From assembly GCA_013152385.1 (NCBI GenBank), contig JAADGL010000045.1, positions 1 to 64,000 on the forward strand: 64,000 nucleotides of DNA, written 5' to 3'. This DNA comes from Acidobacteriota bacterium. GTDB taxonomy: Bacteria > Acidobacteriota > Holophagae > Thermotomaculales > Thermotomaculaceae. Made by a program: the position numbers and the translations under genes. Shown in pieces: positions 1 to 64,000 of this stretch. Below the pieces are notes generated by a model. The model was given only the letters and a program-made list of their open reading frames with translations, did not search any database and had not been told where the DNA came from. How positions within the stretch are numbered: position 1 is the first letter of the stretch; the number at the start of each line of letters is the position of its first letter.

Positions 1-75
1 CAGAAGAAGGGCCGGGGAGCCTACACAGTGGGAACCGGCCCGGGCGTTTATTCGCTGAGACGGCTGACCGGATGA
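1..75 (+). CDS. possible 3' end of a gene cut by the left edge
   Basis: Frame 1 is open from the first base to a TGA at 73-75, giving a 24-residue tail that ends GVYSLRRLTG. The next 390 bases hold no convincing gene, which fits the end of a plus-strand gene here. Frames 2 and 3 are also briefly open, so the frame choice is weak. No family can be recognised from so short a piece. Confidence 0.2.
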   Translation, partial: QKKGRGAYTVGTGPGVYSLRRLTG

Positions 76-464
76 GTGCCGCGCTTTGCGCGCGGGATGT
101 CGGGTTTTAGATGAAAAGGTGTTAGATGTTCAGAAAAATCACAGAATTGTCTCTTTTTCTGCCTTTTCAAACACTTCCGCTTTACCTTTTCCCTTTGTGT
201 TGTTTTCCTCTGCGGTGAATATTTTCCTGCGTTGCGGGGGGGGGGCGTGTGGCTTGCGATTCTGCTTTATACAAAAAAACTTGCTCAGGGGAGGTGTTTT
301 TTGTTGACAGAGGCCTTGGGATGGGTGTCCCCGGGATTATCTGAGCCCGGCAAGTGGCATAGTGTGGTGCCACGGCCTGAAGCAGTTCCCGCCTGTGCCC
401 GGAAGCTGTGATTTGTGGGTTGTAGGAAAAGACAGGGAGTCAGCCGCTTTCCTCTCTTTGTTTT
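76..464. other. gene-free region at the left edge
   Basis: No credible coding region is seen; the short open frames here have no ribosome site and low-complexity translations. Visible items are a run of ten G at 236-245, a GC-rich hairpin (79-84 with 90-95), and a 6-bp inverted repeat GTGGCA/TGCCAC at 354-359 and 368-373. A TTGACA at 304-309 has no matching -10 at normal spacing. The minus-strand permease gene ends at the right border. Confidence 0.5.
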
Positions 465-1985
465 TTATACTTTCCCGGCGTCTTTTTCCATGTTGGGGAG
501 GAAGGGGATGACAATCATGGCGGGAATGGCGACTACGAAACTCATTCCGAACATCCAGCCGTATCCCAGCCATTCGGCGAGGAAACCACCGGACAGGCCG
601 GTGAAGAGCCCGCTCAAGCTCATCAGTCCGGAGCCGATGGCATAGTGTGCCGCTTTGTGTTCTTTGAGGCAGATTCTCATCAGGTAGGTCATCAGTACCG
701 CTGTTCCCATGCCGCCTGAAAATTGTTCGAATCCGTGAACCGCTGCCACGAGGAAGAGATTGAACCCGCCGATGGCAACGGGGTGGGCGGCGCCGGTGTT
801 AATTTTAATGAAGGGCTGAAGGTGGAATGCGAGGAGCATGTAGAGGATGTTGGTGAAGTTCTGAAACAGAATCAGGGGCCAGATGGTGCGTTTCAGTGTG
901 TATTTTGAGATCAGCCATCCCCCCAGCATGGCACCGGCAATGGATGCGGGAAGGCCGACGGCTGCTGTAATCCATCCGTAGTGAATTTTAATTCCCAAAT
1001 CCACGATGAAAGGGGCGACCATGGTGGTGAGCATCCATTCCCCGGCTCTGAGGGTGATGATGAATGTGAGCATGATGCCGGCATGGTCCCGGTCAATGAA
1101 GGTGAGGAATGCTGCGGCGTAGTCCGAGCCTCTGGCGTTTTCAAGTTTTTTCCGGATTCGTTTCCGGAAGAGGGCAAGAGTGAGCAAAGCGAGCAGGAGC
1201 AGGATTCCCGCCCACTGGGCGAATCCGAGTCTGCTAAGGAAAGGGATATCGGTTGTCAGTTTTTGAACAAACGGGGTTTCAATTCCACGTTTTATTGTGA
1301 GAATAGCCAGAACACCGGCGAGTCCGATACCCAATGTTTTTAATGTTGCAATGCTCCGGGCCAGTTCCCGAAAGGGGTGGACAATTTTCTGCGGTTCCGG
1401 CAGAAAGAACAGGTGGTAGAGAAAAAAGAATCCGAAAATGGCAGCACCGCCGGAAAATGCCAGTGTCCAGTTGAAAGCGGTTCCCAGTGTGACGATAACC
1501 CCTGTTCCGGTCATCATGGCGATTCGGTATGCCATAACCCGGTAGCCTACAAATTTTGCCTGTCCGTCATTGTCCAGCGCTTCCATGTAGTAGCCGTCAA
1601 TGGCAATGTCGTGGGTTGCGGAGACAAATGCACCGATGAGAAAGAGGGCGGCGGTGGCGGAGATGGCGAATGCGGTTGAGGCAAAAACTGCGGTTAGAAT
1701 CATGATTGCCACAAGGATTCCCTGGACAGACAGGAGCCATTTCCGTTTGGTTCCGTACCGGTCAAGGGCGGGGCTCCATAAAAATTTAATAATCCATGGG
1801 ATTCCGAGAAGGGAGGTTAGTCCGATGCCTTCCAGTGATACGCCCAGGTCTCTGAAAAAAACAGAAGAGACGGTCCGAAAGAGGGTAAAAGGAAATCCCT
1901 CGGTGAAGTATGTGGTAAATGCCCAGAAATGCGGGGCAGATAATTTTTGTTTAAGTTTTGTTGTTGTTGTTGTTGTTTTCAGCAC
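465..1985 (-). CDS. AmpG-like MFS permease
   Basis: Membrane permease of the major facilitator superfamily, about 506 residues with roughly twelve hydrophobic segments. The N-terminal half carries AmpG/acetyl-CoA-transporter family features: a G-F-P-F opening segment, a long F-L-W-x-P-x-L-D-R-Y stretch after the second segment (near residue 70), and an A-T-H-D-I-A-I-D-G-Y motif near residue 125, matching the A-T-Q-D-I-x-I-D-A-Y of AmpG. Such proteins import muropeptides in Gram-negatives; the substrate here is inferred. The start is uncertain: a GTG at 1985 sits only one base after a GAGGG. The first residues include six threonines encoded by a (TTG)6 repeat on the plus strand. No peptidoglycan-recycling gene is adjacent. 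Confidence 0.8.
   Translation of the reverse strand: MLKTTTTTTKLKQKLSAPHFWAFTTYFTEGFPFTLFRTVSSVFFRDLGVSLEGIGLTSLLGIPWIIKFLWSPALDRYGTKRKWLLSVQGILVAIMILTAVFASTAFAISATAALFLIGAFVSATHDIAIDGYYMEALDNDGQAKFVGYRVMAYRIAMMTGTGVIVTLGTAFNWTLAFSGGAAIFGFFFLYHLFFLPEPQKIVHPFRELARSIATLKTLGIGLAGVLAILTIKRGIETPFVQKLTTDIPFLSRLGFAQWAGILLLLALLTLALFRKRIRKKLENARGSDYAAAFLTFIDRDHAGIMLTFIITLRAGEWMLTTMVAPFIVDLGIKIHYGWITAAVGLPASIAGAMLGGWLISKYTLKRTIWPLILFQNFTNILYMLLAFHLQPFIKINTGAAHPVAIGGFNLFLVAAVHGFEQFSGGMGTAVLMTYLMRICLKEHKAAHYAIGSGLMSLSGLFTGLSGGFLAEWLGYGWMFGMSFVVAIPAMIVIPFLPNMEKDAGKV
1958..1975. repeat. (TTG)6 trinucleotide repeat
   Basis: Six perfect TTG units on the plus strand, read as six ACA threonine codons at the very start of the AmpG-like gene. 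Length change by whole units would keep the frame. Confidence 0.8.
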
Positions 1986-2059
1986 ACCCTCACGTTTAAA
2001 TGATAATTAACACTAACATATTCAAGTGTCTTGTTCAAGGAAAGAGGGGTGCTGAAAAG

Positions 2060-2548
2060 TTATGGCCGTTTGTTGTCAGCGGTGTTTGAGGCAAGGTAAC
2101 GCCGGGAAAAGTCTTTAAGAAAGATAAGGTGTTCTTTGTCACTGCGGGTCAGGTTATGGATCAGTTCTTTCAGTTCCGGGTAGCTTTCCACAATGACGTC
2201 CCGGTACATTCGTTCTTCATCCATTCCTTCCAGTTCAATGGCGAGTTTCAATGCTTTTTCCGGGGTCAGTTTCGGTTTGTTTTCCAGAATTGAGGTGACG
2301 CACTGCAAAAATTCCTGAAGTTCGGTCAGGTCTGCTGATACCTCGGCAAAACTGTCCGGATTCTGGCGGATTAGCCGTTTCTGGTAACGTACCATTCCCG
2401 CGTGGGTTTCTTCTTCCCGGCTCATCCGCTGAAAAAAACGGTATAATTCCGGTTCCCCGGAAAACGATTCTGAGACCCACAGGTAAAGATTTTTCATGGA
2501 TTTTTCTATTTCTTCCAGTATATTCAGGACTGTCATAATGTTGGCCAT
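2060..2548 (-). CDS. ferritin-like diiron/rubrerythrin-type protein
   Basis: A 162-residue, all-helical protein of the ferritin-like superfamily. Putative metal ligands sit in the usual pattern: glutamates in the first helix (EEIEK, about residue 12), an E-E-x-x-H type motif at E-E-T-H near 47, a glutamate-rich third helix (ELEGMDEERMY, about 105-115), and a D-K-E-H motif near 137. It lacks the C-terminal rubredoxin domain of classical rubrerythrin. Members store iron or detoxify peroxide; the exact reaction cannot be told. The ATG at 2548 follows GGAG at six bases. It is transcribed away from cheR, with the promoters in a 176-bp divergent gap. Confidence 0.75.
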   Translation of the reverse strand: MANIMTVLNILEEIEKSMKNLYLWVSESFSGEPELYRFFQRMSREEETHAGMVRYQKRLIRQNPDSFAEVSADLTELQEFLQCVTSILENKPKLTPEKALKLAIELEGMDEERMYRDVIVESYPELKELIHNLTRSDKEHLIFLKDFSRRYLASNTADNKRP

Positions 2549-2712
2549 TGATTGCTCCGTAATTTTATTTTTCGATTAATTATAGCATGCCCGGCCACAC
2601 CCGTGTAAACAGTAAATGGTGTTATTTGCAGAACTGTTAAAAAAAAATACACTGGTTTCTCCGGAATTCCCCGTAGCGTATTTTTGTTGTTTCTTCTTCG
2701 GTTTGTTTGAGT

Positions 2713-2718
2713 TATAAT
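2713..2718 (+). promoter_or_regulatory. -10 element of cheR, six bases before ATG
   Basis: A perfect TATAAT at 2713-2718 ends six bases before the cheR ATG at 2725, so transcription would start at or next to the start codon. No Shine-Dalgarno is visible. The -35 is poor (TTGTTT at 2687-2692, 20-bp spacer). Confidence 0.5.
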
Positions 2719-2724
2719 TAACTT

Positions 2725-3621
2725 ATGAACTTTGGTGTTGCGGGGGTTCCGGGACTTACAGATGAGGAATTTAGAAGCCTGAGGGATTATATTTACAGGC
2801 GCTGCGGCATGTATTTTGAAGATTCCAAAAAATTTTATCTTGAACACAAGCTGGGCCGGCGACTGAAAGAACTGGGTACCCGTTCTTTTTCACAATACTA
2901 CATGCAGATTCAGCAGGCCGGCGGCGATGAAAGTGAAATTCAGGAAATTTTTAACACCGTGACTACAACGGAGACCTGTTTTTACCGGAATGCGCCTCAA
3001 ATGCGTGCATTTCAAAATAAGATTCTTCCGGAGGCTGTGGAGAAGAAGTTTTCTTCCGGAAGCCGGTCTCTGAAAATCTGGAGTGCCGGTTGTGCCACAG
3101 GGGAAGAACCCTATACTCTGGCTATGCTGGTGCTGGAGGAGCAGTCTTCTTTTCCCGTTGGTTTACGGGTTGAAATTCTGGCAACGGATATCAACAGAAG
3201 CGCAATGTCTGTTGCGAAACGGGGAGTTTATTCGGCAGAATCGGCACAGCGGCTTCCGGAAGCACTGCGGGAGCGGTATCTGATTCCCCACGGCGACGGG
3301 TACCGGGTATGCGGCAAGGTGCAGGATCTGGTGCATTTCCGGTTTTTTAATCTGGCAAACGGGACACGGTACCTCAGTTTTGGTAAAATGGATATTGTAT
3401 TCTGCCGGAACGTACTGATTTATTTTGCTGAGGCAGCCCGTAAAAAGGTGTTTGAGGATTTGAGCCGTGTCCTGGATCCCGGGGGCTTTTTGTTTGTGGG
3501 CTACTCAGAAAATGCTTTGGTGATGTCTTCGGCATTTTCGCTGGTACACTACAAAGGCAGGCCGGTCTGTTATAGAATTGTCCGGGAAAAAGGATATTCC
3601 CGCAGAAAGATTCATCATTGA
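2725..3621 (+). CDS. cheR: CheR-type chemotaxis protein methyltransferase
   Basis: S-adenosylmethionine-dependent O-methyltransferase of the CheR family, which methylates receptor glutamates. The N-terminal helical CheR domain (about 8-60) is followed by the T-x-T-x-C-F-Y-R-N motif near 80-90, the SAM-binding G-C-A-T-G-E-E-P-Y loop at 122-130, an A-T-D-I acidic strand end near 154, and the F-C-R-N-V-L-I-Y-F motif near 230. Length (298) is normal for a stand-alone CheR. No other che gene or receptor is present; downstream are two secreted proteins of unknown function. The nearest upstream signal is a TATAAT six bases before ATG with no ribosome site, suggesting a leaderless message. Confidence 0.93.
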   Translation: MNFGVAGVPGLTDEEFRSLRDYIYRRCGMYFEDSKKFYLEHKLGRRLKELGTRSFSQYYMQIQQAGGDESEIQEIFNTVTTTETCFYRNAPQMRAFQNKILPEAVEKKFSSGSRSLKIWSAGCATGEEPYTLAMLVLEEQSSFPVGLRVEILATDINRSAMSVAKRGVYSAESAQRLPEALRERYLIPHGDGYRVCGKVQDLVHFRFFNLANGTRYLSFGKMDIVFCRNVLIYFAEAARKKVFEDLSRVLDPGGFLFVGYSENALVMSSAFSLVHYKGRPVCYRIVREKGYSRRKIHH

Positions 3622-3667
3622 CAGAAAAGCTGCCGTGAAAAAACATGCGAAATGCGGGAGTGCTTCC

Positions 3668-4783
3668 ATGATTAAAGCCGCGGCGACAATTTTCCTGATT
3701 TTTTTTCCAATGCTGTTTTCTCCCCTTCATGTGAAAGCAAAAGGATTGATTCTGCGGGGCGGGAACTGTGATTATCTGTATGACATTGAATCCGGCAGTA
3801 TTTACGGGTGTGGAAACAGTGCCGCTGCCGGAAAATGGAATTCCAGGGATTCCGCCTATTATTTTGCCGGGAAGTGCGGCGTTTTTCGGTTTTGCAACGG
3901 AAAGATTGCAAGTTCTGTTTCAGGTGTTTATGCCGCAGCAAAAAATGCCTTTCTTCCGTTTCCTTCCGGAGCGCAGTCTATTCAGGAAATGGTTCATGGC
4001 GGCAATCTGTATTTGCCGGTGCGGCCGGGTTTTCTTGTTTTTAATCTATCACAGCAGTCCGCACATTTGTTGCCTTATCCGTGGCGGCTTCATCCGGTAC
4101 GGAAGGGGGGGCTTGAATTGGCAGTGCCCGGCCTTGCGGATGCCGGTGGTTCCCTGTGGGTACTGGATTCCGGACATTTGCGCCGTTTTTCCGGCGGCAG
4201 GTGGGTAGAGGTAATGCAGGTTCCGGAGAAGGATTTGATTGAAACCCGATTGCTTGCCGGGAAAAAATTTGTGAATCTGCTGCTTTTTAAGGTGACACAG
4301 GGGGATCTCGGTTCTTTCAGAACCCGGATTCTTTCTTTTTCCGCAATTGACGGGCAGCTTCTGATGGACAGGGAGTTTGACGGGGTGCTGAAAAATCCGG
4401 CGGCGGACAGGCCGGGGCGCATAGTCTATGAGTATGTGAACGCTTCACTTCTCTCAGCTCTGTGGGGGCGAAAAAAGGTAAAGCTGCGGGTGATTGACCC
4501 TGGTAAAAAAAAGGTGTTCACCGACGCTTATTCGGTTGGCGATAAGCGGCGGCATCTTTTTTATCTTTTTGGACGGAGAGGGGCACTTCTTCTTGTTGTA
4601 CAGTGTAAAAACGGAGATATTTTTGTTATCCGGCCGTTTCAGGGCCGGATGCGGAAGCTGAGGAAAGTGAAATTCGGTTATGATTTTACCCTGATCCGGG
4701 GGGTGGGGAATGGAGTTTTTTACAATGAAAAAACCGGCAATCGTATTGCTGTTTCTTTTGACTCTGATTCCGGCGGCAGCTGA
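3668..4783 (+). CDS. secreted protein of unknown function, probable beta-propeller
   Basis: About 371 residues, opening with a clear signal peptide (M-I-K-A-A-A-T-I-F-L-I-F-F then a cleavable V-K-A-K-G region). An upstream in-frame ATG at 3578 would overlap cheR, but the ATG at 3668 follows GGGAG by seven bases and puts the hydrophobic core at the N-terminus, so I prefer it. The mature part is beta-rich, with short repeated strands and aromatic-glycine turns (for example G-G-S-L-W-V-L-D near 160), as in irregular propellers. No catalytic motif is recognised. It overlaps the next gene, of similar size and make-up, by 59 bases; the two look like a paralogous pair. Confidence 0.65.
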   Translation: MIKAAATIFLIFFPMLFSPLHVKAKGLILRGGNCDYLYDIESGSIYGCGNSAAAGKWNSRDSAYYFAGKCGVFRFCNGKIASSVSGVYAAAKNAFLPFPSGAQSIQEMVHGGNLYLPVRPGFLVFNLSQQSAHLLPYPWRLHPVRKGGLELAVPGLADAGGSLWVLDSGHLRRFSGGRWVEVMQVPEKDLIETRLLAGKKFVNLLLFKVTQGDLGSFRTRILSFSAIDGQLLMDREFDGVLKNPAADRPGRIVYEYVNASLLSALWGRKKVKLRVIDPGKKKVFTDAYSVGDKRRHLFYLFGRRGALLLVVQCKNGDIFVIRPFQGRMRKLRKVKFGYDFTLIRGVGNGVFYNEKTGNRIAVSFDSDSGGS

Positions 4784-5807
4784 GAACCGGTTGCTTTGCG
4801 GAGGAGAGCTGGCAAATCAGCCGGTATTCCTCGTTGCTTCCGGAAATGATGTGATGCTTCTGGACTTGAAAAGCAATGTCTTGTTCCGGGAGAATGATGT
4901 TCTTGCCGCCGATATCTCGGACGGGTCCGGTGTTTTGTTTCTGCACAGAGGCCGGATTCTCTGGCTGGATGAAAAGCTGAATCCCCATCGCCTGGAGCTT
5001 TCGTCCCTGCTCCCCTTTTTGACTCTGATTAAGCGGCCGCTTCACCTTTCACTGGTAAAACCCGGACTTTTACTGGTGCCGGAATCTCATCCCTTTATTT
5101 TGAATTTTCAGACAAAAAAGAAGTGCTTCTTTCCCGGTGCGCTGGAATGGAATGCGGGGAATGTGGATTTTGTCGGGATGAGCGGTGTGTGGATCCGGGG
5201 ACAGTGGCTGATTTGCAGAAATGGAACCCGCCTGGCTGTCCTTGATAAAAGCGGGATGAAAGAGGTGATGTCGTTTCCCCTCCGGCATTCCGGTGTGGCC
5301 GATGTGTGGATGGAGGGAAAAACCGTGCGCATCCGCCTTCAGAACGGTGCCGGATACAAAGTAGAACCGGACACAAAGACGGTGACAGCTGTACCGAGAA
5401 ACCGGAAGGACGAGTCTTTGCTGCGCCGGAGATTCCGTTTCCCCGGCGACAAAGAAGACAGCATTGTGGAACTGCGCCTTGAGGACGAGGGGGCGCTGTC
5501 TCTCCTCAGCGCATGGAAAAAGGGCAGGATGAAGGCGTTTATTTCAATCCGGTTGCCGGGGAAGCCGGCAACAGAACATTCCCTGTCTTTTTCAATAAAA
5601 ACCCTGGGGAAGTTCAGTTTTTCTCTCCGGAGCGACTCCGGCGCGCTGGTGTTGGATTTTTATGAAAAAGACATTGTTGTCACGAAAGAGGCGGGTAAGA
5701 TTCACTTTTTTACCATTCCGGAACAGCAGCCTTACGCTGTGGCTGGCGCCGCTGTCTATTTTTGGGATTCATTGAGCGGCACTGCAAAGAGCTGCAGATT
5801 TAAATGA
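4725..5807 (+). CDS. secreted protein of unknown function, second of a tandem pair
   Basis: About 360 residues with an N-terminal signal peptide (MKKPAIVLLFLLTLIPAAA-like, cleavage after A-A-A). The ATG at 4725 is preferred over 4710 because a GGAG lies nine bases before it. The mature part has alternating short beta strands (for example G-V-L-F-L-H-R-G-R-I-L-W-L), like the preceding gene, and no recognised catalytic residues. It starts inside the upstream gene, so translation is probably coupled. Paralogy with that gene is inferred from size, order and pattern, not from an alignment. Confidence 0.65.
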   Translation: MKKPAIVLLFLLTLIPAAAENRLLCGGELANQPVFLVASGNDVMLLDLKSNVLFRENDVLAADISDGSGVLFLHRGRILWLDEKLNPHRLELSSLLPFLTLIKRPLHLSLVKPGLLLVPESHPFILNFQTKKKCFFPGALEWNAGNVDFVGMSGVWIRGQWLICRNGTRLAVLDKSGMKEVMSFPLRHSGVADVWMEGKTVRIRLQNGAGYKVEPDTKTVTAVPRNRKDESLLRRRFRFPGDKEDSIVELRLEDEGALSLLSAWKKGRMKAFISIRLPGKPATEHSLSFSIKTLGKFSFSLRSDSGALVLDFYEKDIVVTKEAGKIHFFTIPEQQPYAVAGAAVYFWDSLSGTAKSCRFK

Positions 5808-5912
5808 GAGGCAGTATTTGAGGTTGAGGCCGGAGGGAAAGAGAGGGGGAGTGCCGCTTTTTTCAGCCGGGACACTGTATACTGCGCATAGAGTGCTACC
5901 CGTCTGCGGCGC

Positions 5913-5940
5913 TTGCGCGGGCGCTTCTTTCTGGTACAAT
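5913..5940 (+). promoter_or_regulatory. extended -10 promoter before the M50 operon
   Basis: TTGCGC (5913-5918), 16-bp spacer, TACAAT (5935-5940) preceded by TGG, giving an extended -10 TGGTACAAT. It lies 28 bases before the TTG start of the M50 gene and would drive the operon to about 12.1 kb. Confidence 0.5.
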
Positions 5941-5968
5941 GAACAGAGTTTGAAAACTGGAGGGTGAT

Positions 5969-6604
5969 TTGCGAGTTCCCATACAAGTCGGGTTGATGCA
6001 GTACGTGGCATTGTTGTTTTCACTGGTGGTTCATGAGTCTGCCCATGCGCTGTCTGCGCACTGGATGGGGGATGATACGGCGAAACGGCTGGGCAGAATT
6101 TCCCTGAACCCCATTGTGCACATGGATTTGATCGGTACTGTGATTCTGCCGATTTTACAGATTTTCACCGGGTTTATCTTCTTCGGATGGGCAAAGCCCG
6201 TGCCGGTGAACCCGCTGAATTTCAAGGACCGGAAATTCGGTATGTTTCTGGTTTCTTTTGCCGGCCCCCTGAGCAATATTATTATGGGAATAATTGCCAT
6301 TGTGCTGTATAAAATTGCCGTGCTGTTTATTTACAGGGGTTCTGTACTGGAACCCATTGTATATCTGTTGTTTTATCTGGTTATTATCAACTTTGTTCTG
6401 GCGGTATTCAATCTGATTCCCATTCCGCCGCTGGACGGGTCCGGTGTTCTGTCGGGATTTATTTCGGAAAAAGCGTATATGAACTATATGCGGATTATCG
6501 GCCCCTACGGGTTCATTATTCTGCTGGTGTTGATTTATACCAATGTACTGGATATCATTTTTACACCTCTATATCATATGATACTTGGAATTCTGGGAGC
6601 ATAG
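5969..6604 (+). CDS. M50-family site-2-type zinc protease
   Basis: Polytopic intramembrane metalloprotease of 211 residues. The zinc motif H-E-S-A-H is at 22-26 inside the first membrane segment, and the third ligand Asp is in N-L-I-P-I-P-P-L-D-G at 148-157. Four to five membrane segments and no PDZ or CBS domain place it with the short Rip3/YwhC-type M50B group. The start is a TTG at 5969, four bases after GGAGGG. It heads the run with trpS, scpA, scpB and rluB, an arrangement seen in many phyla. Substrate unknown. Confidence 0.88.
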   Translation: MRVPIQVGLMQYVALLFSLVVHESAHALSAHWMGDDTAKRLGRISLNPIVHMDLIGTVILPILQIFTGFIFFGWAKPVPVNPLNFKDRKFGMFLVSFAGPLSNIIMGIIAIVLYKIAVLFIYRGSVLEPIVYLLFYLVIINFVLAVFNLIPIPPLDGSGVLSGFISEKAYMNYMRIIGPYGFIILLVLIYTNVLDIIFTPLYHMILGILGA

Positions 6605-6605
6605 C

Positions 6606-7607
6606 ATGACAAACAGGCGAAAACGGGTATTGAGCGGAACTCAGCCCACCGGCAGGCTGCATATCGGCCATCTGGTGGGGGCGTTGCGGAATTATGTGGC
6701 ACTACAGGCGGAAAATGATTGTTTTTACTGTATCGTAGACTGGCACGCGCTGACGTCCATGTACAGTGATACCAGCCGCTTACAGGATTATGTAACTGAG
6801 GTGGCGGCGGGGTATCTCGCTTCCGGCGTGGATCCTGAAAAGAGTGTGATTTTTGTTCAGTCGGATGTGAAAGAGCACGCGGAACTGCATCTTCTCCTTT
6901 CCATGATGACACCGCTGGGCTGGCTGGAACGGGTACCGACCTACAAAGAAAAGAAGGCCCAGATGAAGGACAAAGACTTGTCCAACTACGGGTTTCTCGG
7001 TTATCCGGTATTGCAGACTGCGGATATTATTATTTACAAAGCCAACCTTGTGCCGGTGGGTGAAGATCAACTGTACCATCTGGAACTGGCACGGGAAATT
7101 GTACGGCGGTTTCACCACCTCACAGGCAGTATGATTTTTCCGGAGCCTCAGGCAAAACTGACTGTTGCAAAACGGGTACCGGGGCTGGATGGCAGAAAAA
7201 TGAGCAAGAGCTACGGCAATTCCATTTATCTTGAAGATACGGAAGAAGAGATTACGAAAAAGATTTCTACGATGGTGACGGACACGAGAAGGGTGCGGCG
7301 GACGGATCCCGGGGAACCGGAGGATTGCCCGGTATTTGCCCTGCACAGAATTTTTTCCACCGAGACAGAACAGGCGGACTGTGCCGCAGGCTGCCGGTCT
7401 GCCGGTATCGGCTGTTTTGACTGCAAGAAGGTTCTGATCCGCCATGTCCTGGAAGAAGTATTGCCGGTGGGTGAACGGATACGGAAACTGAAAGAGGACG
7501 GGGATTATCTGAAAGATGTTCTGAATGCCGGTGCCGGAAAAGCGCGGGAGGTTGCCGCCGCTACCATGGATGAAGTCCGGGCTGCAATGAATTTGAAGGG
7601 GAGATGA
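6606..7607 (+). CDS. trpS: tryptophanyl-tRNA synthetase
   Basis: Class I aminoacyl-tRNA synthetase charging tRNA-Trp, 333 residues. The HIGH motif is at 19-22 (after G-T-Q-P-T-G) and the KMSKS loop at 198-202; T-A-D-I-I-I-Y-K and the G-E-D-Q motif, typical of TrpRS, lie between. An upstream in-frame ATG (6585) would overlap the M50 gene; the ATG at 6606, two bases after that gene's stop and with GGGAG upstream, gives the normal family N-terminus. The stop overlaps the scpA start. Confidence 0.97.
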   Translation: MTNRRKRVLSGTQPTGRLHIGHLVGALRNYVALQAENDCFYCIVDWHALTSMYSDTSRLQDYVTEVAAGYLASGVDPEKSVIFVQSDVKEHAELHLLLSMMTPLGWLERVPTYKEKKAQMKDKDLSNYGFLGYPVLQTADIIIYKANLVPVGEDQLYHLELAREIVRRFHHLTGSMIFPEPQAKLTVAKRVPGLDGRKMSKSYGNSIYLEDTEEEITKKISTMVTDTRRVRRTDPGEPEDCPVFALHRIFSTETEQADCAAGCRSAGIGCFDCKKVLIRHVLEEVLPVGERIRKLKEDGDYLKDVLNAGAGKAREVAAATMDEVRAAMNLKGR

Positions 7608-8365
7608 TGGATTTTTCTCCGGCGTTTGACCTGGAATTACAACTGGAAGGTTTCAACGGGCCGCTGGATTTGCTTCTTCACCTGGTTCGGAAGCAGAAAA
7701 TGGCGATTTCCGATATTGCCATTGCACCCATTACCGAACAGTATGCGGAATATTTGAAGCGGATGGAAGAGTTAAACCTGGATATCGCCGGCGATTATTT
7801 TGTTATGGCATCCACGTTGATGCTGATGAAGGCGAAATCATTGATTCCGAGGGAAAAGGAATCTTTCGAAGAAATGAGGGAAGACTTGATTTTTCAACTG
7901 GAAGAGTATGAAAAAATTGTGGCGCAGGCGGCGGAGCTTCAAAAACTGCACCGGGAAGCTGTCCGCAGCTTTCCCCGTGTTTACAAAGAAAAAATTGAGA
8001 AAGCGGAGCGGGAATTCAAAGTGGGTGAAAATGCAATTTTCCTGCTGGTTGAGCATTACGCGCGGGTTATTGAACGGAGGAAGGCGCTTCGCCCGATTCT
8101 CATAAAACCCAAACCTTATACAATGAAGGATGTGTTGTCCCTGCTGTTCGGGGTGTTCAGGAAAAGGAAAAGTACCCGTTTTTCTTCTCTGACTCATCAG
8201 CGGGAACGGGGATTTGTAGTGTATCTTTTTGTGTCGGTACTGGAGCTGGTACGGGAAGGTTCGTTGAAAGTGACCCAGACAGATACGTTTTCCGAAATTA
8301 TTCTTCAGCGCCGAGGCGTTTTTACCGAAGAAAAGCAGCAGCAGTTGATTGCGAGGTTTGAATAA
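7604..8365 (+). CDS. scpA: segregation and condensation protein A
   Basis: Kleisin subunit of the bacterial SMC condensin, 253 residues. The N-terminal F-x-G-P-L-D-L-L-L-H-L-V segment (about 13-27) and the conserved I-x-x-I-T-E-Q-Y-x-x-Y region (about 38-50), followed by A-S-T-L-M-L-M-K-A-K-S-L, are diagnostic for ScpA. The C-terminal winged helix holds the region from about 180. The ATG at 7604 overlaps the trpS stop (ATGA); a second ATG follows directly at 7607. scpB begins right after the stop. The smc gene itself is not in the window. Confidence 0.96.
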   Translation: MMDFSPAFDLELQLEGFNGPLDLLLHLVRKQKMAISDIAIAPITEQYAEYLKRMEELNLDIAGDYFVMASTLMLMKAKSLIPREKESFEEMREDLIFQLEEYEKIVAQAAELQKLHREAVRSFPRVYKEKIEKAEREFKVGENAIFLLVEHYARVIERRKALRPILIKPKPYTMKDVLSLLFGVFRKRKSTRFSSLTHQRERGFVVYLFVSVLELVREGSLKVTQTDTFSEIILQRRGVFTEEKQQQLIARFE

Positions 8366-8887
8366 ATGGACGGGGATTTTAAAGCCACAGTGGAAGCCCT
8401 GATTTTTGCCGCGGATTCACCTGTTTCCGTGGAAAAAATCGCGAAAATACTTGAAGCCGACATGGAGCTTGTCCGGGCTGCCGTTGCAGAGCTGACCACT
8501 GACTATGTGCCACGGGGCATCAACCTTTTTGAACTGGCGGGGGGGTATCGTTTTCTCACCTCCCGGCGTTTTTACCCCATGGTTTTGAAAATGAAGGACA
8601 CGGACCGTTCCCTGTCCCTTTCTCAGGCCGCGTTTGAGACCCTTGCCATTGTGGCGTACCGGCAGCCTGTCACTTCACAGGAAATTGCCGCAATGCGCGG
8701 GGTTCAGTCGGTTTCCAGTATTCTCCGAAACCTGCAGACGCTGGAACTGGTGCGGATTGCCGGCCGGAAAGATGTGATCGGCCGGCCGATGCTGTATCGG
8801 ACCACCCCGAAATTTCTGGAACTTTTCGGGTTATATTCCCTTGATGAACTTCCGTCACTGGAGGAAATAGGAGTGAACGAATTATGA
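8366..8887 (+). CDS. scpB: segregation and condensation protein B
   Basis: Partner of ScpA in the SMC complex, 173 residues with two winged-helix domains. Recognised by E-A-L-I-F-A-A-D-S-P-V near the N-terminus, the A-F-E-T-L-A-I-V-A-Y-R-Q-P-V-T segment near 91-105, and G-R-P-x-L-Y-R-T-T-P-K-F near 140-152. It starts on the base after the scpA stop and overlaps rluB by four bases, so the three are almost certainly co-translated. Confidence 0.96.
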   Translation: MDGDFKATVEALIFAADSPVSVEKIAKILEADMELVRAAVAELTTDYVPRGINLFELAGGYRFLTSRRFYPMVLKMKDTDRSLSLSQAAFETLAIVAYRQPVTSQEIAAMRGVQSVSSILRNLQTLELVRIAGRKDVIGRPMLYRTTPKFLELFGLYSLDELPSLEEIGVNEL

Positions 8888-9666
8888 GTGAAAATTCCGG
8901 AGAACGGGTACAGAAAATCATTGCCCGGGCCGGCATCTGCTCCCGGCGGAAGGCGGAAATCCTGATTGAAGAAGGCCGGGTAACCGTGAATGGAAAACGG
9001 GTGACCGAACTGGGTACCCGGGCGGACATCAGCCGGGATATTGTGAAAGTGGACGGCGAAGTGATTCATCCGTTGAAAAAGAAGGTATACATTCTCCTGT
9101 ATAAACCCCTTGGTGTTGTGACAACAAAGAGTGATGAAAAAAACAGGCCAACAGTGATGGATTTGCTGGGTTCGGAAGAGAAACGGGGGCTGTTTCCGGT
9201 GGGGCGCCTGGATTTGAATTCGGAAGGCCTGCTTCTCATTACCAATGACGGAGAATTTGCAAACTATATGATGAGTCCGGTGAGCCATGTGAGCAAAACC
9301 TATCTTCTCCGTGTCCGCGGTGTTCCGGATGAACGGACCATTTCCCGGCTGGAAAACGGAATTATACTGGACGGGGTGAAAACCAGAAAAGCGAAAGTCC
9401 GGATGGTGGGGCACAGCCTTAACAGTTGGCTTGAGGTGGAACTGATTGAAGGGAAAAAGAATCAGCTTCGGCGGATGTTTAAGAAAGTCGGGCATCCGGT
9501 TGTAAAATTGAAGCGTGTGCGAATCGGAAATCTCAATGCCGAGGGCCTTGGCCCCGGCCGGTATCGACGGCTATCCGCCGGAGAAGTGGAAGCGTTGCTG
9601 ACTCCCCCTATGCGAAGGGAACAGGCAAAACAAAAGAAGAGTTCCGGCGGAAAACAGAATCGCTGA
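8884..9666 (+). CDS. rluB: 23S rRNA pseudouridine synthase (RluB/RsuA family)
   Basis: Isomerises a specific uridine in ribosomal RNA to pseudouridine; probably position 2605 of 23S rRNA if it is RluB, though family members overlap in sequence. An S4 RNA-binding domain (about 7-60) precedes the catalytic domain, with the Asp of G-R-L-D at 110, L-L-I-T-N-D-G near 117, and K-N-Q-L-R-R-M-F near 193. The last 20 residues form a basic tail rich in Lys, Gln and Arg. Position directly after scpB is the usual one for rluB. Confidence 0.92.
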   Translation: MSENSGERVQKIIARAGICSRRKAEILIEEGRVTVNGKRVTELGTRADISRDIVKVDGEVIHPLKKKVYILLYKPLGVVTTKSDEKNRPTVMDLLGSEEKRGLFPVGRLDLNSEGLLLITNDGEFANYMMSPVSHVSKTYLLRVRGVPDERTISRLENGIILDGVKTRKAKVRMVGHSLNSWLEVELIEGKKNQLRRMFKKVGHPVVKLKRVRIGNLNAEGLGPGRYRRLSAGEVEALLTPPMRREQAKQKKSSGGKQNR

Positions 9667-9675
9667 TAAGGAGGC

Positions 9676-10776
9676 ATGATGATCCGGCAGCCAAAACTGA
9701 TAAATTCTCTTTCCCCCTATGTTCCGGGTAAGCCCATTGAAACGGTGGCGAGGGAATACGGATTGGACCCGAGCGAAATCGCAAAGTTGGCATCCAACGA
9801 AAACCCTCTCGGCACGCCGCAGAAGGTTAAAGATGCGCTTCATGAGGCGATTGACCGGGTGTTCATTTACCCCGACGGCGGTGCGTACTACCTTCGGGAA
9901 AAGATGGGGAAAAAATTCAATATTGATCCGGACTGGATTTTTTTCGGAAACGGAGCAGCCGAAATTATTGAAATGGCGGCAAAGGCATTGCTGGATGTGG
10001 GGGAAACCGCCATGTACTCGCAATATGGTTTTGCCATGTACAAGGTCGCGACCTACGCTTCCAACCACCGGGGGGTGGAAATTCCCGCCGGGCCGGGGTA
10101 CCATCAGGATTTGGATGCTTTTCTGAAAGCCATTGACGATACGACAAAGATTATTTATCTCAGTAATCCCAACAACCCCACCACCACTATGATTCCGGCA
10201 GAGGAACTGAACCGTTTTGTTGAGCAGGTTCCGGATCATATTCTTATTGTTATTGATGAAGCATATTATGAATTCGTGGATAATGAACAGTATCCGGATT
10301 CTATGAAGTATATTCGGGAACAGGGACGGAAAAATATCATTATCCTTCGTACTTTTTCAAAAATATACGGGCTCGCGGGGCTTCGGGTCGGTTACGGGTT
10401 CGCCCATCCCGACCTGTTGTTCATGCTGGGGAAAGTCCGTTCGCCTTTCAATGTCAATCTTCTGGCGCAGGTGGCGTGTATTGCCGCAATGGACTGTGAT
10501 GACCATGTCCATGCCTCTGTTGCCCATGTGAAAAAGGAAAAAGAATTTGTTTTGAAAGAGCTGGACAGGCTGGGGCTCCGTTACCTTGCGGAAGAGGGCA
10601 ATTTTGTTGCTGTGAATGTGGAACGGGATGTTGTTCCGGTATTCACCGAAATGCAGCGCAGGGGTGTGATTGTCCGTCCCCTTCAGGGGTACGATATGCC
10701 GGAATGGTTTCGGATGAGTTTCGGCCACCGTTATGAGAATGAAAAATTTATCCGGGTGCTGGAAGAGGTGCTGTGA
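9676..10776 (+). CDS. hisC: histidinol-phosphate aminotransferase
   Basis: PLP-dependent class I/II aminotransferase of 366 residues, converting imidazole-acetol phosphate to histidinol phosphate. Family signs are the S-N-E-N-P-L-G segment near 40, D-E-A-Y-Y-E-F near 195, and the Schiff-base lysine K229 in T-F-S-K-I-Y-G. No other his gene is here, so it may equally serve as an aromatic or broad aminotransferase, as some isolated HisC paralogues do. GGAGG lies four bases before the first of two adjacent ATG codons. cmk starts on the base after its stop. Confidence 0.9.
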   Translation: MMIRQPKLINSLSPYVPGKPIETVAREYGLDPSEIAKLASNENPLGTPQKVKDALHEAIDRVFIYPDGGAYYLREKMGKKFNIDPDWIFFGNGAAEIIEMAAKALLDVGETAMYSQYGFAMYKVATYASNHRGVEIPAGPGYHQDLDAFLKAIDDTTKIIYLSNPNNPTTTMIPAEELNRFVEQVPDHILIVIDEAYYEFVDNEQYPDSMKYIREQGRKNIIILRTFSKIYGLAGLRVGYGFAHPDLLFMLGKVRSPFNVNLLAQVACIAAMDCDDHVHASVAHVKKEKEFVLKELDRLGLRYLAEEGNFVAVNVERDVVPVFTEMQRRGVIVRPLQGYDMPEWFRMSFGHRYENEKFIRVLEEVL

Positions 10777-11427
10777 ATGGTTGCGGTAATTGCGATAGAC
10801 GGGCCGTCCGGTTCCGGAAAGAGTACGGTCGCGAAACTTGTGGCGGAAAAGCTGGGCTGGTTCTATCTGAATACCGGCGCAATGTACCGGGCGGTGGGAA
10901 TCAGCCTGGCGGGCCGGAACATTCCCTGTTCCGAACAGGCGGTTTCCGACAGTGTTCTTGAATCAATTGATGTTGACTTTGATGCGGAGGGGCACATTTT
11001 ATTGAACGGTGAAGACGTTTCTGACAGAATTCAGAGCCCGGAAGCGGCCCGATATGCTTCCGATTACTCGAAATTATCGGCTGTGCGCCGGAGAATGACT
11101 GCGCTGCAACGAAAAATCGGCCTCAGCCGCCCCTCGGTGGTGGAGGGAAGAGATATCGGTACTGTCGTGTTTCCCGACGCGGATTATAAATTTTTTATTG
11201 TGGCGTCTCCGGAGGAACGGGCAAGGCGTCGTTATGCGCAGTTAAAGGAAAAAGACCCTGAAACGCCCGCTACCCTTGATGATATCCTGAAACAGCAGCA
11301 GGAACGGGACAGCCAGGATGCAAAACGGGCACTGGCACCGCTGAAACAGGCAACGGATGCCATCCTGATTGACACAACGGAGAAAACAATTGATGAAGTC
11401 GTGGAAAGAATACTGGCCGAAATGTAA
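10777..11427 (+). CDS. cmk: cytidylate kinase
   Basis: Phosphorylates CMP and dCMP with ATP; 216 residues, the usual length. The P-loop G-P-S-G-S-G-K-S-T is at 8-16, followed by N-T-G-A-M-Y-R-A, and G-R-D-I-G-T-V-V-F-P-D-A near 126-137 is the conserved nucleotide-binding segment. It abuts hisC and overlaps the next gene by about 35 bases. Confidence 0.96.
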   Translation: MVAVIAIDGPSGSGKSTVAKLVAEKLGWFYLNTGAMYRAVGISLAGRNIPCSEQAVSDSVLESIDVDFDAEGHILLNGEDVSDRIQSPEAARYASDYSKLSAVRRRMTALQRKIGLSRPSVVEGRDIGTVVFPDADYKFFIVASPEERARRRYAQLKEKDPETPATLDDILKQQQERDSQDAKRALAPLKQATDAILIDTTEKTIDEVVERILAEM

Positions 11428-12085
11428 GTTCTGTGTGCGGGTGCTTCTGTTTTCCATTGCGGTTTGGTTGATTCTGCTGCCCCTTTCCATTTCTCCTGCC
11501 GGGATTCGGCTGGGCCGTGCGGTGCTGCCGGTTCGTCTCAGCGGAAATCTGATTCAGGCGGTTTACAGCAGTATCTTCGGTGCGCTTCTGCCGCTTTTAA
11601 CCTGGGTTTCCCTGATTCTTTATGCCGGTGTGCGAAAGCGTCCCCTTCTTCGTCTTTTTTCGTTTCAAGCCGGGCTTCTGGTTGTCATGTTGATGCCGCT
11701 GGCGATAAAATTGCGGCAGATGCCGTCATTTCATATGTTTCTCGTGGTATTTGTTTTTCTGTTCACGCTGGACGGGATTCTGAAACTTTTCAGCTGGTTG
11801 TTCAAAGACAGCCGGACCGCTGCCTCTACGGCACTGGCGTGTGTTCAGGTTGCCGGGCCGCTGATTATGTATATCAATGATTTTCGGGACTTTTTCCCGC
11901 CGTCTCTGGCCAGAATGGCATCCATTGCCTATCTTGAGTTTCCTTTTTATCAAAAAGCAACCGGGTTGTTAAAAGAAGGGGGCCTTTCCCCCCTGGTGCC
12001 GGATCTCATTCTTGCCGCGGTGGTTTTGCTGCTTGCCGCAGGACTTTACCTGAAAAACAGGAAAGTTTCTTCTTCTGCTTCTTAA
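11393..12085 (+). CDS. membrane protein of unknown function
   Basis: About 230 residues with five to six hydrophobic segments (near 10-30, 50-75, 85-110, 110-130, 140-160 and 205-225) and a short basic N-terminus. No family motif is recognised. I favour the ATG at 11393 (K-S-W-K-E-Y start), which lies inside the end of cmk with GGAG about eleven bases upstream; an in-frame ATG at 11369 is possible. It is the last gene of the operon that begins with the M50 protease. Confidence 0.65.
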   Translation: MKSWKEYWPKCKFCVRVLLFSIAVWLILLPLSISPAGIRLGRAVLPVRLSGNLIQAVYSSIFGALLPLLTWVSLILYAGVRKRPLLRLFSFQAGLLVVMLMPLAIKLRQMPSFHMFLVVFVFLFTLDGILKLFSWLFKDSRTAASTALACVQVAGPLIMYINDFRDFFPPSLARMASIAYLEFPFYQKATGLLKEGGLSPLVPDLILAAVVLLLAAGLYLKNRKVSSSAS

Positions 12086-12218
12086 AAGAATAGAAACCGG
12101 GGCAATGTGTATCGAGACAGCCCGGTTCTGGTTATCCTGTTCCGAAATAGGGGCAAGGTGAAAAGATTTCTTTTTTTGAGAAATCCCCGGTGTCAGGGGT
12201 GAAGGCAGCGGGTTATGC

Positions 12219-12247
12219 TTTACAACGGGATAAATTATGACTATATT
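12219..12247 (+). promoter_or_regulatory. promoter of the phosphofructokinase gene
   Basis: TTTACA (12219-12224), 17-bp spacer, TATATT (12242-12247), 46 bases before the ATG. The 208-bp gap also holds a 7-bp inverted repeat (12095-12101 with 12121-12127), but it has no T-run and is not a convincing terminator. Confidence 0.55.
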
Positions 12248-12293
12248 GTGATGATAGGTATTTCAATTTTTGAAATGGCCGGGAGGATGAGCA

Positions 12294-13397
12294 ATGACTG
12301 AATGTAAATCATCAATTAAAAAAATAGCAATATTAACCGGAGGCGGAGACTGTCCCGGATTGAACGCGGTAATTCGAGGTGTTGTCAAAACAGCGATCCG
12401 TAAATACAACTGGCGGGTTTATGGGGTTCCGGACGGGTTTGAAGGTCTGGTGACGGGAAGCAGCCTGGTTGAATTGACGGAATTCGGAATTCGGGGGATT
12501 CTGCCCCGGGGCGGTACGATTCTGGGTACGACAAATAAGGGAAATCCATTTGAATATGTTGTAATTGAGGATGGAAAAGAAGTGATTCGGGATATGTCCG
12601 ACCAGGTGGTGGAAAATCTCAGAATTCTTGAAATTGATGGCCTTGTGGTCATCGGCGGCGACGGCACACTGGGAATCGCGGACAAGTTTACTGACAAAGG
12701 GGTTTGTATTGTCGGTGTCCCCAAAACCATTGACAACGATTTACGGGCAACGGATTATACGTTCGGATTTAACACCGCAATTACCACCGCAACAGAGGCA
12801 CTGGACAAACTCCATACCACAGCACAGAGCCACCATCGGGTGATTGTTGTGGAAGTGATGGGCCGTTACGCAGGTTGGATTGCGCTGGAGTCCGGCCTGG
12901 CCGGCGGGGCGGATGTGATTCTTGTTCCTGAAATCGAATATGACATTGAAAAAGTCTGTAACAAAATTATCCGCCGCAGCCGTATGGGAAGCAAATTTTC
13001 CATTGTAGTGGTTGCGGAAGGGTCCCGTCCCATTGGCGGAGAGATGGTTTTCAAGGAAACAGGAATAAAAGGCAAGGCTCCCCGTCTGGGCGGAATCGGA
13101 AATGTTGTCGGGGAACAGATCGGGGAACGAACCGGCATGGATGTCCGTGTGACGGTTCTGGGCCATTTGCAGCGCGGCGGCTCGCCTACGGCGTTTGACC
13201 GGATTCTTGCAACCCGTTTCGGAGTGGAGGCTGCGGATTGCCTCGCTTCGGGGAAATGTGCCCATATGGTTTGTCTGAAAACGCCGAAGATTAAGATAGT
13301 TCCCATTAAAGAGGCGGTTTCTGCATTGAAAAACGTGGATCCGAACGGCCAGTTGGCAAAAACGGCCGAATCCATCGGAATCTCACTGGGGCGCTGA
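12294..13397 (+). CDS. 6-phosphofructokinase, mixed-substrate (group III) type
   Basis: Phosphorylates fructose 6-phosphate; 367 residues. Conserved G-G-G-D-C-P-G-L-N near 17-25, G-G-D-G-T at 121-125, P-K-T-I-D-N-D at 143-149 with the catalytic Asp at 147, and M-G-R-Y-A-G-W near 185 are PFK family features. At the two donor-specificity positions (Escherichia coli 104 and 124) it has Gly124 and Lys144. ATP enzymes usually have Gly/Gly and pyrophosphate enzymes Asp/Lys, so Gly/Lys marks the mixed group, where ATP or pyrophosphate use cannot be read from sequence. GGGAGGATGAGC precedes the ATG. Confidence 0.93.
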   Translation: MTECKSSIKKIAILTGGGDCPGLNAVIRGVVKTAIRKYNWRVYGVPDGFEGLVTGSSLVELTEFGIRGILPRGGTILGTTNKGNPFEYVVIEDGKEVIRDMSDQVVENLRILEIDGLVVIGGDGTLGIADKFTDKGVCIVGVPKTIDNDLRATDYTFGFNTAITTATEALDKLHTTAQSHHRVIVVEVMGRYAGWIALESGLAGGADVILVPEIEYDIEKVCNKIIRRSRMGSKFSIVVVAEGSRPIGGEMVFKETGIKGKAPRLGGIGNVVGEQIGERTGMDVRVTVLGHLQRGGSPTAFDRILATRFGVEAADCLASGKCAHMVCLKTPKIKIVPIKEAVSALKNVDPNGQLAKTAESIGISLGR

Positions 13398-13422
13398 ACA
13401 GTTTCTCAATCAACCGTTATTA

Positions 13423-13446
13423 TTGAGTTTAACTCTCAACTTTTTT
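13423..13446 (+). terminator. weak terminator after phosphofructokinase
   Basis: A 5-bp stem (TTGAG 13423-13427 with CTCAA 13435-13439) followed by C and six T at 13441-13446. The stem is short and AT-rich, so the call is tentative. Confidence 0.35.
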
Positions 13447-13460
13447 AGATCATATAAATG

Positions 13461-13478
13461 AAGTGACAGGGGTCACTT
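13461..13478. promoter_or_regulatory. 7-bp inverted repeat upstream of the transglycosylase promoter
   Basis: AAGTGAC (13461-13467) and GTCACTT (13472-13478) separated by four bases, with no T-run. It ends 15 bases before the -35 of the next gene, a place where an operator or activator site could sit. Confidence 0.35.
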
Positions 13479-13493
13479 GCAAAAATATAATTC

Positions 13494-13521
13494 TTGACTA
13501 AATTGTTTTGTGTGGTATTGT
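13494..13521 (+). promoter_or_regulatory. promoter of the lytic transglycosylase gene
   Basis: TTGACT (13494-13499), 16-bp spacer, TATTGT (13516-13521) with TGG in front, forming an extended -10. GGAGG and the ATG follow within 25 bases. Confidence 0.55.
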
Positions 13522-13542
13522 ACGGCAATTGTGGAGGTATGC

Positions 13543-14151
13543 ATGAAGAGCATTTTTAAAATACTGGTTATCGGAGCGGCGGTTATCGCGGTTTCAGCCA
13601 AAATACCAGTGACACAACCGGTGAATACAGATACCCGGGTACAAAAGCACGATTTTGCGCGCTTTGTTGAATTGCATCAGCGTGAAAAAAGAGTTCGTCA
13701 GGTCCTTTCCAGTGTGAAAACGAATTTGACAAAACGGGAGAAAGAAGATCTGGCCCGAATTATTGCGAAAGAATCGATGGACAGCGGCTTTACCGTGGAA
13801 TTTGTAATGGCGGTAATGAAAACGGAAAGTTCGTTTAACAAACTGGCCCGGTCTCCGGTGGGAGCGGTGGGGCTGATGCAGTTGATGCCGGCTACCGGCA
13901 AAGCAATTGCCAGAGATTACGGAATTGTTCTGAAGAACAATGACGCGCTTTACAATCCTGAATTGAACGTGACATTGGGAATTCGATATCTGAAAAAACT
14001 GGCTGACCGGTTCAAAGACATGAATCTGGTTCTGGCTGCATACAACATGGGGCCGACCAAATTCAGAACGTATCGTCAGGACAACGGATACCCGGTGTTC
14101 AAGTACACGAAACTGGTACGGAAGGCACACGCGACAATTGACCAGCTTTAA
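13543..14151 (+). CDS. soluble-type lytic transglycosylase (SLT domain)
   Basis: Cleaves peptidoglycan between MurNAc and GlcNAc, leaving an anhydro end. 202 residues: an N-terminal signal segment (about 1-20), a linker, and a C-terminal SLT domain. The catalytic glutamate is E95 in K-T-E-S-S-F-N, followed by G-A-V-G-L-M-Q-L-M-P-A-T, the N-P-E-L-N-V-T-L-G-I-R-Y-L segment, and A-Y-N-M-G-P. The ATG at 13543 has GGAGG six bases upstream, better than the in-frame ATG at 13510, which lies inside the promoter. It has its own promoter and strong terminator, so it is monocistronic. Confidence 0.93.
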   Translation: MKSIFKILVIGAAVIAVSAKIPVTQPVNTDTRVQKHDFARFVELHQREKRVRQVLSSVKTNLTKREKEDLARIIAKESMDSGFTVEFVMAVMKTESSFNKLARSPVGAVGLMQLMPATGKAIARDYGIVLKNNDALYNPELNVTLGIRYLKKLADRFKDMNLVLAAYNMGPTKFRTYRQDNGYPVFKYTKLVRKAHATIDQL

Positions 14152-14182
14152 GCAATCTAAGAATGAAAACCCTCTTGAGGGA

Positions 14183-14214
14183 AGGCGGGCAGACATATCT
14201 GCCCGCCTTTTTTT
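14183..14214 (+). terminator. strong intrinsic terminator
   Basis: An 11-bp perfect GC-rich stem (14183-14193 with 14198-14208), a four-base loop CATA, and a run of seven T (14208-14214). It ends the lytic transglycosylase transcript. Confidence 0.92.
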
Positions 14215-14280
14215 GTCCGCTGCTGTGTGCGCCGTCCGGTTTCCCGTGATATTTCCGGAAATTTCCGGTTACGGCGTACA

Positions 14281-14309
14281 TTGTGTACAGGCTAAAAATC
14301 GGATATAAT
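14281..14309 (+). promoter_or_regulatory. promoter of the receiver gene, possibly leaderless
   Basis: TTGTGT (14281-14286), exactly 17 bp, TATAAT (14304-14309), then six bases to the ATG at 14316. The start of transcription should fall on or beside the start codon, and no Shine-Dalgarno is present. Confidence 0.6.
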
Positions 14310-14315
14310 CAATCC

Positions 14316-14684
14316 ATGAAAATATTAATCGGCGATGATTCCGCTTTGATCCGTGACATTCTTGCCGCAGCCTTTCGGCGGGAAGGGGCTGAAGTCGTAC
14401 TTGCCCAAAACGGTGCGGAAGTGTTAAAAATAGCTGTTGAGCAGCGTCCCGATACGATTCTGATGGATTATGCCATGCCGATGTTGAATGGTTTGTCGGT
14501 GTTGCGTCAATTGAAATCTTCTCCCTCAACGGAGAGAATACGGGTTTACCTGCTATCCGGGTTTTCCGACGGAAAAATTATTGAGCAGGCAAAAGCGGCC
14601 GGTGTGGACGGCTTTTTCATTAAGCCTTTTGATGTCCATGAGGTGGCGGAACGGGTTCGGAGTGACGCGGCCCGATTCGGATAA
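14316..14684 (+). CDS. stand-alone CheY-like receiver domain protein
   Basis: Single-domain response regulator of 122 residues without an output domain. The acidic pair is D7-D8, the phospho-acceptor is D51 in L-M-D-Y-A-M-P, and the conserved Lys lies in F-I-K-P-F-D near the C-terminus, with Ser in L-L-S-G-F near 82. Such proteins relay phosphate to motors or other partners. No histidine kinase is adjacent. The first ATG in frame (14283) would lie inside the promoter; 14316 gives the normal receiver start. Its last 132 bases overlap the phosphate permease gene on the other strand. Confidence 0.9.
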   Translation: MKILIGDDSALIRDILAAAFRREGAEVVLAQNGAEVLKIAVEQRPDTILMDYAMPMLNGLSVLRQLKSSPSTERIRVYLLSGFSDGKIIEQAKAAGVDGFFIKPFDVHEVAERVRSDAARFG

Positions 14685-15818
14685 GCTGCTTCCCTCTATT
14701 CCCGTGATGTGTTCCGATGCGGATTTGTACATTATTTGCGAATGAATCCCGACCTTTTCTTTTTGCGGCATTACCACTGTCTGGTTGAATACATTCTGCA
14801 TAAAAAAGAGTGCGAAAAAGGTGATGATACTGGCCAGAACCGGGGTGGTGACCCATCCGAGGCTGATTTTTCCCAACAGAGAATAATGAATCCCTTTTCC
14901 GCCGCGTACCAGCCCGATTCCCACCAGCGCACCGATGGCTGCCTGTGAACTTGAAATCGGAACCAGCGGAATCTGCGGCAGTCCGTGGGAAGCGAGAAAC
15001 CCGTTCAGGCCCTGGGATGCGAAAATAAACAGCACGGTTGCTTCCGCAAGAACGACAATGAGAGCGGCAAGGGGAGATAGTTTTACCACATTCGCCCCCA
15101 CCGTCTCCATTACCCCTCTTGAATAAGTGGCAACCCCTACGGCAATGGCGATGCCGCCCATCAGGAAGAGCTGCTGGGCAGCACCGAATTTCCCGACAAG
15201 GGGAAGAACCAGGTCATGGAGGGGGGATGAGGGAACAAAAACACCGACAACATTGGCAATATTGTTGGCACCGAGGGAATAGGCGCCGAATGCCCCCACG
15301 AGAATAAGCCCGTAGCGGGTGAGCTGGTCCTGCCGGAGGAGATGGAGAGAGCTTCGATTGACGATAAAACGAATGATAACATAAAGGAATGCTGCAATTC
15401 CCCCGGCGAGAATCGGGCAGATTACCCAGGTTGCGACAATTTTGGAAAGCAGTGTGGCGTCCGTGGTTTTTCCGGCAAACAGGTTCCAGCCGATAATGGC
15501 ACCTACAATGGCTTGTGAAGTGGATACCGGGAGCCGCATTTTTACCATCATGAAAATTGAAACCGCAGCGGAGAGAGCCACGGTAAACGCACCGCCAAGG
15601 GCACTGACTGCGCCGAGTTTTCCAAGGGTTGCGCTGGTTCCGCTTCCGCCGATTACAGAACCGAGGATGACAAAAATACCGCAGACAATTGCCGCCGTCC
15701 GGAAACGGATCATCCGGGAGCCGACAGCGGTACCAAACACATTGGCGGCATCATTGGCGCCAAGCGACCAGCCGAGAAAAAGACCCGAGGAGAGAAAGAA
15801 CAGCAGCATCTGGGTCAA
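14553..15818 (-). CDS. pit: PiT-family inorganic phosphate permease
   Basis: Low-affinity phosphate (or metal-phosphate) transporter of the inner membrane, 421 residues. Both halves carry the PiT signature: G-A-N-D-A-A-N-V-F-G near 20 and G-A-N-N-I-A-N-V-V-G in the second half, with about ten hydrophobic segments. The start ATG overlaps the stop of the upstream DUF47 gene by four bases, the classic PiT operon. The last ~70 residues, after M-Q-N-V-F-N-Q-T, are hydrophilic and encoded opposite the receiver gene; PiT proteins usually end soon after the last helix, so this tail looks extended. Confidence 0.93.
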   Translation of the reverse strand: MTQMLLFFLSSGLFLGWSLGANDAANVFGTAVGSRMIRFRTAAIVCGIFVILGSVIGGSGTSATLGKLGAVSALGGAFTVALSAAVSIFMMVKMRLPVSTSQAIVGAIIGWNLFAGKTTDATLLSKIVATWVICPILAGGIAAFLYVIIRFIVNRSSLHLLRQDQLTRYGLILVGAFGAYSLGANNIANVVGVFVPSSPLHDLVLPLVGKFGAAQQLFLMGGIAIAVGVATYSRGVMETVGANVVKLSPLAALIVVLAEATVLFIFASQGLNGFLASHGLPQIPLVPISSSQAAIGALVGIGLVRGGKGIHYSLLGKISLGWVTTPVLASIITFFALFFMQNVFNQTVVMPQKEKVGIHSQIMYKSASEHITGIEGSSLSESGRVTPNPFRHLMDIKRLNEKAVHTGRFCLLNNFSVGKPG

Positions 15819-16459
15819 ATGCTCCGCTTGATGGTATAGATTGACAGACGGTCAGCTACATTTTCCGCTTCATCTGATATTTTTGCCACATGTGTTGCCA
15901 CATCTCTCAGGTGCATTTTTCGACTCAGTTCCATGTCCCGGCGGAAAATCTTCATTTTCAGAGAGCTGGCAATGCGGTCGGTTTCTTTCTCATAGAAATA
16001 GACCTTATGTATATGGTCTTTCACCCGGCTCAGTTCCCGGAAAAAAGCCCGTGCGGCGCTGACCAGTTCTTCCCCCGCCTGGACGCTTGATTTTCCCAGG
16101 CTGGCAAAATCTTCTGTAAGTTCCATGGGGATGTCCGGAACTTCAATGGAAAATTGAGTGAGGGTTTCTTTGGCTTCATCAATAATGTCATCAAGGTGTT
16201 CCAGAAGCCCCAGTACGTCTCCCCTCATTTCAGGGATCAGTGAGTGGCTGTACAACTGATTTTCAATTTCCCTGCGCAGTTTGTCTGCCCGGGACTCATA
16301 CTGGTCCACCAGGGCAATTCGTTCCCGGAAAGCATCCATTTGGTTGTCCAGATAATTCTGCAGTCCTTTATTGAAAACGATCATTCCCTCGCTGATGGCA
16401 TCAAGATATTCATCAATCCTTGCAATCAGAAGTTTTGTTAAGTTCTGGATCAGCGGCAT
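15815..16459 (-). CDS. DUF47/PhoU-like accessory protein of the phosphate permease
   Basis: A 214-residue helical protein of the DUF47 (TIGR00153) family, distantly like PhoU, that accompanies PiT permeases and probably controls them. It is all alpha-helical with acidic helix pairs, such as L-D-D-I-I-D-E-A-K-E near 90 and I-S-D-E-A-E-N-V-A-D-R near the C-terminus, which in PhoU-like proteins bind metal clusters. It is first in a two-gene operon and overlaps pit by ATGA. GGAGG lies upstream of the ATG. Confidence 0.88.
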   Translation of the reverse strand: MPLIQNLTKLLIARIDEYLDAISEGMIVFNKGLQNYLDNQMDAFRERIALVDQYESRADKLRREIENQLYSHSLIPEMRGDVLGLLEHLDDIIDEAKETLTQFSIEVPDIPMELTEDFASLGKSSVQAGEELVSAARAFFRELSRVKDHIHKVYFYEKETDRIASSLKMKIFRRDMELSRKMHLRDVATHVAKISDEAENVADRLSIYTIKRSI

Positions 16460-16488
16460 TGGTGCCTCCTTTTCTGCGATTTCTTATA

Positions 16489-16986
16489 TTAAATTGTTGT
16501 TTTCACATTCCAGCTGGAATAGGGGGTTTGACACAGGCTGATGTTGAGATACCGGGGGTCATCCGTGACTTCCATTCCAATCCACGGCGGCAGTTCAACT
16601 TCTTCATCTACACCGGCAAGTTCAACCTCGGCAATGATTAAGCCGCTGTTTTCCCCTTCAAATCGGTCAATTTCCCACGTATGGCCTTTAAAATCAATAA
16701 AATGACGGGTTTTATCAATGAGAGAGCCCAGTGCCAGTTTTTCCAGCATCTCTTCGGCATCTTCAAGGGGGATGGGATACTCAAATTCCCGGCGAATCCG
16801 GTTTGAAATCCTGCTTTTGATAGTAATTCGGGCATCTTTTCCCATGATGCGCACCCGGACAACCCGATCGGGGTCCAGGGAAAGGTAGCCCTGTATGCAG
16901 GGGATACCGGGGGCTTCGTTTTCCCAGCTCGTATCTTTTACCAGAAATTTTCGTTCAATTTCTCGGCCCATGGCACCATCCGGCAT
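16489..16986 (-). CDS. CYTH-domain (triphosphate tunnel) protein
   Basis: About 165 residues of the CYTH superfamily, whose members hydrolyse or use triphosphate-containing substrates in a beta-barrel tunnel. The diagnostic E-I-E-R-K-F-L-V stands at the N-terminus, followed by basic and acidic strands (V-R-V-R-I, I-T-I-K-S-R) and E-V-E-L near the end. In bacteria, stand-alone forms are often inorganic triphosphatases; the substrate here is not provable. The ATG at 16986 is preferred because AAGGA lies nine bases upstream; the next ATG (16971) is also possible. It is divergent from tryptophanase. Confidence 0.85.
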   Translation of the reverse strand: MPDGAMGREIERKFLVKDTSWENEAPGIPCIQGYLSLDPDRVVRVRIMGKDARITIKSRISNRIRREFEYPIPLEDAEEMLEKLALGSLIDKTRHFIDFKGHTWEIDRFEGENSGLIIAEVELAGVDEEVELPPWIGMEVTDDPRYLNISLCQTPYSSWNVKTTI

Positions 16987-17047
16987 ATTATTGATTCCTT
17001 TTGCCCATCCGACAAAGGTTTGACCATTATTGCGCTCGTGCCACTCT

Positions 17048-17078
17048 TTGTCAAGTTGCCGGGCCCCTGTGCTACAAT
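17048..17078 (+). promoter_or_regulatory. promoter of the tryptophanase gene
   Basis: TTGTCA (17048-17053) and TACAAT (17073-17078) preceded by TGC, an extended -10; the spacer is 19 bp, so the extended -10 probably matters more. The ATG used is 40 bases downstream. Confidence 0.5.
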
Positions 17079-17117
17079 GATAAAGTATGGAAAATTGAAA
17101 CCCGGGAGATGAAACCG

Positions 17118-18491
17118 ATGAAATCATTGATCGAACCCTTCAGGATTAAGATGGTGGAAGCGATCCGTCAGACCACGGAGCGGGAAAGAACGGAAATTCT
17201 CGAAAAGGCGCATTACAATCCTTTCCTGATTAAAGCGGAAGACATTCTGATTGATTTTCTGACCGACAGCGGTACCGGTGCCATGAGCGACAAACAGTGG
17301 GCTGCCATGATGATCGGCGATGAGTCCTATGCCGGCAGTAAAAGCTTTTTTCGTTTTGAAAAAGCAGTGAGGAATATTACGGCTTTTACCCATATCATTC
17401 CCACCCATCAAGGCCGTGCGGCGGAACGAATTCTGTTCAGTGTTGCGGTTAAAGAGGGAGATAAAGTACCAAGCAATACCCATTTTGACACCACCCGTGC
17501 CAATATTGAATTCAACAGGGCCGAAGCGGTTGACTTTGTGATTCCGGAAGGGAAAATTCCAACATTGGAGCACCCGTTTAAAGGGAATATGGATTTGGGC
17601 CGTCTGGCTGATTTTCTGGAAAAACATCATGAACAGGTGCCCCTTGGCATGATTACCGTCACCAATAATTCCGGCGGCGGCCAGCCGGTCTCTATGGAAA
17701 ACATACGGGAAACCTCAAAACTTCTGCACAAATATGATATTCCGTTTTTCATAGACGCCTGCCGGTTCGCAGAAAATGCATATTTTATTAAACTCCGTGA
17801 GCCCGGGTACGGAGACAGGGATGTTCTGGAAATTGCCCGGGAAATGTTCTCTTATGCCGATGGCTGCACCATGAGTGCCAAAAAGGATGCCATGGTGAAT
17901 ATTGGCGGTTTTCTCGCCATGAATGATGAAACCCTCGCCATGAACGCCCGGAACCTGTTGATTTTAACCGAGGGGTTTCCAAGCTACGGGGGCCTTGCCG
18001 GCCGGGACCTGGAAGCCATGGCAGTGGGGCTGGAAGAAGTGCTTCATGAAGATTATCTGAAGTACCGCCTGCGTACTGCAGCTTACATGGGGGAACGGCT
18101 CACCGAAGCCGGCATTGACATTATCCGCCCCACAGGCGGCCACGCGGTGTATATTGACGCGAAGGCATTTTATCCCCACATCCCCCCTTCACAGTTTCCC
18201 GGGCAGGTTCTCTGCGCGGAACTGTATCGGAAAGGCGGTATCCGGGGCGTGGAAATCGGTTCTGTCATGTTCGGAAAAAAAGACCCGGAAACCGGATCGG
18301 AAATTCCTGCCGAAATGGAGCTGGTACGTCTGGCATTTCCCAGAAGAATGTACACCCAGAGCCATTTTGACTATGCGATTGAGGTCATTATTGAAACCTA
18401 TGGAGACCGTGATCGGGCCCGGGGCTTGAAGATTGTCTGGGAGCCGCCGTTTCTCCGGCATTTTACGGCAAAATTTTCCCCTGTAGATTGA
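17118..18491 (+). CDS. tnaA: tryptophanase (tryptophan indole-lyase)
   Basis: PLP enzyme splitting tryptophan to indole, pyruvate and ammonia; 457 residues. Beta-eliminating lyase features are the E-P-F-R-I-K start, L-T-D-S-G-T-G-A-M-S-D near 50, T-H-Q-G-R-A-A-E near 100, and the PLP lysine K256 in S-A-K-K-D-A-M. The near-identical tyrosine phenol-lyases carry Arg in a M-E-R-G motif that binds the phenol ring; here the motif reads G-V-E-I-G-S, with the Ile of tryptophanases, so tryptophanase is favoured. The ATG at 17118 has GGGAG nine bases upstream. No TnaC-like leader or tryptophan permease is adjacent. Confidence 0.9.
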   Translation: MKSLIEPFRIKMVEAIRQTTERERTEILEKAHYNPFLIKAEDILIDFLTDSGTGAMSDKQWAAMMIGDESYAGSKSFFRFEKAVRNITAFTHIIPTHQGRAAERILFSVAVKEGDKVPSNTHFDTTRANIEFNRAEAVDFVIPEGKIPTLEHPFKGNMDLGRLADFLEKHHEQVPLGMITVTNNSGGGQPVSMENIRETSKLLHKYDIPFFIDACRFAENAYFIKLREPGYGDRDVLEIAREMFSYADGCTMSAKKDAMVNIGGFLAMNDETLAMNARNLLILTEGFPSYGGLAGRDLEAMAVGLEEVLHEDYLKYRLRTAAYMGERLTEAGIDIIRPTGGHAVYIDAKAFYPHIPPSQFPGQVLCAELYRKGGIRGVEIGSVMFGKKDPETGSEIPAEMELVRLAFPRRMYTQSHFDYAIEVIIETYGDRDRARGLKIVWEPPFLRHFTAKFSPVD

Positions 18492-18504
18492 GGAGGAACC
18501 CGGG

Positions 18505-19053
18505 ATGCGGAAGAAAGCGGAAGCACTGGTCGCGGCCTATGTCAAAAAGGACTCACTGAAGCGCCATTTATCTGCGGTGGAAGCGGCGATGGGATTTTAT
18601 GCCCGGAAGTTCGGGGAAGATGAGGAATATTGGCGGATAACCGGCCTGCTCCACGACTTTGACTACGAAAAATTTCCAGATCAACATCCTTTGAGAGGAA
18701 TGGAAATTCTGAAAACAGAAAACTTTCCGGATGAAATGATAGAGGCAATCGGAGGGCATGCGGATTATACCGGAATTCCAAGGACAACGCTTCTGGCAAA
18801 GACTCTTTACGCGGTGGACGAGCTGTCCGGATTTGTGATGGCGGTGGCATATGTACGTCCATCACACTTGCTGCGGGACGTGCCGGTCAAATCGGTTCGT
18901 AAAAAATTAAAGGACAAAGCATTTGCGCGGCAGGTGAATCGGGAAGAGATTATGAAGGGTGCGGAAGAGTTGGGCATAGAGATTTATGAACATATTCAAA
19001 ATGTAATAGATGCCCTGAAAATCAATGCGGAGAAATTGGGATTTTCGGGCTAA
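18505..19053 (+). CDS. HD-domain metal-dependent phosphohydrolase (HDIG type)
   Basis: A 182-residue single HD domain. Visible ligands are H21, the H50-D51 pair in L-L-H-D-F-D-Y, H61, H84 in G-G-H-A-D, and D107 in A-V-D-E-L-S-G, matching TIGR00277-type HDIG proteins. Family members hydrolyse phosphate esters, often of nucleotides, but the substrate is unknown. It follows tryptophanase after 13 bases with GGAGGAACC upstream, so the two are probably co-transcribed; a functional link is not evident. Confidence 0.8.
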   Translation: MRKKAEALVAAYVKKDSLKRHLSAVEAAMGFYARKFGEDEEYWRITGLLHDFDYEKFPDQHPLRGMEILKTENFPDEMIEAIGGHADYTGIPRTTLLAKTLYAVDELSGFVMAVAYVRPSHLLRDVPVKSVRKKLKDKAFARQVNREEIMKGAEELGIEIYEHIQNVIDALKINAEKLGFSG

Positions 19054-19165
19054 TGTCAGAAGCTGATTTGTTTGTGTACACAATTTAGGACAAAAAAAGA
19101 ACAATTTTAGCTATTCTGCCAAAAAAATGACAGGTAATCGGTGATTTTTTGTGAAATGTTGACAC

Positions 19166-19196
19166 TTACCCGGGTAAAATATCGTAACTACCGGTA
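19166..19196. promoter_or_regulatory. two palindromes just upstream of a sigma-54 promoter
   Basis: A perfect 12-bp palindrome TTACCCGGGTAA (19166-19177) and a perfect 8-bp palindrome TACCGGTA (19189-19196) share an ACC(C)GG(G)T core and lie 8-39 bases upstream of the -24 element. They could be binding sites for an activator or repressor. Confidence 0.4.
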
Positions 19197-19203
19197 TTTT
19201 CTC

Positions 19204-19221
19204 TTGGCATGTTACTTGCAT
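19204..19221 (+). promoter_or_regulatory. sigma-54 (RpoN) promoter
   Basis: TTGGCATGTTACTTGCAT matches the consensus TTGGCACG-N4-TTGCW at all but one base, with GG at 19206-19207 and GC at 19218-19219, exactly ten bases between. The expected start of transcription is about 19230-19232. No ORF of note lies downstream on this strand; dxs is on the opposite strand. Confidence 0.7.
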
Positions 19222-19229
19222 ATATAAGG

Positions 19230-19362
19230 GTGTAGAAAGAACTGACGGGGGAAGCCATAAAGATAGCCTATCACAAAAAACACCTTATTTGGCTTACCAA
19301 ACACTACCCATCAATGAAATCCTTCATAAAATTTCCCCCGTTTCTTTCTCTTTCTCTTGTTT
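19230..19362 (+). ncRNA. candidate sigma-54-driven small RNA
   Basis: Starting at the predicted +1, the strand folds plausibly: ACGGGGGAA (19245-19253) pairs with TTCCCCCGT (19333-19341) to close an 80-base interior that contains GATAG/CTATC (19262-19272), ATGAA/TTCAT (19314-19327), and an alternative AAGCCA/TGGCTT pair (19252-19257 with 19290-19295). A long pyrimidine tract (19341-19362) follows the closing stem, as in a loose terminator. The interior has an A-rich single-stranded stretch near 19273-19280. No family is recognised. The only ORF inside encodes 17 residues without a ribosome site. Confidence 0.45.
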
Positions 19363-19424
19363 CCTAAAACAAAAAATTAAAGAGTTGATAGCTGATTCTC
19401 TGTTTTCCTGAGCTGGTTTGCAGA

Positions 19425-21341
19425 TTATATTTCGGAATTCCAATTACCGTGTTTTCTTACGCTTTTATTTTCCAGGATAAATTCCCGAATCCGATAGAAA
19501 AGATGTGCTTCCGTTAGGCGAAGTTCATCCAGCAATTCTCCGGGTGTGCCGTGATGAACAATGACATCCGGAACCCCGATGCGCAGTACCGGGATTGTCC
19601 GGTGGTTTTGTTCCAGCAGTTCCAGAACGGCGGAGCCAAACCCTCCTGCCAGAGCATTTTCTTCACAGGTAATCAGGAGTCCGCAGGACTCTGCGGCGTC
19701 TAAAATTGCGCTTTCATCCAGCGGTTTGGCAAAGCGCGCATCAATTACATGTATGGAAAGCCCCTCTGACGCAAGGCGTTCCGCAACACGCTTTGCCTTC
19801 CATGCCATCGGGCCGATGGCAACGATAGCGGCATCTTCGCCTGTCCGCAGAACCCGGCTCTTTCCGATTGGGATTTCCCGGAGCAGTTCATCCGGCGGCA
19901 GCCCTTCACCGGTTCCTCTGGGATAGCGGATAGCGGCGGGCATGGAAAGCCCGGAAGCGGTAAAAAGCATGTGGCGCAATTCATTTTCATCTGCCGGTGC
20001 CATAATAATCAGATTTGGAATCGGGCGTAGGAAGCTCAGGTCATAGAGGCCGTGATGGGTTTCGCCGTCTGCTCCGACAATACCGGCACGGTCCAGGCAG
20101 AAGACAACCGGAAGGTTCATCAGACAGGTGTCATGAATTACCTGGTCGAAAGCCCGTTGGAGGAAAGTGGAGTAAATGGCAACAAAGGGTTTTTTGCCTG
20201 AAATTGCCATTCCTGCAGCAAATGTTACGGCATGCTGTTCGGCGATTCCGACATCGAAGAAACGATCGGGAAACTGTTTTCCAAAACTTTCAAGTCCGGT
20301 TCCGGACGGCATTGCGGCGGTAATCGCGGTAATTTTCTGGTCATTGCGGGCAAGTTGAATCAGTGTGTCTCCGAAAACAGCTGTAAAAGACGGTTCCCGT
20401 TTCGGTTTCCCCAGTGTCCTGCCGGTTGAAATCTCAAAAGGAGATGCGCCGTGCCATTTGTCCGGTGATTTTTCTGCAAATTTGTATCCTTTCCCTTTGA
20501 TGGTTTTCACGTGGATCAAAACCGGTCCGTCAATTTTTCGCGCTTTTTGTAAGGTGGATACCAGTTTGCCATAATCGTGGCCGTCCACCGGCCCGATATA
20601 GTGAAACCCCAACTCTTCAAACAGCATGCCTGGAACAAACATGCGTTTCAATGTGTCTTCCATTGCCTTCGCGATTTTAATAAAGGAATTACCGATACCG
20701 GGGACACTTTTCAGTACCGTTTCCACATGATCCCGCATCCGGTTGTAAAGTTTGCCGGAGAGAATCTGGTTTAAATACCCGCTCAATGCGCCGACATTGT
20801 GGGAAATGGACATTTCATTATCATTGAGAATCACGATCATTTTTTTCTTGACATGCCCGGCCTGGTTCATCGCTTCAAACGCGAGGCCTGCGGTCAGCGA
20901 TCCGTCTCCGATAAAAGCCAGGACATCATGGTCCAACCCGGCAAGATCTCTGGACACAGCCATCCCCAGTGCTGCCGAAATGGATGTGGATGAGTGGCCG
21001 GTGTTGAAATGATCGTAGGGGCTTTCGGTGATTTTCGGGAAACCGCTGATTCCGCCGAGCTGTCGCAATGTCTGGAAGTCCTTCATTCTGCCGGTGAGAA
21101 TTTTATGCGCGTATGCCTGATGACCGACATCCCATACAATCCGGTCTTTTGTAAAATCAAAAACAGTATGAAGCGCCAGTGTAATTTCCACAACACCGAG
21201 GCTGGAGGCCAGATGCCCGCCGGTATGGGAAACTGTTTCGATGATAAAGGCACGAATCTCTTTTGCAAGTTGCCGAACCTCATCTTCGGTCATGGCTGCC
21301 AGTTCCCGGGGGGTTAGAAGCGGGGTCAGGATCGGGTCCAT
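19425..21341 (-). CDS. dxs: 1-deoxy-D-xylulose-5-phosphate synthase
   Basis: Thiamine-diphosphate enzyme that joins pyruvate and glyceraldehyde 3-phosphate, the first step of the MEP isoprenoid pathway and a source of thiamine and pyridoxal precursors; 638 residues, normal length. Seen are H-T-G-G-H-L-A-S-S-L-G near 40-50, the thiamine motif G-D-G-S-L-T-A-G-x-A-x-E-A-M-N near 145-160 with I-L-N-D-N, and G-I-A-E-Q-H-A-V-T-F-A-A-G-M near 370. The ATG at 21341 has GGAGG seven bases upstream. It faces the plus-strand genes tail to tail across the sigma-54 region. Confidence 0.97.
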   Translation of the reverse strand: MDPILTPLLTPRELAAMTEDEVRQLAKEIRAFIIETVSHTGGHLASSLGVVEITLALHTVFDFTKDRIVWDVGHQAYAHKILTGRMKDFQTLRQLGGISGFPKITESPYDHFNTGHSSTSISAALGMAVSRDLAGLDHDVLAFIGDGSLTAGLAFEAMNQAGHVKKKMIVILNDNEMSISHNVGALSGYLNQILSGKLYNRMRDHVETVLKSVPGIGNSFIKIAKAMEDTLKRMFVPGMLFEELGFHYIGPVDGHDYGKLVSTLQKARKIDGPVLIHVKTIKGKGYKFAEKSPDKWHGASPFEISTGRTLGKPKREPSFTAVFGDTLIQLARNDQKITAITAAMPSGTGLESFGKQFPDRFFDVGIAEQHAVTFAAGMAISGKKPFVAIYSTFLQRAFDQVIHDTCLMNLPVVFCLDRAGIVGADGETHHGLYDLSFLRPIPNLIIMAPADENELRHMLFTASGLSMPAAIRYPRGTGEGLPPDELLREIPIGKSRVLRTGEDAAIVAIGPMAWKAKRVAERLASEGLSIHVIDARFAKPLDESAILDAAESCGLLITCEENALAGGFGSAVLELLEQNHRTIPVLRIGVPDVIVHHGTPGELLDELRLTEAHLFYRIREFILENKSVRKHGNWNSEI

Positions 21342-21828
21342 TGGGCCTCCGGTTAATTACATTCTTTCCAAAGTCATTTTATCATAAATTTATGCCGGAA
21401 TCTCTGCTTTCGGGACGGAGAAAAACAATTGGAAAAGGTTTCGGGTTCCGGCTTTCCCGGTGGAAAAATGTTTTTGACAAAAACTGTGAAAAACGTTGTG
21501 GAAAACCCTGTTAAAAACCTGGAATTTTCAATCAAAACAAGGACTTCGACGCATTGCACTACCAGAGGTGTGCATATATAAATTCTTTAAAAACAGTTAG
21601 TTGTATATTAAATCAATGTTTTCAATGGATTGTGGATCGAAGTGTCTGTGTTTTTCACAGTTCGCTATCTAATTATATGCAAAACAGGGTGTTTCACACC
21701 ATTCTTCTGTCGTTGTTTCAAGTTCAGATTGAAATCCGGGGCCTCTGCGATGCGGCAATAAACTTTGAACGAACGGTTAAACGGGAGCGTTCATCATTAA
21801 TTCTCCCTGTCCTCCGGATAAGGTTTAT
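21342..21828. other. gene-free region with DnaA-box-like 9-mers and AT-rich stretch
   Basis: No credible gene in 487 bases. Three 9-mers fit TTWTNCACA: minus strand at 21485-21493 and 21497-21505, plus strand at 21651-21659; near-matches lie at 21509-21517, 21631-21639 and 21690-21698. Between the two groups is an AT-rich stretch (about 21569-21625). Inverted repeats CTGTG/CACAG (21646-21660) and GGTGT/ACACC (21688-21700) are also present. The region lies upstream of dxs and must hold its promoter. An origin is not claimed: no dnaA or dnaN is near, and genes converge on this area. Confidence 0.45.
21473..21520. repeat. four imperfect 12-bp tandem repeats
   Basis: Four consecutive 12-base units with the pattern TKTGRMAAAACN: 21473-21484, 21485-21496, 21497-21508 and 21509-21520. 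Each carries an A-tract of four or five, and units 2 and 3 contain DnaA-box-like 9-mers on the minus strand. They lie 130-180 bases upstream of the dxs start. Confidence 0.6.
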
Positions 21829-24800
21829 TCAATGGGCAGGTGTTTCAATCATCCAGATGCTGGTGCCGGGGGAGTTGTCCGGATCGCCGGGGCAGGATTC
21901 AAATACGATTTTTGTACCGTCCGGGGACCAGGATGGCGCCCCGTCATATCCATTGTTATTTGTTACCCGAAGAGGAGTTCCTCCTGAAACCGGTAGAATG
22001 TAGAGGTTTGCAAAATCCAACTCACCGTTGTCAGAGCTGTACACAATCCATTTTCCGTCCGGAGAAAATGAAGCATCGGTTTTATCACCGCTTCCCGATG
22101 TGACCATTCGGGGGTTGCTTCCGTCCGGTTTCATTACCCAAATGTCCCATTGCCCGCCGGAAAACCGCTGGTACAGGATCAGATCCCCTGCCGGAGACCA
22201 GTTGGGTTGGCGGCAGTCATCTGACACACCGGTCAGAGATTCATAAGAGCCGGTACCGTCAATTCTGTATGTTGTGATAATACCGTTTTCTTCCACGTCC
22301 TCTTTGTGGGACTCAAACACAAGCCATTGCCCGTCCGGTGACAGGCTGGGTTCATACGCCACATCAGCACTTCTATTGGTGATCCTGGTTTCCTGGCCGT
22401 TTATTGCGTTTTCTCCAATGCTGTAAATTTCATCGTGAGGTTCCCGGTCTGATGAGAATACAATTGTCTTAATGGTGGGATTCCAGGTGGAACCCGGAAG
22501 ATTGACATTGGTATTTCCATCTGACACAAGTGTTTTCAGGCAGCAGCTTTCCAGATCAAAAATAAAGAGATCGGCGGGCCCTTCGTTATAGTTGTTTCTG
22601 AACCGGGTAAAAAGGATTGATTTGCCGTCCGGTGACCAGGCCGGATTTTGTATACTGCCGCCGGCAACGGTCTCTATTTTGACTGCGCCGTCGGTCCGCC
22701 GTATCGTTTTGAACAGGATTGCGCCATGATTTTCCCAGAAAAGCTGGATTTCCCGTTCTGTTTTTTCATCCGGAAGATGAAAGCACTCCGTTATATTATT
22801 GTCGGATGTGTCTGTTAGATTAAATACTGCAGTATTGGAAATTTTGGCCAGAACTGCGCCGTTGGATTGCCACATTTCATTATCTGCTGTCCTGTTTCCA
22901 TTGGTCAGCAATGTCAGATAATTGTAAGCCTCATCTGTATTTATGGAATTTTGGCTGTTGCCGACCGTTATATTGTCCCGTCCCAGAATTTCTGCCAGTT
23001 CCAGGCGGGCGGATTCCCCGGATAAGATCGTGTAAGCGTTGGTAATTATGAGACTGGTTTCCGGGTTCCGGGTGATGGTCCAATCCGGCATTCTGTAAAT
23101 CCAGGTCCGGTCTATGCCTCCGGCGGAGGTTTTTATGCGGATTCCGATCCGGGATGTGCCATAGGGCGTGGTATTGTCATCCACGGTTGTTCCGGAACTG
23201 AAATCCACCCGGAACAGGTTTGCGGATAATTCCGGATGCGCTGTTCTGCTGAATGTTGCCAGTGTTCCTTTTACATTCCAGCTGTTGTCAAATGCGAGGA
23301 TGTCATAGCCTGTTATGCTGCCGGTGGTATCTCGCATTTCTATGATCAGATGGCTGAAAAGTGTGTCATTATCCTCTACTTCCAGGTTACGGGTTCCGGA
23401 CAGCGCCGGGATGTCCGTTGCTATGCCCCGTGTTTCATTGGCAATGAAGGGGTGGATTGTCAGGGGGGTTGTGTTTACGGTGTCTTCGCCGATCATCCAG
23501 CTATGGACCTCTTTTCCGTCCACAAGCTTCAATCCCCCCTGCAGGGCGTACATCATAATGTTCCGGTTGTCCGACAGCGGTGATTCTGAAACGGATCCGT
23601 AAACCGTCAGCTGTTTTACATCATCCCGAATTCCTTCCAGTCCGGCGCTGTTCAGCAGCGCTTCAATCGTTTCAGCATACTTGCTCATGGAAACAATTGT
23701 GACCACCTGTGTCCCCAGAACTGTTCCGGTTTCAGTTTGATACGACAGAACAATGTTTTGGTCCCGATTGCTGAAATTTGCAAATGCCAAACCGGTCCAG
23801 ATCCCTTCTGTGCCATCACTTGCATCTTTTGAATCTGCTAAAGGGATGTTGCAGCGCTGCCGGGGAGGATCCATTCCTGTGACACTGGACAGGTAACCGC
23901 CGGTATCCGGCAGCAGGAGTCCGACTCCGCCCATAATGGGCCAATCGGCACCGTTCGGCTCGCCACCGAACAGTTCTCCGCCCATAATCGGTTTTTCCGC
24001 CACTATCCGTGCAAACCCTGCTCCATCCGGCAACCCCAAGTTTTGAATCACATCCACCAGTTTGCCGAAAGCCGGTAACTGCCCGGTGGCATCATCAATG
24101 ACGGAAGTGGTTGTATTCACATCAAGATGAACGCCTTCCGGGCTGTAATACTGAATGACAAATTTTACTGTTTCCGAATTGGGATTATTCAGCACCAGGC
24201 CGGTCCACCAGTAATACCCGTCCGCTGCAATATGCGGCACAATCAGTTCCTCGAAAGCGGGGGGATTGCCGAAGGCTCCGCCGGATTCGCCGTTCACTTT
24301 CATAAACAGGGTGTTGTTTACCAGATTATTGACCGGTGCCGAGGTTTTCTGCTGAAACGATTCACTTTTCAATTTCATCCAGCCCGCATCCGCGGGAACA
24401 GTACCACCAAACATATCTTTCATGTTAAAACTGGCGCTGCCCCTGCTGCTGTCCAAGTCCGGCATTGTAAATCCATAGCTGTTGACAGTTCCGTCAAAGG
24501 CAAAATTTTCCAGCCGGGGATATACAACCGCACTGATATTGCAGTCTGTGTTATTTATGCGGGCGATGTTATCCAGAAAGGTCCAATATCCTGTGTTGTT
24601 TGTAAAATGAAGATTGTATACAGTAGCACTGCCGGCAATCGGTGCCGGCACCATTGCCCGCTGATCCCCCCTGCTGTACAGAACCCACACGTCCTTTCTG
24701 CTGCTGCTTGAAATTTCGACAAGGCCGATTGTTCCAGTATCCTCAATGGTGGGGAAAAGTGCTTTCAATGTTACGCGTAGCTGGTTCCCGTTCGCAACTT

Positions 24801-25086
24801 CGCCGGATCGGTTCGTACTGGCCAGCAGGGCTCCGTCTTTTCCATAGGCTTTGAAGATTGCCGTATTGTCTGAGGCCGGATTCAGAATACCGGTATTCAC
24901 CAGGATAATCTCACAATTATACCCATCCGGTGTCAGTACATAATTTCTGAAATCATCTCCGGTGAACCCGGGATGACATCCCAGAAAAATTTCCCAGATG
25001 AATACTACAAACAAAAACCCAGTATACCGAATGCCGGTTGTACTTCGCGGCAGTATACCTGCAGAAGATTTTTTCCGTTTTATCAA
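21829..25086 (-). CDS. large exported protein with C-terminal TolB-type propeller
   Basis: About 1085 residues. The N-terminus is basic, then a hydrophobic segment ending in F-L-G-C (possible lipobox near residue 38). Residues about 50-780 are beta-rich and contain repeats of a module with a W-T-G-L core (Y-W-W-T-G-L-V-L-N-N-P near 300; I-W-T-G-L-A-F-A-N near 435). Residues about 800-1085 carry six TolB/PD40 blades, each with W/L-S-P-D-G then I-V/L-F. The TTG at 25086 is preferred over the TTG at 25107 because GGAGGG lies six bases before it. The same module recurs in the proteins at 53-57 kb and 62-64 kb. Function unknown; extracellular binding is likely. Confidence 0.7.
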   Translation of the reverse strand: MIKRKKSSAGILPRSTTGIRYTGFLFVVFIWEIFLGCHPGFTGDDFRNYVLTPDGYNCEIILVNTGILNPASDNTAIFKAYGKDGALLASTNRSGEVANGNQLRVTLKALFPTIEDTGTIGLVEISSSSRKDVWVLYSRGDQRAMVPAPIAGSATVYNLHFTNNTGYWTFLDNIARINNTDCNISAVVYPRLENFAFDGTVNSYGFTMPDLDSSRGSASFNMKDMFGGTVPADAGWMKLKSESFQQKTSAPVNNLVNNTLFMKVNGESGGAFGNPPAFEELIVPHIAADGYYWWTGLVLNNPNSETVKFVIQYYSPEGVHLDVNTTTSVIDDATGQLPAFGKLVDVIQNLGLPDGAGFARIVAEKPIMGGELFGGEPNGADWPIMGGVGLLLPDTGGYLSSVTGMDPPRQRCNIPLADSKDASDGTEGIWTGLAFANFSNRDQNIVLSYQTETGTVLGTQVVTIVSMSKYAETIEALLNSAGLEGIRDDVKQLTVYGSVSESPLSDNRNIMMYALQGGLKLVDGKEVHSWMIGEDTVNTTPLTIHPFIANETRGIATDIPALSGTRNLEVEDNDTLFSHLIIEMRDTTGSITGYDILAFDNSWNVKGTLATFSRTAHPELSANLFRVDFSSGTTVDDNTTPYGTSRIGIRIKTSAGGIDRTWIYRMPDWTITRNPETSLIITNAYTILSGESARLELAEILGRDNITVGNSQNSINTDEAYNYLTLLTNGNRTADNEMWQSNGAVLAKISNTAVFNLTDTSDNNITECFHLPDEKTEREIQLFWENHGAILFKTIRRTDGAVKIETVAGGSIQNPAWSPDGKSILFTRFRNNYNEGPADLFIFDLESCCLKTLVSDGNTNVNLPGSTWNPTIKTIVFSSDREPHDEIYSIGENAINGQETRITNRSADVAYEPSLSPDGQWLVFESHKEDVEENGIITTYRIDGTGSYESLTGVSDDCRQPNWSPAGDLILYQRFSGGQWDIWVMKPDGSNPRMVTSGSGDKTDASFSPDGKWIVYSSDNGELDFANLYILPVSGGTPLRVTNNNGYDGAPSWSPDGTKIVFESCPGDPDNSPGTSIWMIETPAH

Positions 25087-25277
25087 AAATTTCCCTCCAT
25101 TTGTCAATCGGTTGTCTAATATCAGTTTATCACACTGAAGGAAAACAGATACAAAGACCGGTGCTTATCCATTTAAGCGCCCGGTCGGCAAGAGACGTTA
25201 CAAGTGAGGGGTATGACTTTGATTTTTCTCAATTTTTCCGGACAGGTCCGGTAGATTTAACCGCAGATGGTAATTTC

Positions 25278-27446
25278 TTATTGTTTGCTGTTTATCAGCT
25301 TTTGAATTTCCTTTGCGATGGCATCTTTGGGGTTGTGCCGGAGAAGTTTTGCTGCGATATCGGCTGCCCGGATTCGTTTCGGAAAGCTGATGGGGGGAAG
25401 AACGACGGTGCTGTCTGTTTTATATCTGGTTTTTGCCCCTGCATTCAGGAGTGCTTTTGTCATGTCGGGATGGCGGAGGGCGATGGCAAGGTAGAGAGGT
25501 GGCCAGTTCGCATTGTTTCTCCGATTGACTTTTGCTCCGTTGCCCAAGAGTATTTTCAGAATATCCAGGCGTCCGGCCAGAACGGCAAAATGAAGGGGGT
25601 TCCAGTCTTTAGTGTCCCGCAGGTTAATATCCGCACCATTTTTCAGTAGCTTTTTGACCAGGGAAGGCTTTCCGAGCATAACTGCGTAGTGAAGTGCGCT
25701 CCAGCCGTTTGTGTCTGTTTTGTCGATGTTCGTGCTATTTCGAATCAGCATGTCAAGCATACTGCCTTTTCCACTGGCAATGACGAACTCCAGCGGGGTC
25801 CACTGGTTTTTATTCCATTGGGTGGCGGCCAGGGCGCCGGCCTTTGCCAGTATCGGGATAACCAGGCGGTTGCCGGCGGCGAACGCGTAATCCAGGGCGG
25901 TGTATCCGTTTAACCCGGGAAGGTTTGGGTCTGCACCGGCCTGCAGCAGCAATGCGGCAAAGCGGGGGTCTGTCAGCCTGGCAGCAATGAGAAGCGGGGA
26001 CTCTCCGTCTTGCCTGCCGATTACTTCAACAGGGGCGCCATAGTCCAGAAGGAGTTTCAGCGCTTTCAGCCGATGATTCCGGACCGCCAGCATTACGGCA
26101 TTTTCTTTATCGGCGTTTGTGGCGCCGGGGTCGGCACCGGCCTTCAGCGTGGATAGGATTTTTTTGATTTCTCCATTTCCGGCAGCTTTACGAAGACTTT
26201 CATCAAGTTTAAAAGTGGTTTTCTTTCCAATGGTTTTCCGTAGGATTTGTTTATAGCTTTGCCAATTTTTCAAGTCAGTACCGGTTACCGGCGGTGTCGG
26301 CAGCGGTTTTCGGATTCCGGAAAGAATCATCTGAGCGGCAACCATACGGTTGTTGTTTTGTAAAGCACGGTTCAGAATTGAAACTGTGTTGGAGAGGGAA
26401 ATTTTGTTATCTTTTGCCGTTTGAATCAGAAGGTGGACAATGTCGGCATGTTTGTTTGCCGCAGCGGTTGAAAGGGCGGAGCTGCCGTTTGCCGATTTGA
26501 GGTTTATGGTGGCACCGGCTGCCAGCAAAAGACGTACCAGGTCAATATTTCCGGTTTCGGCGGCTTTTATCAGCGCGGTTGTTCCGTTGGGGGAAGTCAT
26601 GTTTACTTTGGCCCCGTTTTTCAGTAGAAGTTCTGATATGGAGCTGTTTCGTTTTGAAGCAGCCAGTATCAGGGCGGTATTGCCTTCTCCGTCCGGAACG
26701 TTCGGGTCTATCCCCCGTTTTAAAAGCATTTTGACGCAGGGGGCGCAGTTGCTTTTTACTGCATATATCAGTGCCGAGTTGCCATTTTTGTCAAACAGGT
26801 TTGCTTTGGCCCCGTTTTTCAGCAGCCGGCTCAATAGAGATGCATCTGCTTTTCGGGCGGCAGCCATTACGGGGGTGATACCGTTTTTTGCGGGGGTATC
26901 CAGCGATGCCCCTTTGTCCAAAAGGAAATTGGCAATGTTTTTTTGGTTTGACATGATTGCTGCAACCAGCGGGGTGTTTCCGTCTTTATTCTTGGCGTTG
27001 ATATCAGTTTCCAGCTCCAACAGTTTTCGGGTTATTTCAAGGTTTCCATTTTGAACCGCATGAATCAGTTCCCGGATTCTGCCGCTGTTGTCCAGTGAGG
27101 CAAGTGCGGCTGAAGAGAGGTCGGCGTTGTTCTGTGTTTCCGTGTTTCTGTGTTTCGCGCCGAAACCAAATACGGTTTTATAGTATCCGGAGATGTTTGA
27201 GTCGAATACTGAAATTAAAATGGCAAGAAGGAAGATGGAGCCGAGAATGAGAAACAGGTTTCGGGGACTCACGTTCTTTTTTTTTGTCAGTTGGGTTTTA
27301 AGCCGGTGGGACATTCCGGAGTCCTTTTCAGAAATATGGCCCAATGTTTTTTTCCGGAATTTAATGTGTTCTTTTCCGCAGATGAGGTCGGCACGGATCA
27401 GGCCTTCTTTTTTAAGCTGATTCAGAAAATTGCGGGTTTCACTCAT
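25278..27446 (-). CDS. membrane-anchored ankyrin-repeat protein
   Basis: 722 residues. A basic N-terminal domain of about 60 residues precedes one membrane helix (about 63-83, L-F-L-I-L-G-S-I-F-L-L-A). The rest is two blocks of ankyrin repeats (about 135-340 and 425-700), some fourteen in all, each with the G-x-T-A/P-L-x-x-A-A and L-L-x-x-G-A pattern, split by a spacer without repeats. The charge pattern suggests the short basic tail is cytoplasmic and the repeats periplasmic. The ATG overlaps the stop of the upstream kinase gene (ATGA), so the two are translationally coupled. It is probably a partner or target of the two kinases. Confidence 0.85.
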   Translation of the reverse strand: MSETRNFLNQLKKEGLIRADLICGKEHIKFRKKTLGHISEKDSGMSHRLKTQLTKKKNVSPRNLFLILGSIFLLAILISVFDSNISGYYKTVFGFGAKHRNTETQNNADLSSAALASLDNSGRIRELIHAVQNGNLEITRKLLELETDINAKNKDGNTPLVAAIMSNQKNIANFLLDKGASLDTPAKNGITPVMAAARKADASLLSRLLKNGAKANLFDKNGNSALIYAVKSNCAPCVKMLLKRGIDPNVPDGEGNTALILAASKRNSSISELLLKNGAKVNMTSPNGTTALIKAAETGNIDLVRLLLAAGATINLKSANGSSALSTAAANKHADIVHLLIQTAKDNKISLSNTVSILNRALQNNNRMVAAQMILSGIRKPLPTPPVTGTDLKNWQSYKQILRKTIGKKTTFKLDESLRKAAGNGEIKKILSTLKAGADPGATNADKENAVMLAVRNHRLKALKLLLDYGAPVEVIGRQDGESPLLIAARLTDPRFAALLLQAGADPNLPGLNGYTALDYAFAAGNRLVIPILAKAGALAATQWNKNQWTPLEFVIASGKGSMLDMLIRNSTNIDKTDTNGWSALHYAVMLGKPSLVKKLLKNGADINLRDTKDWNPLHFAVLAGRLDILKILLGNGAKVNRRNNANWPPLYLAIALRHPDMTKALLNAGAKTRYKTDSTVVLPPISFPKRIRAADIAAKLLRHNPKDAIAKEIQKLINSKQ

Positions 27447-28870
27447 GGCCTTCCTCCTTTTACTTCCAATGAGGCATGAAAGGTCAGGGTTCCTTTTCCG
27501 TTCTTTTTGATTTTGGGATACTGATCCAGGATTTTTTTGAATGCACTGCTTTTAAAGCTGAGCATCACGGCATTTCCGTTGATGGATGCATTGTACAGGC
27601 TGGTACCGAGAAGGGAGATTTCAGCCGGCGGTGGGCCGGGAAATTCAATTCTGATACCCCGGTAATCCCGGAAAGTCAACGATTTTCCGGCGTAAACTGC
27701 GTTTTCATGAAGCAAAGTTGCATCATCTTCCTGAAAAGGAAGGGGAACTGTGAATTCAAAGGGTAAAATGATGTTGTGTGGAGTTGTATTGTCAGCGATG
27801 ATTGGCGGGATACTGCTTTCTTCTTTGCTGATTCCCATTGCGGAAAACAGGGCTTCCTGAAATTCATGCATCGTTTTGTAGCGCTTGTCCGGGTCGATGT
27901 GAACAGCCTTTTGTAAAACTTCAATAACCGGTGTTTGTTCCAGTATGGGCCGGACCCGTTTCCCCAGTATGTCTTTTTCAAAATCAATGGAACTCAGGCT
28001 GATGTCTTCATCGTTAAAGAGTTTTCGCCAATAACGTCCGATGAGGACTTCAGTGAGGATAATTCCCATGCTGTATATGTCAATTCTAAAGTCGTAGCGA
28101 TAATCTTTGTCTGCAAACCGTTGGGGATCCAGATAGGCGGTGTGTCCCACGATGCGGGTGGATTTGGTGCTGTTCATTACGTCAAAGAGGCGTTTGGATG
28201 CGCCAAAATCTCCCAATACGTAGCAGATTTTTCCCGCACGGTCCACCAGAAAGATGTTGTCCGGACTCAAGTCTCTGTGGACAATATTGAGGTCATGGAG
28301 ATTGGTCATTGCATTTGTGATTTCCCGAACCATTTTCTTTTTTTCCGTTTCCGGGAGTTGCAATTTTCCTTGTGAGGAGAGGTGAAGCAGATCGTCCAAT
28401 GTGGCGATTGCCAGTTCCATCCGAAATACCGGGAAACTGATTTCTTCTCCGCGGTAGAACGCAGTAGCTGTTCCCTTACCGAACACAAAGAGAAAGGTGT
28501 CGTTTTCAAAAGCGGAGATGGTTTCGATTTCATTTTCAATATAGCGGCCGGAACGTTCAATTGTTTCATCATCATGAGCGGTGCTGTTGGTGCAGACCAT
28601 GTCAAACATCAGTGGAACTTTCAATGCATAGTCACGGCCGTCCCGGATGGAGCGGACCTGAAGTACCGTACCGAACCCGCCTTTGCCGAGGGGCCGGATG
28701 ATTTCGTAACCGGCACCGTCCACCATGATTTCATGGGTGTTGACCCGATAGTTGGAGCTGATGGCTCCCTTTTTTTCCAAAACAATTTCATGTACTTTTT
28801 TGTTGCCGCAATAAATGCAGTGATCCGTCCGGTTGCTGAGCAGGCGGTGGCATTTGCCGCATTGTTTCAT
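27443..28870 (-). CDS. Ser/Thr protein kinase with N-terminal zinc ribbon; catalytic-loop Lys replaced
   Basis: Hanks-type kinase of 475 residues. A zinc ribbon C4-x2-C7 and C18-x2-C21 opens the protein. The kinase domain has the Gly loop G-K-G-G-F-G (62-67), the ATP lysine K84 in Y-A-L-K, and D-F-G near 225. The catalytic loop reads H198-R-D-L-S-P-D-N205: D200 is present but the usual Lys at 202 is Ser. The C-terminal ~130 residues are beta-rich and unrecognised. There is no membrane helix. The ATG at 28870 (GGGAGG upstream) overlaps the first kinase's stop; the in-frame ATG at 28906 is less likely. Second gene of a three-gene coupled operon. Confidence 0.88.
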   Translation of the reverse strand: MKQCGKCHRLLSNRTDHCIYCGNKKVHEIVLEKKGAISSNYRVNTHEIMVDGAGYEIIRPLGKGGFGTVLQVRSIRDGRDYALKVPLMFDMVCTNSTAHDDETIERSGRYIENEIETISAFENDTFLFVFGKGTATAFYRGEEISFPVFRMELAIATLDDLLHLSSQGKLQLPETEKKKMVREITNAMTNLHDLNIVHRDLSPDNIFLVDRAGKICYVLGDFGASKRLFDVMNSTKSTRIVGHTAYLDPQRFADKDYRYDFRIDIYSMGIILTEVLIGRYWRKLFNDEDISLSSIDFEKDILGKRVRPILEQTPVIEVLQKAVHIDPDKRYKTMHEFQEALFSAMGISKEESSIPPIIADNTTPHNIILPFEFTVPLPFQEDDATLLHENAVYAGKSLTFRDYRGIRIEFPGPPPAEISLLGTSLYNASINGNAVMLSFKSSAFKKILDQYPKIKKNGKGTLTFHASLEVKGGRP

Positions 28871-30237
28871 TGGATGCCTCCCGGGTTTGTCAGGGTGCCG
28901 AAGCATTTTTCAATATAAAGTACGGTACTCCCCAGCATAAGAAAACTTCCGCAGTTTAACTGTGCTTTTGCAGTACCAATCGGGATATTGTTTAACGCAC
29001 TCAGATGGCTGGGCATCCGTCCTTCCACGCCATCTTTGTAATATATGTTGGAGCCTTGTTTAAGGATGTGGCCGTGTTGTCGGGACATCCAATGGTCATC
29101 GGGAAAAGAGATGCCGACTTTATCTTTGTTTCTGCCAAGCAGAAGATCAAAATCCTCTGCTTTGGTATCAATGAACAGTTGTCCGTCAGCAAGCTGAATT
29201 GCCGTGTTGTCTGTGGAAATGGTAATTTCCTGTTTGGGTTCCGGTGTCAGCCGGAGGGTACGGTACGGTGCTTTGCAATGGGGACAGACATGATCCGGTG
29301 CGGTGGCATTTTTGCCACAGGCAAGGCAATGGTAGGGAGCTTCGTTAAAGACAATGATGGAACTGTCTGAGATTGTTGTGATGTCGCAGGGTTTCAATTC
29401 CACTTTCTGCAGGAGTTCCGGTAATTCCGGCCGATTGTTCGGGTTGAAGGTTGTTGCGAGGCGTACAAATTCTGAAAAGGGTTCCGGCATGACATCAACC
29501 CACTGTTCAAATTCGGGAGATGTTCCGTTTCTCAGGTAGTTTTTGTAGCTTTCGTCGGTGAACGGATGCTTTCCGTTGAATAAAACACCGATTGTCATTC
29601 CCAGGCTGTAGACATCGTGTCGTTTTTTAACCTGCTTCATTCGAAGAGTAAGATTGTTCGGGCTGATATCCACCAAATGCCTGCAGGCGCTCTGGCACGC
29701 GGGCAGGCCCTGGTATTTCGGGAACATGGCAACAATTTCCGGCGGTGAAAAGAATCTTGTGCCGCCTGGGAGAATGTTGCTTTTGCTGTTCCACCAGGAA
29801 GAAATACCAAAATCGATCAAAACCGGAATGTTGTTTCGTACCCGGATATTTTCCGGTTTAATATCCCGGTGAACCACGTCAATTTTGTGAAGCTGAAAGA
29901 TTGCATGTACCAGCCGGTTGATAAATTCCATGTCTTTTGTCCGGTTAAAATATTCCGGGCCGCTTTCCGGCAGATACTCCATCACAAATGCATTTTCTTC
30001 CGGCAGGATGTCCACCACTTTTACAAGATATTCCAGTTGGAAGTTTCGTCTCAGTTCTTCAATTTTTAATGCTTCCTGAGAAAAGCGCTCTTGAATTTCC
30101 CGATTGGCCATGTTGGAGGCAAGCTGCTTGCATGCATACTGGCTGTTATTTTGTTCAACCAGATAGACTGAACCGAAGCCGCCGGACCCGATCTTTTCCA
30201 GCACCCGATATTGTCCGATGGCATAAGGTATGGCCAT
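28867..30237 (-). CDS. Ser/Thr protein kinase with zinc ribbon and FHA domain
   Basis: Hanks-type kinase of 456 residues. The Gly loop G-S-G-G-F-G-S-V is at 17-24, the ATP lysine at K37 (Y-A-C-K), the catalytic loop H-R-D-I-K-P-E-N near 135, and I-D-F-G near 155; all key residues are present. After the kinase domain come a zinc ribbon (C-L-A-C and C-P-H-C, about 320-340) and a C-terminal FHA-like domain with L-L-G-R-N and S-R-Q-H, which binds phosphothreonine. The ATG at 30237 has AAAGGAG seven bases upstream. First gene of the kinase-kinase-ankyrin operon. The FHA suggests that it docks to its own or its partners' phosphorylated sites. Confidence 0.9.
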   Translation of the reverse strand: MAIPYAIGQYRVLEKIGSGGFGSVYLVEQNNSQYACKQLASNMANREIQERFSQEALKIEELRRNFQLEYLVKVVDILPEENAFVMEYLPESGPEYFNRTKDMEFINRLVHAIFQLHKIDVVHRDIKPENIRVRNNIPVLIDFGISSWWNSKSNILPGGTRFFSPPEIVAMFPKYQGLPACQSACRHLVDISPNNLTLRMKQVKKRHDVYSLGMTIGVLFNGKHPFTDESYKNYLRNGTSPEFEQWVDVMPEPFSEFVRLATTFNPNNRPELPELLQKVELKPCDITTISDSSIIVFNEAPYHCLACGKNATAPDHVCPHCKAPYRTLRLTPEPKQEITISTDNTAIQLADGQLFIDTKAEDFDLLLGRNKDKVGISFPDDHWMSRQHGHILKQGSNIYYKDGVEGRMPSHLSALNNIPIGTAKAQLNCGSFLMLGSTVLYIEKCFGTLTNPGGIQ

Positions 30238-30417
30238 AAAGAAACTCCTTTGCAGAAAGAACAATTTTATGACAATAGTTTACCACTTTTTTAATTTTGC
30301 ATAAAGAATCTTTCGATTTTGTGTTTTGCTGTTATCCTTATTGATTTTAGGCAGATGTAACGATTTACCTGTTTCTGATTTTTGTACCGTCAGTTGCCCG
30401 GGTTTTCGAAGAAAGTC

Positions 30418-32814
30418 TTACTTTCGCTTTTCCTTTTTGATTCGGACAAGGTGAAAGCGGACAGACGCGTGGTTCCCGTTTTCATCAACAACATACAGTG
30501 TGTGCCAGCCCGGATTGGTGCGAACCGGCATTTCGTGAATTTTCCGGGTCAGGCCGAGGTAACGGTCGTCAAGGTACCAGAAAATCGTTGCATCCGCCTG
30601 ACGGTGGGAAACCCGGCAGAGAACTTTCTGATAGTTTCCTCCGAAATCCCTGGGGAGAAAGATTTTTGTTCCGGCACCGGGGTAGTTAATGGAAATGGGG
30701 TTGATGCTTTCCAGGCCGGGGCAGTTGGGGTTGTGAGGGGGGATGCGGTTGATGTTGATGCCTCTTTTCCGGAGAAGCTGGATAACTTCCGGGGGGTAGC
30801 ACAGGCGGCTGACCTGTTTGTGGTTTCCCGGCTTCCAGCAGAGGGAGCAGACAGACCATTTTTCGTCGTTGGTGACGGTAATGATTCTGTGCCAGGGGCA
30901 GGTCTTGTAAAAATGGCTGTTGACCGGTGCTTCCACTATTTTACTTTTCGGACAGGCCGGGCCGACAGCGTAGCCGGTGTCTTTGCAGACTGCGATTTTC
31001 TTAAGGCTGTGGAGGGGGCGTCTGAACCATGAGGGGGCATTTCCTTTGGGCAGTGTGTTGAAAATGTTGAACAGAAGCGGCCCTGCTGTCATGGCGCCGC
31101 CGATTTTCGGGTTTCCGATGCCGTTGAAGTTTCCAATCCAGACGGCAACGGTCCAGTTCGGGCTTACACCCACTGCCCAGGCATCACGCTGGCCGTAGCT
31201 TGTGCCGGTTTTCCATGCGACAGGCCGCTGATCCCGGAATAACTCCCAGTAATATTCCGCGCCGGGCCGTTTCAGGTTTCGAAGTATATTCAGCGTGAGA
31301 AAACATGCGCCGGGGCTGATCAGTGTCTTTTCTTTCCGCCGGGCCGTTGGCGCCGGCTGTTTTACCACCGTCAGCGGTGAGAATTTTCCGTAGCATCCCA
31401 GGCCCCGGTAGAGCGTTGCCAGGTCAATGAGCTTTGCTTCCGCTCCTCCCAGTATCAGCGGCAGGCCGTACGATTCCGGAGAGCGGAAGAGGGTTGTCAT
31501 GCCGGCCTGTTTCAGGAAGGTATAGAAGTCCCGGACTCCGTAGGCATTTAACAAGCGAACGGCGGGAATGTTGAGCGACTGAGTCAGGGCTTCCCTCGCG
31601 GTCACCAGCCCGGCGTAGGAGTGGTCCGCGTTGGCAGGGGTGAAACTGCCGTAGTGGCTGGGGATATCCAGCATGACGGTATCCGGAAGAATCAGGCCCC
31701 GGTCCATGGACAGGGCGTAAAGAAAGGGTTTGAGGATGGAGCCGGTTGAGCGGGGTGCCTGAACGCCGTCCACCTGGCCCGATGCGGATGAGTCAAAAAA
31801 TCCCTGTGATCCGATATAGGCGCGGATTTTCCCGCTTTGGGTTTCTGCAACGAGAACCGCACCGTTTCGAATTCCCTCGTGTTTCAGGTAGTTCAGGTAG
31901 GTGGCGGTGAGGGTTTGTGCGTTTTGTTGAATGTCCGGTTCGATGGTGGTGAAGATGGTTTTCCCCGGGAACCGGGTATGGAGCTGCCGGCATAGGTGGG
32001 GTGCCATCACCGGAAAGGGATGGCTTTTTGAAGGAATCGGTTCCGCGAGGGCGTCTCTCAGTGTGACGGCATCAATGAGCTGTCGGCGGAAAAGTTTGTG
32101 CAGGAGCCGGTCTCGTTTTTCTTTCAGGAGTTTGTGCCGGTTCCGGGGAGAAATCAGCCCCGGAGCGTTGGGCAGAACCGCGAGGGTTGCGGCCTGGCTC
32201 CAGGTCAGCTTTTCCGGTGTTGTACCGAAGGTTTTCCATGCGGCAGCCCGGATTCCGATGACATTTCCGCCAAAGGGCGCGTGGTTCAGGTACATGCGGA
32301 GGATGGTTTTTTTGTTATAGTGTTGTTCGATTTTGAGCGCCTGGAGCATTTCCAGGAGTTTGTTGGCGATGGTCCGCGCTTTGGGCCGGGAAATCCGGGC
32401 AAGCTGCATGGTGAGGGTGGACGCCCCGCTGACGATTCTCCCTGCCCGGATATCCTGCCAGGCGGCCCGGACAACGGCAAAGGGGTTGACGCCGGGATGG
32501 TGATAAAACCACCGGTCTTCCGCAGTTAACAGTGCCTCTTCCACCTTTTTGGGTATTGGTGTTTCCGGCCGGGGGGGGAGAATCCACTGCTGCTCCGGAT
32601 TGAGAAAAACCCGCATTATTTTTCCGTTCCGGTCTGTGACAACAGTACTGTACCGGTTTGGAAAAAGCGGTTTGGGAAGCGGTGTCAGCCATATGGCGGT
32701 AAAAAAGACAGCCGGTACTGCCGCGAAAAAGAGAATCAGCCTGCGGTACCGGCTTTTTTTTAACTTTTTCAAAAGCCCGGCATATTTCACCTGTCCGTCA
32801 GTTCTCCTTTGCAC
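30418..32814 (-). CDS. pbpC: penicillin-binding protein 1C (bifunctional peptidoglycan synthase)
   Basis: Inner-membrane enzyme of about 798 residues with one N-terminal membrane helix (about 25-45). The glycosyltransferase domain has the catalytic E99 in A-E-D-R-W-F and G-A-S-T-L-T-M-Q-L-A-R at 130-140. The transpeptidase domain has S359-x-x-K362 (G-S-I-L-K), S-L-N near 410, and K-T-G near 530. The C-terminal BiPBP_C-type beta domain follows. The start is uncertain: a GTG at 32814 lies within the end of the alpha-2-macroglobulin gene, with no ribosome site in front; a second GTG is 24 bases later. The pair with alpha-2-macroglobulin is conserved in Gram-negatives. Confidence 0.95.
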   Translation of the reverse strand: MQRRTDGQVKYAGLLKKLKKSRYRRLILFFAAVPAVFFTAIWLTPLPKPLFPNRYSTVVTDRNGKIMRVFLNPEQQWILPPRPETPIPKKVEEALLTAEDRWFYHHPGVNPFAVVRAAWQDIRAGRIVSGASTLTMQLARISRPKARTIANKLLEMLQALKIEQHYNKKTILRMYLNHAPFGGNVIGIRAAAWKTFGTTPEKLTWSQAATLAVLPNAPGLISPRNRHKLLKEKRDRLLHKLFRRQLIDAVTLRDALAEPIPSKSHPFPVMAPHLCRQLHTRFPGKTIFTTIEPDIQQNAQTLTATYLNYLKHEGIRNGAVLVAETQSGKIRAYIGSQGFFDSSASGQVDGVQAPRSTGSILKPFLYALSMDRGLILPDTVMLDIPSHYGSFTPANADHSYAGLVTAREALTQSLNIPAVRLLNAYGVRDFYTFLKQAGMTTLFRSPESYGLPLILGGAEAKLIDLATLYRGLGCYGKFSPLTVVKQPAPTARRKEKTLISPGACFLTLNILRNLKRPGAEYYWELFRDQRPVAWKTGTSYGQRDAWAVGVSPNWTVAVWIGNFNGIGNPKIGGAMTAGPLLFNIFNTLPKGNAPSWFRRPLHSLKKIAVCKDTGYAVGPACPKSKIVEAPVNSHFYKTCPWHRIITVTNDEKWSVCSLCWKPGNHKQVSRLCYPPEVIQLLRKRGININRIPPHNPNCPGLESINPISINYPGAGTKIFLPRDFGGNYQKVLCRVSHRQADATIFWYLDDRYLGLTRKIHEMPVRTNPGWHTLYVVDENGNHASVRFHLVRIKKEKRK

Positions 32815-35800
32815 GGGTTACCGATACGAAGCGGCCCGGTACCACTGCCTGGAGCGTTTTGTTATACATTGCCCGGCTGACTGTTGCCGGAAGAATAAAT
32901 TTTCCGGCACTGACCGCGTTCAGTTTCACAAGAAAATCCAGCGGCCGGGAACGGTTCAGGTTAAAGAACCAGCGAATTCTGTCATCCCGGATGTCGGTGT
33001 AATTTGCGTAACCGAGATTCCATTTGCGGCTCCAGGCCGGCATGGCTTCCCCGGAGAGGCGGGTGTTTTCGATTTCCCAGCCGGTGGGTAGCATCTGCTC
33101 CAGCGCCACGTGAAGGATGTAGGCCTGTCCTTTGTGGCAGCGGACCCGGAAATGGCCCCAGAATACCGTTCCCTGTTTGAGGGATGCCGGGTTCACTGGC
33201 ATTCCGTTTTCATTGAGAAATTCCACTTTAACAGACATTCCGTCGGCTTTGGGCATAACCGCCACAACCGGCGATGCGGGGATACCGTCCCATTCCATCA
33301 CTGCGTATACCTGTTTCAGCGGAACGGAAGGAGAGATTTTGACTGTAATGGATTTTCCAAAATCTTTTTTCAGTTCGAATCCGGTGCTGAGGGCAGCCGT
33401 ATCGAATGATTGTACGCTTTTGTCCGGGAATGTCACGGTTCCGGACAGTTTGTCCGGTTTGCCGTTGTGAAGGCTGGTGGCATCCACATATGTTCCCAGT
33501 GCGAGAAGGGAATATGCCACTGTTTGAGTGGACAGCCATTCTCCGGAAGACAGGCGTTTGGCGATGAGGGTGTATTTTTTCTCCGCCATTGGCCAGTTCC
33601 GGAACCGGGTTGCCAGTTCCAGCAGAATTGCCTGGTTTCGCAGTTCGGAGCCGTAAGTTTCATCAAAATTATTGGATTTAACCGTATTTTTCCCTGTTTC
33701 CTTCAGGATGTCTGTTGCGGTTTCAGCCATTCCGGAAAGTTTGTAGGCTGCCGCAAGAAGCCATTTCTGGGTGTCTGACAGTTTATTCAGGGCATTTTCC
33801 CGGATCAGGTTCATGGCACCCCGGTTCCCCTGTCCCGCAAGGGCAAGGAGGTAGAGGCGGTATGTCCGTGTTGTCATGCTGTCCAGTGTGGACTCTGCCC
33901 GTGATTTTTCAAATTGGAGCCAGGCGGAAAGCATATCTTCCGGCACATGATAGCCTCTTTTTTTCGCTTCCAGCAGGAAATGGCCGGCATAGTTCGTTCC
34001 CCACGGGGAGAGAAAAGTGCTTCCCGGCCAATAGCTCATTCCCCCGTCGGCAAGTTGAAATTTTCTTAATCGTTCAATTGTCCGGTTGATGATAGCGTCG
34101 GATTTTTCTTCCTGTTCCGGTGTAAGGTGGGTCAGTATTTTCAGATAAAGCTGAGGAAATGCCGCGGAAGTGGTCTGTTCCACACAACCGTAAGGATAGT
34201 GAAGCAGCCAGTTCAGCCGGTGCCCGATATTCAGTTCCGCCCGTTTCCGGATTACAATCCGGGCGTGGTTGGACCCCGGCATTCCTTTGTCCGGGATTTT
34301 TAATGTGACGGATTGTCCCGGTTTTACAGGTGTTGTGTGCCATTCGTACATTCTCGGAGACACTTGAACCGATTGGAGTTGTGTTGTATGAACCGCACTG
34401 TCCCGGGAAGAACGGGCTTCAATGCGAATATCCGCATTTCCCAGGGCCTGCGGAATTTCAAGGGTAAAGAAGATGTCTTTTTCGCCGGTTTTATCAAATG
34501 TGAGTTTTCTTTCGGAAGACCCCGCCACTTTTGCCGCTCCGGTGGCGGAGATGTTTACGGTAACGGTTCCGATATGTTTTTTCATCGCAAAAACCGTTAC
34601 CGGCACCTGAATCCGGTCACCGGGATGAACCACCCGGGGAAGAGTGGGCAGCACCATCAAATCTTTTTTCACCGCTACGGATTTTTCGGCGCTGGCATAG
34701 CGGGTGCCGGCTGCCGCAACAGCCATTATACGAACTGCGCCGATGTATTCCGGCATGGTGAAATTCAGTACCACTTTTCCGGAACTGTCGGTGGAAACCG
34801 GCCCCCGGAACATGTCAACCGGCTTGAAACGCCGCCGTTTCCCTTCTTCTTCCTTTCGCTGTCTTGCGGCGGCGGTCATGGCCATTCTCATATCGCCGCC
34901 GACACTGAATACGTTAAAGGGGTCGCCTTTGTCCGCACCGATAACCCAGGGGAAAACATCGCTTATCACGGCGGAAAGGCGTTCTTTATGATAAAAGAAC
35001 TTCCATGGATCCGGTGTGGAAAAACCGGTAAGGTCCAGAAGTCCTTCGTCTACAACGGCGACAAAGAGCTGGGCAGGTTTGTGATCGCCGGTTTGAATTC
35101 CAACCTGAAATTTTTGACCCGGTTTCAGTTTGTCCGCCACACTGATTTTAAGTGACGGATGGCTGTCCGGGGCACTGACCATCAGCGGCACAACACCGTA
35201 AAGCCGCATCGGACGGTCATTCAAGGTCTGGTTGTGGGGCTGAATCACCGAAACGGCGACATAGACATTGGGTGCCATGTCCGCGGTTATGGGAACTTTG
35301 ATACTGGTTTTGTGGTCGGAACCCACATCTCCGACCCGGGTCTGTAAAATATCATTGCCTTTCAGCACCGCGTAAATCAGGGTTCCGCTTTCCGGTGTGG
35401 GAAAGGTCACAACAGCGGTTTCGCCGGGATGGTATCCGGGTTGATCCGCTTTCAGGACAATCATTCCGGCGGTTTTTCCGCCGCCTGCGGATTCTCCCCA
35501 TGCGTATGCGCTGAAGAAAAAGCCGGCGGTATGGCCGTCTCCGTGCTGAACTTCAAGGTAGTATTCCCCCCGTTTTTCGGGATTGATGCGGATGGGTACC
35601 GGAAGGGATGCGGAGGTGATTTCACCGCTGGCGACCTTTTCCGTGTTGATGTCGGATTTAAATTTCAACTGAAAAGATGAACGGTTCCGGTATTCCCACC
35701 ACCAGAAGCGGTTGTTCCGGTAGAGGCGCCATTGAACCGGGTGTCCGCTGACAGCTTCTCCTTTTGTGTTGACTAAAATGGCGTTGACTGTGAAGGGTTC

Positions 35801-38350
35801 CCCGGTCCGGGCGTACCCGTATTCAAAATCGGGTTTCCGGAGGCCGACATAATAGTTGTATGTGTGTACCGGAACGTAAATCCGGTTGAGATTGGGGCGC
35901 CCGCCTTTTTCCAGAACCCGGCCATTGATTTCAGCAACCAGTGGCCCCGGTGCCGTAACAGTGTCGGGAACGGTCCAGGACGCTTTCGCGGTACCGTTCG
36001 CGTCCAGTTTTTTGTTCAGAATCTGTGTGGTGACGGAACGGAAATTTATGGTTTCGTTCACAAAACGGAATCCGGGAAAGTTTTTGAATGTACTTCTCCC
36101 TTTTTTCAGAGAGAGGCTGAGAGTGGCGTTCAACCCGGAAGCCGGTGTCCCGAACAGGTATTTTGCGCTCAGTGCCAGTGAGAGCTTTTTTCTGTCCGGG
36201 GTGAGTGCCGGCGGTTCTGCTTTGATTCGGACTTTTAATTTGTAGGGAACAACAGTCTCAATCCGAATCGGATGGACAAATGTCCGGCTCCCGGCGGTTA
36301 CTTCCGCCTGCCAGACTCCGGTGGGGTCTGTTTCCGAAGTGCGGAAACGAAAGGCGTATATCCCGTCTTTCCCTTTTCGAAGTGTTGTTTCCAGCGCCAC
36401 CTGCTGTCTCGGATTGGTCAATTTCAGGGAAACCGGATGGTTTTCAGGGAAGCTACCGTCTTCATTGCGTACGATAAGTGCCAGATGAACCTCGTCTCCC
36501 GGTCGGTAAACCCCCCGGTCTGTAAACAGAAAAGCCCGGAGATTGTCCTGATTAACGTCACTTCCCCCGATGTTAAAGGAAGAGACATTCCATGCCATGG
36601 CGGAATTTAATAAAAAGGTTGTGTTGCCCCGGTATCTTCCTCTTACATAGTAGACTTTATCGGAAACTTTTGCGAATTCGGCTTTTCCGTCCCGGTTTGT
36701 GACAGTGGTCTGAATCACCTGGTCCTGATAGGTCCTGAGTTCCACACTCACGCCGGCCAGGGGTTTGCCGGAAATCAGATTTGTCGCAACGATTACATGG
36801 TGTTTCCCGGTGCTGAAATGGGTAAGCCCGATGTCTGTAAGGAGTACGGGTTTGTAAATGTTGCCGTGTGTCCAGACATAGCCGGGCCCTTTCGGGTCAT
36901 TGTTCCAGTCGCTGTATTCTCCGTATCTGGCTTCTTTTGTTTCCGGCATCATATCGTTCCGGTTGAAACTGACCCGGATCAAAAACATTCCCAGTTCACC
37001 TTTCTTGATCAGTTTATGCAAATCAATGGCATATTGTTCCTTGTCATTTAATTTCCCGGACAGGCTGAGGTTTTGTTCCGCCACTTTAACGCCGACCCGT
37101 TCACTTTCATTAAAGCTGCTTCTCCGGTTTTTCTTCGCGTCAATCTCCGCGACCTGAAGATACTGCCCCAGGGTGGAAGAGAAAACCTTCATCACAGAAA
37201 CCGTAACCCTGCGAACATTGACAGCGGTGAAACGAAGCTGCTGTTTATTGCCGGAAGGAAGAAAAATACCGTCCTTGACAAACTGAATGGCGGGTTTGAG
37301 ATTTTGAAAAGTGACGGTGTAAACAGCGGCTTTTTTCAGCCGTGAGCCCCAGATGCTTCGGATTCCTTCCCTTGCGGTGACGGTATAGCCCTGTCCCGGC
37401 TTGAATTCCCCGGTGAGGATGATTTTCCGTCCGCTTTTTTTCATGGTGAATTTGACAGCCGGTTTAATAGAGATGAACCCGTTGATATCCTGTTTCATGT
37501 CCAGGCGGTCGGAAAAGATGAGGGCGATGCCCGGCCCGCCTTCCTGCACCTGTTGAGAGCGGGACACTTTGAACACCTTTGCGGGGTCCAGCAGGTATGT
37601 TCTCTCCATCGGGGAAGAAATGCCAAGGGGTTTCGGATTTACATAAACTGTCAGGGTTCGGGAGGATTTGCCCCGTGAAATATCCGATATGGTAAAGGTA
37701 AAGCGTTTTTGGTCTTCCCGAATCATCCAGACTGCCTGAACCGGGCGCCCGTCCAGCTTCACTGAAACCGCTTTTTTTACCATGTTAATGGTGCAGGGCT
37801 CACTGAAATCCATTGTGCCTTCAAATGCGGCGAGGGAAGCATCACCGGAGGGGGAGCCGGTAAATTGGCCATCCATGCGGAGGAGTTCCCGTTTTGCCAC
37901 TTGAAATGAAATCGGAATTTCCTTCAGGGCCGGTTTTTTCCGGTTTGGGAACAGTTTGGAAAGGTCCAGTTTCCCGGTGTATGACTGTCCCAGTTTCAAC
38001 GGATGGTCCGGGATGAAAGCAAGGGTTTTCCCATCCTGCCAGACCGCGTGGCCCGGAATTTCCGGAGAAAAACGGAATACCGGAAGTTTCAGCGGGGCAT
38101 TGACCTGGTTATTATCCACGATGGGGTGGGTAAACCGAACCCGGACTGGCTCGGTTGAGGAGATGACCCCCCCGGTAATGTATGATATTTCCTTTGCCGT
38201 TTCAACGGAATAGCTCGGTTTCTGCGCGGTTTTGTTTTTATTGCCGTGGCCGCAGCCCGAAAGGACAATCAGAACCGCGGACAATAGTATCGGTGCAAAT
38301 TTCCATTTTGTTTTTTTTTGTGTTTCACAACAGCGTTTCCGGTTTATCAT
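32798..38350 (-). CDS. bacterial alpha-2-macroglobulin lipoprotein (YfhM type)
   Basis: Giant periplasmic lipoprotein of 1850 residues that traps proteases, thought to guard the periplasm where PBP1C repairs peptidoglycan. The signal peptide ends in the lipobox L-S-G-C33. The thioester motif is present as C1389-V-E-Q in Y-G-C-V-E-Q, within the helical toroid domain. Bait-region and macroglobulin domains precede it (for example the G-V-Y-R-P-G-D-E-V-H-L motif near 610). The ATG at 38350 has GGGAGGGG three bases upstream. It overlaps pbpC by 17 bases and runs with it. Confidence 0.95.
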   Translation of the reverse strand: MINRKRCCETQKKTKWKFAPILLSAVLIVLSGCGHGNKNKTAQKPSYSVETAKEISYITGGVISSTEPVRVRFTHPIVDNNQVNAPLKLPVFRFSPEIPGHAVWQDGKTLAFIPDHPLKLGQSYTGKLDLSKLFPNRKKPALKEIPISFQVAKRELLRMDGQFTGSPSGDASLAAFEGTMDFSEPCTINMVKKAVSVKLDGRPVQAVWMIREDQKRFTFTISDISRGKSSRTLTVYVNPKPLGISSPMERTYLLDPAKVFKVSRSQQVQEGGPGIALIFSDRLDMKQDINGFISIKPAVKFTMKKSGRKIILTGEFKPGQGYTVTAREGIRSIWGSRLKKAAVYTVTFQNLKPAIQFVKDGIFLPSGNKQQLRFTAVNVRRVTVSVMKVFSSTLGQYLQVAEIDAKKNRRSSFNESERVGVKVAEQNLSLSGKLNDKEQYAIDLHKLIKKGELGMFLIRVSFNRNDMMPETKEARYGEYSDWNNDPKGPGYVWTHGNIYKPVLLTDIGLTHFSTGKHHVIVATNLISGKPLAGVSVELRTYQDQVIQTTVTNRDGKAEFAKVSDKVYYVRGRYRGNTTFLLNSAMAWNVSSFNIGGSDVNQDNLRAFLFTDRGVYRPGDEVHLALIVRNEDGSFPENHPVSLKLTNPRQQVALETTLRKGKDGIYAFRFRTSETDPTGVWQAEVTAGSRTFVHPIRIETVVPYKLKVRIKAEPPALTPDRKKLSLALSAKYLFGTPASGLNATLSLSLKKGRSTFKNFPGFRFVNETINFRSVTTQILNKKLDANGTAKASWTVPDTVTAPGPLVAEINGRVLEKGGRPNLNRIYVPVHTYNYYVGLRKPDFEYGYARTGEPFTVNAILVNTKGEAVSGHPVQWRLYRNNRFWWWEYRNRSSFQLKFKSDINTEKVASGEITSASLPVPIRINPEKRGEYYLEVQHGDGHTAGFFFSAYAWGESAGGGKTAGMIVLKADQPGYHPGETAVVTFPTPESGTLIYAVLKGNDILQTRVGDVGSDHKTSIKVPITADMAPNVYVAVSVIQPHNQTLNDRPMRLYGVVPLMVSAPDSHPSLKISVADKLKPGQKFQVGIQTGDHKPAQLFVAVVDEGLLDLTGFSTPDPWKFFYHKERLSAVISDVFPWVIGADKGDPFNVFSVGGDMRMAMTAAARQRKEEEGKRRRFKPVDMFRGPVSTDSSGKVVLNFTMPEYIGAVRIMAVAAAGTRYASAEKSVAVKKDLMVLPTLPRVVHPGDRIQVPVTVFAMKKHIGTVTVNISATGAAKVAGSSERKLTFDKTGEKDIFFTLEIPQALGNADIRIEARSSRDSAVHTTQLQSVQVSPRMYEWHTTPVKPGQSVTLKIPDKGMPGSNHARIVIRKRAELNIGHRLNWLLHYPYGCVEQTTSAAFPQLYLKILTHLTPEQEEKSDAIINRTIERLRKFQLADGGMSYWPGSTFLSPWGTNYAGHFLLEAKKRGYHVPEDMLSAWLQFEKSRAESTLDSMTTRTYRLYLLALAGQGNRGAMNLIRENALNKLSDTQKWLLAAAYKLSGMAETATDILKETGKNTVKSNNFDETYGSELRNQAILLELATRFRNWPMAEKKYTLIAKRLSSGEWLSTQTVAYSLLALGTYVDATSLHNGKPDKLSGTVTFPDKSVQSFDTAALSTGFELKKDFGKSITVKISPSVPLKQVYAVMEWDGIPASPVVAVMPKADGMSVKVEFLNENGMPVNPASLKQGTVFWGHFRVRCHKGQAYILHVALEQMLPTGWEIENTRLSGEAMPAWSRKWNLGYANYTDIRDDRIRWFFNLNRSRPLDFLVKLNAVSAGKFILPATVSRAMYNKTLQAVVPGRFVSVTRAKEN

Positions 38351-38410
38351 TTTCCCCTCCCGAATTCGGTAAAATTTGATTAAATCTTACCACAGAAAAG
38401 GGAGTTCGTC

Positions 38411-38439
38411 TTCGGAGATGGCGGAAATTCTGATACACT
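38411..38439 (+). promoter_or_regulatory. promoter of pepT
   Basis: TTCGGA (38411-38416), 17-bp spacer, TACACT (38434-38439) preceded by TGA, an extended -10. The ATG is 37 bases downstream with AGGAG before it. Confidence 0.45.
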
Positions 38440-38475
38440 GATAAACGGACGGAAATGACCGATAGGAGAGTTTAA

Positions 38476-39711
38476 ATGATTAATCGAGATGAATTGCTGG
38501 ATCGTTTTACCCGTTATGTAAAAATTTATACGACGTCGGATGAAGAATCGGAAACATTCCCTTCTACCGAACGGCAGTTTGAGCTGGCAAACCTTCTTGC
38601 GGCTGAGCTGAAGGAGATGGGAATAAAAGATGTTGAGGTGGACCGCTACGGTTATGTTTATGCCCGGATTCCCTCCAATATTGAAAAAGATATTGCTCCG
38701 GTGGGATTTATCGCCCACATGGATACCGCTCCGGCGGAAAGCGGTGAAAATGTGAAACCGCAGATTATCCGGAATTATGACGGGGGGAAAATTCCCCTCC
38801 CCGGCGACCCCGGTGTGGTTATTTCACCGGAAGAGAACCCGATTCTGAAGGAACTGTCGGGAGATGATTTGATTACAAGCGACGGCACCACCCTCCTCGG
38901 CGCTGACGACAAAGCCGGAATCGCGGAAATCATGACTGCGGCAGCCTATATGACGGCTCACCCCGAGTTTAAACACGGGGAGATTCGGATTGCTTTTACC
39001 CCGGATGAAGAAGTGGGCCGGGGGGTGGACCATTTTGATGTGAAAAAATTCGGCGCGAAATTTGCCTACACTCTGGACGGCGGACGCCTTGGAGAATTGG
39101 AGGATGAGACCTTCTGTGCCGACAGCGCGGATGTGATCTGCCGCGGAATCAACGTTCACCCCGGTTATGCCAAAGACAAAATGGTAAACGCTATCCGTAT
39201 GGCCGGTTTATTCATGACGCTTCTTGATGAAAACACACTGCCGGAAACCACCGAGAATCGGCAGGACTACTATCATGCCACCGGAATCAAAGGGATGGAG
39301 AATGAAACTGTGATTAATATGATTGTCCGCTCCTTCACGGTGGACGGGTTGAAAGACAGGGAAAAGGATCTGGAACGGATTCGTTTGCAGGTGCTGGAGA
39401 AATTTCCCGGGGGTGAGATTGAGATTGTTATCAAGGAACAGTACCGGAACATGAAGGAAATACTGGACAGGTACCCTGAAGTTCTGAAGACAGCAGAGAA
39501 AGCATTTGAAAAAGCCGGGATTGTTCCGATCCGCAAACCCATCCGCGGCGGAACCGACGGGGCCAGGCTCACATTTATGGGCCTTCCCTCTCCCAACATA
39601 TTTGCCGGTGCCATCAATATGCACTCTAAAAAAGAATTCGCTTCCCTGCAGACAATGGAGAAAGCCGCCGAGGTGGTTCTCCATATCGCTTCTGTTCTGG
39701 CCGAAGCATAG
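38476..39711 (+). CDS. pepT: peptidase T (tripeptide aminopeptidase)
   Basis: Cytosolic zinc aminopeptidase of the M20 family, 411 residues, removing the N-terminal residue of tripeptides. Zinc-site motifs are H-M-D-T-A near 82, L-G-A-D-D-K-A-G near 140, the catalytic pair F-T-P-D-E-E-V-G-R-G near 175, and R-G-G-T-D-G-A near 356, all typical of PepT. Strong similarity and normal length make the call firm. A small membrane-protein gene starts two bases after the stop. Confidence 0.95.
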   Translation: MINRDELLDRFTRYVKIYTTSDEESETFPSTERQFELANLLAAELKEMGIKDVEVDRYGYVYARIPSNIEKDIAPVGFIAHMDTAPAESGENVKPQIIRNYDGGKIPLPGDPGVVISPEENPILKELSGDDLITSDGTTLLGADDKAGIAEIMTAAAYMTAHPEFKHGEIRIAFTPDEEVGRGVDHFDVKKFGAKFAYTLDGGRLGELEDETFCADSADVICRGINVHPGYAKDKMVNAIRMAGLFMTLLDENTLPETTENRQDYYHATGIKGMENETVINMIVRSFTVDGLKDREKDLERIRLQVLEKFPGGEIEIVIKEQYRNMKEILDRYPEVLKTAEKAFEKAGIVPIRKPIRGGTDGARLTFMGLPSPNIFAGAINMHSKKEFASLQTMEKAAEVVLHIASVLAEA

Positions 39712-39713
39712 AA

Positions 39714-40235
39714 ATGTTTGCGCCGAATTTCCAGGGGGAGCTGGAGCTTCCCCTGGACGGTGACACTTTCTTTCATTCCCTGGAGCGGGTATCCGGACGG
39801 ATGGGGAAGGACGGCTGCTACCGTTTTTTCAGAACCTCTCCCACTTGTGCGCATATCACTTCTACCCGTTTAAACCCTTTTGGCTACACTTTTAATAACG
39901 CGTCTGTTGTGGTGGAATCCCTGCCGTCGGGGGGGATTCGTGTGCGGTATCGGGTCAGTTTTATTAAATGGTTTCTTGCCATGCTTTTTCTGTCTTTTCA
40001 GGTTCTCATCGCTTTTGCCGTTCTCATGTATTTTTATGTCCACCGTCTTCCTCCGGATGTGCGGAGTACGGCATTTGTGGCTTTTTTTATCGCGGTGACT
40101 TTCTGGGCACTCTTTTGGCCCCTTGCAATGACAGTGCTTTATCGAGTGATGCTGTCGCGGATGTTTCGTACCCTTCTTTACAGCACATCACTGTTTAAAA
40201 AATTTGACGAGGGAACTGAAAAATCACACAAATAG
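39714..40235 (+). CDS. small membrane protein of unknown function
   Basis: 173 residues: a soluble N-terminal part of about 80 residues, two membrane helices (about 85-107 and 120-145), and a short charged tail. No family recognised. The ATG follows the pepT stop by two bases, so the two are likely co-transcribed. A ribosome site is not obvious; coupling to pepT may supply translation. Confidence 0.6.
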   Translation: MFAPNFQGELELPLDGDTFFHSLERVSGRMGKDGCYRFFRTSPTCAHITSTRLNPFGYTFNNASVVVESLPSGGIRVRYRVSFIKWFLAMLFLSFQVLIAFAVLMYFYVHRLPPDVRSTAFVAFFIAVTFWALFWPLAMTVLYRVMLSRMFRTLLYSTSLFKKFDEGTEKSHK

Positions 40236-40310
40236 CTATCCTGCAAATATCAGTATTGATTATTTTTAGTATAAAAAGAATAAAAAATGATGAAAAAATT
40301 AACATATTTC

Positions 40311-40339
40311 TTTACCTCTTTCCCGAAGTCCGTTAAAAT
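40311..40339 (+). promoter_or_regulatory. promoter of the small lipoprotein gene
   Basis: TTTACC (40311-40316), 17-bp spacer, TAAAAT (40334-40339). The leader of about 40 bases carries GGGGGT before the ATG. Confidence 0.5.
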
Positions 40340-40387
40340 AACTTCGATTTTCCGTTTTCCATCAAACTACTGTATCGGGGGTAAAAG

Positions 40388-40681
40388 ATGAAAATTTTGA
40401 AAACATTTGTCATTGTGTTGGCGATTGTATCTGCGGCATTCCTTATCGGATGCCAGAGCAAGGCTCCGGCGAAAAAGGCTGCGCCTGCCAAAAAAGCACC
40501 GGCTGCGGTGGAACAAACCACTCCGGCACCTCTCACGAAGGTTGAAGAAGGTGCACAGAAAGAGGAAGCAGCAGAGCCTGCTACCGAAGAAGCTACGGAA
40601 ACGAAAGCTACCGAAGCAACCGAAAAGAAAGCTGAAGAGCCGAAAGCGGAAGAGGCCAAAACAGACAATCCCAAAAAATAA
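40388..40681 (+). CDS. small low-complexity lipoprotein
   Basis: 97 residues. The signal peptide ends in the lipobox F-L-I-G-C22, and the mature chain is almost only Ala, Lys, Glu, Thr and Pro (K-A-A-P-A-K-K-A-P-A then E-A-T-E repeats). It shifts from Lys/Ala-rich to Glu-rich along its length. Such flexible tails can span or line the periplasm; no enzyme function is implied. It has its own promoter and terminator. Confidence 0.8.
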   Translation: MKILKTFVIVLAIVSAAFLIGCQSKAPAKKAAPAKKAPAAVEQTTPAPLTKVEEGAQKEEAAEPATEEATETKATEATEKKAEEPKAEEAKTDNPKK

Positions 40682-40700
40682 CGTCTGTCAATTTACTGAA

Positions 40701-40735
40701 AAAAAGGGGGGGAGGCACTGCCTTTCCCCTTTTTT
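40701..40735 (+). terminator. intrinsic terminator after the lipoprotein gene
   Basis: A-run, seven G, AGGC, three-base loop, GCCTTTCCCC and a T-run: a stem of about 15 bp including three G-T wobble pairs (40701-40716 with 40720-40735). The A and T flanks make it bidirectional. Confidence 0.8.
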
Positions 40736-40876
40736 GTTGACTGCATACATTTTTCCTGTAACGGTGCGTTACCCCTGGAAAGAAAGTATCTCGAATGAGA
40801 ATTTGAAAGGGAGCAATTCCTGAAATAATCCTGTTGAGTGAACTTGATTTTATTGAACATTCACGGCAAGCCGTGT

Positions 40877-41704
40877 TCAGCGGGGCAGGAAAATATCGGG
40901 GCGGGTGCGGGGGATTGCTCCGGTTTCTACCGCTTTTTTGAACAGAAAGCGGACAGCGGCGCGACCCTCTTCGCCGATGTCAATAGAAAAGTGATTGACG
41001 TAGAGGTCAATGTGGGCATTGATAACGGATATGCCCAGCTCTTTTGCGTACTGCCGTACAAATGGGTAGGTGGCGCCCCTGTCAAGGAGGCCCTGTTTCA
41101 CGGATTTTCGAAGGGCGGCATCGAAAGGCACACCGATTTTTTCTGCCAATTCCCGCTTTACCGCGATACATCCCAGGGGAATCGGGTGTCCGGTACTTTT
41201 TTCCCACCATTCTCCAAGGTCGGCAACCTTTGTCAGGCCCCGCTGCCGGTATGTGAACCGGGTTTCATGAATGATAACCCCGGCATCCACACTTCCATCC
41301 AGTATTGCCTGTTCAATGCCGGAAAAAAGCATCGGGACGATATCCCGGCATTCCGGACAGAATGATTTGAATAAAAGATAAGCGGTGGTGTTCAGTCCCG
41401 GAACCGCGATTCTGCAACTTTCTAACCGCTTTCTGTTTAACGGTTTTTTTGAAATGACGAGAGGTCCGCAGCCCCGGCCCAGGGCGGCGCCGGCATTGAG
41501 CATGATGTAGTTGTCTGCCAGTTGGAAGTAGGTGAAATAAGAAAGTTTTGTAATGTCTGTCTGCCGCTTCGCCGCCCGGCGGTTCAGCTCGGCAATGTCT
41601 TCGATTTCAAGTTCGAATTTACAGGGAAGGGGAATTTCCCCGGAGACGATTCCGTTGAACATAAATGTATCATTCGGGCAGGAGGAGAATGCCAGTTTCA
41701 ACAA
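40877..41704 (-). CDS. mqnD: 1,4-dihydroxy-6-naphthoate synthase, futalosine pathway
   Basis: Converts cyclic de-hypoxanthinyl-futalosine to 1,4-dihydroxy-6-naphthoate in menaquinone synthesis; 275 residues. The N-terminal S-C-P-N-D-T-F motif near 8-14 and K-L-S-Y-F-T-Y near 53 mark MqnD rather than MqnA. The start is a TTG (41704) with GAGGG upstream. Last gene of the gmhB-hldA-hldC-mqnB-mqnD operon; mqnA and mqnC are not in the window. Confidence 0.92.
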   Translation of the reverse strand: MLKLAFSSCPNDTFMFNGIVSGEIPLPCKFELEIEDIAELNRRAAKRQTDITKLSYFTYFQLADNYIMLNAGAALGRGCGPLVISKKPLNRKRLESCRIAVPGLNTTAYLLFKSFCPECRDIVPMLFSGIEQAILDGSVDAGVIIHETRFTYRQRGLTKVADLGEWWEKSTGHPIPLGCIAVKRELAEKIGVPFDAALRKSVKQGLLDRGATYPFVRQYAKELGISVINAHIDLYVNHFSIDIGEEGRAAVRFLFKKAVETGAIPRTRPDIFLPR

Positions 41705-41707
41705 AAT

Positions 41708-42421
41708 TTATCCCTCAAGGTACGCGTAGGTGCAGCCTGCGGCAAATTGCATGGCATTTTCAATCTGCCAGCCTTTTTTATCGTAACTTCCCACAAAATT
41801 GGAAATGCCGCGGATTTCGGTGAATTTTACGTTAAACGCGGCGCAGGTGTGCGCCACTGCCGCCCCTTCCATGGATTCACAGAGGGGCTGAAACTGCGCG
41901 GTCCGCTCTGTTTCCATCTCCCTTGTGGCAGTGACGGTGGAGACGGTGAGAAAACGGCCTTCGTAAACCGATAATTTTGTTTTTTTTACCAGCATTTCCT
42001 GCACTGATTTGCCGTGGGGAACGGGGAAGCGGTTGTAGAAGTGCCGGTTGTCGGTAATGAGTATGGGAAAACCGATATCTTCCATTGTGAGAAAGCCTTC
42101 CGGGGAACGCACCCCTTCGTCGGCATAAACTTCTTCCGTTGCAACAGCTACGTGGCTGATAATGATACCGGTTCCGGGATATGCGCCGGCAATACCGGTG
42201 TTGATGACTTCGCCCGGCGTACCGAATTTCAGAAAATACTGTGTCAATACCAGCGCGCTGTTGGTTTTTCCGACACCGGTAACCAGTACCGGGGCTTTTT
42301 CACTGTTTTCGCTGCGAAACAGCACGCCGCTTCCCACTTTTTCCTTCTTGAATCCACCGCCGAAGCCCTGTACCAGCAGTTCCGCCTCCAGCGGTGTCGC
42401 GCATACCAGAAGTTTATTCAT
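41708..42421 (-). CDS. mqnB: futalosine hydrolase
   Basis: Releases hypoxanthine from futalosine in the alternative menaquinone pathway; nucleoside-phosphorylase fold, 237 residues. A-T-P-L-E-A-E near 8-14, N-T-G-I-A-G-A-Y near 75, and the C-terminal M-E-G-A-A-V-A-H with E-I-R-G-I-S-N are characteristic. The ATG at 42421 (GGGAG six bases upstream) overlaps hldC by eight bases; the in-frame ATG at 42442 is less likely. Adjacent to mqnD, which supports the specific call. Confidence 0.9.
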   Translation of the reverse strand: MNKLLVCATPLEAELLVQGFGGGFKKEKVGSGVLFRSENSEKAPVLVTGVGKTNSALVLTQYFLKFGTPGEVINTGIAGAYPGTGIIISHVAVATEEVYADEGVRSPEGFLTMEDIGFPILITDNRHFYNRFPVPHGKSVQEMLVKKTKLSVYEGRFLTVSTVTATREMETERTAQFQPLCESMEGAAVAHTCAAFNVKFTEIRGISNFVGSYDKKGWQIENAMQFAAGCTYAYLEG

Positions 42422-42890
42422 CTGTTTCTCCCATTTTTTCAATCAATTCTGTTGTGGAATGGTTTTTCGGGTCTCCGGCTATCATCACTTTTCCGCCGAG
42501 CTCCGCCATTACATGCCGTTCCGGGACAGTTTCGGGGGTATAATCGGTACCTTTGAACTGGATGTCCGGTTTTAAAATCCTCAAAGTCTTTTCCACCGTA
42601 TCTTCATTGAAAAAAGTAACAAAATCCACCGACTCCAGTGCTGCCACCAATTCCATCCGTTCCGCCAGGGGAATCAGCGGACGCTGTGGCCCTTTAAGCC
42701 TTCGAACAGATTCGTCATCGTTCAACGCCACCACGAGGATATCGCAGTGGGCCCGGGCATCCCGGAGGTAGCGGATATGGCCCACATGGAGCACGTCGAA
42801 ACAGCCGTTTGCGAATCCCACCTGATGCCCGGCCTCCTTGTGCGGTTCAAGCAAATGAGAAAGTTGTTCCCTTGGGTAAATTTTCTGCAT
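42414..42890 (-). CDS. hldC: heptose 1-phosphate adenylyltransferase
   Basis: Transfers AMP to heptose 1-phosphate to make ADP-heptose for the LPS core; 158 residues. Cytidylyltransferase-fold motifs are present: F-A-N-G-C-F-D-V-L-H-V-G-H-I (about 26-39) with its HxGH, and Y-T-P-E-T-V near the end. In many bacteria this is the C-terminal half of HldE; here it is a separate gene that begins 44 bases inside hldA with its own GAGG six bases before the ATG. Orientation and order match a heptose operon. Confidence 0.93.
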   Translation of the reverse strand: MQKIYPREQLSHLLEPHKEAGHQVGFANGCFDVLHVGHIRYLRDARAHCDILVVALNDDESVRRLKGPQRPLIPLAERMELVAALESVDFVTFFNEDTVEKTLRILKPDIQFKGTDYTPETVPERHVMAELGGKVMIAGDPKNHSTTELIEKMGETDE

Positions 42891-43866
42891 TCAATGCCTC
42901 TTGAAGTTCAGTTTGCGTCACCGCGTAGGTGCCTTTTTTCATAACAGAGATCCCTCCGCTGATTGTTGCCAGTACCGCGGCTTCTTCCGGGCTCAACCGG
43001 TAGGCGGCCGCCAGTGCGAATGCCGCCATTACGCTGTCGCCGGCACCGGAAACGTCCACCGGCTCCGGTGACCCGTAGATGGGAAAAGCGGTGTAACTTC
43101 TGTCGCCGTTTTGGTGAATGACCATCCCCTTGCTGCCCCGTGTCAGCAGAACCATATGGCAATCCGCCCACCGGGCCAGCGTTTCCAGTGCGTCCAGCAG
43201 CTCTTTTCCGTTTTCCGGAATCGGCTTCCCCAGTGCAGCTGCCGCCTCTTCTTCGTTGGGGGTGATGGCGGCGGCATGTTTAAACGCCGTTACCCGATAG
43301 CGGGAATCCACAAAAACCGGAATTCCGCGCTCCATCGCCTCCGGAATCAGCCGTTCGGTATTGAATGGTGTTACGGTATTGTAGCCGTAATCGCTGATAA
43401 TGACAGCGTCAACATCGTCCAGTACGCTTCTTGCCATCCGAAGTAGCTGAAAGCGGTGAATTTCGCTTTCCCGGTCCACCCGGAGCATATGCTGTTTTGC
43501 CCGGTGAACCCCCCCTGCAAGAATCCGTGTTTTTTTCATAGTATGAACCCGCCGGGATTTCTGAAGGCAGCGAAGATCCATACCACTGTTCCAGAAGCGG
43601 TCAAAAATATGGCTGCCGTCTTCATCCCTGCCTACAATCCCCGCAGGAAAGGGTTTTGCCCCGAGGGACAGTACATTCATGGCAGTGTTGCCGGCACAAC
43701 CGGGGAAGCGTTCACTGTGTTCATAGCGGCAGATAAATACCGGCGCTTCTCTGGACACCCGGTCTATTTCGGTGTACATAAACTCATCCAGTACAATATC
43801 CCCGGCGACAAGCACTTTCATGTTTGAAAATCCGGTGACGGCTGTTTTCAGTTTTTCAATATCCAC
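42847..43866 (-). CDS. hldA: heptose 7-phosphate 1-kinase
   Basis: Ribokinase-family sugar kinase that phosphorylates heptose 7-phosphate at C1; 339 residues. N-terminal V-L-V-A-G-D-I-V-L-D-E-F, G-C-A-G-N-T-A-M-N near 55, and the anion hole V-S-G-A-G-D-S-V near 277-284, with its catalytic Asp, are diagnostic. The GTG start has GGAGG seven bases upstream. It overlaps gmhB by 19 and hldC by 44 bases. Confidence 0.93.
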   Translation of the reverse strand: MDIEKLKTAVTGFSNMKVLVAGDIVLDEFMYTEIDRVSREAPVFICRYEHSERFPGCAGNTAMNVLSLGAKPFPAGIVGRDEDGSHIFDRFWNSGMDLRCLQKSRRVHTMKKTRILAGGVHRAKQHMLRVDRESEIHRFQLLRMARSVLDDVDAVIISDYGYNTVTPFNTERLIPEAMERGIPVFVDSRYRVTAFKHAAAITPNEEEAAAALGKPIPENGKELLDALETLARWADCHMVLLTRGSKGMVIHQNGDRSYTAFPIYGSPEPVDVSGAGDSVMAAFALAAAYRLSPEEAAVLATISGGISVMKKGTYAVTQTELQEALNAENLPKGTTFSFA

Positions 43867-44420
43867 TTTACCGCCTCCAGCAGATTTTCAGCAATGAAAT
43901 CCGGCTGTATTCGCCAGTTTTTCGACTGGTATGTAAGTTCTCCCCTGCCGTATCCGGTGAGTACCAGGACACCGGTCATCCCGTTGGCTTTTGCCATTTC
44001 CACATCGGAAATTTTATCTCCCACCATTGCCGACTCTGCCAGGTTAATGTTGTGTTTTTCCGCCGCTTTCAGCAGCATTCCCGGCTTCGGTTTTCGGCAG
44101 CCGCAGTCCAGGCGGTAGGGAGCCTGTCCGGCTGTGGGATGGTGGGGGCAGTAAAAAATATCGTCCAGCTTCGCGCCGTCCAGCGCCAGAATGGATTCCA
44201 TCCGCCGGTGTACCTGTTTTACCAGATCCTCGCTGAAATACCCTCTGGCAACCCCCGCCTGATTGGTGACCACAATGGCAAGCCGGCCCGATCGGTTGAC
44301 CAGGCGGATTGCTTCCGGGGTGAACGGATACGGCCGCATCCGGGAGACATGGTTAATGTACCCCACCTCATGGCTGATTGTACCGTCTCTGTCCATGAAA
44401 ATTGCCCGTTTCTTCTTCAT
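43848..44420 (-). CDS. gmhB: D,D-heptose 1,7-bisphosphate phosphatase
   Basis: HAD-family phosphatase of 190 residues that removes the C7 phosphate between the two HldA/HldC steps. The nucleophile motif F-M-D-R-D-G-T is near 8-14, and the zinc loop C-P-H-H-P with C-G-C near 93-110 is typical of GmhB, as is G-D-K-I-S-D near 138. The ATG at 44420 is chosen because the next upstream in-frame ATG lies inside the promoter. First gene of the operon, with an extended -10 six bases upstream and no ribosome site. Confidence 0.94.
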   Translation of the reverse strand: MKKKRAIFMDRDGTISHEVGYINHVSRMRPYPFTPEAIRLVNRSGRLAIVVTNQAGVARGYFSEDLVKQVHRRMESILALDGAKLDDIFYCPHHPTAGQAPYRLDCGCRKPKPGMLLKAAEKHNINLAESAMVGDKISDVEMAKANGMTGVLVLTGYGRGELTYQSKNWRIQPDFIAENLLEAVKWILKN

Positions 44421-44426
44421 AGCGGT

Positions 44427-44435
44427 ATTGTAGCA
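44427..44435 (-). promoter_or_regulatory. extended -10 of the gmhB operon, possibly leaderless
   Basis: On the minus strand the sequence TGCTACAAT ends six bases before the gmhB ATG. No -35 and no Shine-Dalgarno are recognisable. Transcription would start at the start codon. Confidence 0.5.
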
Positions 44436-44535
44436 TATCACAGCGCGAAACCCGGTTATTCAGGTTTCGGAATCCCGGTTTTACACATGAGATGCCCGCT
44501 TGCCCGGCCCATTGAAGACGGGGCAAGGAAAGAGC

Positions 44536-45654
44536 TTATAATTTTTCTGCCACAGCCTCCGCCACTTCAAGAGAAGTGTTGGTTCCACCCATATCGTAGG
44601 TGCGGACCTTTTCTTCCCGGATAACTTCGGAAATGGCAGTTTCCAGCCTTTCAGCCATATCACTTTCTTTCAGATAATCCAGCATCAGCTTAACCGAGAG
44701 AAGCATTGCCATAGGATTGACTTTGTATTTCCCCGCATATTTGGGTGCGGAACCGTGGGTGGGCTCGAACACAGCATAGTTGTCACCGGTACTGGCGGAA
44801 GATGCAAAACCGAGGCCGCCAACAAGCTGGGCGGACAGGTCGGAAATAATGTCCCCGAAGAGGTTTTCCGCCACCAGTACCCCATAATTCTGGGGATTTT
44901 TCACCAGCCACATACACATGGCATCAATATTGGTTTCCCAGAGTTCAATTCCCGGATAGTCTGCCGCAACCTTCCGGGCAACACGGGTCATCATACCGCC
45001 GGTTTCCCGGAGAACGTTGGGTTTTTCCACTAAAGTTACAGTTTTCTTTTTGAAGCTTTTTGCGTATTCAAATGCTGCACGGATAATCCGTTCGGCCCCT
45101 TTTTTCGTGATAATCCGGGTGGAAATAGCAATTTCATCATCCGGAACATCTGCGAAGCGGTTCATTTTCGGATTGTGTGCCGCCATTACCTGTTTCAATT
45201 CGCTGTCCACCGGATGAAACTCAACACCGGCATACATCCCTTCTGTATTTTCCCGGAAAACCACAAGGTCAATATCATCCCGGTAATTCAGGGGATTTCC
45301 GGAAAATGCTTTGCAGGGCCGCATGTTGACATAGAGATCGAATTCCTGTCGGAGCCGTACAATGGGAGAAAAGTAAACCAGCCCCTTGTCCCGGAGGGAA
45401 GGGTCCAATTCCATTGCCGCTTCATCTTTGGGTTTTGACGTAATGGCGCCGAAAAGGGCGCAATCTGTCTGCTTCATCATTTCAACGGTCCGGTCGGGAA
45501 GGGGGTTTCCTTCTTTCTTCCAGAATTCCCAGCCGATATCTCCGTGAATATACTCGGCATCCAGTTTCAATGCCGAAAGTACCATCCGCGCCGCTTCCAT
45601 GACATCATTTCCCACACCGTCGCCCGGCAGCCAGGCAATCTTGTATCTGGACAT
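44536..45654 (-). CDS. isocitrate/isopropylmalate-family NAD(P)-dependent decarboxylating dehydrogenase
   Basis: Beta-decarboxylating dehydrogenase, 372 residues. Family motifs: P-G-D-G-V-G near 10, R-E-N-T-E-G-M-Y near 134, the Lys/Tyr active-site region, and G-x-x-A-S-S-A-S-T-G then H-G-S-A-P near 286-303. The choice between isocitrate, isopropylmalate and homoisocitrate cannot be made safely; lack of leu genes nearby and the R-E-N-T-E-G-M-Y-A-G motif lean toward an NAD-type isocitrate dehydrogenase. GGAGGAGGAG precedes the ATG. It has its own promoter and is separated from gmhB by 115 bases. Confidence 0.8.
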   Translation of the reverse strand: MSRYKIAWLPGDGVGNDVMEAARMVLSALKLDAEYIHGDIGWEFWKKEGNPLPDRTVEMMKQTDCALFGAITSKPKDEAAMELDPSLRDKGLVYFSPIVRLRQEFDLYVNMRPCKAFSGNPLNYRDDIDLVVFRENTEGMYAGVEFHPVDSELKQVMAAHNPKMNRFADVPDDEIAISTRIITKKGAERIIRAAFEYAKSFKKKTVTLVEKPNVLRETGGMMTRVARKVAADYPGIELWETNIDAMCMWLVKNPQNYGVLVAENLFGDIISDLSAQLVGGLGFASSASTGDNYAVFEPTHGSAPKYAGKYKVNPMAMLLSVKLMLDYLKESDMAERLETAISEVIREEKVRTYDMGGTNTSLEVAEAVAEKL

Positions 45655-45684
45655 TTCTCCTCCTCCAGCAATGTCTTCCCGGTC

Positions 45685-45712
45685 ATTGTATCGGAACTTT
45701 TTCGGAACGCAA
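45685..45712 (-). promoter_or_regulatory. promoter of the isocitrate-type dehydrogenase gene
   Basis: On the minus strand: TTGCGT (45712-45707), 16-bp spacer, TACAAT (45690-45685), 30 bases before the ATG. Confidence 0.5.
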
Positions 45713-45787
45713 GCCCCCTTTGATTTCTGTTCTCAACAAAAAAATACGGGAAGGGTTTCCGGCAGTATTTCTGAAAACCGGCGGACG

Positions 45788-46822
45788 TTAAAGAATCAGC
45801 ATACTGTCGCCGTAGGAATAAAAGCGGTAGGCTTTTGCAACAGCCTGTTCGTAGGCGTCAAACACAAAATCTTTTCCCGCAAACGCGGAAACCAGCATAA
45901 TGAGGGTGGATTCCGGCAGGTGAAAATTGGTCAACATAAAATCCACCGCATTAAAGTGATAGGGGGGGTAAATAAAAATATCGGTTTCGTCCCGGACTGC
46001 ACGGATTTCACCGTATTTTCGATAGCAGCCTTCCAGGGTACGGACGGAAGTGGTTCCCACGGCAAGGATGCGGCCGCCTTCTTTTCGCCAGCTGTTGATG
46101 GCGTCTGCCGTTTGTTCGGAAATTTCATAAGACTCAGTATCCATCTGATGGTCCCGGATATCGTCTGCCTTGACCGGGCGGAAGGTGCCGAGCCCCACCG
46201 TAAGAGTAATCCGGCTGACAGGGATATTTCTGTCTTCCAGTTGTTTCAGTAAAGGCGGTGTAAAATGGAATCCGGCGGTCGGGGCGGCAACGGCACCGAT
46301 ATTTTTGGCAAATACGGTCTGGTAACGTTCCCGGTCTTTCGGATTCTGTGCCACACGTTTGATATAGGGAGGCAGCGGCGTTTCCCCGTAGCGGTTGATC
46401 AATTCAAAGGGGTTCGATGATTCAAAGCGGACAATATGAATTCCGGCATCCAGCACACCGGTAATTTCCACAGCGGAACGGTTCGGAAAAGCCAGAACCG
46501 TTCCCTTTCGTACCCGTTTTGCCGGCCGGATCAGCGCCCGCCAGCTTTTCGCTTCCGAATCCAGCTGTTTTAACAGAAAAAGTTCGATTCTGGCTCCGGT
46601 TTCTTCCTTTGTCAGGTGTAGCCGGGCGGGAAAAACCTTGGTGTCATTTACCACAAGCATGGTATCTTCCGGAATAAAATCCGGGATTTCATGGAAAACA
46701 TGATGAGAAATTCTTTGTTTTTCCCGGTCCAGCACCATCATCCGGGAGTGATCCCGGGGTTCCATCGGTTCCTGCGCGATAAGCTGCTCCGGAAGATGGT
46801 AATGGAAATCCTTACGTTTCAC
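45788..46822 (-). CDS. queA: S-adenosylmethionine:tRNA ribosyltransferase-isomerase
   Basis: Adds the epoxy-cyclopentane precursor to 7-aminomethyl-7-deazaguanine in tRNA during queuosine synthesis; 344 residues. F-H-Y-H-L-P-x-x-L-I-A-Q-x-P at the N-terminus, V-V-N-D-T-K-V near 57, A-A-P-T-A-G-F-H-F near 178, and G-T-T-S-V-R near 255 are typical. The start is GTG (46822), overlapping the upstream gene's stop as GTGA. Last of the rnc operon. Confidence 0.95.
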   Translation of the reverse strand: MKRKDFHYHLPEQLIAQEPMEPRDHSRMMVLDREKQRISHHVFHEIPDFIPEDTMLVVNDTKVFPARLHLTKEETGARIELFLLKQLDSEAKSWRALIRPAKRVRKGTVLAFPNRSAVEITGVLDAGIHIVRFESSNPFELINRYGETPLPPYIKRVAQNPKDRERYQTVFAKNIGAVAAPTAGFHFTPPLLKQLEDRNIPVSRITLTVGLGTFRPVKADDIRDHQMDTESYEISEQTADAINSWRKEGGRILAVGTTSVRTLEGCYRKYGEIRAVRDETDIFIYPPYHFNAVDFMLTNFHLPESTLIMLVSAFAGKDFVFDAYEQAVAKAYRFYSYGDSMLIL

Positions 46823-47964
46823 CGAACTTCCCCGATGGAAAAAGGGCCTTCGAAATAGCTGCCGAACTCTTCGTAGTAAAGAGGCAGGCTCGGGGCATAG
46901 AGCACCCGGTCATCCGGTGTCAGAACATGAAGTTTTCCCACCGCAAAACTCCCCTCTCCCGCGTACATACCGATTCGCTTTCCATCTGTAATGAACATTC
47001 CTTTTTTCAGCCGGGAAGTTTTGACCGGATTTCCTTTTTTATCGACATAAACTTCTTTCTTTTTATCAAGATGAACCCCTTTAATAATAATTTGAATGTG
47101 TTTTAAAAGGCTGTCAATATTTCCCTGGATAATTTCGCTGTGGCCCGCCATCCGCATGGCTTCCGTGAAATAGGAAACGCTGTCCACCGCGATTCTCTCG
47201 GAAACGGGGTCTTTGCCGCCGGGATAACGGGAAAAATCAATGGAGGGGACAAACGCAAGGTTGAAGAGGGAAACCGCGTATCCGAAAGGGGTTTTGGCAG
47301 GGGCGTACTGCACACCGAATACATCACTGGAAATAATGTTGTCGCTGTCCACATCATCCGGCCCCGGGGAATAGCATTTCTGCACAACATTAACGATACT
47401 TTTTTTAATTTCCGCCCGGATACGGAAGCGCATGAAACCGAAATTTTGCCGGGGATAGGTGTTGGCAAATCCGTTCACGTCCAGCGCATGGGTCCATTGA
47501 AGGGGCCAGTTGTACTGGAACTGGCTTTTGTACTGGATATTCTGATAGGAAAAGGGCTGTGATTCTTTCCCCGGCTTAACCACAGGCTCAATTTTGAACC
47601 ATAGAATCCGTACATCCTTCCATTTGAATGTATCCCAAGTCTCAATCCGGTCTTCCGGAATCATCTTTCCGTCAATTTTCAGATGCTTGCTTACGGAAAA
47701 ATAAGTGGGTTCACTGTCCCCCTGTTTTTTCGCGATGACCACCGCCTGTAAAACCGGATCGTCGCCCGGTGTGACAAGGAGGCGTTCATTTGTCGCATAA
47801 TTCAATTTGTTTGTCTTGACCACAACCACCGCTTTCAGAAGTTTGGGTGCGTGGGTAATTCTGAATTTCGGGTGCAGAACAAGGAAATAAAATCCGGACC
47901 CCCCAATCAGAATTGTCAGCAGAATCAACAACAGATTATCTTTCAAAAAGTCTTTCAATTTCAT
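46819..47964 (-). CDS. membrane-anchored protein of unknown function
   Basis: 381 residues: one N-terminal membrane helix (about 10-30) followed by a large, probably periplasmic, soluble domain rich in beta strands and aromatic residues. No motif recognised. It overlaps the radical SAM gene by 29 bases and queA by four, so it is embedded in a tRNA/rRNA-processing operon, though nothing ties it to RNA. The ATG at 47964 has GGAGG upstream. Confidence 0.65.
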   Translation of the reverse strand: MKLKDFLKDNLLLILLTILIGGSGFYFLVLHPKFRITHAPKLLKAVVVVKTNKLNYATNERLLVTPGDDPVLQAVVIAKKQGDSEPTYFSVSKHLKIDGKMIPEDRIETWDTFKWKDVRILWFKIEPVVKPGKESQPFSYQNIQYKSQFQYNWPLQWTHALDVNGFANTYPRQNFGFMRFRIRAEIKKSIVNVVQKCYSPGPDDVDSDNIISSDVFGVQYAPAKTPFGYAVSLFNLAFVPSIDFSRYPGGKDPVSERIAVDSVSYFTEAMRMAGHSEIIQGNIDSLLKHIQIIIKGVHLDKKKEVYVDKKGNPVKTSRLKKGMFITDGKRIGMYAGEGSFAVGKLHVLTPDDRVLYAPSLPLYYEEFGSYFEGPFSIGEVR

Positions 47965-48964
47965 ACAAACCCTCCGTCAACATATGATAACACGTTCCAT
48001 TTATCCGGACATCCCATGCTTTAACGCTTTTTTCTCCGGAAAACCGAAAATCCGGAAACAATACGGCATTTTCCCGTTTGAACCCCACCGCATAAGACAG
48101 GTGTTTTGTCGACACCGTGACGGCGGCGCTTTCTTCTCTGCTGTATTTCTCAAAAAAGCGGCGGTAAATCCGGGACATGACCCGGTGGCGCAACGCCGCG
48201 TGAAAACAGCCGGACAGGATGTGCCCCGGCCGGTTCAGGGAATCGGTGGGCTGCAGGCCGATGCGGATAACGGAAATTCCCGCAGCTTCGGCGCAGTGGG
48301 TTGCGGCGGCCAGCTGTTCCAGAATTGTATCGCAATCCGGGGCCTGATACCCCTCTTCTGCCAACCGTGTTCCGGCCAGCACAAGCAGCGGATGAATCCG
48401 AACCGTATCCGGCCGGCTTTGTACCATGGCGGTGATGGTTTTTTGAAAAGACGCTGCTGTTTCTCCCGGGCATCCCGCCATCAGATGGATTCCGGTAACG
48501 AACCCGGCTGTTTTTAGCCGATGAATCGCTGCGGTTGCCGTTTCCGCGCTGTGTCCCCGGTTCAACTGCAGCAGCACATGGTTATCGAAAGATTCCACCC
48601 CGATTTCGACCGTTGTGACACCGGATTGCTTAAGGAGCTGAATAATTTCATCATTCACATGATCCGGCCGGGTGGAAATCCGGATGCCGGAAACCGCTCC
48701 TCTTTCAAGGAAAGGTGTACAGCTGTTAAGATACTTCTCCATCACTTCCGGGTTCCCGGCGGTGAAAGTCCCGCCGAAAAATGCAATTTCCACCGGTTCA
48801 TTCCGGTGGCGGACAGAGAGGGTTTTCAATGCGGTTTCAATGATACCCCCGATATCTGCCGGAGAATGAACCGGCGCATCGCTGCCGTTTGCGATTCGGA
48901 CATTGCAGAAAGCGCAGCGGTAGGGACAGCTTTTTTCAGGAAGAAAAACGGGAATCAGCTTCAT
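47936..48964 (-). CDS. radical SAM protein of the Elp3/YhcC-like group
   Basis: About 342 residues starting at the ATG 48964, which places the iron-sulfur motif C-P-Y-R-C-A-F-C (C-x3-C-x2-C) near 12-19. The central V-E-I-G-V-E-S-F and G-I-H-L-M-A-G-C-P-G-E-T segments are common in Elp3/coproporphyrinogen-III-oxidase-like radical SAM proteins. The upstream open frame to 49246 lies within rnc and is not used. The substrate is unknown; tRNA modification is possible given rnc and queA next to it. It overlaps rnc by 29 bases. Confidence 0.8.
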   Translation of the reverse strand: MKLIPVFLPEKSCPYRCAFCNVRIANGSDAPVHSPADIGGIIETALKTLSVRHRNEPVEIAFFGGTFTAGNPEVMEKYLNSCTPFLERGAVSGIRISTRPDHVNDEIIQLLKQSGVTTVEIGVESFDNHVLLQLNRGHSAETATAAIHRLKTAGFVTGIHLMAGCPGETAASFQKTITAMVQSRPDTVRIHPLLVLAGTRLAEEGYQAPDCDTILEQLAAATHCAEAAGISVIRIGLQPTDSLNRPGHILSGCFHAALRHRVMSRIYRRFFEKYSREESAAVTVSTKHLSYAVGFKRENAVLFPDFRFSGEKSVKAWDVRINGTCYHMLTEGLYEIERLFER

Positions 48965-49673
48965 GGAGGAGTTTTGACAGGGGGGTGCCGCTGTCTGTTC
49001 TTGCCAGTACCTTTGCCGCGCAGTTCTGGTGGGCCTCCTTCTTCGAACGCCCCTCGCCTCTGGCCAGCGGGACACCGTTAACCCGGATTTCAGTGACAAA
49101 AACAGCGTTGTGAACCGGGCCCCGGCGTTCCAGCAGAACATAATCCGGCGGCTGCATTCCCATGCTCTGGAACATTTCCTGGAGTTTTGTCTTGTAATCG
49201 AAAACCGCGTCTTTCGGGTCTGTGATCCGGTATCCTGTACGGTCAAACAGGCTTAGAATCAGTTCTCCGGCAGCGGCAATACCGCCGTCCAGATAAACAG
49301 CTCCGATAACAGCCTCAAGGAGGTTTTCTTTCAGTTTCCGGTTATTCCGGATTTTCTGATCCCCTTCTTCCAGCAGCAGAAATTTGTGGAGAGCCAGCGT
49401 TTCCGTAATTCTGGCCAGAACATCCGAATGAACCATATATGCCTTGATTTTACTTAAAATTCCTTCGCTTTTATCGGGAAACCTGCGGTAAAGGTCTTCT
49501 GCGACCACAAACCCCAGCACACTGTCCCCGAGAAATTCCAATCGTTCGTTGTGTGGTATTTTCTTATGTGTGTTGGCGCAGGAGCGGTGGGTGAACGCCT
49601 GTTTCAACAATTCCTGATTCTGAAAATGATAATTCAGTTTTTTTTCAATCTCTTCAATCTCATGTTGCTTCAT
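48936..49673 (-). CDS. rnc: ribonuclease III
   Basis: Double-strand-specific endoribonuclease, 245 residues. The signature N-E-R-L-E-F-L-G-D-S-V-L-G is at about 41-53, E-A-x-x-G-A-x-Y-L-D-G near 114, and the C-terminal double-stranded-RNA-binding domain (about 155-230) has G-x-G-x-S-K-K-x-A-x-x-x-A-A. GGGAG lies five bases before the ATG. First gene of an overlapping four-gene operon. Confidence 0.96.
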   Translation of the reverse strand: MKQHEIEEIEKKLNYHFQNQELLKQAFTHRSCANTHKKIPHNERLEFLGDSVLGFVVAEDLYRRFPDKSEGILSKIKAYMVHSDVLARITETLALHKFLLLEEGDQKIRNNRKLKENLLEAVIGAVYLDGGIAAAGELILSLFDRTGYRITDPKDAVFDYKTKLQEMFQSMGMQPPDYVLLERRGPVHNAVFVTEIRVNGVPLARGEGRSKKEAHQNCAAKVLARTDSGTPLSKLLHEADSRFSS

Positions 49674-49868
49674 TCTGACTCCCGGGGTCTAACAGAGAAA
49701 ACTTTACCCTTGTGCATTGTCCCTGAAATCCCCCGTTCGGTCAAGATCAGTAATCGGGTGACAGATAAATTGTGAAACAGTTTTCTTCAAAGCATCTATG
49801 TTGAACCGGTGGAATGCTGCCTCCATTGTTCAAAACTCGGATTTGAGCCGTTTATTGTGTTTGCCTGT

Positions 49869-51260
49869 TTAGTGCCGGTAACCCCCGGCTTTGTTGGCGG
49901 TTAACGGTTTTGTTACCGGGTTGTTTTTAAAATAATCCAGGCAGCGTTTCATGTCTTTAATCAGGAGGTTACCGAGGTCACGGCTGACGCCGTGCCGGAC
50001 CAGAATCCGTTGGACAACCAGGTCTTCGCGGTGCGCCGGCATTGAATAGGCCGGTACCTGCCAGCCGCGGCCGCGCAGACGGTCCGCAAGATCGTACAGT
50101 GTGTAATTTGCCTTGTGGCTTTCTTTTAATGACCAGCTCAATGCCGGTATTCCGCCGCGTCCGTTGTAGATAATTTTAAATGGCCCCATTTTCCCGATTT
50201 CGTCGGCAATGTAGGCGGCGGTTTTGTAGCAGGCATCATGGATTTTTCTGTACCCTTCTCTGCCCAGACGCAGAAAATTGTAATATTGTGCAACGACCTG
50301 GCCACCCGGACGGGAGAAATTCAGGGCAAAGGTGGGGATGTTGTCCCCGAGATAATTTACACGGAAGACCAGGTCTTCCGGCAGGTCCTCTTTGTCCCGC
50401 CAGACTACCCAACCCACACCGAGGGGAGCCAGACCGAACTTATGGCCGGAAACGTTGATTGATTTAACCCGGTCGATACGGAAATCCCATACCAGGTCGG
50501 GATCGGAAAAGGGTGCAATAAACGCCCCGCTGGCGCCGTCAACATGAATTGGGATATCAAGCCCGGTATCCTGCTGCAATTTGTCCAGCGCGTCCGAGAC
50601 TGCTTTGACAGGTTCGTACTGGCAGGTAAATGTGACGCCGAGTGTCGGTACCACTCCGATGGTGTTTTCGTCGCAACGTTTAATCACCTCGTCGGGAGTC
50701 ATGATCAGCCGGTCCCCTTCCATGGGAATTTCCCTGAGTTCAACATCCCAGTAGCGGGCAAATTTATGCCAGCAGATCTGTACCGGGCCGCAAACCAGAT
50801 TCGGTTTGTCTGTCTGTTTTCCGCTGGCTTTCATTTTGTCCCGCCAGCGCCATTTCATTGCCATGCCGCCCAGCATCGCGGCTTCACTTGAGCCGGTTGT
50901 TGAACAGCCGATGGTGTTTGCGGCGTGGGGAGAATTCCACAGATCCGCCAGCATGTGTACACAGCGTTCTTCGAGTGCCGCTGTCTGGGGATATTCGTCT
51001 TTATCAATCATGTTTTTGTCAATACATTCATCCATCAGTTTATGAACTTCAGATTCAACCCAGGTTGAACAGAAAGTTGCCAGGTTCTGGCGGGAATTGC
51101 CGTCAAGCATCAGTTCATCATGGATAATCTGGTAAACGAGCCGGGGGTTTTCTTCTTTTTTCGGAAATTTGTATTTCGGCATTCTTACCGACAGATCATT
51201 TGAGGCATAAATATCATCCAGTAAGTTGTCACGTATACTGTTTTTTTCATGCAATGCCAT
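49869..51260 (-). CDS. gadB: glutamate decarboxylase
   Basis: PLP-dependent group II decarboxylase forming GABA from glutamate, 463 residues, the normal length. [10 protein letters not shown] near 241, the PLP lysine in N-V-S-G-H-K-F-G-L near 275, and the [11 protein letters not shown] segment near 127 match GadA/GadB, as does the C-terminal region up to R-H. No GABA antiporter is near. AGGAG precedes the ATG; a TTGGCA-type -35 with an 18-bp spacer lies within the 223-bp gap. Confidence 0.93.
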
Positions 51261-51483
51261 TTTATTACTCCTGTTTCTTCGTTGTAATATTCAGTAATTC
51301 AACAAGCTGCCAAATTTATGGAACTTTCTCAATTTTAAGCATATTATCATATTTAAAGCTGTTGAACAAGCAGCATTTCCCCCTGTTTGTTCAAACCGGT
51401 TCCGGACAGTTGTACCTGTTTCCATTTCTCCGTTTCTTTTTCGGTAATTATATATGTGGCTTTGTTTCTCAGTTTGCTGCGGT

Positions 51484-52794
51484 TCAGGCCCGGCGCCGGA
51501 CAATCATGATGGTCATGTCGTCGTATTGAGGGGCAGTTCCGGCAAAGCTGCGGACAGCAGAAAAAACGGAATCGGTGAGGTTTTCCGCCGAGGCACTGCA
51601 GTGGGAGTTCAGCTGTTGAATCAGACGGTTCATTCCGAACTCTTCTCCCTGCTCGTTCAGGGCTTCGGTGATACCGTCGGAATAGATGGCGAGAATACTT
51701 CCCGGAGCCATCGGGACGGTTTTTTTGGTGTATTCGGCGTCTTCAAAGAAACCCACTGCGAGGTTGCCGGTGGAGAGGAGGGCGGGGGCCTGTCCCGGGG
51801 CCAGAAGAAGCCCTTTGTTGTGTCCGGCATTGACGAATTCAAAGGTGTGATTTTCCGCGTCCAGCATTCCATAGAAAAGGGTGGCGTATTTTTCCGGTGT
51901 TGTATTGTTGAAAAAGCGGCGGTTGATGTCGGCGATCCGGGTGCGGATATCCGGGTGGCCGTACAGGGATTCTCCCCGGACTGTGGCCTGAAGGTTTGCC
52001 ATGAGGAGGGCAGCGGGGAGCCCTTTTCCGGAAATGTCTCCGACACACAGTACCCAGGTTTTTTCTCCGGTTTGGATAAAATCGTAGTAGTCTCCTCCGA
52101 TTTCTTTTGCGCTGGCAATGTTGACGGAAATGTCATATCGGTGGATTTCGGGAACGCTGGCTGGCAACAGGCTTCGCTGAATCCGTTCTGAGGTTTTTAA
52201 TTCTTCCTGAAGATGAATCAGTTTCAGTTCCTCTTCCCGAAGACGGCTGCTTTCAATAAGCTGGGCGGATTCGGAAGCAATGACGGACAGGAGGCTCTGG
52301 TCATTTTCATTGAATTTCCTCGCGTTTTTTTTATTGAACAGGGCGATCAGGCCGGTGATTTCTCCCCGGACAATCAGCGGAATTGCCAGAAGGTTTGAAA
52401 TGTTGTGTTTTTGAAGAGTGGAAGACAGAAATGCGGTTTCATCTGAAATGTTATTGAGGAGCATGGGTTTTCGATGGGTCAACATCCAGCCGGTCAATTG
52501 ATCGTCCAGCCGGAACCGGACAAATTTTTGTGTGGTTCGGGAGTGGCGCACCCGTGTTTTCAGCGCGTCATTTTCTCCGGTTCTATCCACGAGGAAGACG
52601 GCGGCCTGTTCGACACCGATGTGCTGTACGCATTTCCGGGTGATAAGATCCAGTACATCATCCAGAGAAAGGGTGGAGCTGATGGCGGTTGCAATATCGT
52701 TGAGGATAGATAATTCATCCAGTGATTTTCTCAACATGGCGACCTGAGAACGCAGAGTCAGCAGTTCTCTTTTTGTGTCCCGGTTAAATACCAT
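51484..52794 (-). CDS. GAF-domain SpoIIE/RsbU-type Ser/Thr phosphatase
   Basis: 436 residues from the ATG at 52794 (AAGG upstream). A short coiled coil (L-L-T-L-R-S-Q-V-A-M-L) is followed by a GAF sensor domain (about 25-180), a linker helix, and a PP2C SpoIIE domain with G-G-D-Y-Y-D-F near 250, G-D-I-S-G-K-G near 275, and Y-S-D-G-I-T-E near 375. Such proteins dephosphorylate anti-sigma-factor antagonists in response to a ligand or redox signal. The in-frame start at 52917 lies in the promoter. No STAS or anti-sigma partner is adjacent. Confidence 0.9.
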   Translation of the reverse strand: MVFNRDTKRELLTLRSQVAMLRKSLDELSILNDIATAISSTLSLDDVLDLITRKCVQHIGVEQAAVFLVDRTGENDALKTRVRHSRTTQKFVRFRLDDQLTGWMLTHRKPMLLNNISDETAFLSSTLQKHNISNLLAIPLIVRGEITGLIALFNKKNARKFNENDQSLLSVIASESAQLIESSRLREEELKLIHLQEELKTSERIQRSLLPASVPEIHRYDISVNIASAKEIGGDYYDFIQTGEKTWVLCVGDISGKGLPAALLMANLQATVRGESLYGHPDIRTRIADINRRFFNNTTPEKYATLFYGMLDAENHTFEFVNAGHNKGLLLAPGQAPALLSTGNLAVGFFEDAEYTKKTVPMAPGSILAIYSDGITEALNEQGEEFGMNRLIQQLNSHCSASAENLTDSVFSAVRSFAGTAPQYDDMTIMIVRRRA

Positions 52795-52867
52795 TCTACC
52801 TTCCCTGTACGATACCGATGCACCTGTGAGGAGGTGTCGGATAGTGTGATTGTTGCGGTTCCCGAAT

Positions 52868-52876
52868 ATTGTAACA
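52868..52876 (-). promoter_or_regulatory. extended -10 of the GAF-phosphatase gene
   Basis: On the minus strand TGTTACAAT, with no clear -35. The leader of about 70 bases contains a small hairpin with CACCT/AGGTG arms. Confidence 0.4.
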
Positions 52877-52959
52877 CACCGGGCAGGATTTTTGGGGAGA
52901 TGTCGGGCTGGCATCATGTTGAGGATTCGGGAAAACGGGAAACAGCCTGCGGGGTGATT

Positions 52960-55900
52960 TCACTCTGCATTGTGCAGCATTTTGGTTTTAAAAAAATTCC
53001 AGACTTCATTTACCATTTCAATATCATGGTTCTGTTTTCCGAAGTAGTATTCGAATAAGCGGGAGTAACGTTCCTGAATGCTGGGAGCAGAGTGGCCGCC
53101 ACCGATAATTTTATATAAAACAACTTCTGTTCCCGAAACGCCGTCCGAATAGGTGTATCGGGTAACGCTTGAATTGTCTGTGGGATCAAGGTCGGGATAA
53201 TGGTACTCAATCGGAACGGTTTTTGTCTGATCAAGGGTGGTCCAGATATTTACGGATTCTTCAGTGGAATAAACGCTTCCGTGGTCTGCGCGGGGCGGGT
53301 CTCCGACGGTTCCGCCGCTGTAGGGCAGATGCCTGTCTGCCGTTCCGTTCATGAATAGAACGGGAACCGGTGATCCGGGCGGCCCGCATTTCGATTGATC
53401 GGGCATGGCGGCTGCCACTGCCGCTACCGCCGCGATTTTGTTCGGCAACTCCACCGCAAGCCGTAATGCCATGAGACCGCCGTTTGAGGTGCCGGAGGCA
53501 TAGATTCTGTTCGAGTCAATCCTGTAGAGCTGTGATAATTTGTCAATTATTGTGGAAATAAAACTGACATCGTCTGCGGTTGAACTGACAGTACAGTTCC
53601 CTCGGCAATCGTTCCATGTCGGCGCATTGTAACTGCCGTCCAATCCTTCGGGATATACGACAATAAATTTTTCATTATCTGCAAGGTTCATCCACAGTTT
53701 GTAGGGCGTTTTGTGGCCGCTTTTTCCTGTCATGTCTTCAATATAAACGCCGCCGCCATGGAGTTCTAATACCATGGGATACGATGAGGTGTCCGGCAGT
53801 TCCGGCACATAAAGTGCGTATCTCCGCTCCCGGTTGTCCACTGTGACAGTGTTGTAAGTCAGGTTCCCTTTCGGAATCATTTTGAACATGGAGGACTGAA
53901 GGTGGCCGTCAGCTGTAATGGTTCCGTTCGGTTCGTCGCTGGCAAGGATGATGTAGGCACCGGCAAGGGGTTCGGAGGATTCGAATACGACGCTTCCGGA
54001 AAAATGGCTCATGTCTTTTTCTCCGGCAAGGTTGATTTCAAAGGCAAAAAGCGGTTCCACGTTTTCCAGCGTGTCTCTGTCCACGATGTTTCCATTTGTG
54101 TCGTAGAGGGTGACGGTGATGTCCGCGTCCGTGTCGCCTGCGTTGGTCAGGTGGAAGATGCTGTTGTGGGGGGTATGGGAAAATCCGTCCGGCGAGGTGG
54201 TATCGTTTGAAATAAATGGAATAACCAGTCTTGTGCCGGTGTCAAAGCTGCTGATACCGGTGATGCCTTCGTTGTGGGACCAGGCATTGTCTCCCTGCAC
54301 CAGTTCGGTGGCAATGGGAATGTCGGATACAATTTTCAAAATACCGGTGAAATGAACAGGGTCGGGAAGTCCCGACACCAGGGCGGACAAGTCAATGCCG
54401 TAATTGCCCGGGTCGCCCACCACGCCTTTTACTTTTCTTTCTGGTGCCAGTGTCAGGGTGATTTCCCGAAGTTGGCTTTTTCCGGTTTTTGAGGGATTTG
54501 CCACGTTGCTTCCTTCCACGTATAAATCCATGGTAACAGTTGCGGCTGTGCTGCCGGGGTTCAGCAGCGCGATTCCCCGCCAGTCGGCATCTTTGGTCAT
54601 GGGGAGATAAAATACGGTGTCCAGACGGTTTTCCGGTGTCGCGTTGAGTCCGCTCATCACGCCCAGTGAATCTCCGCTTTCGTGGACACCAAATAATTGA
54701 TAACTCATTGTCTTACATCCGTTTACGCCGTTTATTTTCATCCATTCCTCATCCTCGGAACCGCTGACGTCCTCACTGACATACGCCACTTTGTCAATGG
54801 GGGTGGAGCCGTCAAGAAAACTCATGGAAACCGGGGTATCCACGTCACTGCCGCTGTCTTCATCGTATTTATGGAAGTCCAGTGTCAGTTTACCGCCGGG
54901 GGAGTTGGTCCAGTGGGCGATTCCGGTCCACCACTGCCAGCTTTCGTCAATGTGTCCGATGTAGGCGGTTTCACTGAGCAATTGGTTTTCCGCGTCGGCC
55001 CAGTCGGCGGCAGCCACACTGCGCAGTTCCAGCCCGCTGGCAATTCCCTTTGCTTTGAAGCGCTCTGCGATGGCAAAGTCGCCGGTGCTTTCCACCTTCA
55101 AACTGGCAATTTTGCCGTAATCTGAAGGCGTGAGAGCGGTATTGAAGGGGATCATGTTGATGTTCCAGTCTACTGTTGCCCGATTGGTCAATGTCAACCA
55201 CCCTGTTTCTGCTATGGGGTTTCCTTCTTTGTCCAGTGCGGTAATTTGGAGGTTCGCGGAATCATTGTCCCCGTCGGTGATGGAGATGACGGTTTCCCAG
55301 AAACTGGAAGACGGGTCATCCGATGACGGCCGGTAGTCCACGTGGGGAACAATGGCAAACCATGCCGGGTTTACGTCTTCGGGGTAGAAATCCAGGAAGG
55401 CAACCACGCCGTCATGGTCGGAGACTCCGACGGGGGTATCCGGATTTGCATCGTCGGCATAACTTGCCGGAGCATCGGCATCTGCGTGGGCAAATGCCAC
55501 ATCCCGGACAAAATACCGGGCACTGTGGGAAGCGAGAATATGGTCAATAATTTGAATATTGCCGTTGTGGACGTAGGAGTACCGGTTTTCAAGGGGGGCA
55601 AGGGCTGATAGGTCGGTAAGATCCGGGTCCACTTCGTCTGTGGCCGGGAGCATGGCACCCAGGGGGTCGGGGTGCCCTTTAATTTGTCCGGTTACATCCA
55701 CATAACCGTCTGTGAAGTCAAAGGCGTTAAAATCACCGGCCACAAAGAAAGGTACCTGTGGATGATCGGCCTGATACTCTTCCACAAACCGGGAGATGTG
55801 CAGCGCCTGCTGATAGCGTTTGGCCCGGACAAAATCTTTTTTCGCAGGGTCGTCGATACCGTTTAGGGAACGGTTGTGAATAACCAGTACCGAAATGGCC

Positions 55901-57090
55901 CGGCTTTTTCCATTTATTTCTGCAGTGGCTTCCAGCAGAAGCGGGGGCCGGTCGTGGAGGGTGTAGGTGGAGCCGTTGATGTCAAAAGTATCGTCCACCT
56001 GTTCTTCCGTAACCGCATTGACCTGAATGTCATCCCGCACCATAACGCCGTTGTGAATATCGCCGGTACCGCTTGCACCGAAATAAACAGTGTAGTGAAC
56101 CGACGGATCGTCATTATGGATTTTATCCGCAAGCTGTTGCAGCGCATCTTCTGAGCCGATTTCTTCCAGGCACAGAATATCCGGTGATTTCAAAATGTTG
56201 CGAATCAGCAGTGAAGCTTTTGAGAGGCGGATATCAAAATTTGCGTCGCTTGCGATGAACCGCAGCATGTTCTGGGTTGCAATGAGCAGTTCCCCGGGGG
56301 TTTTGTCCCGGACTGCTACCGGATAGCTGTTTTCCGCCAGATTCAGGGTGTCGGGGAGCAGTTTATAGTTTCCGTATGCGTAAGTCAGAGGCCCGACGGC
56401 TTTTACAATGCCGGTTCCTCCGAAAATATTTCGGTCTGTCAGCCCCAGGCCGTTGGGATCCATTTGAAACCGTTCCGGGTTTCCGTCCCAAACCGGAAGC
56501 CCGTTTTCTCCCGGGTAGATAATCCCCGGTTCCCGTTTCGGCCGCGAGGACGTTGCCACTACCATCACGTCTCCGTGGGAATCGTTTCCTTCGCAGACGA
56601 CGCCGTTGTCAATTTCCACCCGCATCCCTTCGCACCGTTCCAGGTCGGTGCCCGGATAGGGTTGATCGGGGCTGGGGAAATCTTCGTTCAATACCACGGG
56701 CAAAGGCAGCGGGTTTCCGCTGGAAATTACAGTCAGCCCGGATACGCTGCCAAGCTCGGTTAAGTTGTAATACTCGGAAACCGCAGCGGTCAGTGTGATT
56801 TTGTCTCCCACTGCGACAGTGGGCGCGGCGCCGGTGTACACATAAATTCCTTCCGATGTGAGCGGGTCGCTGTCCGTGTCGGCATCTGCCGCCTGGAGGA
56901 AAAATCCCGTGCCGGTCAGTCCGGTGACAATGCCTCCGGTATCTACTGTCTGCCCCGTCATGGGGGATTCGCTTCCGTTTCCCTGAATATCATGAATCGG
57001 AATAAAGGTTTTTGTGCCGGAACCGGCAAAGGAAAGGATGGAAAATACCAGCAAAAAACAGGACAAAACCAACGAACGACGGATTTTCAT
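52960..57090 (-). CDS. secreted nuclease-esterase fusion with repeat linker
   Basis: 1376 residues with an N-terminal signal peptide (about 1-22). Residues about 30-260 carry an OB-like domain as in ExeM/NucH nucleases. Residues about 280-580 form an endonuclease/exonuclease/phosphatase domain with Q-N-M near 285, E in C-L-E-E-I, G-D453-F-N-A, D-H-I-L, and S-D-H559-D; all expected catalytic positions are seen. Residues about 600-1080 are four beta-rich modules of the W-T-G type. Residues about 1090-1376 are a PHB-depolymerase/feruloyl-esterase-like alpha/beta hydrolase with H-G-G-G, the nucleophile S1202 in G-T-S-N-G-G, and H1333. It probably degrades extracellular DNA and an ester polymer or sugar ester. 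Confidence 0.85.
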   Translation of the reverse strand: MKIRRSLVLSCFLLVFSILSFAGSGTKTFIPIHDIQGNGSESPMTGQTVDTGGIVTGLTGTGFFLQAADADTDSDPLTSEGIYVYTGAAPTVAVGDKITLTAAVSEYYNLTELGSVSGLTVISSGNPLPLPVVLNEDFPSPDQPYPGTDLERCEGMRVEIDNGVVCEGNDSHGDVMVVATSSRPKREPGIIYPGENGLPVWDGNPERFQMDPNGLGLTDRNIFGGTGIVKAVGPLTYAYGNYKLLPDTLNLAENSYPVAVRDKTPGELLIATQNMLRFIASDANFDIRLSKASLLIRNILKSPDILCLEEIGSEDALQQLADKIHNDDPSVHYTVYFGASGTGDIHNGVMVRDDIQVNAVTEEQVDDTFDINGSTYTLHDRPPLLLEATAEINGKSRAISVLVIHNRSLNGIDDPAKKDFVRAKRYQQALHISRFVEEYQADHPQVPFFVAGDFNAFDFTDGYVDVTGQIKGHPDPLGAMLPATDEVDPDLTDLSALAPLENRYSYVHNGNIQIIDHILASHSARYFVRDVAFAHADADAPASYADDANPDTPVGVSDHDGVVAFLDFYPEDVNPAWFAIVPHVDYRPSSDDPSSSFWETVISITDGDNDSANLQITALDKEGNPIAETGWLTLTNRATVDWNINMIPFNTALTPSDYGKIASLKVESTGDFAIAERFKAKGIASGLELRSVAAADWADAENQLLSETAYIGHIDESWQWWTGIAHWTNSPGGKLTLDFHKYDEDSGSDVDTPVSMSFLDGSTPIDKVAYVSEDVSGSEDEEWMKINGVNGCKTMSYQLFGVHESGDSLGVMSGLNATPENRLDTVFYLPMTKDADWRGIALLNPGSTAATVTMDLYVEGSNVANPSKTGKSQLREITLTLAPERKVKGVVGDPGNYGIDLSALVSGLPDPVHFTGILKIVSDIPIATELVQGDNAWSHNEGITGISSFDTGTRLVIPFISNDTTSPDGFSHTPHNSIFHLTNAGDTDADITVTLYDTNGNIVDRDTLENVEPLFAFEINLAGEKDMSHFSGSVVFESSEPLAGAYIILASDEPNGTITADGHLQSSMFKMIPKGNLTYNTVTVDNRERRYALYVPELPDTSSYPMVLELHGGGVYIEDMTGKSGHKTPYKLWMNLADNEKFIVVYPEGLDGSYNAPTWNDCRGNCTVSSTADDVSFISTIIDKLSQLYRIDSNRIYASGTSNGGLMALRLAVELPNKIAAVAAVAAAMPDQSKCGPPGSPVPVLFMNGTADRHLPYSGGTVGDPPRADHGSVYSTEESVNIWTTLDQTKTVPIEYHYPDLDPTDNSSVTRYTYSDGVSGTEVVLYKIIGGGHSAPSIQERYSRLFEYYFGKQNHDIEMVNEVWNFFKTKMLHNAE

Positions 57091-57190
57091 TTTTCCTCCA
57101 TCGCGCCGCAGCGCAAAAGTTAAATTTCTCCGTTGATTGTACCATTCTTCTTTCTTTTGTGCCGGGGGATAATTTTAAAAGAAACAAAAT

Positions 57191-57225
57191 AACAAAAGGG
57201 GAAATGCCTGATTTCCCCTTTTGTT
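57191..57225 (-). terminator. intrinsic terminator after the flavoprotein gene
   Basis: A perfect 15-bp stem (57191-57205 with 57211-57225) around a five-base loop; the minus strand then reads T-rich (TATTTTGTTTC), ending the flavoprotein transcript. The T-rich flank on the other side makes it bidirectional. Confidence 0.85.
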
Positions 57226-57264
57226 TTAATAACAGTCGCAGTTCCGCAATTGTTGGAACAGTGT

Positions 57265-58623
57265 TCAGTTCCGGAGTTTATCCAGGATTTTTTCCGCACA
57301 GGCAACAATGATATTATTTGCGGGATAAAATGATTGATACGGCTGTGCCGCATAACTCAGCTGCACCAGATGGTCTGCTGTCAGTTTATGTTGGATTGCC
57401 AGTGTCACAGTGTTCAGTTTGTCAATCACCGGAGAACCGCTGACCATTTGAGCACCGAGAATCCTTTTGGTTTTTCTGTCCGCAATTAATTTCATTTTCA
57501 ACTTTTTCGAGTTGGGCAGAATCGGAAAAATTGTGGTCAGTTCGGCAGTCGCAGTGATAATGTCAAATTTCCCCTGCGCTTCGCTTTCTTTCAGTCCGGT
57601 GCCACCCACATACAGGTTTTCGACTTTTGTCGCGGCTCCGTTGAAAAAGCCCGGGTAGTGCCGCTTGTCTCCGATAAAATTCTTTGCCAGCATCCTGGCC
57701 ATGGGCACTGCGTTTGTTGCCAGTTTTCCCGGCACCACCTCACCGGTGATTCCGCTTACAAACTGGACGCAGTCCCCCACCGCATACACATCTTTGATAT
57801 TGGTTTCCATTTTATCATTCACAATAATCCCCTGTTTGCCGATTGCAAGAGCGGTATCGGTAAAGAGTTCGGTTCTGGCTCTCATTCCCACGGAAAAGAC
57901 AACAATTCCCCGCGGCCCTTCTCCGGTATTGCCGGAGTCCCCGAAGGAAATCTTTTGTCCGGTATCCAGTACAACGCCGGAAACCCACTCTTTGCCCTCA
58001 AGTTTCTCAACTTTTGCGTTGAGGTGCAGTTTGACACCGGATTCTGTCAGTGTCTCTTCCACCGGCCCGATCATGTCTCCTTCCACAAGATTGGGCAGAA
58101 CGTGGGGGGTCATGTCCACCAGGTGGCACTCTTTTGTGACTTTGTTCAATGCCTGCGCAACTTCGATTCCGATGGCCCCGGCTCCGATGACGACAGCATA
58201 TTCGATGGTATGCCTGTCAATGATTTCTTTGATGTCGCAGAGATGTTTTCCGGTTTTAAAAACAAAAACACCCTTTGTTTCTATTCCCGGGATGGGCGGC
58301 AGAATCGGATCCGCTCCGGTGGCGATAATCAGTTTTTGATATCCGTAACTTTCTCCGTCAGCCGTAGTAACGGTTTTGTTGTCAAAATCAACCCGGGTCA
58401 CCGCACTGCGGATCAAGTCCGCTCCCGAGCCGGTTACAAGGCTGTCGCTTTTGAACGATTTCTCAAGGGGAATTTCGTTCTCAATCACATAAGGCATCGC
58501 ACAGTAAATCATGGAGTATTCTTCGGGCCGGATAATTGCCACCTTTTTTGCCTTTCCCAGGTTCTTCGCGATGGTAATTCCGGCCGGGCCGCCGCCGATG
58601 GTCACGATATCATATGTTTTCAT
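57265..58623 (-). CDS. FAD-dependent oxidoreductase of the CoA-disulfide reductase/NADH oxidase family
   Basis: 452 residues. FAD motif G-G-G-P-A-G at 10-15, the single redox-active cysteine C41 in Y-C-A-M-P-Y (as in CoA-disulfide reductase and NADH oxidase), a second Rossmann motif G-A-G-A-I-G-I-E near 170, and A-V-G-D-C near 290. With one Cys rather than a CxxC pair, it reduces CoA-type disulfides, sulfur or oxygen; no rhodanese domain is fused. It is transcribed divergently from the DUF302-like gene, with a 14-bp palindrome between its -35 and -10. Confidence 0.88.
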   Translation of the reverse strand: MKTYDIVTIGGGPAGITIAKNLGKAKKVAIIRPEEYSMIYCAMPYVIENEIPLEKSFKSDSLVTGSGADLIRSAVTRVDFDNKTVTTADGESYGYQKLIIATGADPILPPIPGIETKGVFVFKTGKHLCDIKEIIDRHTIEYAVVIGAGAIGIEVAQALNKVTKECHLVDMTPHVLPNLVEGDMIGPVEETLTESGVKLHLNAKVEKLEGKEWVSGVVLDTGQKISFGDSGNTGEGPRGIVVFSVGMRARTELFTDTALAIGKQGIIVNDKMETNIKDVYAVGDCVQFVSGITGEVVPGKLATNAVPMARMLAKNFIGDKRHYPGFFNGAATKVENLYVGGTGLKESEAQGKFDIITATAELTTIFPILPNSKKLKMKLIADRKTKRILGAQMVSGSPVIDKLNTVTLAIQHKLTADHLVQLSYAAQPYQSFYPANNIIVACAEKILDKLRN

Positions 58624-58707
58624 CCTGTTTCCTCCTTCCGATGAAACACTTCCGCTGTCAACCGGCTGCTTGACGCCGGTTGGCGCACACTTCTACGGGT
58701 ATGGTAA

Positions 58708-58721
58708 CAGAAAATTTTCTG
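58708..58721. promoter_or_regulatory. 14-bp palindromic operator candidate
   Basis: CAGAAAATTTTCTG is a perfect palindrome nested in an outer ACACTT/AAGTGT repeat (58687-58692 with 58724-58729). On the minus strand it lies in the spacer just after a consensus TTGACA (58732-58727), so a bound protein would block the flavoprotein promoter. Confidence 0.45.
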
Positions 58722-58742
58722 AAAAGTGTCAAAAAAAAGACC

Positions 58743-58771
58743 TTGTGCTGCAAAAAAATTAAAATTAGAAT
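58743..58771 (+). promoter_or_regulatory. promoter of the DUF302-like gene
   Basis: TTGTGC (58743-58748), 17-bp spacer, TAGAAT (58766-58771); the ATG is 71 bases downstream with GGGAGG in front. Confidence 0.5.
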
Positions 58772-58841
58772 AAAAATGTATCTTAAAGAAGATGCAATAG
58801 ATAAGATATTAAGAATGTATGAATATACCGGGAGGTAGAAA

Positions 58842-59729
58842 ATGAGCAAGCCTTTTTTAAAAATTGGAGTCATTGAAGGTCCGCAAGGCGGATTTGACCG
58901 TATGATTGAAACATTGAAGGAAAATATTGTTTTGAACGGGTACAGTCCGGGCGGTGTCCACCGCTGGTCACCGCAGGCATTTTCCTTTGAATTTCACAAT
59001 GACGCACTGAACCGGACACTTCTTTGCCGTGGGTGGGCCAATGTCTACATGTTGCCTCTGTTTAAGGTCGGGGTGTACCGGTCGGGGGCATCCGCCTGTC
59101 TGAACCTCCGCCGCCCCGCTTACTATATGGATTTGCTCGGTGACAATCTGGATGGAAAGACCCGTTTGAAAGTGGAAGAGCAATTTGCCGATTTTAAGGG
59201 GAAAGTTATCCGTTTTTTTGAAAAATCAGCCGCTGTGCTGGGTGCCATGACACTGCTTCATCTGGAAGACGGTTACGATGTGGATGATTCCCGAATGGCG
59301 TATCTCAACCGTTTGAAAAAGAACCGGGACATTTACCGGGAATCTGCGGGTTCGGATCCCCGGAAAAAAGTGAAAGAACTGGCGGATAAGGTGGTGAAGG
59401 GGTTTAACGAGCTGGAGGGCTGGAAAATCATAGACCGCCGGGAATACACGGATGCACCCGGAGTGGATTCCCTTGAATTCATTGAATTCTGCACGCCGAA
59501 GTATGCCGGTATCTCCATGGAAATGAACCGGAAATACAATCTTCTTCTCCCCTGTCTCGGATCTGTCCGGTCGGAAAACGGAGAAGCGGCTGTCAATATT
59601 TATCTGCCCCGGTTCATGTTCAAGCCTTTATTTTACAGTGTGGACCGTTTTGAACGCACAGCGCGGAAAGGATTTCCCGAGACAGTGGAAGGTATTATCC
59701 GGGATACCTGTCTGAAATACATTAAGTGA
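58842..59729 (+). CDS. tandem DUF302-like protein
   Basis: 295 residues, no signal peptide. Two halves resemble the DUF302 fold: G-F-D-x-x-I-E-x-L-K-E-x-I-x-x-N-G-Y near 18-34 followed by Y-M-L-P-L-F-K-V-G-V-Y near 70, and E-F-C-T-P-K-Y then L-L-L-P-C-L-G-S-V-R-S near 225-250, matching the DUF302 motif L-L-P-C-x-x-x-V. The match is by eye and is inference. DUF302 proteins are of unknown function and sometimes linked to redox. It is divergent from the CoA-disulfide-reductase-like gene and shares its operator region. Confidence 0.6.
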   Translation: MSKPFLKIGVIEGPQGGFDRMIETLKENIVLNGYSPGGVHRWSPQAFSFEFHNDALNRTLLCRGWANVYMLPLFKVGVYRSGASACLNLRRPAYYMDLLGDNLDGKTRLKVEEQFADFKGKVIRFFEKSAAVLGAMTLLHLEDGYDVDDSRMAYLNRLKKNRDIYRESAGSDPRKKVKELADKVVKGFNELEGWKIIDRREYTDAPGVDSLEFIEFCTPKYAGISMEMNRKYNLLLPCLGSVRSENGEAAVNIYLPRFMFKPLFYSVDRFERTARKGFPETVEGIIRDTCLKYIK

Positions 59730-59766
59730 ATAAAGGCTGTATCGCTTTTTAAATGATTCTTTGGGG

Positions 59767-60840
59767 TTACAATATCTCTTTCCCCGGGAATTTGTATGCG
59801 CGGTTCCATTTCCGGAAAGCTGTCAGCTGTTCTTTGTGGGTCTTTTGCCAGATTTCAGCTTCCCCGGGTGCTGCGGACTGCAGTGCAGTCATACAGAATG
59901 CCTGTGTCAATTTTTTGTCGGCAAGCGTTCTGTAATAGTTACTGTAATATTTCCAGGCAAAATCGTTTGCTTCAGTGTGGTGTTCCGCCATGAACTTAAA
60001 CAGTCTGCTCAATTGGAAGCACATTTTATCCATATCCGTTTTTCCGGCAATTCCCTCTTTTGACAGTATCAGCGTATTGTTCAGGGAGAGCATTACATTT
60101 AAATCGGTGTAAGCATTCTTCTTTCCCAGTAAGTCATTCAGGTTCAGGGTAATTGCTGTGCCTTTCTTTGTCTTTGTGACACCTGAGGACAGAATCCTGC
60201 GCAATTCGGTTACAATCAATTTGGCTCGTGGACTGTTTGGTTCCAGAGAGAGAAACCTCATGTAGGCAAATACCGCTTGTATTCGCATATGTTCAGCTTC
60301 CCAAAGCTGTCCCAGCATCATTTGACTTGTTGGATGATTCGGGTTTAACACACTTGAATGCTGAAAGGCTTTTTCGGCTTTGCCGTATTTTTTCATGCGA
60401 AATAACGTGAGTCCCATATTGTAATAAAGGAGATATTCATCCGGGCTTCTTTTCAGTCCGTCACGGTAACACGCCAGTGCTTCCCGGGGCTTTCCCAGGT
60501 CATCCAAGCAGTTGCCTTTCAGCAGATAAAGCATTGTCGGGTTTTTGGCAATTCGGATTCCCCTGTCAGCCGTTTCCATTGCTTTTTGCAGTTGATGGTT
60601 TGCGGCATAGCTGTATCCCATTTCATAGATTGCACGTGTGTTGTTCGGGTCTCTTTTCAGCAGGCCATTGTAAAGTTGGATTGCTTCCGCATATCTGTGC
60701 TGATCGTGAAGCCGAATACCTTTATTGATGATGGCATCCGCTTCTGCAGGAGGAACGGTTGTTACGATGTTGCCGGGCCGCCGGGCACATCCCAGGGCAA
60801 AAACCAGAAAAATTGATATGATTACAAAACGATAATTCAC
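59767..60840 (-). CDS. TPR-repeat lipoprotein
   Basis: 357 residues. Lipobox A-L-G-C18 after a short signal peptide. About five tetratricopeptide repeats (about 33-205, e.g. A-I-Q-L-Y-N-G-L-L-K-R-D-P-N-N and A-L-A-C-Y-R-D-G-L-K-R-S-P-D-E), then a helical C-terminal domain of 150 residues that is not recognised. A periplasmic scaffold or assembly lipoprotein is likely. The GTG start has GGAGG four bases upstream; a TATAAT lies just before on the minus strand (60859-60854). Confidence 0.75.
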   Translation of the reverse strand: MNYRFVIISIFLVFALGCARRPGNIVTTVPPAEADAIINKGIRLHDQHRYAEAIQLYNGLLKRDPNNTRAIYEMGYSYAANHQLQKAMETADRGIRIAKNPTMLYLLKGNCLDDLGKPREALACYRDGLKRSPDEYLLYYNMGLTLFRMKKYGKAEKAFQHSSVLNPNHPTSQMMLGQLWEAEHMRIQAVFAYMRFLSLEPNSPRAKLIVTELRRILSSGVTKTKKGTAITLNLNDLLGKKNAYTDLNVMLSLNNTLILSKEGIAGKTDMDKMCFQLSRLFKFMAEHHTEANDFAWKYYSNYYRTLADKKLTQAFCMTALQSAAPGEAEIWQKTHKEQLTAFRKWNRAYKFPGKEIL

Positions 60841-61149
60841 ATATCCTCCTTCAATTATAGAAGATTTCCTGCATCGGGGAATTGTGACGGAGATACGGTT
60901 TCAAGTCCATTTTTCAAACCGGGTATCACAAGCACATACAATTCTAAATAAATTATATCTGAGTTTTTCGAAGAGATAAAGGAAGAAAAGGGAAATATTC
61001 CGGTTGGAAAATGGAATATGATCACGAAGTTTTGTAATGTTACCGAGTCGTGGTATCTTTTGAGGTGATTTGTGATTTTGCCGGCACTCCATTTTTGTTT
61101 TTTATTATGAATTTGCAGCATAATAGTGGAATCGGAGGAAGAGAACCGA
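60841..61149. other. divergent intergenic region
   Basis: A 309-bp gap between the TPR lipoprotein (minus) and the UDG-family gene (plus). No convincing gene; a minus-strand open frame of 116 codons has no ribosome site and an improbable composition. The region holds the TATAAT of the lipoprotein gene (60854-60859) and AT-rich DNA near 60945-60975. I see no repeat or structured element beyond this. Confidence 0.5.
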
Positions 61150-61755
61150 ATGAATACAATCCGGGAATTTATTGCCGAATTGGAAAAGCAGAAAAATACG
61201 TCCACGGTGTCAAACCCTTATCTGGTACCGGGAGTTGCCGGAAATCTGGAGGTTTATCTGGAAGTGATGTTAAAGTTCGGGGGAAAGAGAATCTTGTTGG
61301 TGGGTGAAGCGCCCGGCTACAAAGGATGCAAAATTACAGGCATACCGTTTACAAGCGGTAAGGTCTTTAAAAATATCAATCACCCGGTTTTGGTGGAAGT
61401 CGGCAGGAAATTGCTTTTGAGGAAAGTTGAGGCGGAGAACACGGCTACTATTGTGTGGAACTATCTGGCTGAAAAAGACAATACGCCGTTGTTCTGGAAT
61501 TCATTTCCTTATCATCCTCATCCTGAAAATAATGAAGATAAAAATCGTACGCCAACCGATGATGAAATGAAATCCGGTATCCGGTTCCTCCACGCTCTGA
61601 ACAGAATGTTTAAGCCGGAATTAATTGCCGGAATCGGGCATTCCGGTGCCGGTTCCGCGCGGCAGGCATTTCCGGAACGACAAATTCAATATATCAGGCA
61701 CCCCTCATTCGGAGGAAAATCTGATTTTATAGAAGGAATGAATAAGATTATTTGA
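61150..61755 (+). CDS. uracil-DNA-glycosylase-superfamily protein
   Basis: 201 residues. The first motif V-G-E-A-P-G is near 47-51 and the second H-P-S-F near 187, as in family 4/5-type uracil-DNA glycosylases; the body is otherwise diverged and the four iron-sulfur cysteines of family 4 are not seen. It could remove uracil or another damaged base, or be a diverged relative. The ATG at 61150 has GGAGGAAGAG upstream; the in-frame ATG at 61126 is less likely. Stand-alone gene. Confidence 0.7.
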   Translation: MNTIREFIAELEKQKNTSTVSNPYLVPGVAGNLEVYLEVMLKFGGKRILLVGEAPGYKGCKITGIPFTSGKVFKNINHPVLVEVGRKLLLRKVEAENTATIVWNYLAEKDNTPLFWNSFPYHPHPENNEDKNRTPTDDEMKSGIRFLHALNRMFKPELIAGIGHSGAGSARQAFPERQIQYIRHPSFGGKSDFIEGMNKII

Positions 61756-61805
61756 AAAATCACCCGCACTTGGGAGAAAAGGCAATCAACAGTGTATTTT
61801 TCAAA
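61751..61805. repeat. 10-bp inverted repeat between convergent genes
   Basis: TTTGAAAAAT (61751-61760) and ATTTTTCAAA (61796-61805) separated by 35 bases. It could form a weak bidirectional terminator stem, but the loop is long and there is no GC clamp. Confidence 0.35.
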
Positions 61806-61814
61806 CAGCGGAGT

Positions 61815-64000
61815 TCACTTCTTATCGGGGGGAAATAATAATGCCCATTTTTTAAGGGTATCGTAGGAAATATCGGCCTGTCCGCCGGCGTCTTTTGTGT
61901 CCCACACTTCGAATTCGGTCATTTTGTATTGGAATCCGAGTTTGATTGCGGAGTCGAAGTTCACATCCGGCCCCCGTGTCTGGAAGGCGATTGGCGCACC
62001 AAGCTCCTGTATTGTGGGATAGATCAGGGCATTTTCCTCTGTTAACGGGTCAATCAGCCCGTGATTTGAGATGACGGCACGTTTTCCATACTGTGCTCTG
62101 AAATCGTGCATCAGGTTTGTGGTAAATTCCACATCGGGGGACCATCCGTTGTCGGTGCAGTTGAAGACGTTGAACGGGAAATCAAGAGCTGTAAATTTCC
62201 ACACCTTGTAGTCGTCCAGTGCCCGTCTGATCGCCTGTTTGTACAGGGTATCGGTAAATCCCTTTGCCCGGAGCGCCGCGTTGGATTCTCTGTTCAGCGG
62301 GGCAATGAAAGGTTCGGCTGTCAATGACGCGGCTGTACTCACACACACTTCTTTTAATTGTTTGTTGTTGTCATAGCGAAGGGCAAGTTGGGCCAGCAAT
62401 GCCGCAAACCTGTCTCCGTATGCTTTTGTCCAGAAGAGCCCGATTTCAACGCCGGGGCCTCCGATGGGCTGTACCGTCACGGGGCCGCCGTCCAGTTTTT
62501 TGGCGTAATCGGGGGCAACAGTTCCGCCGAATATGCGCAATTTGGCGGAAATCGGATGTTCGGGATGTTGCCGGTTGTATGTGCCGATTTCATTTAAAGC
62601 ATTATCAATGGTTGAAAAGTCGTATACTCCTTTTTGCGGCTCCAGGTACATCCAGATGGCATTGATGACAACAGCGGAGTAAACATCCGGATGAATTTTG
62701 ACTTCTCTGAGTGGGTCTTCGGAATTCAGGGCACCAACGGGGCTTCCCATAGCAACAAGCCCTGTTATCGGGTGCTTGGTAACGGTTACGGTTTTTTCCA
62801 GATTGGTATCCGGTATTTCATTGCCGTCATCCGCAAACAGCTTGATGCCGATGGTATGGTTTCCCGGCGTGTCAAAGGTACAAATAAAATCCGCCCGGCC
62901 GTTGAATGCCGGATTTTCCGAAGCATCTGTTTTTTCCGGTTTACCGTCTATATACAGCCGGATTTCACGAACCCTGTTTTCCCCCGCCAATGTGTGATAT
63001 TCGACATCAACGGTATTTTCCGTTCCGGCCGGGGTTTCCGGTAAATCCGCCGTTTCTCCGTTGAACTGCAAATTTTCCAGTGCATAACGGCTGTACGGAT
63101 TGTTACACGGTGCCAATATCAGCCCGTCAATGTTTGCCGTTTCTTTGTTATCTGTGATGGTATAACGGTTTACGACTCCTGCCAGTGTGCCATTGTCGGC
63201 TTTTATGAAAATCGTTCCGTTAAAAGAATCGGACACGGGAAAAAAGCCGGAAGACAGGTCAATTTGACAGCTTCCTTTCGCCGGTAATGTGGCTTCATCT
63301 GTCCCGGTTGTTTCTTCGTTTCCCGCCTGGCCTTTTGCGGAAAAAGAAAAATGTACTTCGTTGTCGGTGGGGTTGAACAGGCATATCAATGCGCTGTTGT
63401 GCGGGTCAAACGTAACCGGCGCACACAGATACCGGCTCTGTGTCAGATTTGTCGGCACATCTCCCCCGCCCAGGACTGAACGGCCGCGGCTGTCTTCCAA
63501 ATCCCCGTTGAGATAAATCGCATCGCCGATGTCGTTGGCCGCATTCCCGTCACTGTCCACAATATCCAGCACCAGAAAGCCGCCGCAACCGGTTTCAACA
63601 CCGATTTCTCCGGGAACAGCGGCAAATCGGGAAGCCGCGCCGACTTTCAGAATTATTTCATTTGAACCGTTTATGGGGCAGAGCTGGCCGTCCCGGCTGT
63701 AATGACGGATCCGAAGCAATTGATCGTGGCCGGTTATGTTACGATAGGCAAAACCGTCCCATTCGCCTGTATCGCGATACAGATTATGCATTGCGGAAAT
63801 CTGTTCCAATGGAATGTAATGCTGGGTGGCAAAGTTCTGATTCATCACCTGGCCCGAATCATTGAGAATCCAGCCCCGCAGCTGATAGGATTCTGAAAAA
63901 CCATAACCGATTTCTCCGGATTCTCCGGTGGGGCGCATTCCGTATACCACTTCCCCTGCCAGGGCATTGACCGGATGCCCTCCGGTAATTTCCCCCTGTC
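61815..64000 (-). CDS. large exported glycosidase-like protein, 5' end beyond the window
   Basis: Open to the right edge; the GTG at 63950 is not the true start, since the frame continues through 64000 without a stop. At least 720 residues are visible. The N-terminal visible part is beta-rich and resembles the repeat modules of the proteins at 21.8-25.1 and 53-57 kb (N-x-x-N-P-S type strands). A short Ig-like domain follows (about 320-400). The C-terminal ~300 residues look like a TIM-barrel glycoside hydrolase: V-I-N-A-I-W-M-Y-L-E-P-Q-K-G-V-Y-D-F, typical of GH10/GH42-like clans, and A-Y-G-D-R-F. Catalytic residues are not assigned. Confidence 0.65.
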   Translation of the reverse strand, partial: QGEITGGHPVNALAGEVVYGMRPTGESGEIGYGFSESYQLRGWILNDSGQVMNQNFATQHYIPLEQISAMHNLYRDTGEWDGFAYRNITGHDQLLRIRHYSRDGQLCPINGSNEIILKVGAASRFAAVPGEIGVETGCGGFLVLDIVDSDGNAANDIGDAIYLNGDLEDSRGRSVLGGGDVPTNLTQSRYLCAPVTFDPHNSALICLFNPTDNEVHFSFSAKGQAGNEETTGTDEATLPAKGSCQIDLSSGFFPVSDSFNGTIFIKADNGTLAGVVNRYTITDNKETANIDGLILAPCNNPYSRYALENLQFNGETADLPETPAGTENTVDVEYHTLAGENRVREIRLYIDGKPEKTDASENPAFNGRADFICTFDTPGNHTIGIKLFADDGNEIPDTNLEKTVTVTKHPITGLVAMGSPVGALNSEDPLREVKIHPDVYSAVVINAIWMYLEPQKGVYDFSTIDNALNEIGTYNRQHPEHPISAKLRIFGGTVAPDYAKKLDGGPVTVQPIGGPGVEIGLFWTKAYGDRFAALLAQLALRYDNNKQLKEVCVSTAASLTAEPFIAPLNRESNAALRAKGFTDTLYKQAIRRALDDYKVWKFTALDFPFNVFNCTDNGWSPDVEFTTNLMHDFRAQYGKRAVISNHGLIDPLTEENALIYPTIQELGAPIAFQTRGPDVNFDSAIKLGFQYKMTEFEVWDTKDAGGQADISYDTLKKWALLFPPDKK

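Follow-up and report, generated by a model that had tools for sequence, protein, structure and literature searches.

Few small RNAs controlled by sigma-54 have been described, and to our knowledge those compared here (Qrr, GlmY, CrcZ and Pxr) all come from Pseudomonadota or myxobacteria. The Qrr1-4 RNAs of Vibrio depend on LuxO and sigma-54; their fold consists of several stem-loops and includes a canonical terminator. 6S RNA has a long closing helix about a large open region. CrcZ of Pseudomonas, which is RpoN-dependent, carries six A-rich stretches by which it titrates Hfq (PMC4063720). GlmY is also sigma-54-controlled and sequesters RapZ (PMC7073468). A literature search for sigma-54-controlled small RNAs in Acidobacteria or Holophagae found no relevant paper.

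Here we consider a locus in the window, the 64-kb stretch of acidobacterial DNA that was analysed. We put the probability that it specifies a sigma-54-dependent non-coding RNA at about 0.92, judging from sequence comparison. A sigma-54-driven small RNA had been proposed by a reading of the window alone (the sequence-only reading), and comparison supports that proposal strongly, through the promoter, the RNA body, the helix and eight homologs.

Several described systems come close to the predicted RNA. CrcZ/CrcY (CbrB/RpoN-dependent; PMC4063720) likewise have a sigma-54 promoter with an activator, are stand-alone non-coding RNAs and carry A-rich single-stranded stretches. CrcZ/CrcY, however, have 407 nt and six A-rich stretches, whereas the window RNA would have about 120 nt, one closing helix and one loop, and it has no sequence or Rfam match to them. 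GlmY of Enterobacteria (QseF/GlrR; PMC7073468) is similarly a stand-alone RNA under sigma-54 and an activator, but it is a decoy for RapZ and the window RNA has no sequence match to it. Pxr of Myxococcus (PMC5684412) shares a predicted sigma-54 promoter, an upstream enhancer region and restriction to a clade; it has three stem-loops, in contrast to the one long-range helix here, and there is no Rfam match. The Qrr RNAs are alike in standing alone, in dependence on sigma-54, in length and in probable use of Hfq, but the window RNA is a single long-range helix without an Rfam match. Finally, 6S RNA also encloses a large open region with a long helix. The window RNA, in contrast, would be sigma-54-driven, has an asymmetric, A/C-rich loop and does not match the Rfam 6S model.

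The locus lies between an HD-domain gene (18505-19053, +) and dxs (19425-21341, -), the latter convergent with the small RNA. Just upstream of the HD-domain gene is a gene for a beta-eliminating lyase of the tryptophanase/tyrosine phenol-lyase fold (PF01212; 17118-18491, +), which is syntenic in the genus. On the other side, a 1092-aa ORF (21829-25107, -) has C-terminal TolB/beta-propeller repeats resembling SPDGKWIVYSS.

The sigma-54 promoter and its setting

The promoter, TTGGCATGTTACTTGCAT, occupies 19204-19221 (+), with the -24 GG at 19206-19207 and the -12 GC at 19218-19219, exactly where the sequence-only reading had seen an RpoN-consensus box. It is the sole match in the window to the strict pattern TGGCAY-N5-TTGCW (0.1 expected under a Markov model). 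In the whole genome of the organism the strict pattern occurs 16 times, against 2 for a reversed control pattern. The box is retained in all three congeners examined (G001-G003, grouped here with the window species as genus g1) and beside the four homologs of the sister genus g2, at nearly the same distance from the RNA in both genera. As it is conserved in these eight species, a chance match can be rejected. Loss of the GG and GC elements in close relatives had been named beforehand as a result that would refute the proposal; no such loss occurred, and the box has 83% mean pairwise identity among the four g1 species.

From the positions of the GG and GC, the transcription start is expected at about 19231, and 19231-19232 is our predicted +1. 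Conservation restarts there (GTAG at 19232).

Two candidate activator (enhancer) sites stand out upstream in the four-species g1 alignment. Neither is assigned to a strand. Site 1, TCTGCCAAAAAAATGACAG (19115-19133), has the consensus TCGTCA-N6-TGACA, and its place about 100 nt upstream of the +1 suggests that it binds an activator. Site 2, GAAATNTTGACACT, is at 19153-19166. The TGACA words of the two are exactly 32 bp apart (three helical turns), and are conserved in g1; no equivalent of the pair was recognised in g2. GlrR sites have the form TGTC-N10-GACA, unlike the TCGTCA-N6-TGACA found here. Two palindromes had also been noticed just upstream of the box. Both are perfect, TTACCCGGGTAA at 19166-19177 and TACCGGTA at 19189-19196, and stand downstream of the conserved sites and ahead of the promoter, but the congeners lack them; they are therefore probably incidental, and we rejected them as regulator sites.

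Each of nine family genomes encodes one RpoN, activators with the PF00158 domain (bEBPs) are numerous, about a dozen being encoded, and hfq is present in the organism's own genome (E 4.7e-22). In G004, a g2 genome in a single contig, the strict box occurs 15 times. Although predicted genes cover 94% of that sequence, 14 of the boxes are intergenic; 12 of the 15 are directly upstream of genes, and the RNA homolog is among the others. The genes so led include those for a type IV pilin-like protein, LpxC, a phosphate-selective-porin-like protein, a PMT-type glycosyltransferase, a thiolase, a YHS protein and a radical SAM protein. Sigma-54 has been viewed as a controller of the cell exterior (PMC3162934). 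The recognisable genes of the G004 set tend towards the cell surface (pilin, LpxC, porin), which agrees with such a role more than with the nitrogen control that the sequence-only reading had offered beside stress control; the agreement is only suggestive.

Two other boxes of G004 deserve mention in their own right. One (G004:C1:1702485, +; locus L254) is a second strict box without a gene on its strand; within about 75 nt it has a hairpin-like stretch, CCGGGAC...GTCCCGG, and a T-run near a convergent purB-like gene. It may mark a very short small RNA or be a chance site. The other precedes lpxC (G004:C1:850316, +; locus L211), with its predicted +1 only 4 nt before the start codon. As lpxC is an essential lipid A gene, control by sigma-54 would be unusual.

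The RNA body, its fold and its relatives

The predicted small RNA gene spans 19231-19352 (+), as judged by conservation and covariance-model hits, and the transcript probably ends at about 19350-19360. Across the four g1 species the RNA body (19231-19350) has 92% mean pairwise identity. Identity falls to 35% from the box to the start, to 47% in the sequence farther upstream and to 34% downstream (34-52% on either side), and the flanking genes have 74-78% DNA identity. The element lies between the same two genes in all three congeners.

The 9-bp stem of the sequence-only reading, 19245-19253 with 19333-19341, pairs exactly. In our folding the inner closing helix is formed by CGGGGGAAG (19246-19254, +) and TTTCCCCCG (19332-19340, +). 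It is prolonged across a short bulge by an outer helix of 8 bp, AGAAAGAA (19234-19241, +) with TTCTTTCT (19342-19349, +), which is found in g1 only and is invariant in its four species. The bulge (19242-19245) has 33% identity in g1 vs 97-100% in the stem arms. Folded from the predicted start, the RNA has a z of -4.9, and none of 200 dinucleotide shuffles folded as well.

Enclosed by the helix is a loop of 77 nt (19255-19331, +), A/C-rich and G-poor (6% G). Homologous loops have 37-48% A, 25-29% C and 6-9% G. The loop is no more open than its base composition gives. The internal hairpins reported earlier are present, but they have little strength, and most of them are not shared by the two genera. 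The pyrimidine tract seen at the 3′ end is there as described, a pyrimidine/U-rich tail following the helix (19341-19360, +), and is a likely termination region.

The absence of a plus-strand gene after the box, also reported before, holds on comparison: the ORFs there are short and not conserved. The RNA has no conserved reading frame: from one species to the next its small ORFs change in frame, in start and in length, and no ribosome-binding sites were found ahead of them. No Rfam covariance model, those for Qrr, GlmY/GlmZ, CrcZ and 6S included where available, matched the RNA at or above its gathering cut-off; a match of the other strand to a plant microRNA was taken as chance.

We built a covariance model, R1, from the four g1 RNAs; among 93 genomes of the class it gave a weak match in G006 (E 0.21). 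At this g2 locus the spacing from the sigma-54 box (TGGCATAATTATTGCAG) to the RNA is unchanged, and the closing helix consists of different bases, GGGAGTGGG (the counterpart of CGGGGGAAG) with CCCACTCCC. A DNA search with the G006 locus found the same element in G004, G005 and G008, and no homolog in G007 (83% complete). On folding, all four g2 RNAs share the closing helix, after which comes a run rich in T (TNCTTTT or TATTTTT). The loops of both genera have in common the motifs CCATT-A, ACC, GCTYACCAA and CATCAAA. In the reverse direction, a model of g2 alone (R2) recovered the RNA of G002 in a search of that whole genome (E 3.4e-6, 41 bits); searched over 25 kb of loci, it recovered every one of the four g1 RNAs (E 3e-8 to 7e-6).

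The closing helix was found independently by folding in each genus. A lack of compensatory changes in the stem had been named as a result that would refute the proposal. Within g1 there are indeed none, the stem being invariant; between the genera there are. In the joint alignment four helix pairs have changed on both sides, and 100% of cells are paired vs 47-63% in slid controls; it should be noted that the g2 structure guided this alignment and that the double changes amount to a single contrast, that of one clade with the other. Inside either genus the helix does not vary, save for one-sided changes in the outer pairs.

Beyond the family the RNA was not recovered with confidence. R2 found nothing outside it in 396 genomes of the phylum, and searches of the 93 class genomes and of 24 diverse class genomes with looser filters gave no convincing homolog. 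The joint model (R3) scores weakly at one site in a different family of the class (G012:C26:112729-112863, +; 33 bits, E 2.5e-4), with no strict sigma-54 box at the expected place, the nearest being 660 nt upstream; the RNA family may be older still. The exact loop word was absent from viral contigs. Covariance-model matches without a sigma-54 box at the right distance (L093, L094, L096-L101) were treated as chance, and family-level DNA matches L005-L008 (E 1e-4 to 1e-3) were left out of the homolog set.

Mode of action and alternative readings

We suggest the following course of events. A sigma-54 complex at 19204-19221 would stay closed until a bEBP activator opened it, the two TGACA sites about 65-115 nt upstream being where that activator probably binds, and sigma-54 RNA polymerase would transcribe an RNA of about 120 nt rightwards from 19231/19232. 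A helix of 9 to 17 bp would close the RNA and hold out the A/C-rich, G-poor loop of about 80 nt, and the U-rich tail would end it. The helix would be frame, stabiliser and probable terminator, and the loop the working surface. The loop motifs GCYYACCAA and CAUCAAA would pair with purine-rich translation starts, probably with the help of Hfq, and translation of the mRNAs would be altered whenever the activator is on.

The assignment of the working surface follows from what evolution has kept: between genera the helix keeps its pairing and not its bases, and short words of the loop keep their bases. Since it is in the loop that sequence is conserved, we infer that the RNA works in trans. Hfq-aided pairing to purine-rich translation starts is the commonest mode for such RNAs; we place base-pairing first and a protein decoy second. 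The duplex energies of the loop against 2,095 start regions of G004 fell within the range of 19 shuffled loops, and a shared-seed target test on 308 ortholog pairs (18% of the organism's own genome) fell within its shuffles as well. As neither test gave a signal above its shuffles, the mode of action beyond transcription is one that we infer. We give base-pairing as the mode of action about an even chance, and we consider the whole explanation, a stand-alone sigma-54 small RNA gene acting in trans by pairing through its loop, to be rather likely.

A second reading is that sigma-54 induces the RNA as a decoy for Hfq or some other RNA-binding protein, the helix guarding the ends while the loop titrates the protein. 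The null result of the target tests, the A/C-rich loop with its repeated ACC/CAC and A-runs, the presence of Hfq in the organism and the precedents of CrcZ and GlmY (PMC4063720, PMC7073468) speak for this possibility. But the RNA is short, with one or two A-runs in place of six, and the length of the A-run varies between species while most of GCTTACCAAACACTACCCATCAA stays the same in g1, a pattern that suits sequence-specific pairing better. A decoy is possible, although we think it unlikely.

A 3′ antisense to dxs was the other suggestion of the sequence-only reading, and a regulator of dxs through convergent transcription is a related possibility. The RNA does converge on dxs in the window, and the arrangement is syntenic in all four g1 species. 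However, its conserved part stops about 75 nt short of the dxs stop codon, and the gap is not conserved (34% identity). In g2, moreover, the RNA is at another locus, beside a thioesterase-like gene and facing a 3-hydroxyacyl-CoA dehydrogenase-like gene (G004, G005 and G008) or a MauG-like peroxidase gene (G006), names that we read from translations. The link to dxs therefore appears to be positional, and comparison argues for independence from that gene; an antisense role is very improbable.

The unlinking from dxs weighs also against a minus-strand structure in the dxs 3′-UTR or a conserved DNA element such as a protein-binding inverted repeat. Being an inverted repeat, the arms would pair in a minus-strand RNA too. 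Yet the sigma-54 box is directional and at nearly the same distance in both genera, conservation restarts at the predicted +1, the loop is strand-asymmetric, and the U-rich tract is at the plus-strand 3′ end. We regard this reading, too, as having very little chance. Lastly, a transcript coding for a small protein is the least probable of all: TTG-started frames of 30-50 codons exist, but one-base indels shift the frame between species, starts differ or the frames carry a stop in the organism's own genome, and there is neither a Shine-Dalgarno sequence nor a third-position pattern.

Possible significance for sigma-54 control in the family

In closing, we return to the trans-acting small RNA as the preferred reading. 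The element appears to be a new, unannotated family of sigma-54-dependent small RNA, kept for long in two related genera. Tentatively, and with the odds against it, we propose that it stands for a class of "giant displayed loop" RNAs, in which a long-range helix of variable bases displays a G-poor loop of about 80 nt with conserved short C-rich words. Such RNAs would link the sigma-54 signal either to numerous translation starts or to a single RNA-binding protein. If true, this would be an early, possibly the first, sigma-54 small RNA outside Pseudomonadota and myxobacteria, in a lineage without a described small RNA. The family is testable, as comparison has set its promoter, start, fold and boundaries, a covariance model is ready and a single gene is concerned. 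The RNA could show how sigma-54 reaches beyond its approximately 15 direct promoters in these bacteria.
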